Assembly: GCA_020847695.1 (NCBI GenBank)
Contig: JADLBP010000075.1
Span: 1-64,000, forward strand
Direction: 5' to 3'
DNA from: Planctomycetota bacterium
GTDB taxonomy: Bacteria; Planctomycetota; UBA1135; GCA-002686595
DNA: 64,000 nt
Part shown: piece by piece, positions 1 to 64,000 of the stretch
Position numbering within the stretch: position 1 is the stretch's first letter
How the letters are laid out: each line of letters starts with the position of its first letter
Program-made: the position numbers and the translations under genes
Notes under the pieces: model-generated
Told to the model about the DNA's origin: nothing
Seen by the model: the letters and a program-made list of their open reading frames with translations, nothing else
Databases searched by the model: none

Positions 1-810
1 CGCATCCTGCAGGTCAACGAAGGTCTCGACTCGTTCCAATCGGTCTGGTCGACGAAGCCCGGATTGCTCGGCGAAGGCTACTACTACGACGCGTTCGCGC
101 TGCCGCCGGCGTGGAGCGCGACGTCGGAGACTTGGCGGCTTTGCGTGCTCGGATTGGGCGCCGGGACGGCGTTCCGAGTGATCGAGGCGACGCTACCGCA
201 GGACGTTCGTCTCGACGCGCTCGGCATCGAGATCGATCCCGTGGTCGTCGAGTTGGGCAAGCGCTGGTTCGACCTCGTCGAGGACGAGCACCACCGCGTG
301 CTCGCCGGCGTCGATGCACGTACCGCTCTGCGCGCGAATCCGGGGCCGTGGGACCAGCTCGTCCTCGACGCGTACGCCAACCAAGTCGAGATCCCGGCGC
401 ACCTCTCGACCGTAGAGTTCTTCCGCGAGACGCGCGAGTCGCTGGCGCCCGGCGGGTGGCTCTCGATCAACGTCGGTGCGTTCGGTTGCGACGACCCGAT
501 CGTCCGCGCGCTCGCCGAGTCCGTCGCGGTTGCGTACGAGGCGGACGTGCTCGCCGTGCGCATCCCCGCAGCGCGCAACGTCGTGCTGTTCGCCCGCCGT
601 GACGCCGCGTGGCTCGCGCCCACGGAGCCGGGTTGGCATGTCGCCGCACTCGACGAGCACGGCTTGCTGAGCAAGGCGACGCATCCCGCGAATTGGCGTC
701 GCTTCACTCGGCCCGAGCGAGCGCCGCTCGACGACGACCACAATCCGATCGATCGCCTGCAACTGCAGTCCTTGGAGCTCGGCCGTGCGCGGTTGGCGCC
801 GTTGCACTAG
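1..810 (+). CDS. Spermidine synthase-like methyltransferase-fold protein (5' end missing)
   Basis: The reading frame is open from the first base, so the N-terminus lies outside the window; 269 residues are visible. The first visible residues (RILQVNEGLDSFQSVW) match the beta-hairpin core that precedes the Rossmann domain in spermidine synthase-like proteins. A nucleotide-binding glycine motif, GLGAGT, sits near visible residue 51. The acidic strand end EIDP follows near residue 77, then a strand reading WDQLVLDAY and a typical 'LAPGGWLSIN' segment. In the family this fold transfers aminopropyl or methyl groups, but many bacterial members have no proven substrate, and the part needed to see a membrane-fused form is missing. 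The stop overlaps the start of the next gene by 26 bases. Confidence 0.75.
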   Translation, partial: RILQVNEGLDSFQSVWSTKPGLLGEGYYYDAFALPPAWSATSETWRLCVLGLGAGTAFRVIEATLPQDVRLDALGIEIDPVVVELGKRWFDLVEDEHHRVLAGVDARTALRANPGPWDQLVLDAYANQVEIPAHLSTVEFFRETRESLAPGGWLSINVGAFGCDDPIVRALAESVAVAYEADVLAVRIPAARNVVLFARRDAAWLAPTEPGWHVAALDEHGLLSKATHPANWRRFTRPERAPLDDDHNPIDRLQLQSLELGRARLAPLH

Positions 811-1342
811 CGCAGGCGTCCTGGCGACGCTCGCGGCGACACCCGCCGTCGCGCAGACGTTCGACGACGTCCGAGCGGCGGTGGAGGCCGGCGACTACGC
901 GGCGGGACGAACACTGGCCGAGCGGATCGCCGACCCGATCGAACGCGCCCGAGTGACGGTCTGGGTCGACTACGGAGCCCGCGACTACGTCGGAGCCGCG
1001 CTCGCGGCGCGAGCGGGACTCGCGCTCGCACCGCAGGACGCGTGGCTCGCGGAGCGCGCCGCGGCCGCCGCGCTCTCGTACCGCGATCCTGTCGCCGCCG
1101 CGAACGCGTTGGATGCGCTCGATCGCGGTCTGGCCGCGTTGCCCGAGTCCGAGCGCGACGCTTGGAAGTCGAGCGCCGACGCGTACCGCCGCACTGCGAA
1201 CGAACTCGCCGCGCGCGCGACCGCGGGAATCGATGCGAACTTGCGCGCGCGGGCCACCGTGCTCGCGCTGCTCGGCGCAGCGGTACTGGCGGTCGCATGG
1301 GGGCTGCGCCGCGTCGGTTCAGCGCATGTCGAGCAGGCCTGA
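785..1342 (+). CDS. Small exported or membrane-anchored TPR-like protein
   Basis: This 185-residue protein starts at a GTG inside the end of the upstream gene. Residues 1-24 look like a signal peptide ending in AVAQ. The middle is alanine-rich and helical with spacing suggestive of TPR-like helix pairs. A hydrophobic segment near residues 155-175 (ARATVLALLGAAVLAVAW) would anchor the C-terminus in the membrane. No catalytic motif is visible and the family is not recognised. The overlap with the spermidine-synthase-like gene suggests co-translation. It ends convergently with the first HEAT gene, overlapping it by 24 bases. Confidence 0.6.
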   Translation: MRGWRRCTSAGVLATLAATPAVAQTFDDVRAAVEAGDYAAGRTLAERIADPIERARVTVWVDYGARDYVGAALAARAGLALAPQDAWLAERAAAAALSYRDPVAAANALDALDRGLAALPESERDAWKSSADAYRRTANELAARATAGIDANLRARATVLALLGAAVLAVAWGLRRVGSAHVEQA

Positions 1343-3166
1343 GCCGTCGCGCGCCCAGCTCGCGAGCGTCGAGGCCATCAGCCCGAAGTGGAGGTCGACC
1401 GAGATCGAGCTCGTCCACGGTCGCGGCGAACGATCGGCGAGCTCGCCGAGCGCCCACGCCGCCGCGCGCCTGACTTCCGGCGCTTCCTCGGAGTCCGACA
1501 GCCACGTCACCAGCGGATCGATCGAACGCGCATCCCCGATCGAACCAAGCAGCATCGCAGCTTCGACCTTCGCCTGCGGGCCGTTCTCCACGCGCGGCGC
1601 GGATGCGATCTCGTCGAGCACCGTGCGCACACCGAGCAAGCGCAGCGCGGTCGCGATCGATCGGTAGAGCTCGGGCTCGCCCGATGCGCCCGCCAATGCG
1701 GCCGACAGGGGTTCTCGGGCGGTCGCGTCGCCGATCAACCCGAGCGCGAGCGCCGCGTGACCGCGGATCTGCGCGTCACCGCGTGAGACCCGCGTGCCCA
1801 GCGGTTCGACGGCGTCGGGATCGCGCAGCAGCCCGAGTGCGATGCACGCGGCTCCGATCTCGTCGCTCGAACGGCCGCTCGTGAGCCACGAACGCAACGG
1901 CTTGGCTGCGTCGATGCGCACGTGTCGGCCTTGCGGCACGAGCGCGCGTTCGAGCACGCCGAACGCGATCGCGGCCCAGGCGCGAGCCGAACCTCGACCG
2001 GCCGAGAGCTCTTTGAACAATGCAGCCTCGATCTCCGCCTGTCCATGTGCGGAGTCTTCGCCGCGCCCCGGGCGTCCAGCGACCCGCGCGAGCGAGATCG
2101 CCGCGAGTCCGCGCTCGAGGCGTTCGCCGCGCGCGAGTTCCCGGAGCAACGCGTCCCGGACCTCGCGGTCGAGCCCATCGCGATCGGCATCTCCGAGCAA
2201 TCCGAGCCCGATGATCGCGCTCTGCCGCACTTCCGACGGCGAGCGCGAGCCCGGCGCGAGAGGGACGAGCAACGCTTCGCGGATCGCGTCCAAGTTCTCG
2301 AGCGTCGCCGTCTGGGCGAGCCGCGCGAGCGGAACCACGGCCTGCGCGCGCAACCGCGGGTGACGGCTGGGGTCCTGCACGAAGTCGAGTAGGAACGACA
2401 GTTCGGTGCCTCGACACAGGTGCCCGAATTCGCTGGAGCCCTCCGGCGGCGTATCGGCGCAGTTTTCGAGCGGTACGAGCCCGAGCGCGACCAACAACGC
2501 GAGTTGGAGGTCGTACGGCGCGTTCGAATCCGCCGCCAGCGCATCGATCAAGGTCCTCGCGATGCGCTTGCGAGTGGTCAGCTCGCCATTCGCTTCGCCG
2601 ATCAGGCCGAGCGCGTACGCCGCGAACGCACGCGTGCGGAAATCGACGACCGTCGAACCGACGGCGGCGCGACCTACCGGAGTGTCGAGCACGAGGTCGT
2701 TCAGCAACGCGATCGACGCCGCGTCCTTGCGCACGCCGAGCGCGACCACCGCGGCCTCACCGACCGCGCGGATCTTCGGCTGCGAGAGGAAGAACGACGC
2801 CGCGTCCGAGAGCGACAGTCCGTCGCCGCGCCCCCAGCTCGCTTCGGTACGGGCGAGGGCGATCAGCTCCGCGCGCACGAGCTCCGCATCCCCGGCGGAC
2901 TGGAGCGCGCGCTGCAACGCCGGCCGCAACTTCGCGTCGATCACCGTCGAGGAACGCGAGGCCGAAGGTCCCGCGCCCTCGGTCGTCGGATCGCGCGCGA
3001 CCAAGATGCCCTTGAGCTCGAGGTAGGCATCTCGGTGAAACCGCCACCAGGTCTGCCAGCCCGGAACGTCGTCTTCGGCGGCCGTCATCGGCGCGCCGAA
3101 GTCGGGGGTCTCGGTTTCGCCCGGCAAGCGAGGGGTCGACGGCTTTGCGGGCGTTGGGGTCGGCAC
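1319..3166 (-). CDS. HEAT-repeat protein, paralog 1 of a tandem triad (body separated from its signal peptide by TGA)
   Basis: From the GTG at 3166 this reads 615 residues: a Pro/Thr linker, the triad signature WQTWWRFHRDAYLEL near residues 37-51, then roughly ten helical HEAT-like repeats with the recurring ALGLIG/ALGLLG pattern, and a C-terminal tail ending SGLLDMR. The other two members end in GILDIL and GVLDIL. HEAT solenoids usually bind proteins, and no enzyme motif is present. The same frame continues upstream through a Gly/Ser/Pro linker to a TGA at 3284-3286, beyond which lies a good signal peptide starting at 3364. The gene is therefore either a broken secreted protein, a TGA sequence error, or truly starts at 3166 as a cytoplasmic protein. 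I favour a secreted original form. Confidence 0.7.
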   Translation of the reverse strand: MPTPTPAKPSTPRLPGETETPDFGAPMTAAEDDVPGWQTWWRFHRDAYLELKGILVARDPTTEGAGPSASRSSTVIDAKLRPALQRALQSAGDAELVRAELIALARTEASWGRGDGLSLSDAASFFLSQPKIRAVGEAAVVALGVRKDAASIALLNDLVLDTPVGRAAVGSTVVDFRTRAFAAYALGLIGEANGELTTRKRIARTLIDALAADSNAPYDLQLALLVALGLVPLENCADTPPEGSSEFGHLCRGTELSFLLDFVQDPSRHPRLRAQAVVPLARLAQTATLENLDAIREALLVPLAPGSRSPSEVRQSAIIGLGLLGDADRDGLDREVRDALLRELARGERLERGLAAISLARVAGRPGRGEDSAHGQAEIEAALFKELSAGRGSARAWAAIAFGVLERALVPQGRHVRIDAAKPLRSWLTSGRSSDEIGAACIALGLLRDPDAVEPLGTRVSRGDAQIRGHAALALGLIGDATAREPLSAALAGASGEPELYRSIATALRLLGVRTVLDEIASAPRVENGPQAKVEAAMLLGSIGDARSIDPLVTWLSDSEEAPEVRRAAAWALGELADRSPRPWTSSISVDLHFGLMASTLASWARDGSGLLDMR

Positions 3167-3283
3167 GCCCGTCGGGGCCGGAACTCCCGCGGAACCCGGT
3201 GTCGTCGGAGACCCGGTCGAACCGCCGCCGTTGCTCCCTCCACGCGGACCTGCCGAGGACCCGCCTCGGCACCCACCCGGGCC

Positions 3284-3364
3284 TCAGCCGGGTTGCGGCA
3301 GCAACGCGGGACGGAATGCGACGAGCGCAGTCAGCGCGAGGGAACCGAGCGCGAGCAGCTTCAT
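3284..3364 (-). other. Detached signal peptide and in-frame TGA upstream of HEAT paralog 1
   Basis: An ATG at 3364 opens a 26-codon frame, MKLLALGSLALTALVAF and so on, a textbook signal peptide. It ends at TGA (3284-3286) in exactly the frame of the HEAT gene downstream. Between the TGA and 3166 the frame stays open and encodes a Gly/Ser/Pro linker like that of paralog 2. A single base change (for example TGG to TGA) would explain the interruption. A possible -10 element, TAGCAT, lies on the same strand at 3442-3447. Confidence 0.65.
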
Positions 3365-3520
3365 GGGGATCTCCTGCAAGAGGACGCCAAGCACCTCGAA
3401 TCCGGCGTGGTTCGGACCGAGTGCACGCGCCCGTCCGCTCGATGCTAGCTCCGCGCGCCGGCACCGCCAGCGGGGCGAACTGCGAATCCAACGCAGCGGC
3501 CAAAGCCGCTCGAAGCACCA

Positions 3521-3552
3521 GGCGCCTCGACCCGCGGAGGGATCGAGGCGCC
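3521..3552 (-). terminator. Stem-loop downstream of HEAT paralog 2
   Basis: GGCGCCTCGA and its exact reverse complement form a 10-bp perfect stem with a 12-base loop, about 40 bases beyond the stop codon of the HEAT gene ending at 3592. There is no clear U-tract. Confidence 0.55.
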
Positions 3553-3591
3553 CGGAAGGATCGAAGCGCGAGCTGTGGCGAAGCTCGACGA

Positions 3592-5715
3592 TCAGAGGAT
3601 GTCGAGGATGCCCGTGCCGGCGTCAGGCGACGTCAAGCTGGGCGTGTTCGCGCGGTAGTTGATGTCGACCGAGATCTTGGAGTTCCAAGGCAGCGGCTCC
3701 TTGTCCGCGACGATGCCGAGCGCTGCCGCGGCGAAGCCGCGAGCACCGTCGGTCTTCTCCTTGTCTTCGATGAACTTCAACAACGGCTCGACCGAGCGAG
3801 TGTCGCCGATGAAGCCGAGCGCGGAGGCGATCGCAGCCTGCGAGGACTGCGCGCCAGCGCGACCGAGCATGTCGATCAGCTCGGGCACGATCGTCTTGTC
3901 GCCGAGCAAGCCGAGACCGATTGCGGCGGACCGCAGCAGCTCGGGCTTGTACGTCGACTTGCGGATGACGTCCTGGATCGGCTTGATCGCATCCGAAGAG
4001 TTCATCAGGCCAAGACCCACGGCGCAGTACCCCTGCGCGTCGGCGTCCGACACCTTGTTGAACTTCTCCGTCAGCACCAGCTTGGAATCCAGGTCCTTCA
4101 TCAGACCGAGAGAGATCGCGTAGGCGCCGATCTCGACCGGGGAGCGAGCGTCGGCCAACGCATTCGACACGGCCTTCGCCATGTCGGGCGAGCACGCGGA
4201 CTTCATCTTGTTGTCCTCGAGACCGCGTTCCATGACGCCGATCGCGAGACCCGCCCAGCTCTTCTCCGCGGACTTGCCCTTGTTCAGCAACTCGGTGAGC
4301 GTCTTGCGGACGTCCTTGATGCCGGCGACCGGGTCGCCTTCGCCGGTTCCGGGCCGGCCGCCGATCTGACCGGCGGCGATCATCGAGAAGTACTGGGTCT
4401 GCTGGTCCTTGATGACCTCGCCCGCACCGAGCACCGCCTTGCGGATCTCGATGTCCCAAGCGTCGTTGTCACAGTCGCCGATCTGGCCGAGGGCGAGCAT
4501 GCAGGATTGCTTCTCCTCGTCCTTCGCCTTCGTGCCCTTGGCGACTTCGCTCGTCAGCAGCTTGACGACTTCGCCGCGGAGCTTCGACGTGCCGGGCACC
4601 GCCGGCTCGGCGGTCAAGAGCCGCGCCATCGCCGTCGGGGCGTGCGCTCGGTTCAGATACTCCTGGTTCTCGTCCTTGTAGTACTCGAGCAGGAAGCGCA
4701 GCTGGTCGTTGCGCGTCTTGATCTGAGTCTGACGACCGGCAGACAGCGCGTCGTCGTTCGCGTCGAACTCGAGCGGCACCAGGCCGATCGAGGTCAGGCA
4801 TGCGACCGGGATGTCGCGCGTGCCCATGCGCTTCGACTTGTCGAGCATGCCGACGAGCGCGCCGTTGATCTGTTGCTTGCGCGCAATGTCGGTCGAGCGG
4901 TAGCCGATCAGGCCGAGCCCGTAGCCCGCGAAGGCGCGCGTGCGCATCGGGACCTCGTTCTCGAACTGGACGTCCTTGTACTTGCCGCGGATGTCCGCGG
5001 CCTTGTCTTCGAGCAGCGCGATCAAGAGATCGACGATCTCCGGGCTGTCGTTCGCGAGGATGCCGAGCGCGACCGCGGCGGTCTCGCCGATCTCCGCCTC
5101 ACCCTTTGCGGCGAGGAACGGACGGATCTTCTCGAACATCTCGGACTTGCCGCTCTCGTTCTTCGCATCGCCGATCTTGGCGAGTGCGACGAGCGCACCG
5201 GTGATGATGTGGTTCGAGCGCTCGGTCTCCAGAGCCCGGATCATCGCGGGCACGACCTGGGTGCGGATGGTGGTCTCGCTCGGACGGAGCACTTGCTTCG
5301 AGCCACCGGACTTGCCGGTGCCCTTGAAGAACTCATCGCTGCCGGTCGTCACCGTGCCGGTGTTGATGTGCTCCTTCAGGTTCAGATAGGGCTCCTTGTT
5401 GAAGCCCCACCAGTAGTGCCACGTCGTCAGGTCCGGACCCGACGCCGCCGGGCCGGTCGTCGGTCGCGAGCCCGGTTGACCGGTGCCAGGCTGTCCGGGC
5501 GTCGACGGTCCGGGGGTGCCGGGTCCGGTCGGTCCCGGAGTCGACGGGCCTCCGGGTCCGGGGGTCGCGGGGCCACCGCCGCCGCCGCCACCACCGGGGC
5601 CGGGAGGCACCGTGTCGCCAGGGCCGCGGTACGTGCCACCGTGCCCGTACGAGAAGTCTTGCAGCGTGAGGCTAGCCAGTGCGATCAGCGCGCCGGCGGT
5701 CAGGATTTTCTTCAT
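3592..5715 (-). CDS. Secreted HEAT-repeat protein, paralog 2
   Basis: The start at 5715 is chosen because MKKILTAGALIALASL begins a clean signal peptide; upstream codons in frame encode arginine-rich junk. The 707-residue product has a Gly run and a collagen-like Pro-Gly-Thr linker (about residues 36-92), the signature WHYWWGFNKEPYLNL (about 99-113), a TGSDEFFKGT segment shared with paralog 3, then a long HEAT-type solenoid with repeated LGLMKDL/ALGFIGD units. The C-terminus is GTGILDIL. It is probably exported, with a flexible linker before a protein-binding solenoid; no partner can be named. It is the longest-linker member of three tandem genes in the same orientation, separated from its neighbours by more than 200 bases, so each may have its own promoter. 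Confidence 0.85.
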   Translation of the reverse strand: MKKILTAGALIALASLTLQDFSYGHGGTYRGPGDTVPPGPGGGGGGGGPATPGPGGPSTPGPTGPGTPGPSTPGQPGTGQPGSRPTTGPAASGPDLTTWHYWWGFNKEPYLNLKEHINTGTVTTGSDEFFKGTGKSGGSKQVLRPSETTIRTQVVPAMIRALETERSNHIITGALVALAKIGDAKNESGKSEMFEKIRPFLAAKGEAEIGETAAVALGILANDSPEIVDLLIALLEDKAADIRGKYKDVQFENEVPMRTRAFAGYGLGLIGYRSTDIARKQQINGALVGMLDKSKRMGTRDIPVACLTSIGLVPLEFDANDDALSAGRQTQIKTRNDQLRFLLEYYKDENQEYLNRAHAPTAMARLLTAEPAVPGTSKLRGEVVKLLTSEVAKGTKAKDEEKQSCMLALGQIGDCDNDAWDIEIRKAVLGAGEVIKDQQTQYFSMIAAGQIGGRPGTGEGDPVAGIKDVRKTLTELLNKGKSAEKSWAGLAIGVMERGLEDNKMKSACSPDMAKAVSNALADARSPVEIGAYAISLGLMKDLDSKLVLTEKFNKVSDADAQGYCAVGLGLMNSSDAIKPIQDVIRKSTYKPELLRSAAIGLGLLGDKTIVPELIDMLGRAGAQSSQAAIASALGFIGDTRSVEPLLKFIEDKEKTDGARGFAAAALGIVADKEPLPWNSKISVDINYRANTPSLTSPDAGTGILDIL

Positions 5716-5960
5716 GGGAGCAAGTGTGGGGTTAGACCGAGCAGGCCCAAAGGATCGTCTTCGGCGTCGCCGTGCGCAAGGGCCATGCCAGTGGGGGCGC
5801 GGATTGCGCCCGGAGCTCGAACGCCGCGCGCAACGTCGTGGCGGGGCGAAAACCGGACTCGCAGCGCGCGAGAGCAATCCGGCGCGTGGAGACTCGCGTT
5901 CCGCCTGCGTAGCAAGCCCTGCCGCCGAAGGAGCGGGCGCGCGCGACGATCACGCGACGA

Positions 5961-8141
5961 TCAGAGGATATCCAGGACGCCGCTCGACGTTTCTGGAGTC
6001 AGCAAGGTCGCGGTCGCTGCGGTGTAGTTGAAGTCGCTCGCAAGCGTCGCACGCCACGGAAGGAGCGCGCGATCACCGACCAATCCGAGCGCGACCAGAG
6101 CGAACGCGCGAGCGCCCTCGGTCACGTCCGCGCGCGCCGACAGCGCGATCAAGGGCTCGACCGACCGCGAGTCGCCGATCAGACCGAGCGCCGACGCGAC
6201 GGCTCCTTGGGACGCTTGTGTGGAGGAGCGCGCGAGCATCTCCACCAACGCCGGCACGAGCTTCACGTCACCGAGCAGTCCCAGGCCCGTTGCGGCCGAG
6301 TTCAGGAGGTTTGGCTGGTAACGAGCGCGAGCCAGGATCTCTCGGATCGGGCCGATCGCGGAGCGATCACCGAGCAAGCCGAGCGCGAGAGCGAGGTCGC
6401 CCTGGTTCTCCGGATTGCGTTCCTCGGCGAGTGCGGACTGCAGTGGCTCGCGGGCCGCGGGATCGCCGACCAGCCCGAGCGCGACCGAAAGGGCGCCTCG
6501 CTCCTCGGCGCTGCGCGCAGTCTTGCGTGCTTGCAGGAGCGCTGCGAGCGTGCGGGGGGGCGTTCTCGCGCCGGCGCGCTGGAGCCTGCGCTCGAGCACC
6601 CCCAACGAGAGCGCGGCCCAGCTCACCGCCCCGGACTTGCCGTCGTTGAGCTCGGCGATCAAGCGCGAACGGACTTCGTCGGTGGCAGCGGCCGAAACCG
6701 CGGGGTCCTCGAGCGAGGAGCCGGCGCGGGCCAGCGCGATCAGCGCGAACCGACGCACGAAGAGATCGCGGGAGTCGAGCGCCCCGAGCAGCGCCGCGCG
6801 CATCTCGAGGTCCACGGGCTCGGAGGTCGCGCGGGCGATCCGTCCGAGAGCCTGCACCGCGCTGCGCTGGAGCAACGCACCGCCGCGCGCGGGGGAGGAG
6901 AGCTCGACCATCAGTCGTTTCGCGACACGTTCGCGCCACGCGGGCTCCGGCGGACCGCGCTCGATCAAGCGTGCGAGAGCGAGCGGCACGTGAGCTCGAA
7001 CGACGTCCTCGATGCGCTCGTCCAGGTACACCTCGAGCAGCAGCGCGAACTGTTCGTCCACCGCCCGCGGAGCCTTCGAGTCGTCCGACCGCCGGCGCTC
7101 TGTGGCGCGCTCGAGCGGCACCAGACCGAGCGCGGTGATCGCAGCGGCACCGAGCTCGCGCGAGCCGTCCGCGCGAGCCTGCGCGAGCTCCGCGTGCAGG
7201 CTTCGGACGATCCACCGCCGTACGAAGACGTCGCGACTGCGTTCGCCGAGCAGTCCGAGACCGTACGTCGCGAACGCCCGACTGCGCTCCGAGATCGGAC
7301 TCGCGAACGACACTGCGTGCAACTTCCGCAGCCCTTCGCGGTCGTCTGCGACGAATCTCGTCAGCAGGTCGACGTTGCGCGGCGAGTTCGCGCCGAGGAT
7401 CCCGAGCGCGAGCGCCGCGGTCTCAGCGACCTCCTGCTGAGGGTGCAAGAGCAGTGGGGCGATCGCGGCCGCGTGCGGCGTCGTGCCGTCGGCAGCGGGA
7501 CGCTCGCCGATGCGGGCGAGCGCGATCATCGCCGAGGTCAGGGTATCGATCGACGCGTCACGCCGAAGTGCCGCGAGCAATGCGGGGACGATGCGCTCGT
7601 CGACGTCGGTCGGTCCGCTGCTTCGGCGGTCGACCGAATCCATGCTGGAGCCGCGGAAGAACTCCTCGCTGCCGGTCGCGAGGTCCATGCGATCGAGGTG
7701 CGATTGGAGCTCGAGGAACTCGTCCTGGTTGAAGCGCCACCACACTCTCCAACTCGACATGTCGGACGCCCAAGGGTCCGTCGTCGGCATGCCACCGGGG
7801 AACGACGGACTGGTCGGCGTGTTTGGAGTCGTGGGGGTCGCCGGGCCCGGCGTGGAGGGACCGACGCCGCGCGGGGTGCTCGGCCCCGGGCGCGCTGGGG
7901 GGGAAGACGGCGAGGGAGTCCTGGGCGTCGTGTCGGACGGAGGCGGCACCGGCTTGACCGGCGGAAACCACCCGCCGTGCCACCACAGCGGAGCCAGCAG
8001 ACCGAACGCGGTGCAATGCACCGCACTCGAGGTCGCCAGCCGCCGCGCGGCCGCTGCCGACCGCCGGGGGAGAAGGGACGCGTCCGCCAGCAAACCGAGA
8101 GCGAACGACCGACAGACCGCCATTGCGCGAGCGTAGTGCAT
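5961..8141 (-). CDS. HEAT-repeat protein, paralog 3 with membrane-type N-terminus
   Basis: This 726-residue protein (or 720 from the second ATG at 8123) carries an arginine-rich start, a hydrophobic stretch with Trp residues near 42-58, a Ser/Thr/Pro linker (about 60-120), the triad signature WRVWWRFNQDEFLEL (about 131-145) with TGSEEFFRG after it, and a HEAT-like solenoid with repeated ALGLLGD motifs. It ends SSGVLDIL. The shared N-terminal signature and C-terminal tail show that the three neighbouring genes are one duplicated family. The hydrophobic segment suggests membrane anchoring rather than a cleaved signal. The start is uncertain and no strong ribosome site is seen. Confidence 0.8.
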   Translation of the reverse strand: MHYARAMAVCRSFALGLLADASLLPRRSAAAARRLATSSAVHCTAFGLLAPLWWHGGWFPPVKPVPPPSDTTPRTPSPSSPPARPGPSTPRGVGPSTPGPATPTTPNTPTSPSFPGGMPTTDPWASDMSSWRVWWRFNQDEFLELQSHLDRMDLATGSEEFFRGSSMDSVDRRSSGPTDVDERIVPALLAALRRDASIDTLTSAMIALARIGERPAADGTTPHAAAIAPLLLHPQQEVAETAALALGILGANSPRNVDLLTRFVADDREGLRKLHAVSFASPISERSRAFATYGLGLLGERSRDVFVRRWIVRSLHAELAQARADGSRELGAAAITALGLVPLERATERRRSDDSKAPRAVDEQFALLLEVYLDERIEDVVRAHVPLALARLIERGPPEPAWRERVAKRLMVELSSPARGGALLQRSAVQALGRIARATSEPVDLEMRAALLGALDSRDLFVRRFALIALARAGSSLEDPAVSAAATDEVRSRLIAELNDGKSGAVSWAALSLGVLERRLQRAGARTPPRTLAALLQARKTARSAEERGALSVALGLVGDPAAREPLQSALAEERNPENQGDLALALGLLGDRSAIGPIREILARARYQPNLLNSAATGLGLLGDVKLVPALVEMLARSSTQASQGAVASALGLIGDSRSVEPLIALSARADVTEGARAFALVALGLVGDRALLPWRATLASDFNYTAATATLLTPETSSGVLDIL

Positions 8142-8244
8142 GCGTCGGACTCTGGAGCCGCCTGCCAGCGACTCCGACTCATCCTAACCACCGGGCTAAC
8201 GGCGACTACAGCGGGCTCGCCGCCGGCTGACGATTTCGAGCGCG

Positions 8245-9062
8245 TCAGTCGCTCGAAGCGAGCGCCCGGAGATACTCGCGGTTGAGCCGCGCGATGTTCG
8301 AGACCGAGATGCCCTTCGGGCACGCCGCTTCGCACTCGGACTCGTTCGTGCAGTTGCCGAAGCCTTCCTTGTCCATCTGCTCGACCATCGCGAGCACCCG
8401 GCTGTTGCGCTCCGCCTGTCCCTGCGGGAGCAGCGCGAGGTGCGACACCTTGGCGGAGACGAAGAGCATCGCCGACGCGTTCTTGCACGACGCGACACAC
8501 GCGCCACAGCCGATGCACGCCGCTGCGTCCATCGCCGCATCCGCGGCGACCTGGGGGATCGGCAGTGCGTTGGCGTCCGGCGCGGAGCCGGCGCGTGCGG
8601 TGATGAAACCGCCCGCCGCGATGATTCGGTCGAAGGCGCTGCGATCGACGACGAGGTCCTTCACGACCGGAAACGCGTTCGCGCGGAACGGTTCGATGTA
8701 GATCGTCTGCCCGTCCTCGAAGCGACGCATGTGGATCTGGCATGTCGTCGTCTCGCGCTCGAAGCCATGCGGTTGACCGTTGATCGTCAACGAGCACGCG
8801 CCGCAGATGCCCTCACGACAGTCGTGGTCGAACGCGATCGCTTCCTCGCCGCCGGCGATCAAGCGCTCGTTCAACACGTCGAGCATCTCCAGGAACGACA
8901 TGTCCGGGGAGACGTCGTCGAGCTTGTAGGTGGCGAACTTGCCCTCGGCGTTCGGATCCCGTTGGCGCCACACGTGCAGCGTCAAGCGCAGCGACTTCTT
9001 CTCCGCGTGCGCACCGTGCGTGGACGCAGCGCCGTGCGCCGCGTGCGTGTCGTGACTGGAAC

Positions 9063-9066
<4 letters not shown>
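8245..9066 (-). CDS. sdhB: Succinate dehydrogenase / fumarate reductase iron-sulfur subunit
   Basis: 273 residues. A His-rich N-terminus of about 22 residues precedes the ferredoxin domain. The [2Fe-2S] ligands are C83, C88, C91 and C109 ([10 protein letters not shown] motif). [11 protein letters not shown] supplies C184, C187, C190 and C194. A later set, C239, C245 and C249 ([13 protein letters not shown]), completes the [3Fe-4S]/[4Fe-4S] centres. It passes electrons from the flavoprotein to quinone in complex II. Its ATG overlaps the sdhA stop as ATGA, so translation is probably coupled. The order C-A-B and the single large cytochrome subunit fit the Bacillus/Bacteroides-type enzyme. Confidence 0.97.
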
Positions 9067-11008
<1,942 letters not shown>

Positions 11009-11012
<4 letters not shown>

Positions 11013-11791
11013 CGTTGTTCCTCCGAGTGGCCCGAGCTCGAGGACTCGAAAGACGCGCGCGAGCTGACCGCCTCGTCGGCGAGCGAGCGCTGCTGCGTGC
11101 TCGGAACGGCCGCGCGGACCGACGCGGAGTGCGTCGAGTGCTTCGCGCCGCTGAAGTAGACCAGCGGGAAGAGCGCGAACCCGACGCCGAGCACGATCGC
11201 GACCGCCTTGCCGGCGCGCGCGATCGGGACGTCGTAACGCGTGTTGTTCAGCCCGAGCGTCTGCATCGCACTGCGGAAGGCGTGCGACAGGTGGATGCCG
11301 AGCGCACCGACGCCGACGATGTAGATCAGCGCGCCGGCGGGCTCGCTCAGGCGTCGGACGACCATCGCGGCGAGTCCATCCGGCGACATCTCGCGCAACC
11401 GGAAGTCGAGCAGGTGGACGATGACGAAGACCAGCACGATCACGCCGGTGACGACCATCGTCGACGACGCGAAGCTGCGCGCGCCGCGATCGCGATCGAG
11501 CGCGTAGCGCTGGGAGCGCGCCGCGCGATTCTCGAACGTCACGCGCAGCCCGAGCGCGAGGTGCGCGACGAACAACGCGAGCAGGCCGAACTCCGCGACG
11601 TACAGCAGCGGACCGAAGCTCTTCAGCTTCTCCGCGTACGCGTTGAAGTGCTCGCCGGTGTCGTCCGAGAACAACTGGAGGTTGCCCGCCAGGTGGACGA
11701 CCAGGAAGCCGATCAGCAAGAGGCCCGTGACGGACATCAGGGCCTTCTTGCCGATCGAGGAAGACCAGAGGCTCGAGAATCTACGGACCAT
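11009..11791 (-). CDS. sdhC: Succinate dehydrogenase cytochrome b558-type membrane subunit
   Basis: 260 residues with five predicted membrane helices (roughly 15-35, 62-84, 110-130, 153-173, 193-215). Histidines H33 (VVHLAGN), H77 (FVAHLAL), H126 (FVIVHLLDF) and H167 (GIHLSHAF) lie in the positions expected for the two b-haems of the single-subunit cytochrome b558 family. It anchors the SdhAB dimer and reduces quinone. The last 45 residues are Ser-rich and probably disordered. It is the first gene of the operon; a weakly AT-richer segment (GGATACCTGA) lies just upstream of the ATG. Confidence 0.95.
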
Positions 11792-11926
11792 TCAGGTATC
11801 CAAGAACGGAAGCTGGAAGCGGCGGAACCTATCCGAGCCCGCGCCCGCGAGCAACCCGCGGTGGCGAAAAGGCCCCGCACGACCGCCGGCGCATACGTTC
11901 GCCGGAGCGATCGGTAGAGTGCGCTC

Positions 11927-12385
11927 ATGACCGGTACGCTGCGCATCTGGTGCGTCGCCTGCTCTGGAGACCGAGCTCCGACCGACGAGTTCCGCGCTCG
12001 CATCCAAGCCCTGGCGCGCGCCGAGCACGTCGGACGGCGGATTTCGAGCAGACCGGAGTTCGTAGCGGCGTTCGGGCTCGAAGATCAGGTTTGGAGCCCG
12101 AGCGCGACGCCGGGGTCGGTCGATCGGTCGGCGTCGCACGAGTCCGGCGACGTGCTGTGGCTCGCCGAGCCCGCGCAGATCGCACGGGAGCTCGCGGCGA
12201 CCCTCAACGTCCCGGCGCACGCGGCGACGAACCTGGTGCCGCGCGTCGGCACGCTGACGGCGCTCGATCACGCCGACGCCGCGAACGCTACCCAGCGACC
12301 GTCGCTCGCCGGCTTCGAGCTCGACTGGCTGCCGCCGAACGGCGGCGGCGTCGGAGCGTTCCCCGGCGCGACGCCGAAGCGCTGA
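11927..12385 (+). CDS. Conserved-looking hypothetical protein, 152 aa
   Basis: A soluble protein with no signal peptide. It opens RIWCVACSGDRAPTDEF; the two Cys residues spaced WCVAC could be functional but no partner pair is obvious. A Leu/Ala-rich helix (IARELAATLNVP) is near residue 85 and a Gly-rich end follows. Six bases before the ATG is TAGAGT (11915-11920), so the mRNA may be leaderless. It faces away from sdhC and ends 3 bases from a convergent small gene. The family is not recognised. Confidence 0.55.
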   Translation: MTGTLRIWCVACSGDRAPTDEFRARIQALARAEHVGRRISSRPEFVAAFGLEDQVWSPSATPGSVDRSASHESGDVLWLAEPAQIARELAATLNVPAHAATNLVPRVGTLTALDHADAANATQRPSLAGFELDWLPPNGGGVGAFPGATPKR

Positions 12386-12388
12386 ACG

Positions 12389-12658
12389 TCAGTTCCCGCT
12401 GAAGCCCTTCGGGAACTTCGGACCGCCCGGTGGCATCGGCGGCATCGAAGGCCCGGTCGGACCGCTCGGAGCTCCGGGGCCGGCGCCGCCGCCGCCTTCG
12501 AGGCTCTTGCGGATCTCGTCGAAGCCCTCGCCGAAGTGGAACGCGAGCCAGATGAAGTAGCAGTCGATGTTGTCGACCGGATCGTCGACCTCGAACGCCG
12601 CCTTGCACGTCAGGTCGCACGGACGCTGGGCATTCATGAAGCAGAACTTGCGCGTCAT
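12389..12658 (-). CDS. Small cysteine-containing protein with Pro/Gly tail, 89 aa
   Basis: The start at 12658 has a strong ribosome site (GGAGG about 10 bases upstream), and its ATG overlaps the stop of the MaoC-like gene as ATGA. The N-terminal half contains Cys at about 6, 14, 18 and 36 and aromatic-rich helices (IDCYFIWLAFHFGEGF). The C-terminal 35 residues are Gly/Pro/Met-rich. It has no signal peptide and the family is unknown. Coupling to the hydratase suggests they are made together. Confidence 0.65.
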   Translation of the reverse strand: MTRKFCFMNAQRPCDLTCKAAFEVDDPVDNIDCYFIWLAFHFGEGFDEIRKSLEGGGGAGPGAPSGPTGPSMPPMPPGGPKFPKGFSGN

Positions 12659-13185
12659 CCCGGGCGGTCCTCCGAACGCACAGGGTAGCGACGCTTCGCC
12701 TGAGCGCGCGCGATGAGCAAGATCCAATGACCGTCGAGGACGAGCTCTCCCGACTGATCGAACACGCGCGCGTCGAACCGGATCCAAGCGCGCTTCGGAC
12801 CCGCGTTCGGTTCCTTCTCGGCGACGGTGAGCTCGAGGTGGATGCTCGAGCCCGGCCGCACAGGCGCCTGGAAGCGGATCGTCATCTCGACGAACGCGAC
12901 GACCGTGCCGTCGAACACGCCGGTCTGGTACGCGAGCCCGCTCGCGACCGACTGCACGAGCATTCCGTGCGCGATCGTGCCACGGAACGCACTCGCGCTC
13001 GCGAACGACTCGTCGACATGCGCCGGGTTGAAGTCGCCGGAGAGTCCGGCGAACGCGCCGATGTCCGCCTGGGTCAGCGTGCGGGCGCCGGAGCGGATCA
13101 CTTCACCGAGTTGGAAGTCGTCGAACCCGCGTCCGCGGAACGCGGGGCCGAGCGGGCGGGGTCCGGGGGCGGCGTCGGAGCTCAT
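12655..13185 (-). CDS. MaoC-like dehydratase / hot-dog-fold hydratase
   Basis: 176 residues of the single hot-dog MaoC type. It shows the catalytic Asp-His pair in GDFNPAHVDESFA (about residues 51-63), followed by the family's FRGTIAHGMLVQSVASG helix. Enzymes of this type add water to enoyl-thioesters or bind acyl-thioesters. The opening 'FDDFQLGEVIRSGARTLTQ' is typical of stand-alone R-hydratases. The substrate cannot be read from sequence. It is translationally joined to the small 89-aa gene, and upstream is a 240-base divergent region with an AT-rich palindrome. Confidence 0.85.
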   Translation of the reverse strand: MSSDAAPGPRPLGPAFRGRGFDDFQLGEVIRSGARTLTQADIGAFAGLSGDFNPAHVDESFASASAFRGTIAHGMLVQSVASGLAYQTGVFDGTVVAFVEMTIRFQAPVRPGSSIHLELTVAEKEPNAGPKRAWIRFDARVFDQSGELVLDGHWILLIARAQAKRRYPVRSEDRPG

Positions 13186-13285
13186 CGACGACGCACGGTA
13201 GCGGGCGGGCGAGACGGCACCAAGGCGACGATCCCGGACCCGGAGCGGCCGAAAGGCCGTGCGGGGGTCTGCCGCCCAGTCGTAA

Positions 13286-13307
13286 TGATACATCACGTAC
13301 ATTATCA
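13286..13307. promoter_or_regulatory. AT-rich imperfect palindrome between divergent genes (candidate operator)
   Basis: Reads TGATA-N4-ACGT-N4-TATCA: both 5-base arms and the ACGT core are exact inverted repeats over 22 bases. It lies in the only AT-rich patch of the 240-base region between the MaoC-like gene (minus, start 13185) and the GyrI-like lipoprotein (plus, start 13426). The symmetry suggests a dimeric regulator. No regulator gene is adjacent. Confidence 0.4.
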
Positions 13308-13425
13308 GACATCGAGGGCATCGCGAGCGGAGCCCGCCGCTCATCGTCGCAACGCCGCTCGGCGCCAGCTCCCACGCCGCGTTCCCGCCCTCAAGGGATC
13401 CGCCCGGTTCTCCGACAGGAACCGC

Positions 13426-14034
13426 ATGCTGCGCCTCGTCGTCCGCGTCTTGCTGGCCCTCGTCCTCCCAACCTGCCTCGCTTGCTCGACCGGCGGCGGC
13501 TCGACCTCCGGCGGGCCCGCGGTCGGCGAGCTGACCGACCTCCCGATCGCGCGCGCGCCGTTCGCGCACGTCGAGGCCAACTGGAAGCAGCGCCTCGACC
13601 AGGCCTACGTCTATGTCGAGCTCGTCGGCAGCTACACGCGGATCGGCAAGGCGCTCGAGTCGGCCGATCGCGCGCTGCGCGAGCAAGGTATCGAACCGTC
13701 CGGGCCGCCGTTCGCGCTGTACTTCGACGATCCGGCCGAGGTGCCGACCGAACAGCTCCGAGCGCGCGCGTGCTTCCCGGTCGACTCGCGAGTCGACGTG
13801 CGCGAGCCGCTCGCGTGTGACCTCTTGCCGGGCACGACCGTCGTCTACGCGTACGTCGCCGGTCCGTATCCCGAAGTGCCGCGCGCGTACCCGGGCATCT
13901 TCGCGTTCCTCGAGCGCATGCGTTGGCGCGAGGCCGGACCGATCCGCGAGATCTACTGGGTCCATCCGGGCACCGTGAAGGACTGGAGCGAGCTCGTCAC
14001 CGAGGTCCAGGTGCCCGCGACGGCGCGCGACTGA
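13426..14034 (+). CDS. Putative lipoprotein with GyrI-like (effector-binding) domain
   Basis: 202 residues. The start at ATG 13426 has AGGA 6-9 bases upstream and begins a signal sequence ending near a Cys (LVLPTCLAC), a slightly non-standard lipobox, then a Gly/Ser spacer. The rest resembles the small-molecule binding domain of the GyrI/AraC C-terminal/SOUL-like group: GSYTRIGKALESADRALREQGI, FALYFDDP, and 'GTTVVYAYVAGPYPEVPRAYPGI', ending in a WREAGPIREIYWVHPGT strand. Such domains bind small ligands. An exported one without a DNA-binding partner suggests ligand capture or a structural role. It ends 10 bases from a convergent gene. Confidence 0.7.
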   Translation: MLRLVVRVLLALVLPTCLACSTGGGSTSGGPAVGELTDLPIARAPFAHVEANWKQRLDQAYVYVELVGSYTRIGKALESADRALREQGIEPSGPPFALYFDDPAEVPTEQLRARACFPVDSRVDVREPLACDLLPGTTVVYAYVAGPYPEVPRAYPGIFAFLERMRWREAGPIREIYWVHPGTVKDWSELVTEVQVPATARD

Positions 14035-14044
14035 AGCGCACGCG

Positions 14045-15664
14045 TCACTCGCGTTCGAGCACCGCCGCGCATTCCGGCGGATAGCAGCGCAGGATCGCGA
14101 GCTTGCCGCTCTCGACCACCGCGCGAACCCGATCGCCGACGGCGAGCCGAGCAGCGAGCTCGCGCCGCAGCACCTCGCGACGCAAGCCTGCGTGAGCGTC
14201 CGCGAACACGCACGCGCCGCCATCGCCGAGTTCCTTCACCTCGAAGAGCGTTCCTGTCGCGTTCGGCCGGAGCTCGACGAAGCGATTGGCGTCGGCGATG
14301 CGCGGCAGCGATTGGTCGAGCGCGTCCAGCGACACGCGGAACGACTCGACCAGCTCGACACCTTGCCGCTCGTTGGCCCACGCACAGAACGCGCGCAGTG
14401 CGGCGAGCGCCGCGCGCGCCTCGTCGGGTCCGTCGAGCTCGCCGCGCTCCGGCAACCAAACCGTGGCGAACGTCAAGAGATCGCGCGCGCCTAGGTTCTC
14501 GAAGACGCCGATGCCTTGGCCGTAATCGGAGAGCTTGCGGATCGGCGCGAGAGCGCGCGCGACGTCGGGGCCGTGCTCGCGCTCGGTTTCCCAGAGGAAC
14601 TCCTCGACGACCGCGCCGACCACGCCCGGGAAGTCCGGAGCCACGTCGCCGGCCGGGTCGTCGTCGTCCTCCAGTCCGAGGTCGCGTTCGAGCTCCGCGA
14701 AGAGCTTCTCGAGGTCGCGACCTTCGCTGCGCCCGCGATCGAACGCGGCCAGCGCGGAGCGCACGTCGCGCTCTTCCGCCGCGGTCGGGAGCTCCGGCTC
14801 GGGCGGCGGCGCGACCGGCGCGGGCGTCGCGGTCAGCTCGATCCACGCAGCGAGCAGCAGCCGGCGCGCGGGCTCGAGATCGACATCGGTGTCGAACGCG
14901 AGGTGCTCGAGGGTGTCGCCGAGCACGTCCTGCGAGCCGAACACCCACCGTTTCTCGTCGATCGGCGTCGAAGCGAGCTCGGCGAACACCTCGGCGATCG
15001 AGTCGTCGTCGATGCCGGAGGCCGAGAGCCAAGTGCGCGCGCGCTCGACCGCGCTGTCGATCGCCGCGGCCGGCGTCGGAGACCAGAACATCGCTTCGAG
15101 CTCACGCTGCGAGAGTCGCATCACTCCGCGCCGGCGCGCGCGAGCCGCTTCGAGATCGCGCTCGAGCGCCTTGCGGACCTTGGCGTCGCGGTACAACGCC
15201 GCGGCGCGAGAGAGACGATTCGCGGTCGGTCCGAGGACGAACAATCGGCCGATCAACACGTCGTCGACCGCGAGCGCGAACGAACCTTCTTGGTCGACCA
15301 ACGGATGCTCGCCGCCGCTCAGCAGATCGCGAAGCCACGCGCCTTGGCCCTCGACGACCGAGGTCACCTCGAACACGCCGCAGAACGAGTTGACGAGCAT
15401 CGCGACGGCGTCCGCCTCGAGCAGACCTTCCTCGACCACCGCGTGCGCGAGTTCCTGCACCGGCGGCGTCTGCCACGCCTCGCTCGGGCGCTCGAGCAGG
15501 AACCACTCGCGGAAGCGTCGTTCGGCCAACGCGTCCGGCGCGAGCACGTCCGCGAAGAACACGTGGCGCGCGGCGGCCCGTTCGGTCGGCAGTCCGGGTT
15601 CCTGCAGCACGCGGGCCTCGAGGATGCCGAGCGCACGTTCGATGTCTTCGTCTCTGGCGGTCAT
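14045..15664 (-). CDS. Large hypothetical protein, 539 aa, acidic middle region
   Basis: Soluble, no signal peptide. It is mostly helical with long acidic segments (LEDDDDPAGD near residue 335) and a beta-rich C-terminus of about 70 residues (FVELRPNATGTLFEVKEL and so on, ending CYPPEC). No catalytic motif is recognised. TAAGAT lies 9 bases before the ATG (15674-15679 on the plus strand), so the transcript may be leaderless. It sits divergently next to the cobalamin riboswitch, but nothing in the protein suggests B12 binding. Confidence 0.7.
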   Translation of the reverse strand: MTARDEDIERALGILEARVLQEPGLPTERAAARHVFFADVLAPDALAERRFREWFLLERPSEAWQTPPVQELAHAVVEEGLLEADAVAMLVNSFCGVFEVTSVVEGQGAWLRDLLSGGEHPLVDQEGSFALAVDDVLIGRLFVLGPTANRLSRAAALYRDAKVRKALERDLEAARARRRGVMRLSQRELEAMFWSPTPAAAIDSAVERARTWLSASGIDDDSIAEVFAELASTPIDEKRWVFGSQDVLGDTLEHLAFDTDVDLEPARRLLLAAWIELTATPAPVAPPPEPELPTAAEERDVRSALAAFDRGRSEGRDLEKLFAELERDLGLEDDDDPAGDVAPDFPGVVGAVVEEFLWETEREHGPDVARALAPIRKLSDYGQGIGVFENLGARDLLTFATVWLPERGELDGPDEARAALAALRAFCAWANERQGVELVESFRVSLDALDQSLPRIADANRFVELRPNATGTLFEVKELGDGGACVFADAHAGLRREVLRRELAARLAVGDRVRAVVESGKLAILRCYPPECAAVLERE

Positions 15665-15708
15665 GTGTCGCAGATCTTACGACTCGGAGGCCCGATGGGC
15701 TCCGTCGC

Positions 15709-15736
15709 TTGACAGGTCGCGCGCGCCGAGTACCGT
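15709..15736 (+). promoter_or_regulatory. Sigma-70-type promoter ahead of the cobalamin riboswitch
   Basis: TTGACA at 15709-15714, a 16-base spacer and TACCGT at 15731-15736. Transcription would start near 15743, about 25 bases before the riboswitch core, which is the expected layout. Confidence 0.6.
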
Positions 15737-15767
15737 GCACTTTGCTCTTAGACAATTCGCGCGAACG

Positions 15768-15928
15768 CGAACGGGGAAGCAGGTGTGATTCCTGCACGGT
15801 CCCGCCACTGTGAAACGCATCGCGCCGAGCCACGCTCCGCGCCGCACGACTTCGTGCGGCGACGGAACGAGCCACGGGGTCTCGACCCTGGAAGGCGGCT
15901 TCGGCGATCCGCGTCAGTCAGGATACCC
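15768..15928 (+). promoter_or_regulatory. Cobalamin (adenosylcobalamin-type) riboswitch
   Basis: The conserved core blocks occur in order. GGGAAGCAGGTGTGATTCC is followed by TGCACGG and the near-invariant CCCGCCACTGT (15800-15811). Then come AGCCACG arms, CCTGGAAGGCGGCTTCGGCG and the closing GTCAGTCAGGATACCC (15913-15928). The B12 box at the 3' side matches the family's strongest signature. Such elements switch off translation or transcription when cobalamin is plentiful. The 166 bases between the core and the ATG at 16095 can hold the expression platform; a GCCGC-loop-GCGGC hairpin is present there and the AAAGGA ribosome site lies near 16080. The only downstream gene is the secreted beta-propeller protein. 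Confidence 0.93.
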
Positions 15929-16094
15929 ATCGCGTTCCGCCAGGACCCGCCGTAGCCCGAGGAGGCCTTCGCGAGCCACGCCGCAACGTGCGGCTCGGCC
16001 GCTCGTCCTCTTCGTCGCCCGGCCATTCTCGGCGCCGACTTCCACACGGACGTCGTCGCTGACTTCGACGAAGGATCGAAAGGACATCCCGGCC

Positions 16095-17387
16095 ATGAAT
16101 CGCTTCTCCGTGCTCCTCGCGAGCGCTTCTCTCTGCTTGTTCGTCACGTCCGCGCACGCGGACACTCCTGCGCCCGGCTTCTCGCTCGCGGCGCAGCCGA
16201 GCCCGGTCTTCGGCTCGACCGCGTGCCTGCTCACCGGCGGCGACGTGGTCACGTTCGACGGTTCCTCCGTCGAGCGCTGGACCTCGACCGGCAACCATGT
16301 TTCGACGCTCGCCGTGCTGCCCGGCGTGACTTGGGCGAGCTTCGTCACCCCCACCGCGGATGGCTCGACCGTGTTCTTCGCGGAGAGCTCGAACCACGGG
16401 ATCTACCAGGCCCGCACCGATGGCTCGGGTTGGTCGCAACTGACGACGCTGCTGCTCGCGTACGACGCGGAAGTCGGCGCCGACGGCAGCCTCTACTTGA
16501 GCGCGATGCCGCTCGGCTTCGGCTACGACACCGACCTGGTTCGCCTCGAGACCGTCGCGCCGTTCTCGTGGACTTCGATCGGCGTGATCCCCGGCGCATC
16601 GGGACCGTTGACGTTCGACGGCGCCGGCAATCTGTACTACGCGACTCAGGACACCACGTTCCCCGCCGGCGCCGGCACGACCGATGTCCTCCGTTGGAGC
16701 GCGGCGCAAGTCGCACTCGGCGGTCTGACCGACGTCAACGCGACGCTGTTCGGCGCCGACTTCGACGGCGGCGCGGCGATGGACTTCGACGAGAAGGGCG
16801 GCGATCTGCTGCTCGCAGAAGCGAATTACGGATTGAACGAGTACCGCATCGTGCGCGTCTCGCAGGACAAGGCGCACTCGCCGGTGCTCGTCGAGGCCGG
16901 CCAGTGGATCTCGTCTCTCCAGGTGATCGAACAGGGAAGCGCGGCGACGCTCGACGCGTTCCAGCCGAGCACCGGCACCAAGCTCGTCTACGCGACGACC
17001 GACTTCGGCACGTTCGACGACTTCGTGACGCTGACGCCGAAGCGCCCGGTGCTCGCCGCGAGCGGCGCCGGCACGACCGGCCAGGGTCCGGTGACGTTGA
17101 CCGTCACCGGCGGCGTGCCGAACGGCACGCTGTTCCTCTTCTTCTGCCCGCAGTCCGCGTACTCGCCGACCGAGAGCGTCTACAACTTGCCGGCGTTCAA
17201 GTTCTTCACCGGCTTGAAGCCGTCGAACGTCCGGCGCATCCCGTTCCTGCTGCCGACCGATGCGAGCGGCACGGGCTCGTTCACGTTCTGGAATCCGGGC
17301 GACCTGCAGGGTCAGTACGCGTTCCAGGCGCTGGTCGGCGGCGTCACGGGCTCGTTCGTCGGAAGCTCGACGAGCACGCTGTTCTGA
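16095..17387 (+). CDS. Secreted beta-propeller-like protein under cobalamin riboswitch control
   Basis: 430 residues. The start at 16095 gives a clear signal peptide (MNRFSVLLASASLCLFVTSAHA, cleaved before DTP) and has AAAGGA upstream. Residues about 30-310 show repeated beta-strand units of propeller type (for example DGSGWSQLTTLLLAYDAEVGADGSLYLSA, GPLTFDGAGNLYYATQD, GAAMDFDEKGGDLLLAEANYG). The last 110 residues form a separate beta-rich domain ending SSTSTLF. No enzyme motif, lipobox or sorting motif is seen. Riboswitch control implies a role when B12 is scarce. In Bacteroides the surface propeller BtuG captures B12 next to BtuB, so a B12-capture role is attractive, but it is inferred from regulation and fold alone. 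No transporter gene is adjacent. Confidence 0.85.
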   Translation: MNRFSVLLASASLCLFVTSAHADTPAPGFSLAAQPSPVFGSTACLLTGGDVVTFDGSSVERWTSTGNHVSTLAVLPGVTWASFVTPTADGSTVFFAESSNHGIYQARTDGSGWSQLTTLLLAYDAEVGADGSLYLSAMPLGFGYDTDLVRLETVAPFSWTSIGVIPGASGPLTFDGAGNLYYATQDTTFPAGAGTTDVLRWSAAQVALGGLTDVNATLFGADFDGGAAMDFDEKGGDLLLAEANYGLNEYRIVRVSQDKAHSPVLVEAGQWISSLQVIEQGSAATLDAFQPSTGTKLVYATTDFGTFDDFVTLTPKRPVLAASGAGTTGQGPVTLTVTGGVPNGTLFLFFCPQSAYSPTESVYNLPAFKFFTGLKPSNVRRIPFLLPTDASGTGSFTFWNPGDLQGQYAFQALVGGVTGSFVGSSTSTLF

Positions 17388-17427
17388 TCCGACTCCCCCG
17401 CCGCGCGCGGAGTTCGACGGGTTAGCC

Positions 17428-18081
17428 CTAGGACTCCGCGCCGGCGTTCGGTTCGCGCGCCGCGAACCACGCCGCGGGCACGCGCCACGTCGTTGCGTTC
17501 GGCGTGCGCGCGAGTTCGGTGCCCTCGAAAGCGGAGAGCCACGCCGCCGCGTCGTCGTCGAGGCGCGCGGAGAGCACGAGCTCCCACCGTCCGTCGCGCC
17601 GCGCGACCTCGGCGCGCAACGACACGCCCGGCTGGACGCACTCGGCGGCGCGCACGCACGCGAACGCGAGCGCGAACGCCGCGCGCGGTGCGAGCCTCGG
17701 CGGCGCGATGAGCTGCAGTCCGACGGCGCCGGTCCATTCGAGCTCGCGTTCCGTGCGGCGCACCGCGAGCGTCGCCCAGCGCGCGACCGAAGCGAGCCCG
17801 TCGCGCTCGACGCGCTCGACCAGCGTGTCGGCGCCGAGCCCCGCCGCGAGCACACCGAACAGCCAGCCGACTTCGTGGACGTCGCTCGAGATCCGCGCCA
17901 GGTCCGGCGAGAACTCCGACGCGCGGCCGATGCGCAGCAGCTCGTCGACACCGACCAACACCTGCGTCGAGTTGTTCACGCGGTGCAGCAGCACCGGCAA
18001 GAGAGCGCGCGCGGCGGCGTCGAGGGCGCGCGCGGCGCTCGGCGCGAAGGCGTCGGGCTGCGATCGAGCTTCGGATTCCAC
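17428..18081 (-). CDS. Histidine-phosphotransferase-like (DHp plus degenerate ATPase fold) protein
   Basis: About 217 residues from a GTG at 18081. In-frame codons further upstream run into the tRNA-Leu gene and cannot be a real start. Near residue 30 is LLPVLLHRVNNSTQVLVG, which resembles the H-box helix (HRxxN) of HisKA_2-type kinases and ChpT-like phosphotransferases. The C-terminal half has strands and helices compatible with a degenerate CA domain but lacks the N, G1 and G2 boxes needed to bind ATP. It may relay phosphate or be a structural remnant. The assignment rests on one motif and overall layout. Confidence 0.55.
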   Translation of the reverse strand: MESEARSQPDAFAPSAARALDAAARALLPVLLHRVNNSTQVLVGVDELLRIGRASEFSPDLARISSDVHEVGWLFGVLAAGLGADTLVERVERDGLASVARWATLAVRRTERELEWTGAVGLQLIAPPRLAPRAAFALAFACVRAAECVQPGVSLRAEVARRDGRWELVLSARLDDDAAAWLSAFEGTELARTPNATTWRVPAAWFAAREPNAGAES

Positions 18082-18133
18082 GCGGATCGCCTCGGCGCCG
18101 CGAGCGCGTTCACGGCGCGCGGCAAGGAGAGTG

Positions 18134-18219
18134 TGGTGCCGAGGCGGGGACTTGAACCCCGACTCCCTTGCGGGAAATGGATTTTGAATCCATCGCGTCT
18201 GCCATTTCGCCACCCCGGC
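18134..18219 (-). tRNA. tRNA-Leu, anticodon CAA
   Basis: An 86-base cloverleaf with encoded CCA. The acceptor GCCGGGG pairs with CCUCGGC. The anticodon loop UUCAAAA sits in a GAUGGA/UCCAUU arm (anticodon at 18184-18186). There is a long class II variable arm and a T-loop GUUCAAGUC. It reads UUG codons. Confidence 0.95.
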
Positions 18220-18232
18220 ACACGGGCACGAG

Positions 18233-18261
18233 ATGATGCCGCGCGCGGGGCGCTCTGTCCA
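18233..18261 (-). promoter_or_regulatory. Promoter of tRNA-Leu(CAA)
   Basis: On the minus strand: TGGACA (18256-18261), a 17-base spacer, CATCAT (18233-18238), ending 13 bases before the tRNA 5' end. Confidence 0.6.
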
Positions 18262-18263
18262 CC

Positions 18264-18329
18264 GCCTCGCCGCCGCCTCGCCGCCGCCTCGCCGCGGCCT
18301 CGCCGTGGCCTCGCCGTGGCCTCGCCGTC
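18264..18329. repeat. 11-bp tandem repeat, six units
   Basis: Six consecutive copies of GCCTCGCCGNN with changes only in the last two bases, between the promoter of tRNA-Leu(CAA) and the 3' end of dapB. It encodes nothing obvious. Confidence 0.85.
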
Positions 18330-18350
18330 GCGGCGCGCGACCTCGGATCG

Positions 18351-19088
18351 CTACGCGAAGAGCGCGAGCTCGAGCCCGCGCGCGACGCCGTCACAGCGCG
18401 CCGCGTAGCGCAGCGCCGCGGCGATCCCGGGCGCGAACGCCGCCGGCCCGCTCATGTCGTGACGCAAAGTCAACGTCTCGCCCGGACCTGCGAGCACGAC
18501 CTCTTGATGCGCGTAGAGACCGGAAAGCCGCAGCGAGTGGATCGTCGTCCCCCCCACTCGCTCGCCGCGCGCCGGCTCGCGCCCGGGTTCGCGGCACTCC
18601 GGATCGTCCCCGCGAGCGATCGCCATCCGCCGCGCGGTTTCGAGCGCGGTGCCGCTCGGCGCGTCCTTCTTGCGCGGATGATGGCCTTCGACGATCTCCG
18701 CTTCGGCGAAGTGCTTCGCGGCTTGCACGGCGAAGAGCTGCATCAGGATCGAGCCCAGGCTGAAGTTCGGCACGACGAGCCCGCCGAGACCGCGCTCGCG
18801 CGCGGCGCGATCGAGCTCCTCGTTCTCCGCGGCGGTGACGCCGCTGGTGGCGATCAGCGGCCGGACTCCGACGCCGAGCAACGCGAGCCCGTGGCGCGCC
18901 CCTTGGCCCGCGACCGTCGCTTCGAAGGCGACACGCGCGCCGCTCGCACCGATCGACGCGCCCCAGTCGTCGCCACGGCCGTACGCTGCGACGAGCTCGA
19001 ACTCGCTCGACCCGCGCAGCAGCTCGCACGCGAAACGCCCGAGTCGCCCGTTCGCGCCGATCACCGCGACGGCGAGCTTCGCGCTCAC
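18351..19088 (-). CDS. dapB: 4-hydroxy-tetrahydrodipicolinate reductase
   Basis: 245 residues, slightly shorter than the E. coli enzyme. The NAD(P) motif GANGRLG is at residues 11-17. The substrate and catalytic signature EGHHPRKKDAPSGTALE is near residue 140, with the typical NFSLGSILMQLF helix before it. It makes tetrahydrodipicolinate for diaminopimelate and lysine, so it supplies the peptidoglycan cross-link residue. Its GTG start overlaps the ddl stop as GTGA. The pairing of a peptide-precursor reductase with D-Ala ligase fits a cell-wall function. Confidence 0.95.
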   Translation of the reverse strand: MSAKLAVAVIGANGRLGRFACELLRGSSEFELVAAYGRGDDWGASIGASGARVAFEATVAGQGARHGLALLGVGVRPLIATSGVTAAENEELDRAARERGLGGLVVPNFSLGSILMQLFAVQAAKHFAEAEIVEGHHPRKKDAPSGTALETARRMAIARGDDPECREPGREPARGERVGGTTIHSLRLSGLYAHQEVVLAGPGETLTLRHDMSGPAAFAPGIAAALRYAARCDGVARGLELALFA

Positions 19089-20158
19089 GGCGCAGGTCTC
19101 CGTCGCGCGAGCGCTCCCTCGGCGAGTCCGAGGCAGAGCGAGCGGTAGTCGATGCCGACGACCGCGGCTTCCTGCGGCAGCAGCGACCGCGGTGTCAGCC
19201 CGGGCAACGTGTTGACCTCGAGCAGCACCGGCTCGCCCTGCGCGGGCACGATGAAGTCGGTACGCGAGTAGCCCGAGCAGCGCGCGGCTTCGTGCGCGGC
19301 GCGCGCGAGCGCTTGCACGCGAGAGCAGGCTTCGGCGGAGATCGATCGCGGCGGACAGAACTCCTGAGCTCCGTTGGCGGCGTACTTCTCCTCGTAGTCG
19401 AAGAACGCGCCGGCGCGCGGCTGGATCTCGACCGGCGGCAACACGCGCAGCGTGCCGTCGGCGCCCTCGAACACGCCGCACGAGAGCTCGACGCCTCGAA
19501 CGCGAGCCTCGACCAACGCGTCGTCTCCGATCGCGAAGACCGCGGCGAGCGCGCTGTCGAGCCCTGGGCGCCCGTCGAGAGTCTTCAGCGACGTCGTCGC
19601 GACCGAGGAACCGCCGGAACGCGGCTTGACGAACCAACCATCGCTGCCGAGCGCGTCGATGCGCGCTCGCACGGATGTCGCCTCGCGCCGCCACTCCGCC
19701 GCCGACACGCACTCGCCCGGCGCGACGCGCAGCCCCTTCTGCAGGACGACGCCGCGCAGCGCGAACTTGTCCATGCAAAGCGCCGACGCCTGCGCGCCGG
19801 AACCGGTGTACGCGACGCCTTGGAGCTCGAGCCAGCCTTGCAGCGTGCCGTTCTCGCCGTCGCCGCCGTGCAGACCGAGGAACACGAGGTCGAGCGGCGC
19901 GAGCGCGCGCAGCGCGTCGCTCGGCGCGAGCCACTCGCCCCCGACGCACCAGCGGCCGGTCGCGTCGAGCTCGACGGCGGTGACGCGCTTCGGGCCTCGC
20001 CCGTCGGCATCGTTCGACAACGCCGCGGCGACGTCGCGGCCGGTGATCAGGGAGACCGCGCGCTCGCCGGACGTGCCGCCGAAGACGACGGCGACGTGAG
20101 CGGACGCGAGCGCACTCGCACGGGAGCTCTCCAAGGCTGCGACGGTCGGCAGGCTCAT
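19085..20158 (-). CDS. ddl: D-alanine--D-alanine ligase
   Basis: 357 residues with the ATP-grasp layout. N-terminal VVFGGTSGERAVSLITG, then LHGGDGENGTLQG (about residue 97), CMDKFALR (Lys and metal region), DGWFVKPRSGGSSVATT (ATP loop), and the metal-binding end LLEVNTLPGLTPRSLLPQ. It joins two D-alanines for peptidoglycan stem peptides. The stop overlaps the dapB start, and the pyrophosphorylase gene ends 8 bases upstream. Planctomycetes were once thought to lack peptidoglycan; a complete Ddl supports its synthesis here. Confidence 0.96.
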   Translation of the reverse strand: MSLPTVAALESSRASALASAHVAVVFGGTSGERAVSLITGRDVAAALSNDADGRGPKRVTAVELDATGRWCVGGEWLAPSDALRALAPLDLVFLGLHGGDGENGTLQGWLELQGVAYTGSGAQASALCMDKFALRGVVLQKGLRVAPGECVSAAEWRREATSVRARIDALGSDGWFVKPRSGGSSVATTSLKTLDGRPGLDSALAAVFAIGDDALVEARVRGVELSCGVFEGADGTLRVLPPVEIQPRAGAFFDYEEKYAANGAQEFCPPRSISAEACSRVQALARAAHEAARCSGYSRTDFIVPAQGEPVLLEVNTLPGLTPRSLLPQEAAVVGIDYRSLCLGLAEGALARRRPAP

Positions 20159-20165
20159 CGTGACC

Positions 20166-21560
20166 TCACACGTAGACGTGCCCCTTGTCGTCGACGCGCG
20201 GCTTCGGCGCCGGCGCGCGCAAGAACGCTTCGCGGTGATCCGCGAGCACAGGATCGATCTCGACCGGGTGCACGCCGTCTCCGGTCGGCTCCGGCAGCGG
20301 CAGCCCGCGCGCGGCGACCCATTCCGCGTGCAAGCGACAGAGATCCGCGCGGCACGTCGCAGGCGAATCCTCGCCGCTCGCGTTCTTGACCGGGCTGAAC
20401 TCGTGCGTGCGCGCGACCTCGAGCGTCACCGAGCTCGCGCTCTTCGGCAGCGCGTCGAACACGAAGGTCTCGAACTTCGCGCCCTGCTTCTGGGTGGCGA
20501 CGCCTCGCTCCCACACGTTCATCGACTTGCGCGCGACGTGCCACGGGAGCTTCAGGCCCCCGGTGGTCAGGCTCTCGACGAAACCGACGTCGAGCACGTG
20601 CATCGCGATGTTGCCGGCGCCGTAGAGCAGCTCGCCGCGCGCATCGCGGGCTTCGCGCGCATCCGCGGGCAAGTCCGAGTACTCGATGCAGCTCGTGCGA
20701 CCGTCGACCAAGCCGATCACGCCGACCTTCTCGGCCGCGTTGCGCTTCGCGACGACCTTGCTCGACATCCCGGCGCTCGCGAGCAAGTGCAGACCGAGGA
20801 ACAGCGGATCCGCGGGCGGCGCGAGCGGGTTGTCGACCTGGAAGTACGAGAGCTGCTCGACCCCGCGTCGGCGAGCGTCGGCGAGCGCGCCGGAGCGCTC
20901 GAGCGCGAGCAGCGTGCCGCCGTGGCCGTTCGGCGAGAGGAAGAGGCGACCCGGACCGGAGAACAGGATGCGGCCCTCGAAATCGAGCGCGGGCACCATC
21001 TCCTGGCTGAAGAAGAACACGTCGCCGCGATCGAGCCCGAACCAATCGTGTTCCGCGAAGAACGCACGCGTCGGCGCGTCGTTCGCCGGCGACGTCATCA
21101 CGTACCACGGCACCGGGCGACCGTAACGGTTGCGCGCCGCGAGCAAGCGGCTCGCATGCCAGCCGAAGAGCGAGCGATCGGTCACCGGTCCGATGCGATA
21201 CGCGCCCTTCGGTCCGTCGTAGCCGAGGCGCGAAGCCTGCCCGCCGGCGACCAGCACGTAGCCGACTCGACCCTGCCGCAAGAGCTCTTCCCCCGCCGCG
21301 TGCGCTCGCTTGGCGCGCTCCTCGGCGCGCGCATCGCGCCGCAGCGCGAAAACGTCGGGAGGACGGATCTCGCCGCCGCCTTGAGGGTCCTTCGCCGACA
21401 GGAGCTTCGCGAAGTGCGCGACGAGCTCGAAGTCGATCGACTCGACCTCGTCGAGGAACGACTCGCGCGCGCGCGGCTCGAGCTCGGCGTAGTGGTCGAA
21501 GAGATGCGCCTGGCCGGCGGCCTGGGCGCGCGTTCGCAGTGTTTGCTCGCGGGTTTGCAT
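20166..21560 (-). CDS. UDP-sugar pyrophosphorylase, UDPGP family
   Basis: 464 residues. The UTP-binding signature VLVAGGQASRLGYDGPKGAY is near residue 102. Later SPNGHGGTL (about residue 240), QVDNPLAP and KVGVIGL segments match the eukaryote-type UDPGP group, which includes UDP-N-acetylglucosamine and UDP-glucose pyrophosphorylases. The 'PNGHGG' form favours the UDP-HexNAc branch. It sits between an NAD-type dehydrogenase and ddl-dapB with gaps of 2 and 7 bases, so a role in making UDP-activated sugars for the envelope is likely. The exact sugar is not certain. Confidence 0.88.
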   Translation of the reverse strand: MQTREQTLRTRAQAAGQAHLFDHYAELEPRARESFLDEVESIDFELVAHFAKLLSAKDPQGGGEIRPPDVFALRRDARAEERAKRAHAAGEELLRQGRVGYVLVAGGQASRLGYDGPKGAYRIGPVTDRSLFGWHASRLLAARNRYGRPVPWYVMTSPANDAPTRAFFAEHDWFGLDRGDVFFFSQEMVPALDFEGRILFSGPGRLFLSPNGHGGTLLALERSGALADARRRGVEQLSYFQVDNPLAPPADPLFLGLHLLASAGMSSKVVAKRNAAEKVGVIGLVDGRTSCIEYSDLPADAREARDARGELLYGAGNIAMHVLDVGFVESLTTGGLKLPWHVARKSMNVWERGVATQKQGAKFETFVFDALPKSASSVTLEVARTHEFSPVKNASGEDSPATCRADLCRLHAEWVAARGLPLPEPTGDGVHPVEIDPVLADHREAFLRAPAPKPRVDDKGHVYV

Positions 21561-21562
21561 GG

Positions 21563-22510
21563 CTACGGATGGACCTCGATCAGGACTTTGAGCGTACCGC
21601 GTCGCGCCGCGTGCTCGAAGGCTCGTTCGGCATCCGCGAGCGGGTAGCGGGCTACGATCAGGCGCTCGACCGCGATCGTCCCGGACGCGAGCGCGGCGAG
21701 CGCGGGCTCGAAGCGGCCGCAGCGCGAGCCGACCAGCCGCAGCTCGTCGACCACCAGCGGTGCGAGCTCGACGCTGGTCGCGCGCTCGGTCGTCGTCTTC
21801 AACACCACCGTCCCGCGCGGCCGCATCCGCGGCAGCAACGCGGGGAGCGCGTCGGGATCGCCGCTCGCTTCGACCGCGAGCTCGAAACCGCCGCCCGCTC
21901 GCTCCAGCGGCCCGACGTGGTCGACCGCGATCCCGGTCAGGCCGTTGCGTTCGGGATGTCGGCCCGCGAGCGTGACCGCGAGTCCGGCGCGGGCGAGCAC
22001 GTGCGCGCACAGCAGGCCGAGCTTGCCGTCGCCGACCACCAACGCCCGCGCGCCGGGAACGAGCTCGCACGCTTCGCCGAGCGCGAGCGCGGCCGCGAGC
22101 GGCTCGGTGAACACCGCGGCATCGTCGCCGACCGAGTCCGGCACCGCCCGCAAGTTCCGAGCGGGCAAGCGCAGCTCCTCGGCGAGCGCTCCCGGCCGCC
22201 CGAGGATGCCGAGCACGCTGCGTCGCGGGCAATGCCGGTCGCCGCCGGCGAGGCAGGTCGGACAGCGGCCGCACGCCGCGTTGATCTCCCCGACGACGCG
22301 GCGGCCGCGCAGCGCGCCCTCCAACGCGACCCCGACGAACTCGTGTCCGGGCACGCCGCGAAAGCCCATGTACCCGCGCGCGAGCGCGAGATCGGTCGAG
22401 CACAACCCGACCTTGGAAACGCGAACCCGCACCTCGCCGTCCTCGGGCGTCGGTGCGGGCACGTCATCGCGAAGCTGGACGCCGCGCTCGTCGACGAGCA
22501 ACGCTCGCAC
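21563..22510 (-). CDS. Zinc-dependent MDR-family alcohol/polyol dehydrogenase
   Basis: 315 residues, short for the family (about 340). Catalytic zinc Cys in VGLCSTDLA, GHEFVG helix, structural zinc cysteines in CGRCPTCLAGGDRHC, and a Rossmann strand ALVVGDGKLGLLCA near residue 165. It is probably an NAD(P)-dependent oxidoreductase on a secondary alcohol or sugar; the substrate is unknown. The GTG start lies 18 bases after the small helical gene and the stop 2 bases before the pyrophosphorylase start, so all three are probably one transcript. Confidence 0.85.
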   Translation of the reverse strand: MRALLVDERGVQLRDDVPAPTPEDGEVRVRVSKVGLCSTDLALARGYMGFRGVPGHEFVGVALEGALRGRRVVGEINAACGRCPTCLAGGDRHCPRRSVLGILGRPGALAEELRLPARNLRAVPDSVGDDAAVFTEPLAAALALGEACELVPGARALVVGDGKLGLLCAHVLARAGLAVTLAGRHPERNGLTGIAVDHVGPLERAGGGFELAVEASGDPDALPALLPRMRPRGTVVLKTTTERATSVELAPLVVDELRLVGSRCGRFEPALAALASGTIAVERLIVARYPLADAERAFEHAARRGTLKVLIEVHP

Positions 22511-22528
22511 GCTGCGTCGACCGGCCGG

Positions 22529-22879
22529 TCAGCGACCGACCTTCTCGGCGCTGCGGTCTTCCGACAGCAGCTCGAGGAGCTTCTGGTTGAACTCCGTCAG
22601 CGCTTGGATGCGCTTCTCGAGCTTGATCTGGCGCAGCACGATCTTCTCGATCACGTTCGGCAGGATCGCTTCGCGCGTGTAGTTGTTGATCATGTTGATG
22701 ATCTCCGCGCGGTTGGCGTCGGCCAGCTTGTGGAAGTGGTAGTGGAACTTCTGCTTCAGCACGTCGTCGGTGACGTGCAAGCACTCCTTCGTCAGCTCTT
22801 CCACGCTCTTCGTATCGTGTTCCAGGTGGAAGACTTGGAGCTTGTACTGGTGGAGCAGGTCCTGGAACTTCTTGTGCAC
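22529..22879 (-). CDS. Small charged alpha-helical protein, 116 aa
   Basis: The GTG start at 22879 is chosen for a GGAG 10 bases upstream; earlier in-frame codons are GC-rich noise. The protein is strongly helical with long amphipathic stretches (FHYHFHKLADANRAEIINM; VLRQIKLEKRIQALTEF), probably a coiled-coil bundle, and has many His residues. Its Asn/Ile/Lys content contrasts with the Ala/Arg-rich neighbours and suggests strong functional constraint. The family is not recognised. A TAGAAT element lies at 22997-23002 on the minus strand, so it may have its own promoter in front of the dehydrogenase group. Confidence 0.75.
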   Translation of the reverse strand: MHKKFQDLLHQYKLQVFHLEHDTKSVEELTKECLHVTDDVLKQKFHYHFHKLADANRAEIINMINNYTREAILPNVIEKIVLRQIKLEKRIQALTEFNQKLLELLSEDRSAEKVGR

Positions 22880-23032
22880 GGTGACGACTCCGGCCCCGTC
22901 GGGGCGTAGTTGCCGGCCCCAGCGGGGCCGAGTGGATTCGGGCGAGGCGCGGCGCACGCGAACGGCGGCCGGGCCGATGAGAGAGAGGGTAAACGGATTC
23001 TACCGGGCTCGTGACTGCGACGAAAGCCGCAC

Positions 23033-24274
23033 TCAGGCCGGCTTTCCGACGCAGATGCAGACGTTGTGGCCGCCGAAGCCGAGCGAGTTCGAGATCGCGT
23101 TGCGGACCACGAGCTCGCGCGCGCTGCCCGGCACGTAATCGAGGTCGCAGGCTGGATCCCGGGTCGTCCAGTTGCGCGTCGGGTGGACGACGTTGCGATG
23201 GACCGAGAGCGCGGTGACCACCAGCTCGATCGCCGCCGACGCGCCGAGCAAGTGCCCGATCATCGACTTCGTCGACGACATGGAAATTTTGTGCGCGTGA
23301 TCGCCGAGCGCCATCTTCACGGCCTTGGTCTCGATCGCGTCGTTGTACTCGGTGCTGGTGCCGTGCGCGTTGACGTAGTCGATCTGGGTCGGATCGACCT
23401 TCGCGTGGCGCAACGCCTCGCGGATCGCGCGCGCCGGCCCCTTGCCGTCCTCTTGAGGCGCCGTGATGTGGAACGCGTCGTCGGTCGAGCCGTAGCCCTT
23501 GACCTCGGCGTAGATCTTCGCGCCGCGCTTCTTCGCGCGCTCGTACTCCTCGAAGACGAGGATGCCGCAGCCTTCGCCCATCACGAAGCCGTCGCGGTCC
23601 TTGTCGAACGGTCGCGACGCCGCGCCCGGATCGTCGTTGCGGGTCGAGAGAGCGCGCGCGGAGCAGAAGCCCGCGAGCCCGAGCCGCGTCGTCGCCGATT
23701 CCGCGCCGCCGGTGATCACCAGGTCGCAGTCGCCCCACTGGATCGCGCGCCACGCCATCCCGATCGCATGGCCGGCGGACGCACACGCGCTCGAGGTCGT
23801 GAAGCACGTCCCGAGCAAGCCGTTGTCGATCGCGACTTGGCCCGCGACGGCGTTCGCCATGATGCGCGGGATGAAGTGCGGGCTGACGCGGCGCGGGCCC
23901 TTCTCGAGCAGACCGAGGAACTGCTCCTCGATGCCGGTGATGCCGCCGATGCCGGTCGCCACGATCGCGCCGTAGCGTTCGCGCGCCTGCTCGGGCTCGT
24001 TCTTGACGTCGAGCCCCGCGTCGCGGAGAGCCTCGCGCGTCGCGACCAGCGCCCACATCGTGAACGGATCGAGCTTGCGCATGTCCGGCACGGAGAAGTG
24101 CGACGCCGGATCGAACTGGACGTTGCCCGCGAAGTGGACCGCGTAGTCCTTGGTGTCGAAGTTGGTGATCAGCCCGACGCCGTTCTCACCGTTCAGCATC
24201 CGACGGAAGGTCGTCTCCACGTCGTTGCCGAGCGGATTGATCGTGCCCAAACCAGTGATCACCACACGACGCAT
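23033..24274 (-). CDS. fabF: 3-oxoacyl-[acyl-carrier-protein] synthase II
   Basis: 413 residues. Catalytic C164 in FTTSSACASAGHAIG, His in VNAHGTSTEYND and in SMIGHLLGASAAIE; Lys and Phe gates in expected places. It elongates acyl-ACP with malonyl-ACP in type II fatty acid synthesis. It is the last classic member of the fab cluster, 96 bases after acpP. Length and motifs are complete. Confidence 0.97.
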   Translation of the reverse strand: MRRVVITGLGTINPLGNDVETTFRRMLNGENGVGLITNFDTKDYAVHFAGNVQFDPASHFSVPDMRKLDPFTMWALVATREALRDAGLDVKNEPEQARERYGAIVATGIGGITGIEEQFLGLLEKGPRRVSPHFIPRIMANAVAGQVAIDNGLLGTCFTTSSACASAGHAIGMAWRAIQWGDCDLVITGGAESATTRLGLAGFCSARALSTRNDDPGAASRPFDKDRDGFVMGEGCGILVFEEYERAKKRGAKIYAEVKGYGSTDDAFHITAPQEDGKGPARAIREALRHAKVDPTQIDYVNAHGTSTEYNDAIETKAVKMALGDHAHKISMSSTKSMIGHLLGASAAIELVVTALSVHRNVVHPTRNWTTRDPACDLDYVPGSARELVVRNAISNSLGFGGHNVCICVGKPA

Positions 24275-24370
24275 GTGCGCACCTTTCGCGAGGACCTCGA
24301 GCCGGACTCCAGCGCCCGCGCTCGGCCGGTCGGACGCGCCGACTTCGCCGAACGAGGCGCGGACGGAACG

Positions 24371-24610
24371 CTAGCTCTTCGACTTGATGTACTTGATCGC
24401 GTCGCCGACCGACTGGATCTTCTCGGCGTCCTCGTCCGGGATCGAGATCTCGAACTCGTCCTCGAACTCCATGACCAGCTCGACCGTGTCGAGCGAGTCC
24501 GCGCCGAGGTCGTTGATGAAGGACGTCTCTTGCGTGATCTTGTCGGGCGTGGTGCCCATTTGATCGCACACGATCTTGATCACACGTTCCTCAACCGACG
24601 GGTTCGTCAC
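24371..24610 (-). CDS. acpP: Acyl carrier protein
   Basis: 79 residues with the phosphopantetheine serine S39 in [18 protein letters not shown]. Acidic helix II is typical. The GTG start at 24610 has GGAGG 8 bases upstream. It carries acyl chains for FabD/FabH/FabF/FabG around it. Confidence 0.98.
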
Positions 24611-24649
24611 CTTGATGCCTCCAGGGGGGAATGAAACGGGGGTCTTTGG

Positions 24650-25405
24650 CTAGATCGACAGCCCACCATCGACGACCAGGGTCTGGCCGGTGATGTAGGC
24701 GCCGCCCGGACCGACCAGGAAGTCGACCGCGAGCGCGATCTCCTCCGTCGTTCCGATGCGGTTGAGCGGGATGGACTCGAGCAGCCCGGCGCGCGCTTTT
24801 TCGTCCAGCGCGGCGGTCATGTCGGTCTCGATGACCCCGGGCGCGACGGCGTTGACGCACACGCCGCGCGAAGCGAGCTCCTTGGCGAGCGAACGCGTCA
24901 GGCCGATCAGGCCCGCTTTGCTCGCGGCGTAGTTCGACTGTCCGGCATTGCCGGTCAGGCCGACCACCGACGAGATGTTGATGATCCGGCCGCGCGACTT
25001 CATCAGCGTGCGGGCGCCGGCGCGGCAGAAGTTCCAGGCGCCCTTCAGGTTGGTCGCGATCACCTGGTCGAACTCGTCCTCGCTCATCCGCAGGATCAGC
25101 TGGTCGCGCGTGATGCCGGCGTTGTTGACCAGGATGTCGAGGCCGCCGAGCTCGGAGACGACTTGGTTGACCAGCTCGGTCACCGCCGCGGTCCTCGCCG
25201 CGTCGACTCCGAACGGCGACGCTTTGACCCCGAACGCGGCGCATTGCTCGGCGGTGTCGCGCGCGCGGTCGGCGCTGGTCGCGACGCAGGCGACCTTGGC
25301 GCCGCGCTGGGCGAGCTTCAACGCGATCGCCCGGCCGATGCCGCGCGAGGCGCCGGTCACCAAAGCCACGCGGCCGTCGAGGTGTCGATCGAGGTTCTGA
25401 GTCAC
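24650..25405 (-). CDS. fabG: 3-oxoacyl-[acyl-carrier-protein] reductase
   Basis: 251 residues from a GTG at 25405. Short-chain dehydrogenase motifs: TGASRGIG (17-24), NNAGITRD, the catalytic Ser in ISSVVG, and YAASK with active-site Tyr and Lys near 156-160. C-terminal end TGQTLVVDGGLSI. It reduces beta-ketoacyl-ACP with NADPH. Its position between fabD and acpP confirms the role. Confidence 0.97.
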   Translation of the reverse strand: MTQNLDRHLDGRVALVTGASRGIGRAIALKLAQRGAKVACVATSADRARDTAEQCAAFGVKASPFGVDAARTAAVTELVNQVVSELGGLDILVNNAGITRDQLILRMSEDEFDQVIATNLKGAWNFCRAGARTLMKSRGRIINISSVVGLTGNAGQSNYAASKAGLIGLTRSLAKELASRGVCVNAVAPGVIETDMTAALDEKARAGLLESIPLNRIGTTEEIALAVDFLVGPGGAYITGQTLVVDGGLSI

Positions 25406-25500
25406 GTTCGGGAGAAGAAGCGGTGCCGATTCGAGCGCCGAGGGGGCGCCAATGCAAGCAGTTTCGAGCGCGCGCGGGGCGTCGGCGGAGCCGCGTGGAA

Positions 25501-26418
25501 TCAGGTGGCGAGGTCCGCGGGCGTCGCCGCGGAGCGTACGACCGCTTCCGGCGCGATCTTGCCCAACAACCCGGCCAGCACTTTGCCCGGGCCGGGCTCG
25601 AGGTAGCGAGTGATGCCGCGGGCGACCGCGCCGCGCATGCTCTTCTCCCACCGCACCGGTGCGCACACTTGCTGCGCGAGATTCGAGCGGATGCTCGCCG
25701 GGTCCTGCTCGGGCTCGCCGGTGACGTTGGTGACGAACAGCATGCGCGGCGCGCGGATCGTCACCTCCGAGAGCGCCCGCGCGAGCCGATCGGCGGCCGG
25801 TCGCATGCACTCGCTATGGAAGCCGCCGGCGACCACCAGGCGCCGCGTGCGACGCACGCCGTGATCCTTCGCCGCGGCTTCGACCGCATCGAGCGCCGCG
25901 ATCTCACCCGCGACGACGATCTGCCCCGGCGCGTTGAGGTTCGCGACCGAGCAGATGCCCTTCGTCGCTCCGACCGCGGCGAGTGCGAACGCTTGCTCTT
26001 CGGTCGCGCCCATCAAGCTGACCATCGAGCTCGGGATCTTCTGGCTCGCGTCCTGCATCGCTTCGCCGCGCAGCCGGACGAGCCGGACCGCGTCGTCGAA
26101 GTCGAGCGCGTCGGCGAACCACAGCGCCGTGTACTCACCGAGCGAGAGCCCGGCGCTCAACGCCGCGCTCATCGGATCGTAGCCGCGTTCGCGCAGCACG
26201 TTCACGATCGCCGCGCTCGTGACGAAGATGCCGGGTTGGGCGACGTCGGTCCGATTGACCTCCTCGCCCTTCGACCAGCACGCGTCCTCGAGCGAGAACC
26301 CGAGCACCTTGCTCGCGCGCGCGAACGTCTCGCGCGCGGTCGGAAAGGCCTCGCACCAATCGCGGCCCATGCCCTCGAACTGGGCGCCTTGGCCGGGGAA
26401 CAGCACGCCTTCGCTCAT
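25501..26418 (-). CDS. fabD: Malonyl CoA-acyl carrier protein transacylase
   Basis: 305 residues. N-terminal LFPGQGAQFEGMG, nucleophile Ser near residue 92 in GLSLGEYTA, catalytic His in GGFHSECM (about 200), and substrate Arg in VRLRGEAMQ. The residue before the nucleophile is Leu rather than the common His (GHSLGE); similar variants occur in other bacteria, so activity is expected. It loads malonyl groups onto ACP. Confidence 0.96.
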   Translation of the reverse strand: MSEGVLFPGQGAQFEGMGRDWCEAFPTARETFARASKVLGFSLEDACWSKGEEVNRTDVAQPGIFVTSAAIVNVLRERGYDPMSAALSAGLSLGEYTALWFADALDFDDAVRLVRLRGEAMQDASQKIPSSMVSLMGATEEQAFALAAVGATKGICSVANLNAPGQIVVAGEIAALDAVEAAAKDHGVRRTRRLVVAGGFHSECMRPAADRLARALSEVTIRAPRMLFVTNVTGEPEQDPASIRSNLAQQVCAPVRWEKSMRGAVARGITRYLEPGPGKVLAGLLGKIAPEAVVRSAATPADLAT

Positions 26419-26486
26419 CGCTCGTTTCCTTGGTTCACCAAGCGTTCACCACGCGTCCGTCGGATTGCGCCTCGCACCGATCGCGG

Positions 26487-27476
26487 TCACCAGCGGATCA
26501 GCGTGCCGCCCCACGTGAGCCCGGCGCCGAACGCGACGGAGATCACGAGCTTGCCCGGCTCGAGCCGGCCCGCGCGTCGGGCTTCGTCCAACGCGACCGG
26601 CACCGTCGCGGCCGACGTGTTGCCGTACTTGTCGATGTTGATGAAGACCTTGTCGAGCGGCCAGCCGACGCGCTCCATCGCGGACTCGATGATCCGCGCG
26701 TTGACTTGGTGCGGGACGATCAGCCCGATCTCCTCGTACGAGTGGCCCTCGGCCATCTGCACGATCAGGTCGGCCATCTTGGTCACCGCGAAACGGAACA
26801 CCTCGCGACCGCGCATGCGGATGAAGTGGTCGCCGCGCGCGACGCTCTCGGCGGTCGGCGGCGTCTTCGCGCCACCGCCCTTCATGTGGATGAACTCGTA
26901 GCCCGAGCCATCCGCGCCGAGCGTCGTGCGCAGCACTTCGCCAGTGCGGCACTGTTCCCAGGGTCGCAGGACCACCGCGCCCGCTCCGTCGCCGAAGATG
27001 ATGCAGGAGGTGCGATCGTTGAGGTCGAGGAACCGCGACAGCGACTCCGCGCCGAGCACCATCACCGCCTTCGCGCGCCCCGAGCCGACGAACGCCTCGC
27101 CGATGCTGAGCGCGGTCAGGAAGCCCGTGCACGCCGCGCTGCAATCGAACGCGCCGGCGTTCTTCGCACCGATGCGGTCCTGCACCAGGCACGACACGCC
27201 CGGAAGCAGGTAGTCGGGCGTCAGCGTGCCCGTGACCACCAGGTCGAGCTCGGAGGCTTGCATCCCCGCCGCCTCGAGCGCGCGTTGGGCCGCGGTGACG
27301 CACAGGTCGCTCGTGCACTCGTTCTCGGAGACGAAGCGCCGCTCCTTGATGCCGGTGCGCTGTTGGATCCACTCGTCGGACGTGTCCACGAGCTTCTCGA
27401 AGTCGTGGTTGGTCATCACCCGCGAGGGCATGCAAGCCCCGGTTCCGGCGATGCCGACGCGCACGCGCGAGGTCAT
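26487..27476 (-). CDS. fabH: 3-oxoacyl-[acyl-carrier-protein] synthase III
   Basis: 329 residues from ATG 27476, which has a strong ribosome site (AAGGAG, 6 bases away). Catalytic triad: C116 in DCSAACTGFL, His in PHQVNARI (about 252), Asn in YGNTSAATVP (about 282). It starts fatty acid chains from acyl-CoA and malonyl-ACP. Located between plsX and fabD, the classic order. Confidence 0.97.
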   Translation of the reverse strand: MTSRVRVGIAGTGACMPSRVMTNHDFEKLVDTSDEWIQQRTGIKERRFVSENECTSDLCVTAAQRALEAAGMQASELDLVVTGTLTPDYLLPGVSCLVQDRIGAKNAGAFDCSAACTGFLTALSIGEAFVGSGRAKAVMVLGAESLSRFLDLNDRTSCIIFGDGAGAVVLRPWEQCRTGEVLRTTLGADGSGYEFIHMKGGGAKTPPTAESVARGDHFIRMRGREVFRFAVTKMADLIVQMAEGHSYEEIGLIVPHQVNARIIESAMERVGWPLDKVFINIDKYGNTSAATVPVALDEARRAGRLEPGKLVISVAFGAGLTWGGTLIRW

Positions 27477-27621
27477 AGAGACTCCTTCCAAAGGGTGGCT
27501 GCGATCGTCGCGCTGAGCGACGCGTTCGCACGCGGCACACGGACGACGCTGGGGCGGACGGCGACCATGGTAGCGGCGCCGCGGCGCGCTTCGACGGAGA
27601 AGATCGCGGTCGGACGTGGGC

Positions 27622-28632
27622 TCAAGCTTGCGCGCCCGCGTTCGCGAGCCCCGCGACGATGTGCTCGTTGACGTGCGCGTCCATCGCGCGAGCGCCTTGG
27701 CCGATCGCATTCGACACCGCGGTCGCGTCGGAGCGGCCGTGGCCGATCACCACCGTGCCTTGGACTCCGAGCAGCAGCGCCCCGCCGTACTCCGCGTAGT
27801 CGACGCGCTTCTTGACGTGTGCGAGCGCCTCGCCCGCCCATTCCGCGCCGTGGGCCTTCAGCTCGCCCAGGACGAGCTGGAGCATGAACTGGGAGAACCC
27901 TTCGAGCAGCTTGAGCACGACGTTGCCGGTGAACCCGTCGGTGACGACCACGTCCGCGGACTGGCGGAAGATGTCGTGACCTTCGATGTTGCCGACGAAG
28001 TTCAGGCCGCTCGTCTTGAACAGCGGGTAGGCCTCTTTGAGCAGGTCGGTGCCCTTGCCCTCTTCCTCGCCGATGTTGAGCAGGCCGACGCGCGGCTCGC
28101 CGACGCCGAGGCAGTCCTTGGCGTAGACCGAGCCCATCAGCCCGTACTGGATCAGGTGCTGCGCCTTCGGTGCGGTGTTCGCGCCCATGTCGAGCAGCGT
28201 CACCGGCTTGCCGGTCAGGTTGACCGCGACCGCGATGCCCGGGCGCTTGACGCCTTCGAGCGTGCCGAGCAGCAGCGTTGCGCCGCCGACCATCGCGCCG
28301 GTGTTGCCCATGCTGACCGCCGCGCCGACCAGCCCCTTCTTGACCAACGCCATCGAGACGCTGATCGACGAATCGGGCTTGGCGCGCAGCGCGGTCGCGG
28401 GCGACTCGGCCATGCCGATCACCTGGCTCGCATGAACGATCTCGAAGCCCGGATTGCCGCCGCGAGCGGCGAGCCCGGCCTCGATCGTCGGCTTGTCACC
28501 GACCAGCACGAGCCGCGCGGGCTCGATGCGGTGCTTGGCCTGCGGAGAAACGGAGAGCAGGGCTCCGTCGAGCGTGGCTTCGGGGGCGCGGTCGCCCCCC
28601 ATCACGTCGAGCGCGATACGCGACGCTGCCAT
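27622..28632 (-). CDS. plsX: Phosphate acyltransferase PlsX
   Basis: 336 residues, full length. It opens with the family signature RIALDVMGGDRAPEATLDGA and contains GNTGAMVGGA, DMGANT, NIGEEEGKG and VTDGFTGNVVLK blocks. It converts acyl-ACP to acyl-phosphate for phospholipid synthesis. It follows rpmF after 21 bases, and fabH follows after 145. Confidence 0.97.
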   Translation of the reverse strand: MAASRIALDVMGGDRAPEATLDGALLSVSPQAKHRIEPARLVLVGDKPTIEAGLAARGGNPGFEIVHASQVIGMAESPATALRAKPDSSISVSMALVKKGLVGAAVSMGNTGAMVGGATLLLGTLEGVKRPGIAVAVNLTGKPVTLLDMGANTAPKAQHLIQYGLMGSVYAKDCLGVGEPRVGLLNIGEEEGKGTDLLKEAYPLFKTSGLNFVGNIEGHDIFRQSADVVVTDGFTGNVVLKLLEGFSQFMLQLVLGELKAHGAEWAGEALAHVKKRVDYAEYGGALLLGVQGTVVIGHGRSDATAVSNAIGQGARAMDAHVNEHIVAGLANAGAQA

Positions 28633-28653
28633 GATCAGCGCGGGCAGGCGGGC

Positions 28654-28860
28654 CTAGAAGACTTCCTTTTGCAGGACGTCGGTGCCCTTCTTCTCGCCGC
28701 CCTTCGAGAAGCCGTAGTAGCCGCAGTTGTCGCACACGCGGTGCGAGCGCACGGCGGCGCCGCAACGGCCGCAGTGGTTCGGGGCGTACGCCTTGATCTT
28801 GTAGTGCGTCCGGCGCAAGCGGGTGCGCTGGTTCGAGTGGCGTCGTTTCGGATTGGGCAT
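28654..28860 (-). CDS. rpmF: 50S ribosomal protein L32
   Basis: 68 residues. Basic N-terminus PNPKRRHSNQRTRLRR, then a four-cysteine zinc ribbon (CGRC and CDNC). First gene of the rpmF-plsX-fab operon. A sigma-70-type promoter lies about 50 bases upstream. Confidence 0.98.
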   Translation of the reverse strand: MPNPKRRHSNQRTRLRRTHYKIKAYAPNHCGRCGAAVRSHRVCDNCGYYGFSKGGEKKGTDVLQKEVF

Positions 28861-28915
28861 GGCGGTCGTCCTTGCGGGTCGATGAGCCGCGTCAAGGCGG
28901 CCGAGAAGGGCGGGG

Positions 28916-28944
28916 ATGCTAGCTGGAGCTCAGGGGGGTGTCAA
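28916..28944 (-). promoter_or_regulatory. Promoter of the rpmF-plsX-fab operon
   Basis: Minus strand TTGACA (28939-28944), 17-base spacer, TAGCAT (28916-28921). The -35 is a perfect consensus. Predicted start near 28909 gives a leader of about 50 bases before rpmF. Confidence 0.75.
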
Positions 28945-29009
28945 CGCGCGTCACCGGCGTCACCGGCATCAACGGGGCACCGGCGACGAGCGCTCGCCGG
29001 GCGCGACGA

Positions 29010-31688
29010 TCAGCCCAGCGCCGCGAGGTAGGCCTGGGCCGCGGCGACCGCGTCCGAGACCTTGTCGGGAGAAAGTCCCTGCCCCTGGGCGAGCGCCGGC
29101 TTGCCGCCGCCGCCGCCGCCGAGCAGCGCCGAGACCTTGCCGGCGAGTTCGCCCGCCTTCAGGCCCTTCGCGAGCGGCGCGCCCTCGAAAGCGATCAGGA
29201 ACGGAACCCGTCCCTCGGCGCGGCCGAAGAGCACGATCGCCTGGTCGCCGCCGAGCGAGCGCGCGCGGTCGCCGAGGTCGCGCAGCGCGGCGGTGTCGAG
29301 CTCGGGGAAGTCGAGCACCGTGCACTGCACGCCGCCGCGCGCGGTCCGCGCGGCCTTGAGCTTCTCGAACGCGGTGCCGACGTCGGCGACCGCGCTCTTC
29401 TCGCCCTTCTTCTTGAGCTCCTTGAGCTCCTTCTGGAGCTGCTCGATCCGGGTCGCGAGCTCGTCGGGGCTGGTCTTCAGCGCGCGAGCCGCGCCGTCGA
29501 GCGTGCGGCGCTGCGCCTGCATGAACTCGACCGCGCGATCGCGCGCGACCGCCTCGATGCGGCGCACGCCGGCTTGCAGCGCGCGCTCGGAGACGATCAC
29601 GAACGGGCCGATGTCCCCCGCCGCGCGGACGTGGGTTCCGCCGCACAGCTCGGCCGAGAATCCTCCGACCGCGACGACGCGCACCCGGTCGGCGTACTTC
29701 TCGCTGAACAGCGCGGTGACGCCGCGCGCCTTCGCGTCGGCGAGGTTCTCGATGCTGGTCGCGACCCGCTGGTTGTTCGCGATCTCGTGGTTGACCAGAC
29801 GCTCGATGCGCTCGAGGTCCTCCGCCGAAATGGCCTTCGGGTGCGAGAGGTCGAAACGCAAGCGATCGGGCCCGACGTACGAGCCCTGCTGCGTCACGTG
29901 CTCGCCGAGCACCGTGCGCAGCGCCTTGTGCAGCAAGTGCGTCGCGGTGTGGTGCGCGCGCGTCGCGGCGCGGCGCTCCGCGTCGACGCGCGCGATCACG
30001 TCGAGGCCTTCGCGCGCGACGCCCTTCGCCTGGCCGACGTGCACGACGATGTCGCCGAGCTTCTTCGTGTCCTCGACGTCGAAGACGAAGCTCTCGTCCG
30101 CGGCGTGGATGCGACCCGCGTCGCCGATCTGGCCGCCGCTCTCGGCGTAGAACGGACTCTGCGCGAGCACCAAGCGGTCCTTCTGGCCCGGCGTCTGGAA
30201 CAGGCGCACGACGGTCGTCTCGAGCTCCGTCGAGGTGGTGTCGTCGGCGTGGTACGTGCTCTCGGTCGCGGCGAGGCCGCCGAGCTGTTCCGCGGAGAGC
30301 AACTGTCGGAACGCGCCTTCCGCGCGCGACGCGTTGCGGTGCTTCTCCTCCGCCGCGTCCCAGCCGCGCGCGTCGAGCGTCCAACCGCGCTCGCGGCACA
30401 TCTGCTCGACGAGGTCCTGCGGGAAGCCGTACGTCGCGTAGAGGTCGTAGGCTTCGGCGCCGGCGAGCTCCTTCTTCGGGTTCTTCTCGACGCGACCGGC
30501 AAGCTCGGCGAACAACACGAGCCCGCGCTCGAGAGTCGCGCCGAACGACTCCTCCTCGGAGCGCACGAGCAAGCGGATGTGCTCCTCGCGTTGGCGGATG
30601 TTCGGGAACGCCTCGCCGAGCACCTCGCCGACCGCAGGCACGACGTCGAAGAGGAACGGCTTCTGCATCCCGATCCGCTGGCGGCCGAACCGCGCCGCGC
30701 GGCGCAACAGGCGGCGCAGCACGTACCCGCGGCCTTCGTTCGACGGCAGCAGTCCGTCGCCGAACGCCGCGGACAGCGCGCGCAGGTGGTCGCCGATCAC
30801 GCGGTACGCGATGTCGACCTGCGGATCGTCGCCGTAGCGCGTGCCGGTCAGCGTCTCGATCCGCCGGAAGATCGGCGTGAAGAGGTCGGTGTCGTAGTTC
30901 GACCGCTTGCCCTGGAGCACCGCGGTGACCCGCTCGAGCCCCATGCCGGTGTCGACGTGCTTCGCCGGCAGCGGCGCGAGCGAGCCGTCGTCCTGCCGGT
31001 TGAACTGCATGAAGACGTTGTTCCAGAGCTCGATGAAGCGCTCGTTGCCGGCGTTGACGCCGAGCTTCGGGTTCGCGCCGTCGCGAGGATCGGAACCCGG
31101 TGCGCCGCGGTCGATGTGGATCTCGGTGCAGGGCCCGCACGGACCGGTCTCCCCCATCTCCCAGAAGTTCGCCTTGCGGTCGAAGCGCAGGATGTGCGTC
31201 GGGTCGATGTCGGTGCACTCGCGCCAGATGCGTTCGGCTTCGTCGTCGGCGGGCAGCCCGTCCTTCTGGTCACCGCCGAAGACGGTCACCCACAGGCGGT
31301 CCTTCGGCATCGCCCACGTCTTGGTCAAGAGCTCCCACGACCACGTGATCGCCTCTTGCTTGAAGTAGTCGCCGAACGACCAGTTCCCGAGCATCTCGAA
31401 GAACGTGTGGTGATAGGTGTCGAGCCCGACTTCCTCGAGGTCGTTGTGCTTGCCGGACACGCGGATGCACTTCTGCGTGTTGACCGCGCGCGTGTAGTCG
31501 CGCTTGCCGGTGCCGAGGAACACGTCCTTGAACTGGTTCATCCCGGCGTTGGTGAAGAGCAGCGTCGGGTCGTCCTGCGGGAACACCGGGCTCGACGGCA
31601 CGAAGCGGTGTCCGCGCGCCTGGAAGAACTCGATGAAGTCGGCGCGCACGCGCGCCGCGCTCTTCAGCGGCTGGGAAGCTTGGGTCAT
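29010..31688 (-). CDS. alaS: Alanine--tRNA ligase
   Basis: 892 residues, full length. Class II motifs near the start (FFQARGHRFVPSSPVFPQDD; FTNAGMNQFKD), editing-domain zinc residues HHTATHLLH and CGGTHV, a coiled-coil segment (QLQKELKELKKKG) and a Gly-rich C-Ala domain (LLGGGGGGKPALAQGQG). It charges tRNA-Ala and also tmRNA, which lies 11 kb away. It is separate from recA by about 140 bases. Confidence 0.98.
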   Translation of the reverse strand: MTQASQPLKSAARVRADFIEFFQARGHRFVPSSPVFPQDDPTLLFTNAGMNQFKDVFLGTGKRDYTRAVNTQKCIRVSGKHNDLEEVGLDTYHHTFFEMLGNWSFGDYFKQEAITWSWELLTKTWAMPKDRLWVTVFGGDQKDGLPADDEAERIWRECTDIDPTHILRFDRKANFWEMGETGPCGPCTEIHIDRGAPGSDPRDGANPKLGVNAGNERFIELWNNVFMQFNRQDDGSLAPLPAKHVDTGMGLERVTAVLQGKRSNYDTDLFTPIFRRIETLTGTRYGDDPQVDIAYRVIGDHLRALSAAFGDGLLPSNEGRGYVLRRLLRRAARFGRQRIGMQKPFLFDVVPAVGEVLGEAFPNIRQREEHIRLLVRSEEESFGATLERGLVLFAELAGRVEKNPKKELAGAEAYDLYATYGFPQDLVEQMCRERGWTLDARGWDAAEEKHRNASRAEGAFRQLLSAEQLGGLAATESTYHADDTTSTELETTVVRLFQTPGQKDRLVLAQSPFYAESGGQIGDAGRIHAADESFVFDVEDTKKLGDIVVHVGQAKGVAREGLDVIARVDAERRAATRAHHTATHLLHKALRTVLGEHVTQQGSYVGPDRLRFDLSHPKAISAEDLERIERLVNHEIANNQRVATSIENLADAKARGVTALFSEKYADRVRVVAVGGFSAELCGGTHVRAAGDIGPFVIVSERALQAGVRRIEAVARDRAVEFMQAQRRTLDGAARALKTSPDELATRIEQLQKELKELKKKGEKSAVADVGTAFEKLKAARTARGGVQCTVLDFPELDTAALRDLGDRARSLGGDQAIVLFGRAEGRVPFLIAFEGAPLAKGLKAGELAGKVSALLGGGGGGKPALAQGQGLSPDKVSDAVAAAQAYLAALG

Positions 31689-31831
31689 GGAGGTGGCTCG
31701 GGGTCGGCTCGAACGGCGGATCGGCTCGAAAGGGCGACGAGTCTAAGCGCGGCGCCCGTGCGCTTGAAGCGCCGGGCGCCGTGGGAACTCTCGCGCCGCG
31801 CGTCGCACGCGCAGCGGGGCGATAGCGAAGC

Positions 31832-33046
31832 TCAGCTCTTCGCCGGAGCCTTGACCGGTCGGACCACGCTGCGCGGATCCTCGGTCGGCTTCGCGGCTGC
31901 CGAGCTCGGCGCCGCCGCGTTGCCGGAGGCGGTCGCGGCGGAACTCGCGGCTGCGGTCGCCGCCGCGGCCGCGGCGGTCGCCGGAGTTTCCAGCGACGCG
32001 GCGAACTTGGCGCGCACTTGCGCCTCGATCTCCTTCGCGAGCGCCGGATGCTCGATCAGCAGCGCGCGCGCCTTCTCGCGGCCTTGGCCGAGGCGCACTT
32101 CGCCATCCTTCGGGTGCTTGAAGGACAGCCACGTGCCGCTCTTCAGGATCGCGCCTTTCTCGACGGCGAGGTCGATCAGGTCGCCCTCGTAGCTGATCCC
32201 GCGATCGAACAGGATGTCGAACTCGGTCTTGCGGAACGGCGGCGCGATCTTGTTCTTGACCACCGTCACCTTGGTGCGGTTGCCGATCACCTCTTCCGCT
32301 TCCTTGATCTGGCCGATGCGGCGGATGTCGAGGCGCACCGACGCGTAGAACTTCAGCGCGCGACCACCGGTGGTGGTTTCGGGGCTGCCGAACATCACGC
32401 CGATCTTCTCGCGGATCTGGTTGATGAAGATCACCAGACACTCGGACTTCGAGATCGCGCCGGTCAGCTTGCGCATCGCCTGGCTCATCATCCGCGCTTG
32501 CACGCCGACGAACGAGTCGCCCATCTCGCCTTCGATTTCCGCGCGCGGCACGAGCGCCGCGACCGAGTCGACGACGACCACGTCGACCGCGTTGGAGCGC
32601 ACCAACGTCTCGACGATCTCGAGCGCCTGCTCGCCGTTGTCCGGTTGGCTGACCAACAGGTCGTCGAGCTTGACGCCGAGCTTGCGCGCGTACGCCGGGT
32701 CGAGCGCGTGCTCGGCGTCGACGAACGCGGCGATGCCGCCCGCGGCCTGCGCCTGCGCGATGATGTGGAGCGTCAGGGTCGTCTTGCCCGAGCTCTCGGG
32801 CCCGAAGATCTCGACGACCCGGCCGCGCGGCAGGCCGCGCCCGCCGAGCGCCATGTCGAGCGACAGCGCGCCGGTCCGCACGCAGCGCAGCTCGACGTCC
32901 GCGCTCTTCTCGCCGAGGCGCATGATCGCGCCCTTGCCGTAGCTCTTCTCGATCTCGCCCAAGGCGGCGCTGAGGAGTTTTTGCTTTTGCGCGTCCGGTT
33001 GCGGCGCGGCGTCCTTGGTATCGGAGTTCGAAGACACGCTGCTCAT
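31832..33046 (-). CDS. recA: Recombinase RecA
   Basis: 404 residues from ATG 33046. Walker [10 protein letters not shown] (82-90), Walker [14 protein letters not shown]-binding loops with [20 protein letters not shown] and [20 protein letters not shown]. After the core there is an Ala-rich C-terminal tail of about 60 residues, longer than usual, ending [11 protein letters not shown]. It promotes strand exchange and SOS induction. A TAGCAT element (33084-33089, minus strand) may be its -10 site; no recognised LexA box was found. Confidence 0.98.
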
Positions 33047-33086
33047 GAGTGGTTCTCGCGAAAGAAAGGTCAGCCCGGCGCCCATG

Positions 33087-33701
33087 CTAGCGAGTCGCGA
33101 GCGCGAAGTCCGCGACGACGCGGTACCTCTCGCGCTCTCCTTCCGCCCGCTCGCGGCCGGCGAGGGATTCGACCAGCTGGAGTCGCGTCGGTTTCCATCC
33201 GAGTCCGGGATCCAGGTCGAAAAAGCGCTCGGGCACCCGCACCCGCACCCGCGTGCGCTCGCGCGCCCGGGCGACCGTCACGTGCGCTCGCCACGGCCGG
33301 GCCTCGGCCCGCGCGCCGAGCGCGGTGCACGCGTCGGCGACGTCCGCGGCGAGCCGCTCGAGCCCGCCCGCCCGCGCTTCGTCGACGCCGAGCCAGAGCA
33401 CGCGCTCCTTCCCACGCGCCGGGAACGCGCCGGCCCGGGTGACGCGGAGGTCGAACGGCCCGTGGCGGAGCGAGAGCGCGCCGAGCGCGCGACTGAGCGG
33501 CTCGATCGAGTCCGAAGCGGTCGCGCCGAGGAAGAAGAGCGTCAGGTGGAGGTCCGCCGGCGCGTACCGCCGCAAGCCCGGAGGCCTGGCTCCGTCGCCG
33601 ACGGCAACGGCACCCAGCGCGGCGTCGACCGCGCGGACGAGCGGCTCGCCGAGCTCGCGGCCGAGCATCAGCGCGACGAAGAGCCTCGGCCGAGCGCTCA
33701 A
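33087..33701 (-). CDS. thpR: RNA 2',3'-cyclic phosphodiesterase
   Basis: About 204 residues from a TTG at 33701 with GGAGCGGG upstream. Both HxTx motifs of the 2H phosphoesterase family are present: HLTLFF at about 52 and HVTVAR at about 150. The length suits ThpR/LigT. The start codon is inferred; a longer frame runs into the kinase gene and is unlikely. It follows the PfkB-family gene after 17 bases. Confidence 0.88.
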
Positions 33702-33718
33702 GGTCCCGCTCCGACGCG

Positions 33719-34618
33719 TCAGACCGACGTGATGTCGAGCAGCTCGTTGAAACGCGACTCGACGTCGCTGCGCGTGCGCTTGCCGATGTCCTCGATCGAG
33801 AAGCCCTGCACGCAGAAGCTCGCCGTAACGGTGCCGTACAGCATCGCGCGGCGCAGCGTCCGAGGCTCGATGCTCTGCGCGGAGGCGACGTAGCCCATGA
33901 ACCCGCCCGCGAAGCAGTCGCCTGCGCCGGTCGGATCGACGACTTCGTCGACCGGGTACGCGGGCAGCGAGAAGTGCGCGTCCTCGCCGATCAGGAACGC
34001 GCCGTGCTCGCCCTTCTTCAAGATCACGTAGCGCGGCCCGAACGTGAGCACCTTGCGCGCGGCGCGGATCAGGTTCTTCTCGCCGGTCAGCATGCGCGCC
34101 TCCTCGTCGTTCAGCACGACGCCGTCGACGCGGGCGAGCAGCTTGAGCAGGTCGTCCTTCCGGATGTCGATCCACAGGTTCATCGTGTCGGCGACGACGA
34201 ACGCGGGGTTGTGGACCTGGTCGAGCGCCTTCATCTGAACGCGCGGCTCGGCGTTGGCGAGGAAGACGAACGACGCGTCGCGGCACGCGGGCGTCAGCTT
34301 CGGATCGAAGTGCTCGAACACGTTGAGCTGCGTGTCCAGCGTGTGCCGCGTGTTCCAGTCGGCCTCGTACCGGCCCGACCAACGGAAGGTCTTGCCCTTC
34401 GCGATCTCGACTCCGCGCACGTCGATGCCACGGTGTGCGAGGCCTTCGAGGTCGGGCGTCTTGAAGTCCTCGCCGACGACGCCGACCAGTCGGACGATGC
34501 CGAAGTTCGCGGCAGCGACCGAGAAGTAGAGCGCCGAACCGCCGAGCGCGTCCGCGCGGCGATCGTAGGGCGTCTCGATGGAGTCGTAAGCCAGGGTTCC
34601 GATGACGACGAGAGACAT
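33719..34618 (-). CDS. PfkB-family sugar/nucleoside kinase
   Basis: 299 residues with GAGGAAGC upstream of ATG 34618. N-terminal GGSALYFSVAAANFG matches PfkB signature 1. The anion-hole and catalytic motif DPTGAGDCFAGGFMG is near residue 245. The family phosphorylates ribose, adenosine, fructose and similar substrates; close relatives in genomes are often annotated as adenosine or sugar kinases. The substrate is not determinable here. Start and size fit the family. Confidence 0.9.
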   Translation of the reverse strand: MSLVVIGTLAYDSIETPYDRRADALGGSALYFSVAAANFGIVRLVGVVGEDFKTPDLEGLAHRGIDVRGVEIAKGKTFRWSGRYEADWNTRHTLDTQLNVFEHFDPKLTPACRDASFVFLANAEPRVQMKALDQVHNPAFVVADTMNLWIDIRKDDLLKLLARVDGVVLNDEEARMLTGEKNLIRAARKVLTFGPRYVILKKGEHGAFLIGEDAHFSLPAYPVDEVVDPTGAGDCFAGGFMGYVASAQSIEPRTLRRAMLYGTVTASFCVQGFSIEDIGKRTRSDVESRFNELLDITSV

Positions 34619-34706
34619 GCGCTTCCTCGAAAGACGAAAGGGCGCAGAGGATAGGCGAGCGCCCGGGTTTCTGGAACTAGCAGCCGGGCGAAGACGCCGC
34701 CGGACC

Positions 34707-35897
34707 TCAGCTCTTCGACTCGCGCTCGACCTGCTCGAGGTCGAGCCGACCGCCCGGCACCAGCAGGAAGAGTCCGCCGACCAGGCCGAACGAGAGCAAG
34801 AGGAGTCGGAACGTGACGCTGGTCGCGATGCCGAGCGAGGCGCTGCCACCGAGCATCTCCCACAACGTGCCGAACACCGCTTCGCCGAAGCCCCACCCAC
34901 CGGGCGAGAGCGGCAGCGCGGTCGCGATGTTCGCGACCGGAACGGCGACGAAGTAGTCGAGAGTCGCGACCGTGTCGCCGAACGCACGGCCGAGCGCGAG
35001 CACGCCGAGCACCACGCTCAGGTGGTTGCCGACCGACAGCAGGAACGCGCCGAGCATCTCCCACGGGTGCCGCGAGTACACGAGCACCGCTTGATCGATC
35101 TTCTGGAACAGCGCGCCGCCTGGCAGCTTCGCGAGCAGGCGATCGAGCCCGATCCAGCGTCGCAGCGTCCCGTTGACGTACACGAACGCGCCGAGCACGC
35201 CCGCGCTGGCGGCCGCGATCACCGGCGTGCGGATCGCGGCGAACGCGCTCTCGCCGGTCGCGACGATCACCACCGCAGCGATCGCGGCGAGCACGACGAT
35301 CCCGATGATGCGGTCGACGAACACCGAGATCACCGCTTCGGTCTTCTTGCCCGGGCTCTCGCGCGCGACCAGCACCGCCTTGATCACGTCTCCGCCGGTC
35401 AACCCGGGCACGACGATGTTGAAGAACATCCCGAGCAACGTCAGCCGCAACGATTGGAACGGCGTCGCGCGGCAACCCGCGGCGAGCAACAAGCGCCACC
35501 AACGAAGCACAGTGAAAGTCAGTCCGCAGCACAGACACGCGAACGCTTTCAGCAGACCGGAGGTGTCGAGCTCGCGGAACACACGCAAGAGCCCCGGCCG
35601 CCAGTCGACGTGCTCGTCGCGGACGACGTGGACCTTCGCGACTCCGTCGGCGGCGTTCGTCGCGGTCGCGAGCGCGGCCGGCAGGTCCGCAGGGCGAACG
35701 TCGAACGCGAAATCGATCGCTTCGGACTTCCACTCGCCTTCGATCGCACCGTCGAACGAGCGCTTGCCCGAGTCGTCGCTCCAGATCAGCCGATCGCGCC
35801 ACGGCACGAAGTACGCGACCAAGGCCATCAGGCCGAGGCCGACGATCACCTGGAGGATCGGGATCCAACGCGACTTCTTCGGGCGGGGCGGGTTCAA
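34707..35897 (-). CDS. Lysylphosphatidylglycerol synthase-like / flippase-like integral membrane protein
   Basis: 396 residues beginning at TTG 35897, which overlaps the stop of the upstream lipoprotein gene as TTGA. One N-terminal helix (about 12-28) is followed by an extracytoplasmic loop of about 90 residues, then seven or eight helices with the family block GMFFNIVVPGLTGGDVIKA and PLSPGGWGFGEAVFG. These match the LPG_synthase_TM (UPF0104) superfamily, whose members flip or synthesise lipids. The long N-terminal loop is unusual. No aminoacyl-transfer domain is attached, so a flippase-like role is more likely than MprF activity. Confidence 0.85.
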   Translation of the reverse strand: MNPPRPKKSRWIPILQVIVGLGLMALVAYFVPWRDRLIWSDDSGKRSFDGAIEGEWKSEAIDFAFDVRPADLPAALATATNAADGVAKVHVVRDEHVDWRPGLLRVFRELDTSGLLKAFACLCCGLTFTVLRWWRLLLAAGCRATPFQSLRLTLLGMFFNIVVPGLTGGDVIKAVLVARESPGKKTEAVISVFVDRIIGIVVLAAIAAVVIVATGESAFAAIRTPVIAAASAGVLGAFVYVNGTLRRWIGLDRLLAKLPGGALFQKIDQAVLVYSRHPWEMLGAFLLSVGNHLSVVLGVLALGRAFGDTVATLDYFVAVPVANIATALPLSPGGWGFGEAVFGTLWEMLGGSASLGIATSVTFRLLLLSFGLVGGLFLLVPGGRLDLEQVERESKS

Positions 35898-37060
35898 GGC
35901 TGGCCGGTGGCGGCAGGCTTTGTCGGCGCGGGCTCGGCGGAAGCTGAGGCCGCCTGGCGCTCGAGCCACCATTCCTGCCAGTCTTCCTCGCGCAAGGAAG
36001 TCCGCGCGCCGCCGGTGACCGCAGTGAGCGCCTGCATCGCCGCGAGGCGCACCCGGCCGTCGACGTGGCCGCCGGAGAGCTCGTAGAGCAACCGCAAGCT
36101 GACCTCGCCGGGCTCGCCGGGGCCGTCGCCCGCCGGCGCGCCGCGGCGCGCGAGGTCGTCGGCGTAGGCGATCAACAGCTCGGGCGGCGCGTTGCCGCGG
36201 CGGATGCGCTCGAGCACGCGCGTGCACCACGCGTCGCCGAACGCACGGCGGCCGGCCCACGTCGCCGCGGCGGACACGAACGGATCCTCGTCTTCGAGCG
36301 CGTGCTCGAGTCCCTGGCGGATCGCGCGCGCCTGGAGGTCGAACGAGAGCTCGCGCAGCTCGCCGATCTCGCGGCCGAGGCGGCTGGCGAGCAGCCGCAC
36401 GCCGCGCAGCGCGCGCGGCAGCCCCGCGGAGTCGTACTCGAACGCGCGCGCCTCGGCGGTCAACGCGAGGAGCTCCTTGCGCGCCGTTTCGCGATCTCCG
36501 CCGGCGACGTACGGCGTCACCGCCTTGACGAAGCGCGCGAGCAGGTCGCTGAGCTGCTCCGCGTTCGCGACGTTGGTCCCGGGAACGCGCTCGGGAAGCG
36601 ACGCGAGGTCCATGCGTTCGCCCGCGCGCCCGAGCCCGATCGCCGCGCGCTCGCGCGAGAGGCGCCACACGTCGGTCAACGCGATCCGCGCGGCGAGCTC
36701 GACCTGCATCGCGGCGATGTCGGGATCGTGCGGGTCGGCGCTGAGCAGCCCGACCAGGTTCTCGACGCACGCCTCGGTCGGATCCTCGACCTTGCTCGGG
36801 TCCTTCTCCTGCAGCGACGAGCCCATCCCGCGCAGCATCCCGCCGAAGCCTTCGCGCATCAGGAACTCGGTGTCGCCGACCAACGCCGCGCGGTACTTGT
36901 GACGCCCGTTCGCGTCGTGCAGCTCGTCGAGGTTGTACACGCGAGCGCCGGGGATGTTGCAGCCGCCGCCGAGCGCTGCGGACAGCGCGGCGGCGAGGAC
37001 TGCGACGAAACCGGAGGCTCGCGCGGGAGCTCGAGCGGGCGCGCGACGACGACGGGTCAT
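35894..37060 (-). CDS. Lipoprotein with HEAT-like helical body
   Basis: 388 residues. After an Arg-rich start comes a hydrophobic segment ending AALGGGC, a plausible lipobox at about residue 34. The body is helical with HEAT-like stretches near the C-terminus ([19 protein letters not shown]) and a Trp-rich [12 protein letters not shown]. The start overlaps the transketolase stop (ATGA) and the stop overlaps the flippase-like start (TTGA), so three different genes are read as a coupled unit. Function unknown; it is probably outer- or inner-membrane bound. Confidence 0.75.
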
Positions 37061-39081
37061 CGCGTCCCCGCGATCGCGCGCTCGGCGGCCGCGACGACGT
37101 TGGCGACGGTGAAGCCGTACTTCTCGAAGACGACCTCGCCGGGCGCGGACGCACCGAAGCGATCGATGCCGAGCACCACGCCGCCGTCGCCCGCCCACTC
37201 GCGCCAACCGAAGCTCGAACCCGCTTCGATCGCGACGCGCGCGCGCAGCTTCGCCGGCAGCACGCTCTCGCGCCACGCGGCGTCCGCGCGCCGGAAGTTC
37301 TCCATGCACGGCATCGACACGACGCGCGCGCGGACCGACTTCGCCGCGAGCGCCGCCGCCGCGTCGACGGCGAGAGACACCTCGCTGCCGGTCGCGATCA
37401 GCACGACGTCCGGCGCGCCGCCGGCGGGCTCGTGGAGCACGTACGCGCCCTTCGCGAGGCCCTCGCGCGCCTTCTGCTTGCTGCCGGCGAGCACCGGGAG
37501 CTTCTGGCGCGACAACACGAGCGCCGTCGGCCGTCGTTTCTCGAGCAACGCCATCCGCCAGGCCTCCGCGGTCTCGTTCGCGTCGGCCGGGCGCACGACG
37601 TCGAGCTCGGGCATCGCGCGCAGCGAGGCGAGGTGCTCGATCGGCTGGTGCGTCGGCCCATCCTCGCCGACGCCGACCGAGTCGTGCGTCCACACGCAGA
37701 TCAGCGGCAGGTGGTTGAGCGCCGCGAGGCGCACCGCGGGCCTCATGTAGTCGGAGAACACGAAGAACGTCGACACGAACGGCCGCACGCCGCCGTGGTA
37801 GAGCATCCCGTTGCCGATCGCTCCCATCGCGTGCTCGCGCACGCCGAAGTGGACGTTGCGGCCCGCGCCGTTCGCCGCGTCGAACGAACCGCCCTTCTCG
37901 ATCGACGTCTTGGTCGACACCGAGAGGTCCGCGTCGCCGCCGACGAGCTCCGGCACGCGCGCCGCGAGCGCGTTCTCGACCTTGCCGCCGGCCTCGCGCG
38001 TCGCCGGACCCGCGCCGGGTTCCCACGTCGGCAAGCCCGCGTCGAAGTCCGCCGGCAGCTCGCCCGCCATCCGACGCTTCCACTCCGCCGCGAGCGCCGG
38101 GTGCGCGGCCGCGTACGCCGCGAAGCGCGCATTCCACTCGGCCTCGAGCTTCGCGCCGCGCTCGATCGACGCGCGCAGGAGCTCGCGCACTTCGCCGGGC
38201 ACGTGGAAAGAGAGCTTGGGATCCCAGCCGAGGCGCTCCTTGGTCGCTTCGACCTCCTTCGGGCCGAGCGGCGAGCCGTGCGCGTCCGCGGTGCCCGCCT
38301 TCGCCGGCGAACCGAAGCCGATCGTCGTCTTGACGATGATCAACGACGGCTTGAGCGTCTCGGCCTTCGCTGCTTGCAACGCGCGATCGAGCCCGGCGAG
38401 GTCGTGGTTGCCGTCGACGACGATCTGCACGTGCCAACCGTACGCGCGGTGACGCGCCGCGACGTCCTCGCTGGAGAACGCGAGCGACGTCGGCCCGTCG
38501 AGCGAGATGTCGTTCGAGTCGTAGAGCGCGATCAGCTTGCCGAGCTTCAAGTGCCCCGCGAGCGACGCCGCTTCCGACGTGATGCCCTCCATCAGGTCGC
38601 CGTCGCCGACCAGCGTGTACGTCCAGTGATCGACCAGCGTGTGGCCCGGCTGGTTGAAGCGCGCCGCGAGCATGCGCTCCGCGATCGCCATCCCGACCGC
38701 GTTCGCGAAGCCTTGGCCGAGCGGCCCGGTGGTCGCCTCGACGCCGGGCGTCAGATGGATCTCCGGGTGGCCGGGCGTCTTGCTCCCCCACTGCCGGAAG
38801 CGCTTCAAGTCGTCGAGCGAAACGTCGTAGCCGAAGAGGTGCAGCAGCGAGTAGAGCAGCATCGAGCCGTGCCCGGCGGAGAGCACGAAGCGATCGCGAT
38901 CCGCCCAGCGCGGGTTCTTCGGGTCGTGGCGCAGGTGGCGCTGCCACAGCACCCAGGCCATCGGCGCCGCGCCGAGCGGCAGGCCCGGGTGACCGGAATT
39001 GGCGTGCTGCACGCCGTCGATCGACAGCGTGCGGATCGTGTTGATGCAAAGCTCGTCGAGCGATTTCTCGACCGTGGTCAT
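37057..39081 (-). CDS. tkt: Transketolase
   Basis: 674 residues from ATG 39081 with AGGAGAC directly upstream. Thiamine-diphosphate signatures: H26/H31 in [25 protein letters not shown] (about 160), catalytic Glu in [10 protein letters not shown] (about 410), and substrate His and Asp residues in expected blocks. It moves two-carbon units in the pentose phosphate pathway. Upstream is a 445-base gap to a divergent secreted-protein gene. Confidence 0.97.
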
Positions 39082-39526
39082 GTCTCCTCCAACTCCTGGG
39101 CGGGCGGCTCGGGCGCGTAGATTGCGAAGCGCGCACGACCTCGGCAAGCAGCGATTCGCCGCCGGCGCGGCTTCCGAGCCCGCTGCGACCTCCTCGGGGG
39201 CGCCGGCGCGGCGCGCGGGTCGTCGCGCGCGCCCGGCGGAAGAGCGCGAAGCGCTCCGAAACGCCTCCAGCGCGCACTGACGCTGCCGCCCGCCTGCGCA
39301 GAGGCGCGGGGCGAACCGGGCGCTCGCTGCGAACTCGCCGTACGCCGCGAGGCTGCACCGCGCGCCCCCTCCCTCCCCGCGCGACGGAGACCTTTCGACG
39401 CAGAGCGGACTTTTCGAGTCGTGGGTAGGCTCGTCGTTGCTTGCCGTCTCGCGCCGAGGGGACGTGCACTTCGCGCGGTCTCCGAGACTTGGTTGCGCGG
39501 TGCGGCGGCAGAGAAGGAATGGTTTC
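39082..39526. other. 445-base divergent intergenic region between tkt and a secreted-protein gene
   Basis: No convincing gene in either strand. A poor promoter-like pair for tkt (TTGCCG-N17-CAATCT, minus strand) lies about 50 bases before its start. On the plus side is the shared element at 39411-39432. The rest is GC-rich without strong structure. Confidence 0.5.
39411..39432 (+). promoter_or_regulatory. Shared upstream element, copy 1
   Basis: TTTTCGAG-N3-TGGGTAGGCTC, ending 94 bases before the ATG at 39527. Nearly the same element occurs before the paralogous gene at 41163. TAGGCT could act as a -10 hexamer. Confidence 0.5.
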
Positions 39527-40717
39527 ATGCTCTCGCTGAACCGCTTCGCCTTCGTCCCCCTCGCGCTGACGGCGACCGTGTTCGCCCAAAGCGCCGACGT
39601 CAGCACCCAGGCCTCCACGACCGCCGTGGGCACGACGTACTTCGCGGCTCCGACCGACGCGCCCTTCGTGTACACGAACGGCCCCTACATCACCGGCTTC
39701 GGAAACGGAGTCGGCGGCGCGAACACCAGCATCATCGAGACCGGTTGGAACACGTTCGGCTACGGAGTCCAACTCTCCGGCACGACCGACAACCGGATCG
39801 CCGACGACTTCGTCGTCCCCGCGGGCCAGTCGTGGACGCTGTCGAAGCTCCACTGGCTCGGCTATCAAACCGGCGCGCCCACGAGCGGCACGATCACCGG
39901 CATCAACGTCCGCCTCTGGAACACGATGCCGGTCACCGGCGGCACGCCGGTGTGGTCGAGCGCCGCGAACGTGCTGTTGACGTCGACGTGGACCGGCGTC
40001 TACCGCGTGCTCGCGGTCCCGGGCGACAACCAGCGCGCGATCATGGACGTCGTCGCCGATCTCGCGGCTGCGCCGGTGCTCGGACCGGGCACGTACTGGG
40101 TCGACGTGCAACTCACCGGCACGCTCTCGTCGGGCCCGTGGGCTCCGCCGACCGTGCCTCACCTCGCCGGAGACAACGGACGTCAGTCGATCAGCGGCAC
40201 GTGGGCGCCGACCGCCGACACGCTGACGCTGCTGCCGCAGGACTTCCCGTTCGCGCTCGAAGGCGATGACGGCGGCGGCGGTGGCTGCGGCATCGCGACG
40301 ACGTACTGCGTCGCGAAGGTCAACTCGCTCGGCTGCACGCCGACGATCTCGCTGACCGGCTCGGTCAGCGCGAGCTCGGGGTCCGGCGCGACGCTGCTCG
40401 CGTCGAACGTGCTCGGCAACGTGTACGGCGAGTTCTTCCACGGCACCAACGGCGCGGCGAACACGCCGTTCGGCGGCGGCACGCTGTGCGTGCAAGCACC
40501 GTTGGTCCGCCACGCGGTGAAGTTCTCCGGCGGCACCGCGGGCTCCTGCGGAGGCGCGATCAGCGAGGACTTCAACGCCTACATCGCGAGCGGTGCGGAC
40601 CCGGCGCTGGTCGCCGGCGCCAACGTGTGGATCCAGAACTGGACGCGCGACCCCGGCCTGGCCGCTCCGAACCGGATCGGCTTGACCGGCGGCGTCACCG
40701 TGTTGATCTGCCCGTGA
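39527..40717 (+). CDS. Secreted two-domain beta-rich protein, paralog A
   Basis: 396 residues. AAGGA upstream of ATG 39527; signal peptide of about 20 residues ([20 protein letters not shown]). Domain 1 (about 25-235) reads as a beta-sandwich with [18 protein letters not shown] and [15 protein letters not shown], like secreted proteins that use 'ADDF' strands. A Gly-rich hinge [11 protein letters not shown] leads to domain 2 (about 255-396) beginning [13 protein letters not shown] with several Cys, ending VTVLICP. No enzyme motif. It is a duplicate of the next gene, with high similarity along the whole length. Probably an extracellular or surface structural or adhesive protein, inferred only from composition. 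Confidence 0.85.
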
Positions 40718-40766
40718 TCCGAGTCGGTCGCACGAGCGCAGGCTGACGCGCTCGTGAGCGCGAACT

Positions 40767-40800
40767 CCGAGGCCGGCCGCCGCACGGCGCCCGGCCTCGG
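40767..40800 (+). terminator. Stem-loop after secreted paralog A
   Basis: CCGAGGCCGG pairs perfectly with CCGGCCTCGG (10 bp). The 14-base loop can pair internally. It lies 50 bases after the stop and is followed by TTCGTCTC rather than a U-run. Confidence 0.55.
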
Positions 40801-41162
40801 TTCGTCTCACACGAACCGCGGACTCGGAGCCTCGCCGCGTCGGATCACGGCTCGCCGCGCGCGATCGAGGTCGGTCCGCGCGCGTTCACGGAACGCGGGC
40901 TCGCAACGAATACGAAGCGCGGGTGCGGACCCGCGCCCGCACTTGGAGCGCGTCCATGCGCACCGACCCGAACATCGGCGCAGAGCGAGAGGCGTCGATC
41001 GGAGGTGCCGATTCGAGTGTGCCGACGCTCTCCATTTTGGCCCCCCGATTTTCGAGCGACTGGGTAGGCTCCAATTCGCGACCGTTCCTGCTTTCCACGG
41101 AACCCGCATGTCGCGAGTTCCCGTTTCTCTCCACGGAACGGCACAACTGAAAGAAGGACTCC
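40801..41162 (+). other. Leader region between the two secreted paralogs
   Basis: No supported gene. It holds the second copy of the shared element (41049-41071) and, near 41155, the AGAAGGA ribosome site of the next gene. The remaining bases show no strong structure. Confidence 0.5.
41049..41071 (+). promoter_or_regulatory. Shared upstream element, copy 2
   Basis: TTTTCGAG-N4-TGGGTAGGCTC, ending 91 bases before the ATG at 41163. It has the same sequence and almost the same position as copy 1 although the surrounding leader is otherwise different, which argues for function. Confidence 0.5.
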
Positions 41163-42362
41163 ATGCTCTCGCTGAATCGCTTGGCCTTCGTTTCGATGAC
41201 CTGCGCGCTCGCGGCCGCCGCGACCGCCCAAAGCGCCGACGTCAGTGGTACCGCGTCGACCAGCACCGCCACGAATTCGTTCTTCGCAGCCCCCACCGAT
41301 GCACCGTTCGTCTTCACGAACGGGCCGTACATCACGGGCACCGGCAACGGCGCCGGCGGCGCGAACACGAGCGAGATCGAGGCCGGCTGGAACACGTTCG
41401 GCTACGGCTGCCAAGGCACCGCGACGGTCAACAACCGCGTCGCCGACGACTTCGTCGTCCCCGCAGGCGAAGCGTGGACGCTGAGCAAGCTGCACTGGCT
41501 CGGCTACCAAACCGGCGCGCCGACCTCCGGCACGATCACCAGCATCCAGGTCAACATCTGGAACACGATGCCGGTGACCGGCGGCTTGCCGATCTGGAGC
41601 AGCGCCGCGAACGTGTTGCTCAGCAAGACGTGGACGGGCGTGTATCGCGTCACGGCGACGACGCTGACGGACAGCACGCGCGCGATCCTCGACGTGCAAG
41701 CGGACCTCACCGGCTCGCCGGTGTTGACGCCCGGCACGTACTGGGTCGACATCCAGCTCAAGGGCTCGCTCGCGTCGGGTCCGTGGGCGCCCCCGACCGT
41801 CCCGCGCCTCGCCACCGACAACGGCCGTCAGTTCCAAGCCGCTACGGGTTGGGCGCCGACGTCCGATACGCTGATGCTGCTGCCGCAAGACTTCCCGTTC
41901 GCCCTCGAGGGCGACGACGGCGCCGGCGGTTGCGGAGCGGTGACCGCGTACTGCACGGCGAAGGTCAACAGCCTCGGCTGCACTCCGGCGGTCGCGTCCT
42001 CCGGCGCGGCGCCGAGCGTCGCGGGTTGCGCCTCTCCGTTCAACCTGACGGCGACCAACCTGCTCGGCAACAAGAACGGCCTGTGGTTCTACGGCACCAA
42101 CGGTCTCGCCGGCACCGCGTTCCAGGGCGGCCACCTCTGCATCAAGCCGGCGATCAAGCGCCTCTCCGTGACCAACTCCGGCGGCGCGGGCACGGCCTGC
42201 AACGGCTCGCTCTCCACGGACTTCAACGCCCGCATCTGCAGCGGTTCGGACGCGGCGCTGGTCGCGGGCGCGCTGGTCGGCACGCAGTGCTGGTCGCGCG
42301 ATCCCAACAGCCCGAGCACGACGAACCTGACGTCGGCGCTGAGCTTCACCATCTGCCCGTGA
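41163..42362 (+). CDS. Secreted two-domain beta-rich protein, paralog B
   Basis: 399 residues, signal peptide MLSLNRLAFVSMTCALAAAATA. Same architecture as its neighbour: '[17 protein letters not shown]' opening, [33 protein letters not shown], a Gly-rich hinge, and domain 2 starting [14 protein letters not shown] and ending LSFTICP. Paralog B has extra Cys residues in domain 2 (AGCASPF; TQCWSRD). Tandem duplication with conserved upstream element implies joint regulation. Function unknown. Confidence 0.85.
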   Translation: MLSLNRLAFVSMTCALAAAATAQSADVSGTASTSTATNSFFAAPTDAPFVFTNGPYITGTGNGAGGANTSEIEAGWNTFGYGCQGTATVNNRVADDFVVPAGEAWTLSKLHWLGYQTGAPTSGTITSIQVNIWNTMPVTGGLPIWSSAANVLLSKTWTGVYRVTATTLTDSTRAILDVQADLTGSPVLTPGTYWVDIQLKGSLASGPWAPPTVPRLATDNGRQFQAATGWAPTSDTLMLLPQDFPFALEGDDGAGGCGAVTAYCTAKVNSLGCTPAVASSGAAPSVAGCASPFNLTATNLLGNKNGLWFYGTNGLAGTAFQGGHLCIKPAIKRLSVTNSGGAGTACNGSLSTDFNARICSGSDAALVAGALVGTQCWSRDPNSPSTTNLTSALSFTICP

Positions 42363-42580
42363 TCTGCGATCGGACCGTCGACCGCGGTCGGCGGATCCGA
42401 GCGAACGAAGCATGCGGGACCGGTCGCCGTCGGGCGGCTGGTCCCGCACTCGTTGCGGCGCCCGGACGGGCTCGCGCCCTCGCAGCTCCGCGCATCGGAC
42501 GCGCGAGCGCTGCTCGGCGGACGCGACGGCGGCGAACGCCGAGGGCCGGCGAGCCGCCGCGACCGCGGCGATGGAGCAGG

Positions 42581-42934
42581 TGGTGGAGGCGGCGGGAGTT
42601 GAACCCGCGTCCCGGAATCACGCCGCGCCGTGCATCTACGTGTGTAGTTCGCGCTTTGGTTCTCGTCCTGGGCGCGCCCGTGAACAGGCTCGCACACGAC
42701 CAACTCTCGAAGTTCTCGTCGCGTCGCCCCGGAGTGCGGCTTCGCGACCAGCCCGCTGTGGCGTTCACCCGCAGCCGCGGACACTCCGCGGGGAACGGCT
42801 ACCTATTGACTAGGCGGCGAGAGCAAAAGGTTCGGCAGATTAGCCGTGTTCCCGAGAGGGTTTAGCGGGGTGACTCGAGATCCCCGACACGCAGCCCGAC
42901 GAAGAACGAAACCGGTCGAAACCAGTTCGCCCCC
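42581..42934 (-). ncRNA. ssrA: tmRNA (transfer-messenger RNA)
   Basis: 354 bases. The 5' end GGGGGCG pairs with CGCCTCC before the terminal ACCA (7 bp, one G-U). The 3' part contains GGACGCGGGTTCAACTCCCG, the tRNA-like T-arm. The tag frame lies at 42810-42836: GCC GAA CCT TTT GCT CTC GCC GCC TAG, giving tag (A)AEPFALAA after the charged alanine, preceded by TAATCT as in other tmRNAs. A TAGGAT -10 element is at 42949-42954. smpB starts its reading 40 bases away on the same strand, so ribosome rescue is encoded together. Confidence 0.95.
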
Positions 42935-42973
42935 ACGTTGGTCGAACGATCCTAGCACAACCGTCGCGACGCT

Positions 42974-43441
42974 TCAGCGCCGGCGCGACAGCGCGCGATC
43001 CATGTCGCGGCGATCGTCGCGTTCCTTCATCGACGCGCGCTTGTCGTGCAACTTCTTGCCGCGCGCGAGGCCGATCAAGAGCTTCACCCGCGGGCCTTTG
43101 AAGTAGAGCGTCAGCGGGACCATCGTCACGCCCTTCTCCTTGACGCGCTTGTACCACTGCTCGATCTCCTTGCGGTGCGCGAGCATCCGCCGCTCGCGAT
43201 CGGGCGCGTGGTTGAAGACGTTGCCCTGCTTGTATTCGGGGATGTGCGCGCCGACGAGCCAGAGCTCGTCCTTGCGGACCATCGCGTACGCTTCCGCGAT
43301 CGAAGCGCCGCCCTGGCGCAGGCTCTTCACCTCGGTGCCGGTCAGCTCCAGGCCGCACTCGAGCTCCGCGAGGATCTCGTACTCGTGCCGCGCCTTGCGG
43401 TTTTGCGCGAGCACGCGCAGCGACGGGTCCTTCTCGGCCAC
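42974..43441 (-). CDS. smpB: SsrA-binding protein SmpB
   Basis: 155 residues from a GTG. Family blocks NRKARHEYEILAELECGLEL, GTEVKSLRQGGASIAEAYA, HIPEYKQGN, and the basic C-terminal tail KKLHDKRASMKERDDRRDM that enters the decoding centre. It delivers tmRNA to stalled ribosomes. Upstream of tmRNA on the same strand; a tmRNA promoter sits in the gap. Confidence 0.97.
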   Translation of the reverse strand: MAEKDPSLRVLAQNRKARHEYEILAELECGLELTGTEVKSLRQGGASIAEAYAMVRKDELWLVGAHIPEYKQGNVFNHAPDRERRMLAHRKEIEQWYKRVKEKGVTMVPLTLYFKGPRVKLLIGLARGKKLHDKRASMKERDDRRDMDRALSRRR

Positions 43442-43488
43442 GCGCGGAGGATAGCCGCTCGGGAGCGCCGATTCGCGCCAAGACGCCG

Positions 43489-43517
43489 TTGACGGAGCGC
43501 CTTCCGCCCTCTACTTT
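43489..43517 (+). promoter_or_regulatory. Promoter of tRNA-Leu(CAG)
   Basis: TTGACG (43489-43494), 17-base spacer, TACTTT (43512-43517), ending 14 bases before the tRNA. Confidence 0.7.
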
Positions 43518-43531
43518 CTCGCCCCCTGCGT

Positions 43532-43621
43532 GCCCGGGTGGCGGAATTGGCAGACGCGCAAGGTTCAGGTCCTTGTTTCCTAACCATGGAAGTGGGGGTT
43601 CGACCCCCCCCCCGGGCACCA
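43532..43621 (+). tRNA. tRNA-Leu, anticodon CAG
   Basis: 90 bases with encoded CCA. Acceptor GCCCGGG/CCCGGGC perfect, anticodon loop UUCAGGU in a CAAGG/CCUUG arm, class II variable arm, T-stem GGGGG/CCCCC. It reads CUG, the main Leu codon expected at this GC content. Confidence 0.96.
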
Positions 43622-43690
43622 GCTTCCTCCTCGCGCGACCGCCGCGCTGAAGCCGGCGGCGAACGACGCGCGAAGTGAGCCCGCGGCGCG

Positions 43691-43728
43691 GCGCTCGGTC
43701 CCCGCCGGCGCGCTCGGTCCCCGCCGGC
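43691..43728. repeat. 19-bp direct tandem duplication
   Basis: GCGCTCGGTCCCCGCCGGC occurs twice in immediate succession in the non-coding stretch after tRNA-Leu(CAG). Confidence 0.85.
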
Positions 43729-43845
43729 GGTGCGCGGGTCCCATCCGACTCGCGGCTCGGCGACTTTCGTCGCCTCAGCCTGGCGACGCACGACGTCGCG
43801 GCCGCTCGGCGCTCGAGAGCGAGCACGCGCTCGACCGCACCGCGC

Positions 43846-43944
43846 TCAGAAGGAGTTGTCCTTCGGGTACGCGAGCATCGCGAGGATCAGCAGCACGACC
43901 AGCACGACGGCGGCCGCGATCGCGATCCACCAGCCGATCGACAC
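43846..43944 (-). CDS. 32-residue single-pass membrane microprotein
   Basis: GTG start three bases after the rsmG stop codon, with GGAG 8 bases upstream. The product begins with SIGWWIAIAAAVV, continues as an unbroken hydrophobic helix of about 22 residues, and ends AYPKDNSF. It has one membrane segment and a short polar tail. It is too small for standard gene callers. Position and ribosome site support translation as the second gene of an rsmG operon. Function unknown. Confidence 0.6.
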   Translation of the reverse strand: MSIGWWIAIAAAVVLVVLLILAMLAYPKDNSF

Positions 43945-43947
43945 GCG

Positions 43948-44856
43948 CTAGCTCCCGTGTCCGCCGGGCGCCCGGTAGACCAGGATCGCGCGATCGCCCA
44001 TCTCGTCGGGGAGCTTGTGCTCGATCACGGTGTCGAGCCGGAACCCGAGGCGTTCGGCCTCGCGCTCGGCCGCGCGCACTTCGCGCGACCACGACGGCCC
44101 CTTGAACATCAGCAGGTCCTTGTGCGAGTGCCGGACCTTGCGCAGCAGTCGCACGTTCTCGCGCACGGAGCTGATCGCGCGCATGAGGACGATGTCGTAG
44201 CGGTTGCGCGCGAGGTGGTCCTCCGCGCGCTCGTGGATCGCGAAGGCGTTCTTGATGCCGAGCCTGGTGATCGTCTCGCCGACGAAGTCCGAACGCTTCT
44301 TCAACGAGTCGAGCAATCCGACCTTCGCGTGCGGCTCCGCGAGCGCGATCGGCACGCCCGGGAATCCGGCGCCGGTGCCGATGTCCAGCAGGCTGCGCCC
44401 CATCAGCGGCACGATGCGCGTCGCGCGCCAGGAGTCGAGGTAGTGCTTCGCCGCGACCTCCTTGGGCTGCACGATCGCGGTCAGGTTCATGCGCTGGTTG
44501 CCTTCGAGCACCGCGCGCGCGTGCTCGGCGTAGCGCTGGAGCACCGACTCCTCGACCTCGAGCCCCTGGAACGCCCAGTTCATCGCGGCGCGCAACTCGT
44601 CGAGCGAGGGCAGCGGCGTCGTGGCGTGCAGCAGCTTCGAATCGGGATCCTCGCCCTTCTTGCCACCGGCGACCGGTGCGGTGCCCTCCGGCTCGGCGGC
44701 GTCGTCGCCCGGGTCCTCGCCGGGTTCATCGCCTCGTTGCTGGGCGCGTTCCGCGGCGGGGTCCTTGGCGGCGTGCTCGCGCTCCTCGGCTTCGCGTCCG
44801 CGTTCGGACTCGGGCTCGCGTCCGCGTTCGGACTCGGCGGTATCCAGGGAGCTCAT
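43948..44856 (-). CDS. rsmG: 16S rRNA (guanine(527)-N7)-methyltransferase with charged N-terminal extension
   Basis: 302 residues. The core from about 80 on carries NQRMNLTAI, HYLDSW, and the SAM motif LLDIGTGAGFPGVP (about 155), ending with a normal RsmG C-terminus. Before it is an extension of about 75 residues rich in Glu, Arg and Pro, including an 8-residue repeat (SERGREPE/SERGREAE) encoded by a 24-bp DNA repeat at 44792-44837. The extension may be disordered, or the true start may be downstream. It methylates G527 of 16S rRNA. Confidence 0.92.
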   Translation of the reverse strand: MSSLDTAESERGREPESERGREAEEREHAAKDPAAERAQQRGDEPGEDPGDDAAEPEGTAPVAGGKKGEDPDSKLLHATTPLPSLDELRAAMNWAFQGLEVEESVLQRYAEHARAVLEGNQRMNLTAIVQPKEVAAKHYLDSWRATRIVPLMGRSLLDIGTGAGFPGVPIALAEPHAKVGLLDSLKKRSDFVGETITRLGIKNAFAIHERAEDHLARNRYDIVLMRAISSVRENVRLLRKVRHSHKDLLMFKGPSWSREVRAAEREAERLGFRLDTVIEHKLPDEMGDRAILVYRAPGGHGS

Positions 44857-44889
44857 GGGGTTCGGGAAGGACCTCGAGGCGGATCGATG

Positions 44890-44966
44890 TGGCAGGGCAG
44901 CAGGGATTCGAACCCCGAACCTACTGATTTGGAATCAGTCGCTCTAACCGTTGGAGCTACTGCCCT
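44890..44966 (-). tRNA. tRNA-Trp, anticodon CCA
   Basis: 77 bases with encoded CCA. Acceptor AGGGCAG/CUGCCCU, anticodon loop UUCCAAA in a CUGA/UCAG arm, discriminator G, T-loop GUUCGAAUC. Confidence 0.96.
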
Positions 44967-44978
44967 ACGCGGCGAGAC

Positions 44979-45007
44979 AAGGTATCGGCGAGTGCGCGGC
45001 GCCGCAA
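44979..45007 (-). promoter_or_regulatory. Promoter of tRNA-Trp
   Basis: Minus strand TTGCGG (45002-45007), 17-base spacer, TACCTT (44979-44984), ending 12 bases before the tRNA. Confidence 0.5.
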
Positions 45008-45090
45008 GCGAGCAGCAGCTCGCGTTTGCGCCGGGGCGAACGGACGCGTAAGGTGTTGCGACGCTGATCCGCGAACACGCTCCTCTGCAG

Positions 45091-46452
45091 ATGACGTCCA
45101 AGGAAGAAGGTTCCTTCGCAGGCGAGCACGACGACCTCGAGCCGCGCCGCCTGGAGCACCCTCGTCTCGAGCAAAACGACCTCGACCAGGACGCGCTGCG
45201 CGTGATCTCGCGCCTGACCCGCAACGGGTACGAGGCGTATCTGGTCGGCGGTTGCGTGCGCGATCTGTTGCTCGGCCGCAAACCGAAGGACTTCGACGTC
45301 GCGACCGCCGCGCATCCCCGCCAAGTGAAGCGGCTCTTCGCCAACGGTCGGATCATCGGACGCCGCTTCCGCCTGGTGCACGTCGCGTACGGCAGTCACA
45401 TCATCGAGACCGCGACGTTCCGGCGCGCTCCGATCGCGCGCGAGGCCGACGAGGACCTGCTGATCGTCGAGGACAACGAGTACGGCACCGCGCGCGAGGA
45501 CGCGCAGCGCCGCGACTTCACGATCAACGCGCTCTTCTACGACGCGCTCAACCACCGCGTCATCGACTACGTCGGCGGGCTCGACGACCTCGAGGCCGGG
45601 GTGCTGCGCACGATCGGCGACCCGCGCGTGCGGATGGCCGAGGACCCGGTCCGCATCCTGCGCGCGGTCAAGTTCGCGACGCGGCTCGGCTTCCGCATCG
45701 ACGAAGAGACGTGGACCGCGATGTGCGAGCTTTCGCCGGACCTCGCGCGCTCCGCGAAGCCGCGGGTGCTCGAGGAGATCCTGCGCCTGTTGCGCTCGGG
45801 CACGTCGCTCGGCGCGTTCCGCATGCTGCGCGCGTGCGGCGCGCTCCGTGTGATCCTGCCGCAGATCGACGACTACCTCGGTCCGCGCAACGACCCCGAT
45901 CCGGCCGCGCACGACCGCGCCGATTCGTTCTGGCGGTTGCTCGAAGCGCTCGATTCCGAGGTCCACGCCGGTCGCGCGCCGACGCCCGCGGTCAGCATCG
46001 CGGTGCTGTGCCTCCGATTGATCGAACGGGACGCCGCGGCCAAGGGCCGCGAGCCCGGCGACCTCGCGGAGTCGGCGGCCGACCTGCTCGAACCGTTCGC
46101 GCTGACGATGCGCCTGTCGCGTCGCGACGGCGGTCGCGCGCAGCGCATCATCCTGCAGCAGCGGCGCTTCTCGCAGGTCGCGAGCAAACGCTTCAGCCCG
46201 CTGCTCTTCATCCGCGCGGAAGAATTTCCCGAGGCGCTCCACCTGTTCAAGCTCCGCTCGATGGCGTGGGGCCAGGGCTGGGATCTCTACGACGCGTGGG
46301 TTTCGCGGGTCGAGAAGGCCCGCCAGGCCTCGCCCGAGGAGCTCGAAGCCGCCCGCCGGACGACCAAGAAGCGGCGGCGCCGGCGTCGCCGCGGCGGCAG
46401 CGGCGCGGACCGGCCCGAGCCGGTCGACGCGTCCGACGGCGGGTCCGAGTAG
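45091..46452 (+). CDS. pcnB: Poly(A) polymerase I-type nucleotidyltransferase
   Basis: 453 residues. Class II nucleotidyltransferase core: YLVGGCVRDLLLGRKPKDFD with metal Asp D67 and D69, then IIGRRFRLVHV, the pattern that separates PcnB from CCA-adding enzymes, and RRDFTINALFYD, RMAEDPVRILRAVKFA. The last 40 residues are Arg-rich (KKRRRRRRRGG) and probably bind RNA. It adds A-tails that promote RNA decay. CCA is already encoded in all tRNAs of this window, which fits a poly(A) rather than a CCA role. Confidence 0.93.
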   Translation: MTSKEEGSFAGEHDDLEPRRLEHPRLEQNDLDQDALRVISRLTRNGYEAYLVGGCVRDLLLGRKPKDFDVATAAHPRQVKRLFANGRIIGRRFRLVHVAYGSHIIETATFRRAPIAREADEDLLIVEDNEYGTAREDAQRRDFTINALFYDALNHRVIDYVGGLDDLEAGVLRTIGDPRVRMAEDPVRILRAVKFATRLGFRIDEETWTAMCELSPDLARSAKPRVLEEILRLLRSGTSLGAFRMLRACGALRVILPQIDDYLGPRNDPDPAAHDRADSFWRLLEALDSEVHAGRAPTPAVSIAVLCLRLIERDAAAKGREPGDLAESAADLLEPFALTMRLSRRDGGRAQRIILQQRRFSQVASKRFSPLLFIRAEEFPEALHLFKLRSMAWGQGWDLYDAWVSRVEKARQASPEELEAARRTTKKRRRRRRRGGSGADRPEPVDASDGGSE

Positions 46453-46467
46453 GAATCGCGAGCTCGT

Positions 46468-46496
46468 CCGACACGCCTGCGATCCTGGGGTAGTTT
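46468..46496 (+). promoter_or_regulatory. Candidate promoter of a non-coding RNA
   Basis: CCGACA (46468-46473), 17-base spacer, TAGTTT (46491-46496), just after the pcnB stop. Confidence 0.5.
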
Positions 46497-46502
46497 TGAG
46501 GT

Positions 46503-46738
46503 GTCCGACGCGCTCGGACGCACTTCTTGGGAACGCCGACAGGCGCACTCCGGTCCGGCACGGGATCGGGGTCCTAGAGCCGACGGAGTCATGCCCGTCG
46601 AGCCTGTGTCCGGTGACCCGCGCGGGAAGGGCGAACGAGCGACTCGGGCGGCCGTGCTCCGAACGGCCTGACTCCCTGCTTTCCTTGGTTTGGTTTCCAC
46701 CTGGCGCGACCCTCGGCGACGAGGGTCGCGCTCTTTCG
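46503..46738 (+). ncRNA. Candidate structured non-coding RNA, about 235 nt
   Basis: A 332-base gap between pcnB and the next gene holds a promoter, several hairpins and a strong terminator. Hairpins: GTCCGA-loop-TCGGAC (near 46502-46519), GGCCGT-loop-ACGGCC (near 46650-46668), and the terminator at 46704-46731. It lacks the marker sequences of RNase P, SRP RNA and tmRNA. The length is near 6S RNA, but a long closing stem was not found. It could also be an attenuator leader for the next gene, although a separate promoter-like CATACT sits right before that gene. Confidence 0.4.
46704..46731 (+). terminator. Terminator of the candidate RNA
   Basis: GCGCGACCCTCG, a GCGA loop and CGAGGGTCGCGC form a perfect 12-bp hairpin followed by TCTTTC. 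Confidence 0.75.
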
Positions 46739-46784
46739 TGGCCGCCCGTTCGCGCCGGCGAGCTCGGCGACCATACTGGGGCGC

Positions 46785-47939
46785 GTGTTCGTCCTCCCCG
46801 TGCTCGCGCTCGCCGGCCTGGCGCTCGGTCAAGTCGGCGGAGCGCAACGTAGCGACGCGCCGCGCGCGAGCGACGACGACGTGCGCCGCGCGTGGGGCTT
46901 GCTCACCGACGACGAGCAGCGCGACGTCGCGCTGCAGTTCGCCGAGGAAGCGCGCTGGCTCGAGGGCCTGCAGTCGGCGCTGATCGAGCACGCGCTCTCG
47001 CTGGAAGAGTCCGACCCGGGATTCTTCGCCGAAGCCGTCGAGCCTCCGTTCTTCGACCCCAGGCTCCACGCTCCGGCGCAGCCGATCCCGCGCGAGCGGC
47101 TCGCCCCCGATTCCGCTCCGGCGCGCGAGGCGATCGAGCGGATGAAGAAGCGCGAGCCGAAGACCGGGCTCGACGCCGCCTTCCGCTACGACTGGGCGCG
47201 CCGCGAGATCGTGCGGAGCGGCGATCCGGAAGCGCCCGAGCGCATCTTCACGAACGGGCTCGCCGGATTCCGGCCGCGCCACGACCTCGCGCTCGCGATC
47301 GTCGAGCGCACGCTCGATCGCGGCGACGAAGCGAAGACGCTCGCGGCGTTCGGGCACGCGTACACCGATCGAGCGGGTGCGGTGTATCCCGGGCTGACGC
47401 TCTACGACGCGTGGTCGTCCGGCACCGAGCTCGAGATGCCCGACGTCGACGTGCTCGGCGTCGTCCACGACGTGCTCGACGACTGGAAGACGTGGAAGGC
47501 GATCCTCCCCGCCTCGCAGCACGCCGCGATCTACGATGCGGTCGGCAAGCTCTTCCTGCGCGCACGCGACTACCGGAGCCTGCGCAGCGCGCTCGCGTGG
47601 ACGTACTTGTCGGGCAGCGTCGCGCTCGCCGACGCGTACGTCGGTCATCGCCTGAGGCTGCACGGACTCTGGGAGTCGGTCGCGTCGATGCCGGCCGAGC
47701 TCGCGCCGAAACTCCCGGACGCCGCGGGCCGCCAGGACTACCTGGTCGCGTGGTCGGATGCGTTCGACAAGGACCCCAAGCTCGTGCCGCGGGCGCAGGC
47801 GCGCTTGGCGGAGCTCGATCGCGACGCCGCGCGCGTCCGTGCGACGCTCACCCGCATCGTGCTCGCGACCGGCGCTCTCGAACGAACTCGACGCCCCTCT
47901 CCGAAACCGAAGACCAAGGCTGCGAACTCGGGCGGCTAG
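46785..47939 (+). CDS. Exported hypothetical protein, 384 aa
   Basis: GTG start; CATACT lies 7 bases before it, so a leaderless transcript is possible. Signal peptide MFVLPVLALAGLALGQVGGA. The body is mostly helical and acidic, with a segment KTGLDAAFRYDWARREIVRSGDP (residues about 125-147) and a basic Pro/Lys tail. No known domain is recognised. It is separate from the aldolase gene by 65 bases. Confidence 0.7.
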   Translation: MFVLPVLALAGLALGQVGGAQRSDAPRASDDDVRRAWGLLTDDEQRDVALQFAEEARWLEGLQSALIEHALSLEESDPGFFAEAVEPPFFDPRLHAPAQPIPRERLAPDSAPAREAIERMKKREPKTGLDAAFRYDWARREIVRSGDPEAPERIFTNGLAGFRPRHDLALAIVERTLDRGDEAKTLAAFGHAYTDRAGAVYPGLTLYDAWSSGTELEMPDVDVLGVVHDVLDDWKTWKAILPASQHAAIYDAVGKLFLRARDYRSLRSALAWTYLSGSVALADAYVGHRLRLHGLWESVASMPAELAPKLPDAAGRQDYLVAWSDAFDKDPKLVPRAQARLAELDRDAARVRATLTRIVLATGALERTRRPSPKPKTKAANSGG

Positions 47940-48004
47940 TGGCCCGCCGGGCCCCCGGCTATCCTTTTCGCCCTTCCGAACACCCCACTCCCACGAACAC
48001 GACC

Positions 48005-49039
48005 ATGACCACGATCTTCACCGAAATGGAGCAGACGACGCGCGCGATGCTGGCGCGCGGCAAGGGCATCCTCGCCGCCGACGAGAGCACCGGCACGATC
48101 GACAAGCGCTTCAAGGGCGCCGGCATCGCGAACACCGAAGAGAACCGGCGCGACTACCGCGAGATGCTCTTCACCACGCCGGGCATGGCGAACTACACGA
48201 GCGGCGTGATCCTGTTCGAGGAGACGCTCTTCCAGAAGTCGCGCAACAACACGCCGCTCAGCGAAGTGCTCTCGCGCCAAGGCGTCGTCCCGGGCATCAA
48301 GGTCGACAAGGGCACGATCGCGCAGCCCTTCTGCGCCGGCGAAGTGATCACGGTCGGGCTCGACGGGCTCGACGAGCGGCTCTTGAAGTACAAGGCGGCC
48401 GGTGCGCGCTTCGCGAAGTGGCGCGCGGTGATCACGATCGGCGCGGGGATCCCGACGCAGTCGAACATCTCCGCGAACGCGCAGGCGCTCGCTCGCTACG
48501 CCGCGCTCTGCCAAGCGGCCGGCATCGTGCCGATCGTCGAGCCCGAAGTGCTGATGGACGCCGACAACACGATCGACACGTGCTTCTCGGTGACCGAGTG
48601 CACGCTGCGCACGGTGTTCGCCGAGCTCGCGACGCACCGCGTCAGCCTCGAGCACATGGTGCTGAAGCCGAACATGGTGGTCAGCGGCAAGAAGTGCGCG
48701 ACCCAGGCCGGCATCGACGAAGTCGCGACGAAGACGCTGGTCGTCCTGAAGCGCACGGTCCCCGGCGCGGTGCCGGGCATCGCGTTCCTGTCGGGCGGCC
48801 AGAGCGACGAGGACGCGACCGCGCACCTCGGCGCGATGAACGCGAAGGGCGCGCTGCCGTGGGTGCTCACGTTCTCGTACGGCCGCGCGCTGCAAGCGCC
48901 GGCGATCAAGGCGTGGGCCGGCAAGGAAGCGAATTGGAAGTCGGGCCAAGCCCACTACCTGCATCGCGCGAAGCTGAACGGCGCCGCCCAGACCGGCACG
49001 TACTCCTCCGCGATGGAGAAGCAGTTCGCCACGGTCTGA
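48005..49039 (+). CDS. fba: Fructose-bisphosphate aldolase class I
   Basis: 344 residues of the eukaryote-like class I type. LADESTGTIDKRF near residue 25, KWRAVITIG, EPEVLMDADNTIDTC, Schiff-base Lys in MVLKPNMVVSG (about 223), FLSGGQSDEDATAHL, and a C-terminal Tyr-containing tail. It splits fructose-1,6-bisphosphate. The leader lacks a Shine-Dalgarno sequence and is nearly G-free (CACCCCACTCCCACGAACAC); TATCCT at 47960-47965 may be the -10 element. Confidence 0.97.
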   Translation: MTTIFTEMEQTTRAMLARGKGILAADESTGTIDKRFKGAGIANTEENRRDYREMLFTTPGMANYTSGVILFEETLFQKSRNNTPLSEVLSRQGVVPGIKVDKGTIAQPFCAGEVITVGLDGLDERLLKYKAAGARFAKWRAVITIGAGIPTQSNISANAQALARYAALCQAAGIVPIVEPEVLMDADNTIDTCFSVTECTLRTVFAELATHRVSLEHMVLKPNMVVSGKKCATQAGIDEVATKTLVVLKRTVPGAVPGIAFLSGGQSDEDATAHLGAMNAKGALPWVLTFSYGRALQAPAIKAWAGKEANWKSGQAHYLHRAKLNGAAQTGTYSSAMEKQFATV

Positions 49040-49060
49040 GCTCGGCTCGCACACATCGAC

Positions 49061-49094
49061 GGAGCGCGTCGGATCCCACGATCCGGCGCGCTCC
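49061..49094 (+). terminator. Terminator after the aldolase gene
   Basis: A 15-bp stem (GGAGCGCGTCGGATC with one G-U pair) and a CCAC loop, 21 bases after the stop. Confidence 0.75.
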
Positions 49095-49237
49095 TCGGCT
49101 TCGAGCGACGCGAGTCGGCGGAGCGTGCGCATCGCGATCGGTCCGCGCGGCTCCCGGGACCGACTCCCGCCGGGCGCGGCCGGCGAGACGCCAGCGCTGC
49201 GTCGGCGAGCCGCCGGCACTCGGCGGGCGGCCGCGGC

Positions 49238-50476
49238 TCAACCGGAGTTCAGCGCGCGCTCCCACGCCTCGATCTCGGCGAGCGAGTGCGGCGAGCGCGG
49301 CGGCGTGTCGTCGTCGCGTTGCGCGAGGTAGCCATGCGGCAGCGAGACCCGTTGCGTGCGACCGCCCTTCGCGCGGCTGACGCGCAGCGCGCTCTCGGGG
49401 AACTCCGCGTCGGGATCGAGCACCGCGAGCAGCGCGTCGAGGTCCGCGAGCGTCTCGATCCGATGCAGCCGATCGCGCAGCGCCGCGGAGCCCGGGAAGC
49501 CCTTCGTGTACCACGAGGTCCACTTGCGCATCTGCTGCACGCCGACCTTCTCGCCGAAGAACTCCGCGAGTGCCGCGGCGTGGCGCCGCATGATCCCGGC
49601 GATCTCGCCGAGGCGCGGCGGCGGACCCGGCTCGCGGCCTCCGAGCCCGGAGGACGCGTCACCGAAGACGTCGGCGAGCTCGCGGAAGAGCCACGGCCGT
49701 CCGAGGCAGCCGCGTCCGACGATCACGCCGTCGCAACCGGTCGCGCGCATCATCCGCAGCGCGTCGAACGCCTCCCAGATGTCGCCGTTGCCGAGCACCG
49801 GGATCGATACCGCGCTCTTCAGCTCGCCGATCGCGTTCCAATCCGCTTCGCCGTGGTAGAGCTGAGCGGCGGTGCGCGCGTGCAGCCCGATCGCGCTCGC
49901 GCCTTCCTCGCTCGCGACGCGACCGGCGTCGCGGAACGTCAGCAGCGAGTCGTCGATCCCCTTGCGCACCTTGACGGTCACCGGGACGCCGTTCGCGCGC
50001 TTCGCCATCGCGCGCACGAGCCGCGCCATCAGCTTCGGCTTGACCGGGATCGCGCTGCCGCCGCCGGACGCGGTGACCTTCGGCACGGGGCAGCCGAGGT
50101 TCAAGTCGACGTGATGCACGCCTTGGTCGACGAGCCTCGCGACCATCTCGCCGATGTCGACCGGATCGGACGAGTAGATCTGCACCGAACGCGGGCTCTC
50201 GTCGGCGCGCGAGCTCGCGAGCAGGATCGTGCGCGAGTTCCCCATCAGGAAGCCGCGCGCGGTGATCATCTCGGAGACGAAGAGCCCGGCGCCGAAGCCG
50301 CGACACAGCGCGCGGAACGGATAGTTGGTGACGCCCGCCATCGGCGCGAGCACCACCGGCGGCCAGACGCGGAGCGAGCCGAGCGCGAGCGGCCGGAACT
50401 CGCCCGGCCCGGCGAGCGGCACGTCGCGGTTCGCCGCGCTCGAGAAGCGCGCGCGCTCGGGTCGGCCCTCGTTCAT
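49238..50476 (-). CDS. tRNA-dihydrouridine synthase
   Basis: 412 residues, longer than typical DusB (about 330) owing to a 35-residue N-terminal and an 80-residue C-terminal extension. FMN-site APMAGVTNYPFR (45-56), catalytic C129 in DLNLGCPVPKV, VTVKVRKGIDD, HARTAAQLYHGEADW, and phosphate loop GRGCLGRPWLF. It reduces specific uridines in tRNA. Its ATG overlaps the stop of the amidohydrolase-like gene (ATGA). Confidence 0.92.
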   Translation of the reverse strand: MNEGRPERARFSSAANRDVPLAGPGEFRPLALGSLRVWPPVVLAPMAGVTNYPFRALCRGFGAGLFVSEMITARGFLMGNSRTILLASSRADESPRSVQIYSSDPVDIGEMVARLVDQGVHHVDLNLGCPVPKVTASGGGSAIPVKPKLMARLVRAMAKRANGVPVTVKVRKGIDDSLLTFRDAGRVASEEGASAIGLHARTAAQLYHGEADWNAIGELKSAVSIPVLGNGDIWEAFDALRMMRATGCDGVIVGRGCLGRPWLFRELADVFGDASSGLGGREPGPPPRLGEIAGIMRRHAAALAEFFGEKVGVQQMRKWTSWYTKGFPGSAALRDRLHRIETLADLDALLAVLDPDAEFPESALRVSRAKGGRTQRVSLPHGYLAQRDDDTPPRSPHSLAEIEAWERALNSG

Positions 50477-52404
50477 TTCGTCGCGAGGTTCGGGAAGCCC
50501 GGACCGGACGCCGCGAGGTTGCGGGTTTCGAGCTGGCGCGTGCCCTGTTGGACGACCAGGCGGGAGAGCGCGCCCTTGGCGTCGAGTTCGACCGCGCGGC
50601 CGCCGCTCGGCGTGCGGAAGAGCAACCAGCCCTGCGGATCCTGGGTGCGCTCCCAGCGCGCGACCTCGAGCTCGAGCGCGGCATGGAAGCGGAGGATCGG
50701 GAACTTCGCTCGGCGTTCGAAGCGCGAGAGCAGCATGTAGCTCGTCACGCTCTCGAGGTCGACCGCGCCGATGCGCTCGTTGGTGCTCTGCGTGTCGACG
50801 TGCACGCCGTCGAGCTTGCGCTCGACGCGGAACTGATCGACCACCCATACGCCGCGCACCGTCAACTGGTGCTTGCTGGTGCGCAGGTCGACCGAGAAGC
50901 TCTCGAGCGCGCCGTCGACGACGCGCTGCACGAGCTGGAGGTCGACGTCGAGGTGGCCGCCCGCGCCGGGCACCACCCGCCGGCCGGAGAACACGGTGGC
51001 GCCGCCCGCTTCCTGCACGATCGCCCAGCGCTCGCCCGCGGTGCGCACGCCGTCGGTCGCGGTCTCCGCGTAGCCTTCGAGCACCGCGACGCCATTGGGC
51101 ACCTCGGGAGGATCGATCTTCAGCGGTTGCGTCGCGGCGTCGAGCGCCGCCTGCTGGCGCGCGCGCAGCTGGGCACGCTTCTCGTCGAGCTCCGCGCGAC
51201 CGAGATAGCGGCCGCGGACCACCACCGCTTCGATCGCGGTCAGATTCGCGACCGCGAGCTCGGGATCCGAGCGCAACAACACGAGGTCGGCGACCAGCCC
51301 GGGCGCCAGCCGACCGCAGCGCTCCGCGAGCCCGAAGGCGTCGGCGTTGCCGCTGGTCGCCGCGCGCAGCACGGCGAGCGTCGGGATGCCGGCGATCTGC
51401 CACTCGACGAGCTCGCGCACGAGGCCGGCGCCGGGCGAAAGCCACGGATTGGGCGCGCCGCTCGCCGGCACGAGCGTGACGCCGGCATCGAAGAGCTTCT
51501 TGACGAGCGCGCGTTGCTTCTCGAGCACGCGCAACGCCTTGCTGCGGTAGCCGGCGTCGGTATTGCGCCGCCGCAGCTCCCACTCGGCCGCCCAGCGGCC
51601 GGCGAACGCGGGACTCAGGTACTCGAGCTCGCCGACCTGGCTCTCCGGCGTCTCCGCGAGCCGACCGACGCCGCGCAACAACGGCACCACGGCGATCTTC
51701 TTCGCCGCGAGCTCGCGGATCGTCGCGTCGAGCTTCGCGAGATCGAGGTTCGGCCAATCGTCGCCGCTCGGCGCGAACGCATCGAGGAACAGCAACCCGT
51801 CGGGAGCGACCTGACACAGATCCGCCAGCGTCGCGCCCTTCGGCAACGTCCCCCACGCCTTCATCTTCTGCGCGTGGACGAGCTCGACCAGCTTCTTCCA
51901 CGCCGGTAGCGAGAGGCTCGACTGGTACGCGAAGAAGTCGACGCGCTGCGCGGCGTCCTGCTCGATCAACGTCTTGAGCGTGCCTTGGACCGCGTTCTCG
52001 TCCGGCGTCACCAGCGCGGCGTTGGTCGCGGGCGGCACGCCGTCGATCACCGCGCCCGCGGTGACGATCCACGGACCGGGCGCGCCGTCGCGCGCGCGCG
52101 GCAGCCGCTGGTCGAAGATGCGCGAGAGCTCGTTGCCGTGGTCGACGACGGTCGTCGTGCCCGCTTGCGTGTAGAGCCAGTCCTGATCGGGGTCGTGGCC
52201 GACGTAGCCGTCGATCAGCCCGGGCATCAGGTGCAGGCCCGCGGCCTCGATCCGACGCGCGCCGTCGGGCACCGGGACGTCGGCGCCGATCGCGACGAGC
52301 TTGCCGTCTTCGATCAGCACGGTCGCGGGCGCGGCGGGCGCGCCGTCGAGCGTGTGCACGGTCGCGCCGACGATCGCCACGACTTCCAGGATCCAGGTCG
52401 TCAT
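50473..52404 (-). CDS. Amidohydrolase-fold protein lacking the usual metal ligands
   Basis: 643 residues. The composite-domain opening (VHTLDGAPAAPATVLIEDGKLVAIG) and the C-terminal LAPGLVADLVLLRSDPE block identify the amidohydrolase superfamily. However, the metal motif after PGLID reads GYVGHDP instead of xHxH, the internal His-bearing strand reads KAWGTLPKG, and the usual GTDAG site is ASGAP. So the metal centre seems lost and the protein is probably not a hydrolase. A C-terminal extension of about 200 residues is beta-rich (YLEVDVDLQ-type strands). No signal peptide is obvious at the chosen start (ATG 52404), though a Trp/Ile-rich helix begins it. It faces a tandem repeat array upstream. 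Confidence 0.75.
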   Translation of the reverse strand: MTTWILEVVAIVGATVHTLDGAPAAPATVLIEDGKLVAIGADVPVPDGARRIEAAGLHLMPGLIDGYVGHDPDQDWLYTQAGTTTVVDHGNELSRIFDQRLPRARDGAPGPWIVTAGAVIDGVPPATNAALVTPDENAVQGTLKTLIEQDAAQRVDFFAYQSSLSLPAWKKLVELVHAQKMKAWGTLPKGATLADLCQVAPDGLLFLDAFAPSGDDWPNLDLAKLDATIRELAAKKIAVVPLLRGVGRLAETPESQVGELEYLSPAFAGRWAAEWELRRRNTDAGYRSKALRVLEKQRALVKKLFDAGVTLVPASGAPNPWLSPGAGLVRELVEWQIAGIPTLAVLRAATSGNADAFGLAERCGRLAPGLVADLVLLRSDPELAVANLTAIEAVVVRGRYLGRAELDEKRAQLRARQQAALDAATQPLKIDPPEVPNGVAVLEGYAETATDGVRTAGERWAIVQEAGGATVFSGRRVVPGAGGHLDVDLQLVQRVVDGALESFSVDLRTSKHQLTVRGVWVVDQFRVERKLDGVHVDTQSTNERIGAVDLESVTSYMLLSRFERRAKFPILRFHAALELEVARWERTQDPQGWLLFRTPSGGRAVELDAKGALSRLVVQQGTRQLETRNLAASGPGFPNLATK

Positions 52405-52437
52405 CCACGCGATGTTCGCACGAAGCCTGCCGCCGGA

Positions 52438-52574
52438 GCAATCGCGACCGTGAACCTGGAGCAATCGCGACGGTGAACCCGGCGCAATCGCGACCGTGAT
52501 GCTTGCGCAATCGCCACGGTGAACCCGGCGCCATCGCGACCGAGCTCCGGCGCAAGCGCAACGGTGAGCCCGCG
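52438..52574. repeat. 23-bp tandem repeat array, six units
   Basis: Units start at 52438, 52461, 52484, 52507, 52530 and 52552. Consensus core GCAATCGCGACSGTGAACC (19 bases) plus a variable GGC-like end; one unit is 22 bp. Most units carry the TCGCGA palindrome. Units two and four are most alike. It fills the gap between two divergent genes. Confidence 0.93.
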
Positions 52575-52658
52575 CGGCGATGCCCGCACGCATGCACGAC
52601 CGCCCGGGCCCTGCTCGCGAGCGCGACGGCGCCGGACGGAACGCGTAGGATGCGCGGC

Positions 52659-53846
52659 ATGACCGCCCCGACCCGCCGCGAGGAAGCCGCACGCGCCACG
52701 ATCGAGCTGGACACCAACGAGCTCCCGCGCGGACCGTGGGTCTTCGCACGACAAGTGCGCGATCCCGAACAGGAGCCCGAGCCCGGCGCCCTGGTCGAGG
52801 TGCTCGACGCCTCCGGACGTTTCGTCGGGCACGCGCTCTGGAATCCGGGCTCGGACATCCGGCTGCGCTTCCTCTCGCGAGGCCGCAAGAACGACCTCGA
52901 TCGGCCGCGCGAGTTCCTGCTGCGGCGCATCAAGCTCGCCGACGACCTGCGCCGCAAGGTGCTGCGCCTCGACCAGGACCACGACACGTACCGCGTCGTG
53001 CACGCGGAGGGCGACGACCTGTCGGGCCTCGTGATCGATCGCCTCGGCGACGCGCTGGTCTGCGAATACCACTCGCTCGGCTTCTACCGGCTGCGCGAGG
53101 ACATCGAGGCGGCGCTCAACACGCTCTATCCCGGCTTCGAGGTCGCGCACCGCGTGCCGGCGAACGCCGCGCGGTCGGAGGATTTCCAACCCGACGAAGA
53201 GCCCGAGCTCGCCGAGCGCATCCTCCACGAGAACGGGCTCGCCTACCCGGTCGCACCGGCGTTCGGTCACAAGACCGGCTGGTTCTGCGACCAACGCGAC
53301 AACCGCCGCCGCATCGCCGAGCTCGCGGCCGGCCGCGACGTGCTCGACCTGTGCTGCAACCAAGGCGGGTTCGCGCTGAACTGCGCGCGCGCCGGAGCGA
53401 AGCGCGTACGCGCGGTCGACCTCGACGAGAAGGTGCTCGAACGCGCGCAGCGCGCGGCGGCGCTCAACGAGCTCGAGATCGAGTGCATCCACGACGACGT
53501 GTTCCCCTTCCTCCGTTCGCTCGGCAAGCCGCGCCCGAACTTGGTGATCCTCGACCCGCACAAGCTCGTCGGTTCGCGCGAGCGCCTCGAGGAGGGACTG
53601 AAGAAGTACTCCGACTTCAATACGCTCGCGTTCGCAAGCGTCGCCGAGGGCGGGATCCTGGCGACGTTCTCGTGCTCGGGCTCGCTCGACGAACCGTCTT
53701 TCATCGGCATGCTCTTCCAGGCCGCGCGACGCGCCGGCCGCGAGATCAAGCTCCTGAGCCAGCTCGGCGCCGGCCCGGACCACCCCCAGCGGCCCGATTT
53801 CAGCCGCTCGCGTTACCTGAAGGGCGCGATCTTCCAGGTGCTGTGA
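52659..53846 (+). CDS. RlmI-like 23S rRNA (cytosine-C5)-methyltransferase
   Basis: 395 residues from ATG 52659 (an in-frame ATG nine bases earlier is possible). PUA-like N-terminal domain, a linker with SGLVIDRLGDALVCEYHS, then the SAM domain: motif I VLDLCCNQGGFALNCA, acidic end AVDLDE, motif IV VILDPHKLV, and catalytic Cys in ATFSCSGSL. Typical relatives have DPPxF in motif IV, so His here is a variation. TAGGAT lies 7 bases before the start (52646-52651), suggesting a leaderless transcript. Confidence 0.88.
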   Translation: MTAPTRREEAARATIELDTNELPRGPWVFARQVRDPEQEPEPGALVEVLDASGRFVGHALWNPGSDIRLRFLSRGRKNDLDRPREFLLRRIKLADDLRRKVLRLDQDHDTYRVVHAEGDDLSGLVIDRLGDALVCEYHSLGFYRLREDIEAALNTLYPGFEVAHRVPANAARSEDFQPDEEPELAERILHENGLAYPVAPAFGHKTGWFCDQRDNRRRIAELAAGRDVLDLCCNQGGFALNCARAGAKRVRAVDLDEKVLERAQRAAALNELEIECIHDDVFPFLRSLGKPRPNLVILDPHKLVGSRERLEEGLKKYSDFNTLAFASVAEGGILATFSCSGSLDEPSFIGMLFQAARRAGREIKLLSQLGAGPDHPQRPDFSRSRYLKGAIFQVL

Positions 53847-53865
53847 GTCGCGCGAAACTTCGGAG

Positions 53866-53894
53866 CTGACTCGCCCCCTCCGATTGGCTAGGAT
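53866..53894 (+). promoter_or_regulatory. Promoter of the GreA-fusion gene
   Basis: CTGACT (53866-53871), 17-base spacer, TAGGAT (53889-53894), about 100 bases before the start codon at 54004. Confidence 0.5.
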
Positions 53895-54003
53895 CTTCGC
53901 CCGGTAGCCCTCGTCCCCCCGCGCGCGCGGTGTCGGGCCGAGGGCACCGTCGTCCGAGAGCGGTTTTCGAAAGAGCCGCCCCGCTACCAACCCGGAGATC
54001 CGC

Positions 54004-57922
<3,919 letters not shown>

Positions 57923-57941
57923 TCCGCGCGTTCGCTCTCAC

Positions 57942-57986
57942 GCGACGCCGCGTCGTCCCCACACGTCGGGGACGGCGCGGCGTCGC
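57942..57986 (+). terminator. Terminator after ahcY
   Basis: GCGACGCCGCG pairs with CGCGGCGTCGC (11 bp), then a 2-base mismatch and GTCCCC/GGGGAC (6 bp) with a 7-base loop, 20 bases after the stop. Confidence 0.7.
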
Positions 57987-58023
57987 TGCTTGTCTGGCGA
58001 GCGGCTTCGAGTAGCCTCCCCGC

Positions 58024-58974
58024 ATGCTCGCCGCTCCGATCGGCCGGTTGGCGCCGAGTCCGACGGGTCGTCTGCACCTCGGACACGCGCGCTCGTTCCT
58101 GCTCGCGTGGTGGCACGCGCGGTCGCGCGGCGGTCGCATCCTGCTGCGCATCGAAGATCTCGATCGCGAGCGCGTGAAGCCGGGCGCGATCGAAGTCGTG
58201 TTGCGCGACCTCGCGTGGCTCGGCCTCGACTGGGACGGCGAGCCCTTGCTGCAATCGGCGGACACCAGCGCGCTCGAGCACGCCGTCGACCGGCTGATCG
58301 CCGCCGGCGACGCGTACCCGTGCGTCTGCACGCGCGCGGAGGTCGCGGCGATCTCCGCGCCGCACGCCGGTGAGGACGAGACGCGCTACCCCGGCACGTG
58401 CCGCGACAAATGGCGATCCTGCGCCGACGCCGAGCGCGCGACCGGCCGCAAGCCCGCCGTGCGCCTGCGCGTCGAGCCCGGAACGATCGAGTTCGTCGAC
58501 GGGCTCGCCGGACCGCGCGCGTACGACGTCGCGGCGACGGTAGGCGACTTCACGATCCGTCGTCGCGATGGCGCGTTCGCCTACCAGCTCGCCGTCACCG
58601 TCGACGACGCGCGCACCGGCGTCGACGAGGTCGTGCGCGGCGCGGATCTGCTGCCGAGCGCGGCGCGCCAGAAGTTCCTGCAGCGACGACTCGGCCTCCC
58701 GCATCCGCGTTGGTGGCACGTCGGGCTGGTGCTCGACGCCGACGGCCAACGCCTCGCGAAACGTCGCGGCGATCTCGCGCTCACCACCCTGCGCGAAGCC
58801 GGCATCGATCCGCGCGCCGTCGTCGCCTGGGCGGCGCGCGTCAGTCGCCAACCGTGCGAAGAGCGCGTGACCCCCGGCGACGTCCTTCCCGGCTTCCAGA
58901 TCGAGCGCGCCGGCTGCGAGCCCGTCGTCCTCGATCGCGAAGCGCTCGATCGTCTGCTCGCAGCTCGCGCCTGA
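58024..58974 (+). CDS. gluQ: Glutamyl-Q tRNA(Asp) synthetase
   Basis: 316 residues. GluRS-like catalytic half only: HLGH at 18-21 after LAPSPTGRL, IEDLDRERVKPG, CVCTRAEV with later YPGTC (zinc ligands), and a KMSKS-like RLAKRRGD near 244; no anticodon domain. It glutamylates queuosine on tRNA-Asp. Upstream TTGTCT (57990-57995)-N16-TAGCCT (58012-58017) ends only 6 bases before the ATG, so the mRNA may be leaderless. Confidence 0.93.
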   Translation: MLAAPIGRLAPSPTGRLHLGHARSFLLAWWHARSRGGRILLRIEDLDRERVKPGAIEVVLRDLAWLGLDWDGEPLLQSADTSALEHAVDRLIAAGDAYPCVCTRAEVAAISAPHAGEDETRYPGTCRDKWRSCADAERATGRKPAVRLRVEPGTIEFVDGLAGPRAYDVAATVGDFTIRRRDGAFAYQLAVTVDDARTGVDEVVRGADLLPSAARQKFLQRRLGLPHPRWWHVGLVLDADGQRLAKRRGDLALTTLREAGIDPRAVVAWAARVSRQPCEERVTPGDVLPGFQIERAGCEPVVLDREALDRLLAARA

Positions 58975-58976
58975 AC

Positions 58977-59804
58977 ATGGATGGAGTTCGCCGCGTGTGG
59001 CCCTGGCTCGCCTTCCTGATCCTGCTCTACCTCGTGATCTGCGCGCTCGCGTGGTCGCTGGAGAAGAAGCTCGTCTACTTCCCCGGTCCCGCACCGTCGA
59101 CGACTCCGCGTGAGCTCGGCTTCGAGCAGCAGGACGTCCGCGTCAAGACCGTGGACGGCCTCCAGCTCTCCGCGTGGTACTTGCCTGCGCGCGCGCCGCA
59201 CTTCGCGGTGCTCGTGTGCCACGGCAACGCGGGCTCGATCCAGGACCGCATCCCTAAGGCCGAGGCGCTGCTCACCTACGGCGCGAGCGTCCTGCTCTTC
59301 GACTACCGCGGCTACGGAGCGAGCGAGGGCGATCCGGACGAGCCGGGCACGTACCGCGACGCGGAAGCAGCCTACGACGCGCTCTCCGCGCTGGTGCCGA
59401 CGCTGCCGATCGTCGTCTACGGCGAGTCGCTCGGCGGAGCGGTCGCGGTCGAGCTCGCCCGCCGCCGCGGCGTGGCGGCGCTCTTGCTCGACAGCACGTT
59501 CACCTCACTGCCCGATGTCGGCGCGCGCGCCTACCCGTGGCTCCCGGTTCGCTGGCTCGCCTCGCTGCGCTACGACAGCCTCGCCAAGCTGCCGGCCCTC
59601 GAGTGCCCGATCCTGATCGCGCACTCCCGCGACGACGAGCTCGTGCCCTACGCCCAGGCCGAGGCCCTCTACGCGGCGGCGCGCTTCCCGAAGGTCTTCG
59701 TCGAAACGCACGGCGACCACAACGCAGGCGGCCTCCTGCTCGATCCCGCTCACGAGGACGTCCTCGCGGACTTCCTCACCTCGGCCACCCGCGCCGGCCG
59801 ATAG
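58977..59804 (+). CDS. Membrane-anchored alpha/beta hydrolase
   Basis: 275 residues, starting 2 bases after gluQ. A single N-terminal helix (8-27) anchors it, then KLVYFPGPAPSTTP, as in the BEM46/ABHD13-like group. Nucleophile S151 in VVYGESLGGAVA, Asp in AHSRDDELVPY (about 221), His in HGDHNAGG (about 248), oxyanion HGNAGS (about 82). Probably a serine hydrolase facing the periplasm or cytoplasm; the substrate is unknown. Confidence 0.88.
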   Translation: MDGVRRVWPWLAFLILLYLVICALAWSLEKKLVYFPGPAPSTTPRELGFEQQDVRVKTVDGLQLSAWYLPARAPHFAVLVCHGNAGSIQDRIPKAEALLTYGASVLLFDYRGYGASEGDPDEPGTYRDAEAAYDALSALVPTLPIVVYGESLGGAVAVELARRRGVAALLLDSTFTSLPDVGARAYPWLPVRWLASLRYDSLAKLPALECPILIAHSRDDELVPYAQAEALYAAARFPKVFVETHGDHNAGGLLLDPAHEDVLADFLTSATRAGR

Positions 59805-59809
59805 CCGCC

Positions 59810-59837
59810 TTGACACGCGCGCCCGCGCCGCTAACCT
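59810..59837 (+). promoter_or_regulatory. Promoter of tRNA-Asn
   Basis: TTGACA (59810-59815), 16-base spacer, TAACCT (59832-59837), ending 16 bases before the tRNA. Confidence 0.75.
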
Positions 59838-59853
59838 CTTGCGACTCTCGCGC

Positions 59854-59928
59854 TCCCCGATAGCTCAATGGTAGAGCATGCGGCTGTTAACCGCAGGGTT
59901 GTAGGTTCGAGCCCTACTCGGGGAGCCA
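59854..59928 (+). tRNA. tRNA-Asn, anticodon GTT
   Basis: 75 bases with encoded CCA. Acceptor UCCCCGA/UCGGGGA, anticodon loop CUGUUAA in a GCGG/CCGC arm, T-loop GUUCGAGCC, discriminator G. Confidence 0.96.
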
Positions 59929-59963
59929 TTTCTCGCTCGGCGCTGCGTGCGTGTTCCCCGAAG

Positions 59964-60166
59964 GCGCTGAACGGCACGCCGAGAGCGCGCGGCTCGAGGT
60001 AGCCCCAAGTCGCGCACCGGACGCGAGTTGCGCGCACCTTTTCGAGCGTCGCGTTCTCAGTTTGCACGAGGACGATCGGGCCCCCGATCCCGACCACGGC
60101 GAGGACGATCGGACCCCATGCTCGACCGTTCTGCAAACTCTCTGAGAGCGCCGAAAAATCTGTTAA
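59964..60166. repeat. Direct repeat, left copy (about 200 bp)
   Basis: From GCGCTGAACGG to CTGTTAA this segment matches 63310-63511 in the same orientation at roughly 84% identity by eye, including exact blocks such as GCGTTCTCAGTTTGCACGAG followed by GACGATCGGGC. It starts 35 bases after tRNA-Asn. On the minus strand a frame reads LAVVGIGGPIVLVQTENA in one copy and LAVVGIGCPIVLVQTENA in the other, but differences are not concentrated at third positions, so coding is doubtful. Confidence 0.85.
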
Positions 60167-60194
60167 GCGCACCCAGGCGAAGCCCCTCGAACTC

Positions 60195-60478
60195 GCGCCA
60201 GAATCCGGCCGCGTGACGCGTCCGTTCGCTTCCGGTCAGCGCCACGCGCCCCCCCGCTCCCGTCGTGTAGCGCGGCCGGCCGTCGGCCTTCGTCCCGTCG
60301 CGCGATCGAACGTCGGAACGCAGCGAGGGCGACGTTGCGTCCGGCCGTGCACTGCGCGCAGCGCGTCTGCCTCCGGCGCGGCCTCACGCCGACGACCGGC
60401 ACACCGTCCTCGAAGTGCACGCCCGTCGACGATCAGACCGCTGACATCGAAGAGGCGATCCAATAACGTGGAGACTCG
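60195..60478 (-). pseudogene. Decayed ISL3-family transposase N-terminus
   Basis: Reading down from 60478 on the minus strand: LLDRLFDVSGLIVDG, then, after a one-base frame change, VHFEDGVPVVGVRPRRRQ with TRCAQC. Further on, in another frame, comes GRPRYTTGAGGR. This follows the start of ISL3-type transposases, which have a leucine-rich helix, a 'V.VRPRRRR..C..C' zinc motif and then 'GR.PRYD.G.GR'. Only the first 90 or so residues exist and at least two frameshifts break them. No terminal inverted repeats were found. Confidence 0.5.
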
Positions 60479-60669
60479 CAGGGGATCCTGCCTGAGCGGT
60501 GCATTGCGGTGAATTTCGAGTCCACCACGAAACCCGGGCGCGTGTCCCCTCCCCGCGCGCGCCAGCCACGATGCCAATCCGCTTCGTTGTTGCCCTTGAT
60601 CCTCTGCCCTCCGTGCTCTCGAATCCCGTCTTTCAACCAGTCGGCTATCCACACAACTTGGAGGAGAGC

Positions 60670-60816
60670 ATGAAGTCCCCGCCCGGCGTTGACTCCAAAG
60701 ACCTAGAGCCGGCCTCGCATGCGCTGTGGGGCGACGTGCCTCAGGCCCACTCGCACGTCGGGCTCGTCCACGCGGCGTTCACCGCGTGTCTTCGCTGGCC
60801 CGAGTATGGCTCGTGA
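60670..60816 (+). CDS. 48-residue small protein coupled to nhaA
   Basis: ATG with a very strong ribosome site (GGAGGAG). Its TGA overlaps the nhaA GTG as GTGA. Soluble, with a few His and Pro residues (AHSHVGLVHAAF) and no recognised family. It may be a leader that sets translation of nhaA or a remnant of a longer gene. Confidence 0.45.
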   Translation: MKSPPGVDSKDLEPASHALWGDVPQAHSHVGLVHAAFTACLRWPEYGS

Positions 60817-62231
60817 GTAACAGTTCCGAGAAGCGCTCTCCGTTGCCGTCGTCGCCGCCGGAAGCCTGGGAGCCGCTGCTGCGCGTCGCACGCCTCGCCG
60901 GACGCCCGCTCGAGCGATTCCTCCGCATCGAGGCAGCCAGCGGCATCTTGCTGCTCGCCGCGGCGGCCGTCGCGCTCGCCTGGGCGAACTCTCCGTGGGC
61001 CGAGATCTACGTGCGCCTCTGGCAGACGCCCCTCGGCATCCGCATCGGCACGCACACCTTCGAGCGATCCCTGGAGTGGGTCGTCAACGATGGCCTGATG
61101 GTGATCTTCTTCTTCGTCGTGGGGATGGAAATCCGTCGCGAGATCCACCACGGTGAGTTGTCCGACTGGCGCAGGGCTGCGCTTCCCGCCGCGGCGGCAT
61201 TGGGCGGCATGGCGGCCCCCGCGGCCCTCTACCTCGTCATCGCAGGTGATCCGGCGACCCGCTCGGGATGGGGCGTCCCCATGGCGACGGACATCGCCTT
61301 CGCGGTCGGCATCCTCACGCTGCTCGGCAAGCGTGTGCCCGCCGCCTTGCGGGTACTCCTGCTTGCGATCGCGGTCATCGATGATCTCGGGGCCATCGTC
61401 GTCATCGCGTTGTTCTACTCGTCGGGCATCGCGCTCTCCGGGCTGCTCGTGGCGGCGCTCGGGTTCGGCGGCGTGTTCGCGATGCAGCGCCTCGGCGTGC
61501 GGGCGAAGCTGGCCTACGTCGTACCCGCGCTCATCGCATGGGCGGGCATCTACGCAGCCGGGATTCATCCCACGATCGCCGGCGTGATCGTCGGGTTGGT
61601 CACGCCCGTCAGAGCGTGGCTCGGGCCGGACGGGTTCGTCGTCGGAGTTCGCACGGAACTCGAGCACATGGTGCAGGCCACGCCGAGTGCTCTCTCCTCG
61701 CACATGTTGGCCGGGACCCTGCGCAAGGTCGACGTCGCACGGCGCGAGGCCATGTCGCCGGCCGAGAGTTTGATCGAGACGCTCCATCCGTGGGTCGCAT
61801 TCGGCATCATGCCGGTGTTCGCGCTCGCCAACGCGGGCGTCGCAGTCTCTGGCGTGTCGCTCGACGCGACGTCCTGGAGCGTCGTGACCGCGGTTTCGGT
61901 TGGGCTCCTCGTAGGCAAGCTGCTCGGCGTGCTCGTAGCGAGTTGGCTGACGTTGCGACTGCGGATCGGAATGCTCCCGGTGGGCGTGACGTTCCGGCAC
62001 CTCGTCGTGCTCGGCGTCGTCGCCGGCGTGGGATTCACGATGTCGCTGTTCATCGCCCAGCTTGCCTTCACGGACGCAAAGCTCCTGGCCGCCGCGAAGC
62101 TCGGCGTGCTCGCCGCGAGCGGAGGCGCGGCGGTCCTCGGGCTCGTTCTCGGTCGGCTGCTGCTTGCTCCCGTCCCTGCCGCCGGGGTCGCGCCGACGGC
62201 TGACGAGGCAGAAAGCTCGACGGTGGCTTGA
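60813..62231 (+). CDS. nhaA: Na+/H+ antiporter NhaA
   Basis: 472 residues from GTG 60813; longer in-frame starts upstream have no ribosome site and poor composition. Twelve membrane helices. Active-site aspartates D160 (ATDIAFAVG) and the D190-D191 pair (IAVIDDLGAIVVIALFYSSG); NDGLMVIFFFVVGMEIRRE and MEIRREIHHGEL match the family exactly. A 35-residue N-terminal and a Ser-rich C-terminal tail extend the E. coli length (388). It expels Na+ in exchange for protons. It forms an ion-transport pair with the next gene. Confidence 0.95.
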   Translation: MSNSSEKRSPLPSSPPEAWEPLLRVARLAGRPLERFLRIEAASGILLLAAAAVALAWANSPWAEIYVRLWQTPLGIRIGTHTFERSLEWVVNDGLMVIFFFVVGMEIRREIHHGELSDWRRAALPAAAALGGMAAPAALYLVIAGDPATRSGWGVPMATDIAFAVGILTLLGKRVPAALRVLLLAIAVIDDLGAIVVIALFYSSGIALSGLLVAALGFGGVFAMQRLGVRAKLAYVVPALIAWAGIYAAGIHPTIAGVIVGLVTPVRAWLGPDGFVVGVRTELEHMVQATPSALSSHMLAGTLRKVDVARREAMSPAESLIETLHPWVAFGIMPVFALANAGVAVSGVSLDATSWSVVTAVSVGLLVGKLLGVLVASWLTLRLRIGMLPVGVTFRHLVVLGVVAGVGFTMSLFIAQLAFTDAKLLAAAKLGVLAASGGAAVLGLVLGRLLLAPVPAAGVAPTADEAESSTVA

Positions 62232-62268
62232 CGGTGCCGCTGCGCATCGACGCTGCGCCGGAGGGCAC

Positions 62269-63243
62269 TTGAACGACTGGATCCAGCTCGTCGGAGGTGG
62301 GCTGCTCCTCTACTTCGGCGCCGAGTGGTTCGTGGGCGGCGCGTCTGCTCTCGCGTTGGCCCTGCGCGTGCCGCAGATCCTCGTGGGCCTCACCGTCGTC
62401 GCGTACGGAACCTCGGCACCAGAGATCATCGTCGGCGTTCAGGCCGCGAGCGCTGGCCACGGTGACGTGGCGCTCGGAAACGTCATCGGCTCGAACATCT
62501 CGAACATCGGGCTGATCCTTGGCATCGCGGCGCTCATCAGGCCGGCTCGCGTCGATGGGGCCTTGCGCCGACGTGAACTACCCGTGCTCGTGGTGAGCAC
62601 AGCGGTCGTGCCGCTGCTGCTCCTCGACGGCGTCCTGAGCCGCTGGGAAGCGGGAGGGCTCGTCGTCGTAGCGATCGGGTACACCGGCTGGATGATCCGC
62701 GCAGCGCACAGCGCATCCTCGGTTGCCACGGCAAGGGTCGACGCAACGAGGGCTGGAGAAGCCGCAGATGCAGCCGGTGCCCCGAAGACGGCGGGCGTAC
62801 CGCGCGCGGCGCTGACGGCCGCCGCCGGTCTTGCAGTGCTGCTCGTCGGCGGTCATATCTTCGTCAACGGCTCGGTCTCCGTCGCGCACGCCCTCGGGAT
62901 GAGCGATCGACTCGTGGGGCTCACCATCGTCGCGGTGGGGACCTCGTTGCCCGAGCTCGTCACGAGCGTCATCGCGGCGCGCCGCGGGCACTCGGACCTG
63001 GCGGTCGGCAACGTCGTGGGCTCCAACATCTTCAACACACTCCTCTGCCTCGGCGCCGCGGGAATCGCAGGATCGGTGGGTGCTCCTCTTCAAACGCTCG
63101 GCGTCGAGCTCGTCGCGCTCGTCGTCATGACTGGCGTCGCGGCCGCGTTCATCCGAAGCGAGCGCACCATCTCTCGGCTCGAAGGTGGGTTAGCCGTCGC
63201 GCTCTACGCGGTGTTCACCGCGCTCACGGTGGCGAGGGGGTGA
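62269..63243 (+). CDS. Na+/Ca2+ antiporter, CaCA family (YrbG-like)
   Basis: 324 residues from a TTG with GGAGG 6 bases upstream. Two homologous halves of five helices each, with the alpha-repeats GTSAPEIIVG (47-56) plus GNVIGSNISNI (70-80), and GTSLPELVTS plus GNVVGSNIFN in the second half. The linker (about 155-180) is Ala/Thr-rich. It moves Ca2+ against Na+. Starts 37 bases after nhaA, probably one operon. Confidence 0.93.
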   Translation: MNDWIQLVGGGLLLYFGAEWFVGGASALALALRVPQILVGLTVVAYGTSAPEIIVGVQAASAGHGDVALGNVIGSNISNIGLILGIAALIRPARVDGALRRRELPVLVVSTAVVPLLLLDGVLSRWEAGGLVVVAIGYTGWMIRAAHSASSVATARVDATRAGEAADAAGAPKTAGVPRAALTAAAGLAVLLVGGHIFVNGSVSVAHALGMSDRLVGLTIVAVGTSLPELVTSVIAARRGHSDLAVGNVVGSNIFNTLLCLGAAGIAGSVGAPLQTLGVELVALVVMTGVAAAFIRSERTISRLEGGLAVALYAVFTALTVARG

Positions 63244-63309
63244 GCCGGGCGTGCGTCGCGAGTTTGACGAGCCGCGCTTCTTGTGGCCCTTCGTGCTCAC
63301 AGGCCGAGC

Positions 63310-63511
63310 GTGCTGAACGGCGCGCCGAGAGCACGCTGAGCGAGGCAGCCCCAAGTCGCGCGCCCGACGCGAGTTGCGCGCACCTTTTCGGCCGCCGCGT
63401 TCTCAGTTTGCACGAGGACGATCGGGCACCCGATCCCGACCACGGCGAGGATGATCGGACCCCTTTCCCGACCGCTCTGCAAACTCTCTGAGAGCACCGA
63501 AAAGCTATTAA
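63310..63511. repeat. Direct repeat, right copy (about 200 bp)
   Basis: Right-hand copy of 59964-60166. Together they bound the segment with the ISL3 remnant, the 48-residue ORF, nhaA and the CaCA gene. Confidence 0.85.
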
Positions 63512-63728
63512 CCACTCGCGGAGCGGTCAGCGCCGCAGCCGACCTCCACGACTCCCAGTTATCTTCGATCCTTGGCCACCATCGTGATCCCGCCGCTCGT
63601 GGATCTCGACCAAGCGCGCCAACCAGATTGACCCTTCGACCAACTGTGCCGCAACGGTCCATCGCCCGCGCGCGCGGTCAGCCGACGGAATCTCGTTGCG
63701 TTTGGCTTTCCCGCGCCAAGTCGGAGCG
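63512..63728. other. Intergenic region before the last gene
   Basis: No supported gene, hairpin or promoter beyond a possible ribosome site (GGAGCG) directly before the ATG at 63729. Confidence 0.5.
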
Positions 63729-64000
63729 ATGATGAGGGCGCTTTCACTCGCGTTGGCTGTGCTCCCAGCGCAAGACCCGGAGCGACCGGACACCTTCGGT
63801 GCGGCATTCGTAAGCCTCGCGGACGTCGACGGCGACGGAACGCCGGACCACGCGATCACATGTACGCAACCGGTGCTTGCCACGTGGGCGTTCTCCGGCG
63901 CTACCGGCCAGGTTCTGTGGAGAGCCGACGGCAGCGTGGTCGTGTCGAGACTCGGTGAGCGACTCCTCGCGCGGGCCGAGAACTCGATCCGGTTGCTTTC
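63729..64000 (+). CDS. Exported FG-GAP/VCBS-type repeat protein (3' end missing)
   Basis: Open to the window end; 90 codons visible. Two ATGs in tandem, then a short signal-like start (RALSLALAVLPAQ). LADVDGDGTPDHAI carries the DxDGDGxxD calcium loop of FG-GAP blades, followed by WAFSGATGQVLW, a typical second strand pair of such propellers. Planctomycetes encode many such secreted proteins. Size and end unknown. Confidence 0.75.
   Translation, partial: MMRALSLALAVLPAQDPERPDTFGAAFVSLADVDGDGTPDHAITCTQPVLATWAFSGATGQVLWRADGSVVVSRLGERLLARAENSIRLL

Follow-up and report, generated by a model that had tools for sequence, protein, structure and literature searches.

A planctomycetal gene for an exported beta-propeller protein, P0001, stands under a cobalamin riboswitch in the 64,000-nucleotide stretch of DNA that we analysed (the window), and this locus is probably a B12-repressed corrinoid-acquisition unit, with a propeller that works functionally like BtuG and feeds BtuFCD. 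Regulation of the propeller gene by B12 is close to certain. We also consider a role of the propeller in corrinoid acquisition very likely, because riboswitch and gene are coupled in about 95 genomes and because the gene shares an operon with btuCDF; the sequence-only reading had proposed such a link for this locus. Its assignment of the host proved correct as well, since six named relatives all belong to the Planctomycetota.

The riboswitch-led locus

Using cmscan, the RNA element upstream of the gene was matched to Rfam model RF00174 with 55.5 bits (gathering score 31.5; E 4.6e-11 for the window), and the alignment spans the whole model, positions 1-189, in line with the earlier claim of a complete riboswitch ahead of one gene (Table 1). 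The full-length match above the cut-off, the conserved core and the B12 box are features that it shares with RF00174. It departs from the usual representatives in that it drives the gene of an exported propeller, not of a transporter or enzyme, and in its B12 box variant AGTCAGGATACCC. Close variants of AGTCAGGATACCC also form the B12 boxes of the 11 aligned leaders of the family. Of the promoter claimed for the RNA, the TTGACA element is present, and among 28 homologous riboswitches 15 have TTGAC at most 70 nt upstream (expectation 0.036 per stretch), but the -10 element is weak and a consensus promoter scan did not score the TTGACA/TACCGT pair as a promoter.

Cobalamin riboswitches are established to act by repression in response to cobalamin, and we assign this direction to the window riboswitch by reference to the known ones. 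Since a terminator scan of the leader recognised no intrinsic terminator, control of the propeller gene would be exerted at the level of translation. Leader folding hinted at an L5-L13 complementarity in three leaders, but inconsistently, and we do not claim it. The neighbours on both sides, an ORF upstream and a tRNA plus an ORF (minus strand) downstream, lie on the opposite strand, so that the P0001 gene is a lone transcription unit, as had been read from the sequence before. The tRNA gene is located at window 18137-18219, and a tRNA is also found beside homologs L009, L015, L016, L019 and L067, which suggests that the locus was inherited within the family.

Table 1. Coordinates of features in the window and of related loci elsewhere (L numbers).
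Feature	Coordinates	Strand	Basis or remark
Upstream ORF	14045-15664	-	ORF list
Promoter-like element (TTGACA 15709-15714, 16-nt spacer, weak -10 TACCGT 15731-15736)	15709..15736	+	sequence
Cobalamin riboswitch aptamer (RF00174)	15736..15948	+	cmscan; core conserved in 11 aligned leaders
B12 box variant AGTCAGGATACCC	15916-15928	+	departs from Rfam consensus
Aptamer-to-start-codon leader (expression platform)	15949..16094	+	sequence
Candidate Shine-Dalgarno AAAGGA	16079-16084	+	sequence
CDS of P0001, 430-aa exported propeller protein	16095..17387	+	ORF; homologs in 103/154 order genomes
Predicted type I signal peptide, residues 1-22 (cleavage between TSAHA and DT)	16095..16160	+	sequence and family alignment
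Six-bladed beta-propeller, residues 27-316	16173..17042	+	AlphaFold2, DSSP, Foldseek/VIA
C-terminal beta domain, residues 317-430	17043..17384	+	DSSP strands in model
Second cobalamin riboswitch locus of the host	L002:1501-2597		partial match, 31.8 bits; BtuF-like and FecCD permease
A4 family members	L121:6029-7468, L120:2323-3531, L090:9321-10457, L131:5349-6518
Riboswitch-led exported YVTN/PQQ- or NHL-like propellers	L122:3739-5208, L118:2490-3701, L121:4763-6025, L117:2309-3511
Family f8 tandem-propeller row	L090:3148-6216		relatives L091, L093, L094

The start codon of P0001 is an ATG, and it is the predicted signal peptide that would place the protein outside the cytoplasm. The N-terminus carries no lipobox; Cys14 lies within the hydrophobic stretch and is unconserved in the family alignment. 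The location at the surface that the sequence-only reading had implied was not supported, given a signal peptide with neither a lipobox nor a known surface anchor. The propeller and the additional beta domain at the C-terminus that it described for this exported protein agree with the AlphaFold2 model (seven sequences, pLDDT 80.3, pTM 0.79), in which DSSP assigned 24 strands over residues 29-315, corresponding to six four-stranded blades. The C-terminal beta domain includes a low-confidence loop at 354-380 and reached a pLDDT of 64 when modelled alone, so that we claim no fold for it. As a candidate shared sorting module it was rejected, as no second copy was detected in its own genome at E below 0.1.

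Foldseek and VIA-align returned the six-bladed Pizza6/NHL/SMP-30 propellers as best fold matches (Z about 24, rmsd 2.8, 242 residues). At the sequence level, single-sequence and profile searches with P0001 gave no Pfam match above cut-off and no NCBIfam or PADLOC match, and a PDB sequence/profile search yielded just WD40-type propellers at short length and no informative family. None of the homologs has a known B12-binding function. For pattern scans, the 22-row homolog alignment proved too divergent and was replaced by a closer one with six named relatives. The propeller region is strongly acidic (32 D/E versus 10 K/R in residues 23-316), the net charge of P0001 is -20, and all 22 homologs are acidic too. 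Compared with its closest relative (91% identical), P0001 shows a dN/dS of 0.18 and is therefore under purifying selection.

Conservation and gene neighbourhood of the riboswitch-propeller pair

A search for the same pair in related genomes, as suggested by the sequence-only reading, found it across the order and the phylum; the label 'orphan' had thus to be dropped. Among the 154 genomes of the order, mostly incomplete MAGs, cobalamin riboswitches occur in 130 and propeller homologs in 103, and in 95 of these 103 a significant cobalamin riboswitch lies upstream. By coordinate intersection, at least 87 of the 117 homolog places (at least 79 genomes) have a listed same-strand riboswitch upstream of them, in most cases 70-400 nt away, and a direct scan of the other homolog genomes added 16 with RF00174 or RF01482 (E below 0.001) immediately or about one gene upstream. 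Three genomes gave weak riboswitch matches (G076, G065 and G034, the last cut by a contig end), and in five (G043, G074, G093, G135, G152) the contig ends at most 2.2 kb upstream of the homolog. The other places are extra copies; G005, G013, G052 and G067 hold a riboswitch-led copy elsewhere. Homologs without any riboswitch, which had been named beforehand as evidence against the proposal, were thus confined to contig ends and to additional copies, most of them divergent.

When 392 genomes of the phylum were searched with a profile, the family was detected in 54, of which 28 are outside the order. Of 20 homologs sampled there, 18 are immediately preceded by an RF00174 match that exceeds the cut-off (50-104 bits); the other two are L179, which sits at the start of a contig, and L197, a distantly related paralog. 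The propeller family is undescribed and spread through much of the Planctomycetota, and its association with the riboswitch is ancient and near-obligate.

Direct links to B12 transport exist in several genomes. In genus g41, the row behind the riboswitch consists of the FecCD permease gene btuC (1.8e-65), the ABC ATPase gene btuD, a btuF-like gene (Peripla_BP_2) and, last, the propeller; this order was verified gene by gene in G077 (L087:7607-12257) and G073, and the same riboswitch-propeller spacing of 3.1-3.5 kb is found in G072, G075 and G078. In G310, a riboswitch, the propeller and a BtuF-like gene follow one another. The only other cobalamin riboswitch of the host genome precedes genes for a BtuF-like protein and a FecCD permease. 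It was counted against an acquisition role that the gene is mostly alone, in most genomes not beside btuCDF, and that TonB receptors are missing near the riboswitches. No TonB plug was found near the P0001 gene, and of the 150 TonB plugs listed for the family just one has a listed riboswitch less than 10 kb away, on the opposite strand. TonB receptors, mostly from single-receptor genomes, were closer to heme receptors than to BtuB in the NCBIfam models tried, which did not tell heme and B12 apart. A contig of G128 (C518, L089:1-6273), on which a TonB receptor and a cobalamin adenosyltransferase stand under two strong cobalamin riboswitches, was set aside as possible contamination.

CbiC, which marks both corrin-ring pathways, was detected in one of the 154 order genomes and not in the host genome; as the latter is 89.9% complete, the argument relies on the order-wide figure. 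The host genome has 20 matches to B12-binding domains, 15 of them above cut-off. With the ring-synthesis marker nearly absent, the order looks like one without de novo corrin synthesis, and together with the 15 domains this makes the lineage look like a heavy B12 user dependent on scavenging.

The other riboswitches of the order precede either genes of a Btu transporter or those of additional exported proteins. Most frequent among the latter is an undescribed family of about 350 aa (alignment A4), present in 33 of 154 order genomes, with 29 of its 34 copies located after a riboswitch. In G027, G139 and G067 it shares a gene row with the propeller, and in G043 with BtuC-BtuD. It matches no Pfam model, DUF4465 included, and bears a weak similarity to lipoproteins of the Leptospira LIC_13355 family (1.3e-9, below cut-off). 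Riboswitch-led exported propellers of the YVTN/PQQ- or NHL-like type show no detectable sequence similarity to P0001. In family f8, tandem propellers are followed, in a riboswitch-led row, by an exported protein of about 1000 aa with six carboxypeptidase-regulatory-like domains. In G375, a MetE-like gene (Meth_synt_2, 3.6e-7; L179:1342-2298) is located 3' of a propeller homolog.

Proposed mechanism and alternative explanations

With sufficient cobalamin, the riboswitch in the 5' leader would bind cobalamin and turn expression off, probably at translation. When B12 is short, the acidic six-bladed propeller would be made and exported, and in the periplasm or at the cell surface it would most likely bind corrinoids, which would pass to a BtuFCD importer whose genes lie at another, riboswitch-controlled locus of the genome. 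We lean towards direct corrinoid binding by P0001 itself, and we infer the hand-over from propeller to BtuFCD. The acidity of P0001 was counted in favour of an acquisition role, as BtuG2 is acidic too and the face that it offers to cobalamin, which is positively charged, is negative (PMC10404256), but it may have other causes. Counted against this role was the fold, a generic scaffold that is also that of lactonases and dehydrogenases.

Indeed, six-bladed lactonases, DFPase, strictosidine synthase and PQQ dehydrogenases are further near folds of P0001, and the presence of the gene within riboswitch-led btuCDF operons would also fit an exported enzyme that processes corrinoids before their uptake, for instance by release from carriers or by trimming, instead of carrying them. 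However, no sequence match above cut-off to any of these enzyme families was obtained, Gly, Pro and other small residues make up most invariant columns of the family alignment, in which no catalytic residue set was recognised, so that we consider such an enzyme unlikely. Cobalamin riboswitches control MetE or NrdAB isozymes, and P0001 might by the same logic be a B12-independent stand-in that replaces some B12-dependent function in the absence of B12; the homolog in G375 that precedes the MetE-like gene would be consistent with this. But B12 isozymes are cytoplasmic enzymes, while P0001 is apparently exported, matches no enzyme family and has transporter genes as operon partners in several lineages, which renders a stand-in distinctly improbable.

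We put no more trust in the capture of cobalt, a heme-like tetrapyrrole or some other ligand under joint regulation with B12. The heme-leaning TonB receptors of the family and the membership of BtuF-like proteins in a wider siderophore/heme/B12 binding family speak for it, yet the cobalamin riboswitch and the BtuCDF-type genes indicate corrinoids, and with CbiC missing in the order there is no obvious need of cobalt for de novo corrin synthesis. Finally, many exported propellers of planctomycetes have no known function, and one such protein could stand by chance behind a riboswitch that serves something else. This is hardly credible: given that a genome of 4-5 Mb has about two riboswitches, a pair kept in about 95 of 103 genomes, mostly at short spacing, and also by 18 of the 20 homologs sampled elsewhere in the phylum is beyond chance, and its conservation already refutes a fortuitous neighbourhood.

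If P0001 does serve corrinoid acquisition, a B12-acquisition component unnamed in the family libraries used would be added as an independent parallel to the capture proteins of Bacteroides, with about 100 genomes as ready test cases for its family. We see about even chances for the broader view that the Planctomycetota own an extracytoplasmic corrinoid-capture system that arose independently of BtuG, BtuH and BtuJ of the Bacteroidetes, in which several undescribed exported families (six-bladed propellers, the A4 beta family and YVTN-type propellers) are controlled by cobalamin riboswitches and feed BtuFCD without a linked BtuB. B12 exchange shapes microbial communities, and the propeller family would provide a handle on vitamin capture by bacteria without a B12 synthesis pathway; two unmodelled exported families can be offered for functional assignment.

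Comparison with known systems

In the open-access literature on planctomycetes combined with cobalamin, riboswitch or propeller, we found no description of B12 capture. By fold, P0001 is like the NHL/SMP-30 propellers (Pizza6, TRIM NHL domains, the PknD sensor, gluconolactonases), with six blades and a VIA Z of 22-24 over about 240 residues. It differs from them in sequence (8-17% identity), in context and in the extra C-terminal beta domain; P0001 has no NHL or SGL Pfam match, and one of the 22 homologs matches SGL at E 0.084.

BtuG is a seven-bladed surface lipoprotein that sits on BtuB, binds B12 with femtomolar affinity and was reported only from Bacteroidetes (PMC6143338, PMC10404256). 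P0001 shares with Bacteroides BtuG (PF16819/DUF5074) the nature of an exported, acidic beta-propeller, control by a cobalamin riboswitch and a tie to B12 transport genes. Yet six blades are predicted instead of seven (predicted structure, pLDDT 80; best matches mostly six-bladed), the signal peptide is of type I without a lipobox where BtuG is a surface lipoprotein, and the gene is usually alone, with no btuB neighbour. PF16819 gave no match to P0001 at E up to 10 and none in the host genome, which supports the earlier suggestion of a system unrelated to BtuG, to which P0001 has no recognisable relation; across the order, the profile matched weakly in 4 of 154 genomes, always at places other than the propeller. 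BtuG structures were absent among the best 50 rows of Foldseek and of VIA-align, an absence that proves nothing. That P0001 is itself a BtuG is thus ruled out by the missing PF16819 match, the six blades, the lack of a lipobox and the lack of a btuB neighbour.

Accessory exported B12-binding proteins under riboswitch control come from varied families, among them BtuH and the jelly-roll protein BtuJ/DUF4465 (PMC13398666, PMC12751083, PMC8941943). DUF4465 (Pfam) matched neither P0001 nor any of the 22 homologs, and P0001 is a propeller, not a jelly roll like BtuJ. In its proposed role, P0001 would resemble BtuJ and BtuH as an exported accessory protein of riboswitch-controlled B12 uptake in B12 scavengers.

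Follow-up and report, generated by a model that had tools for sequence, protein, structure and literature searches.

We wanted to know how two antiporter genes, nhaA and a gene of the CaCA family, came to lie beside a tRNA-Asn gene and between direct repeats in an uncultured planctomycete. The locus is situated on one contig (JADLBP010000075.1, here C76) of the genome under study (G000), and the window that we analyzed comprises its first 64,000 nucleotides. We compared it with the genomes of three congeners (G001, G002 and G003), of which G002 is the sister species. According to the original prediction, the region was a small acquired salt-homeostasis cassette bounded by repeats of 200 bp. 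Our analysis makes it very likely that it belongs to a tandem stack of islands that a large serine recombinase (LSR) integrated at the 3' end of tRNA-Asn; the two antiporter genes would be cargo of the layer nearest the tRNA. The parts of the locus are as follows.

59854..59928, + strand: tRNA-Asn (GTT), putative attB/attL; every repeat opens with a copy of its 3' end
59923..60170, + strand: R1, repeat unit that begins within the tRNA 3' end; putative left end of the tRNA-nearest layer
60176..60334, + strand: decayed stretch, 71% identity to the post-R sequence of the sister species G002
60693..60777, + strand: fragment like the C-terminal end of the GH15 gene on G000:C277 (73%), elsewhere in the same genome
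60813..62231, + strand: nhaA, intact Na+/H+ antiporter (PF06965, E 3.5e-134); likely GTG start (candidate)
62269..63243, + strand: CaCA (Na+/Ca2+ exchanger family) antiporter, intact (PF01699, E 2.2e-61, two stretches); likely TTG start (candidate)
63269..63516, + strand: R2, second repeat; its first ~45 bp (att arm) are decayed and the tRNA end is reduced to GAGCC
63696..64000, + strand: start of an FG-GAP repeat protein, putative next layer; runs on to contig position 64931
Contig 66783-68733, beyond the window: recombinase partner, truncated recombinase and R3

The predicted tRNA-Asn was found, and so were both antiporter genes between the repeat copies. A transposase remnant of the ISL3 type, also predicted there, could not be recovered, as four minus-strand frames (60166-60654) gave no ISL3 Pfam match at E≤10. 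The stretch in which it was placed is decayed and contains the G002-like and GH15-like sequences listed above.

The repeat (R) turned out to be longer than predicted. The alignment of 59958-60157 with 63304-63503 holds (90% identity over 200 nt, far beyond chance), and comparison with a profile of the copies set the extent of R at approximately 248 bp. The left copy had been placed 35 bases after the tRNA; R1 instead begins within the last six tRNA bases. A third copy, R3, was found outside the window (G000:C76:68492-68733), where it directly adjoins the truncated LSR gene. R3 opens with GAGCCATTTCTC, as after the tRNA, and the far boundary of the region carries the tRNA 3' end again; the G001-C26a copy retains CCCTACTCGGGGAGCCAT. 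Since the repeat-bounded region passes the end of the window to R3 and the recombinase, and R appears to be the end sequence of an island family with unrelated cargo, we no longer regard the segment as a single small salt cassette. The genome search proposed with the prediction bore out the link to this site: there are three copies of R in G000, on one contig and none elsewhere, and in the genus R is tied to insertions. In each of the four genus genomes tRNA-Asn is followed by R, and extra copies beginning with the tRNA 3' end were detected on tRNA-free contigs of G001 and G003. We rejected a coding function of R (none of the frames is open across all nine copies), a structured RNA (no Rfam match; unfavourable alifold covariation term, +1.62; a double change in 12 of 60 pairs) and a dispersed repeat (the genome has no more than three copies and, outside the genus, there are just short matches of 26-45 nt).

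An LSR with a small helix-turn-helix-like partner was present in all six R clusters. The Resolvase, Recombinase and zinc-ribbon domains (PF00239, PF07508, PF13408) were found in this order both in the N-terminally cut G000 copy and in the complete G001-C66 copy, and the LSR sequence matched the structures of TP901-1 (E 1.2e-21), A118 and phiC31. The domain arrangement is that of these integrases, whereas the target next to tRNA genes is not. The G000 LSR is cut at R3 and has lost its first ~40 residues, including the catalytic serine region; this copy is therefore probably dead. The segment was thus seen without an intact integrase of its own, as R1-R2 holds none. YTRKST, which we take to contain the catalytic serine, is present in the LSRs of G001-C66 and G003-C41. 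The small partner gave no Pfam match; it may set target choice or direction.

Further, we compared the arrays within the genus. Beyond R, the adjoining stretch of up to ~165 bp downstream of it and the LSR-partner module of ~1.65 kb, the G000 array had nothing in common with those of G001-G003 at blastn E≤1e-6, and cargo differed from array to array. The module of G000 was 87.7% identical to that of G001-C26 and 76.5% to that of the sister species G002, while the respective values for gluQ were 77.6% and 90.5%. Because its similarity contradicts the species relationship given by gluQ, the module is, on this sequence comparison, one that moved horizontally. At three sites (G001, G002, G003) we read a right-end motif that is separated from the core by a constant 28 bp. 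The matrix derived from them scored a fourth site at 37.6, and the best of 20 shuffles reached 13.5. In G002 the motif bounds an island of ~14.4 kb beginning at the tRNA; the right end of the G001-C66 island was looked for and not found. We could not join R clusters by contig overlap, as the ends of C26 and C66 in G001 and of C41 and C2 in G003 do not overlap. Synteny with G002 suggests that C26 follows C66 in G001.

In the reading that we favour, an island would arrive as a circle, and the LSR would recombine it with the 3' end of tRNA-Asn. The left end of the island would restore the tRNA end and bring R along, and the old tRNA 3' end, together with R of the previous island, would be displaced downstream. 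Since new islands would displace older R copies in this way, R1, R2 and R3 would be successive left ends. R2-R3 would then be the next layer, carrying the truncated recombinase, and the R1-R2 layer, in which no recombinase is encoded, may have lost its module or may owe its integration to an enzyme acting in trans. One point against this reading is that the sequence before R3 codes for recombinase and is not the right-end motif. No recognisable right end was found before R2 and most of its core is missing; the existence of R1-R2 as a separate layer is therefore something that we only infer.

The same state of R2, with its decayed att arm and no right-end motif before it, would fit a single island running from R1 to R3, with R2 as a relic or duplication inside it and nhaA-CaCA as part of the one recombinase island ending at R3. 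We give this explanation a lesser but real chance. There is only one recombinase between R1 and R3, and the arms of these two copies are of the same type. However, R2 spans the full length of R with 79-90% identity, and tandem R copies enclosing cargo were also observed in G001-C26.

Since R stands after tRNA-Asn in every genome of the genus, and its copies are alike within G000 and likewise within G003, R could also be ordinary chromosomal sequence, copied locally through homologous recombination, with the recombinase as a bystander. We consider this improbable. R1 of G000 is nearer to G001-C26a (85.6%) than to G002 (77.1%), against gluQ (77.6% and 90.5%), each R cluster contains the recombinase module, and the copies start exactly at the tRNA 3' end.

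The prediction of an acquired segment at a tRNA integration site, enclosed by direct repeats, was supported. Neither nhaA nor the CaCA gene was found in G001, G002 or G003. Since the four genus genomes are incomplete (85-91%), absences in the genus are provisional. Only short matches to the sequence after R3 were found in the congeners, and we saw no empty tRNA-Asn site among the four genomes, all of which carry R. The same gene order in distant relatives would have spoken against acquisition; in one distant genome, G046, nhaA lies beside a CaCA gene, but the two are convergent there. In G009, which has the best nhaA relative, the two genes are on separate contigs. We did not accept composition as evidence for acquisition. 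The G+C content of the segment (0.66-0.70) overlaps that of the upstream region (0.64-0.73), and the proposed codon-usage comparison, in which the per-codon score of nhaA and CaCA was below that of upstream genes, was given no weight because both encode membrane proteins.

We also surveyed relatives of the LSR at 80 loci. A tRNA gene was located downstream of the LSR in 34 of them, the nearest one being convergent in all 34, while a tRNA of any kind was upstream in two of the 80. Convergent placement was kept in at least 8 phyla, in several cases with ~1 kb or less from the matched LSR end to the tRNA. Among the locus sequences of the 34 tRNA-linked relatives, the Omnitrophota locus L054 is, besides G002's own locus, the only one in which the tRNA 3' end convincingly occurs a second time; there the tRNA-Asn 3' end is repeated with 138 bp (95.7%). 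On balance, we lean towards an LSR lineage in at least 8 phyla that is dedicated to tRNA genes, with repeated isotype switches (Asn in Planctomycetota and Omnitrophota; Ser, Phe, Gln and others elsewhere), oriented towards the tRNA, mostly accompanied by the small partner, and building tRNA-Asn island stacks in planctomycetes.

tRNA genes are usually seen as territory of tyrosine integrases, and stacked islands associated with them are usually tyrosine-integrase systems; here the enzyme is a large serine recombinase. Islands at asparagine tDNA occur in Klebsiella, and tandem accretion of ICEs and GIs was reportedly treated by Pavlovic et al. in 2004. Our locus resembles such systems in its tRNA-Asn hotspot, stacked islands and layers without their own integrase. 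The closest published analogue appears to be the Dehalococcoides ssrA islands, in which, as described in that report, multiple tandem islands also lie 3' of a structural RNA gene, with direct repeats of its 3' end, a serine recombinase (DsiB, a putative integrase related to CcrB) and variable cargo (PMC3146451). The target there is tmRNA (ssrA) and not tRNA-Asn, the direct repeat is 20 bp vs approximately 248 bp here, and the module comprises six genes with a second small serine recombinase vs the recombinase and one small partner here; for 15 ssrA islands without integration module, mobilisation by accretion was proposed (PMC3146451). One large survey classified LSR sites according to the protein-coding genes targeted, and the term 'tRNA' is absent from its main text (PMC10083194). 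If true, a lineage of serine recombinases able to read tRNA ends would offer a natural experiment on target change and would supply integrases for landing sites that are nearly universal. In planctomycetes, it would provide a concrete, testable integration hotspot and explain the arrival of genes such as nhaA and CaCA.

That a tyrosine integrase put the islands in, with the serine recombinase as cargo, is very improbable: one such gene is present in the G001 C66 array (C66:19606-20097) and tRNA genes are described as classical targets of these enzymes (PMC10654092, PMC4701971), but no other PF00589 match lies on an R-cluster contig in G000-G003, and the LSR relatives keep their convergent placement next to tRNA genes across phyla. 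Because of this tyrosine integrase, part of the C66 array may come from another integrator. The C66 array also contains a Prim-Pol gene, with the tyrosine integrase nearby.

We observed that the repeat next to tRNA-Asn begins within the tRNA gene. The original prediction placed the left repeat 35 bases past the tRNA; we found that the repeat unit (R) starts with GAGCCAT, the last six tRNA bases plus one. The predicted direct repeats were recovered at 59958-60157 and 63304-63503 (200 nt, 90% identical), but the full unit is longer, approximately 248 bp. This length and the bounds of the copies were taken from a profile built from nine copies of the genus:

59854-59928: tRNA-Asn(GTT)
59923-60170: R1, copy of R
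60693-60777: stretch resembling the end of a GH15 gene
63269-63516: R2, copy of R, first part decayed
contig positions 68492-68733, beyond the window: R3, copy of R
adjoining R3, minus strand: large serine recombinase (Resolvase, Recombinase and zinc ribbon domains), then a small protein

The repeats do enclose intact nhaA and CaCA genes, as had been proposed. The ISL3 transposase remnant was not found; from R1 to nhaA the sequence is decayed, and part of it resembles that following R in a sister species (71% over 164 nt). A stretch of about 50-68 nt at 60618-60685 recurs on three contigs of the congener G002 (78-81%). A search of the whole assembly with the repeat (source genome G000; 5.59 Mb in 390 contigs, completeness 89.9%) found it exactly three times, each on contig C76, to which the window belongs; the third match lies outside the window at 68527-68718. 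Neither a coding signal nor an RNA-structure signal was found in R. We think that its approximately 200 conserved bases past the att arm may hold recombinase or replication sites.

We interpret this locus as islands integrated by the serine recombinase and stacked in tandem at tRNA-Asn, with nhaA and CaCA as cargo of the layer between R1 and R2. R followed tRNA-Asn in all four genus genomes, G000 and its congeners G001-G003. A search with R covered 41 genomes; these four alone gave long matches, and in four others the matches were of 26-45 nt. On contig C26 of G001, two full copies open with the tRNA 3' end and a partial one lacks it; G003 C2 has one copy that opens in this way. In both cases the stretch examined has no tRNA. 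R3 of G000 belongs to this class of copies too. Against our interpretation, no empty tRNA-Asn site was seen among the four genomes, whose completeness of 85-91% is a further caveat.

The recombinase and its small partner were present in every R cluster (G000 C76, G001 C66 and C26, G002 C85, G003 C41 and C2). G001 C66 and G003 C41 have a recombinase frame that stays open from the N-terminal region onwards; in G002 and G001 C26 the N-terminal part lies in another frame, and the G003 C2 copy is partial. In G000 the protein is N-terminally cut, and its coding sequence enters R3 within the motif GWVALPERY. At this fusion to the tRNA-end/R3 junction (C76:68480-68500, beyond the window) the coding sequence resembles the tRNA end; the fusion could have arisen by a microhomology deletion or by recombination at a pseudo-site within the recombinase gene itself. 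The partner had no Pfam match and, in our reading of its sequence, appears helix-turn-helix-like. At E<=1e-60 the recombinase was detected in 4 of 61 family genomes (G000, G001, G002 and G051; G003 was outside this draw).

At blastn E<=1e-6 the arrays of G001-G003 have only two stretches in common with that of G000: R, together with as much as ~165 bp of following sequence, and the recombinase-partner module of ~1.65 kb. With the 5181 bases following R3, matches in G001 and G003 were only 43-68 nt long, and G002 had no match. For gluQ, upstream of the tRNA, G000 is 90.5% identical to G002 and 77.6% to G001, whereas for the module the order was reversed (76.5% with G002, 87.7% with G001 C26). 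R1 behaved like the module (77.1% with G002, 85.6% with the G001 copy C26a). We read this pattern as horizontal movement.

The cargo differed as well. We found nhaA in 20 of 61 family genomes at E<=1e-20 (best 68%, G009) and CaCA in 45 of 61. In G001-G003 there was no nhaA at E<=1e-3; CaCA was absent from G001 and G002 at E<=1e-20 and from G003 at E<=1e-3. In one of the 61 genomes, G046, the two genes are adjacent but convergent. The cargo of other arrays includes TPR-CHAT proteins, a subunit of a type I restriction system, an MFS transporter, a RhuM/Fic protein and, next to a TetR regulator, a protein with a Pfam Beta-lactamase domain. Two large TPR-CHAT proteins are adjacent in G003 C2 (L020:2361-9813), possibly a defence or signalling pair. 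A tyrosine integrase in the G001 C66 array (C66:19606-20097) counts against the stacked islands; it was the only PF00589 match on R-bearing contigs of the four genomes. Grouped with it are a primase-polymerase with a D5 domain (L017:1606-4040, C66:21605-24039) and, upstream of the latter, a small ORF of AlpA-type appearance with no Pfam match. These three may form a satellite-like element of their own within this hotspot.

The motif GAGTTTGCAAGAGCACCC and its variants stood upstream of tRNA-end copies in G001 C26, G003 C2 and G002 (C85:123295), with the same 28-base spacing to the core. A matrix from these sites, which score 54-57 by construction, gave 37.6 for a fourth (G001 C26, L016, minus strand, 17031), compared with at most 13.5 in 20 shuffles of a single 19.9-kb stretch. 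The right ends at 17031 and 16815 of L016 are only 216 bp apart, as if a layer between them had been lost. In G002 the motif bounds an island of ~14.4 kb beginning at tRNA-Asn. Past this right end, G002 has sequence similar to the outer end of G001 C66 and then to that of C26 (76% over 832 nt, 81% over 146 nt), which suggests that C26 would lie downstream of C66 and that G001 also has a stack; the two contig ends do not overlap. R2 and R3 of G000 lack the motif, and this too counts against stacked islands.

Further, genome contigs were scanned with the recombinase alignment, and the best 80 loci of 385 relatives, three of them in G001 and G002, were examined with ARAGORN. Of these 80 loci, 34 had a tRNA on the downstream side of the recombinase and 2 on its upstream side (the two flanks scanned amounted to 527 kb and 560 kb), and the nearest downstream tRNA was convergent in 34/34. 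After clustering at 60% identity, the values were 18 and 2 of 38 clusters. On the recombinase tree the tRNA isotypes are clustered (26 changes vs 36.5 in shuffles; 0/200 as low). A partner relative was detected near the end of the recombinase in 66 of the 77 loci outside the genus (three profile-search rounds on open frames, E<1e-3), a count based on E-values, as approximately one quarter of the matches were recovered as a fragment only.

Our searches, which covered open-licence PMC papers, turned up no account of a serine recombinase lineage dedicated to tRNA genes. The nearest description found concerns Dehalococcoides ssrA islands (PMC3146451); for mycobacteria, PMC10654092 describes tyrosine integrases at tRNA sites and a serine-integrase satellite elsewhere. 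Such sites may already be listed in island databases, for example TIGER/Islander (mentioned in PMC12884075).

For most of the 34 tRNA loci no second tRNA end exceeded the between-locus control. L042 (the right end in G002), L061 and L104 (probably a neighbouring tRNA) gave weaker or other repeats. In L054, from Omnitrophota, the tRNA-Asn 3' end is present a second time (138 bp, 95.7%). This direct repeat (reverse-complement ~5262-5400 and ~9818-9955) starts at the tRNA 3' end and its far end again resembles it, the same architecture in another phylum.
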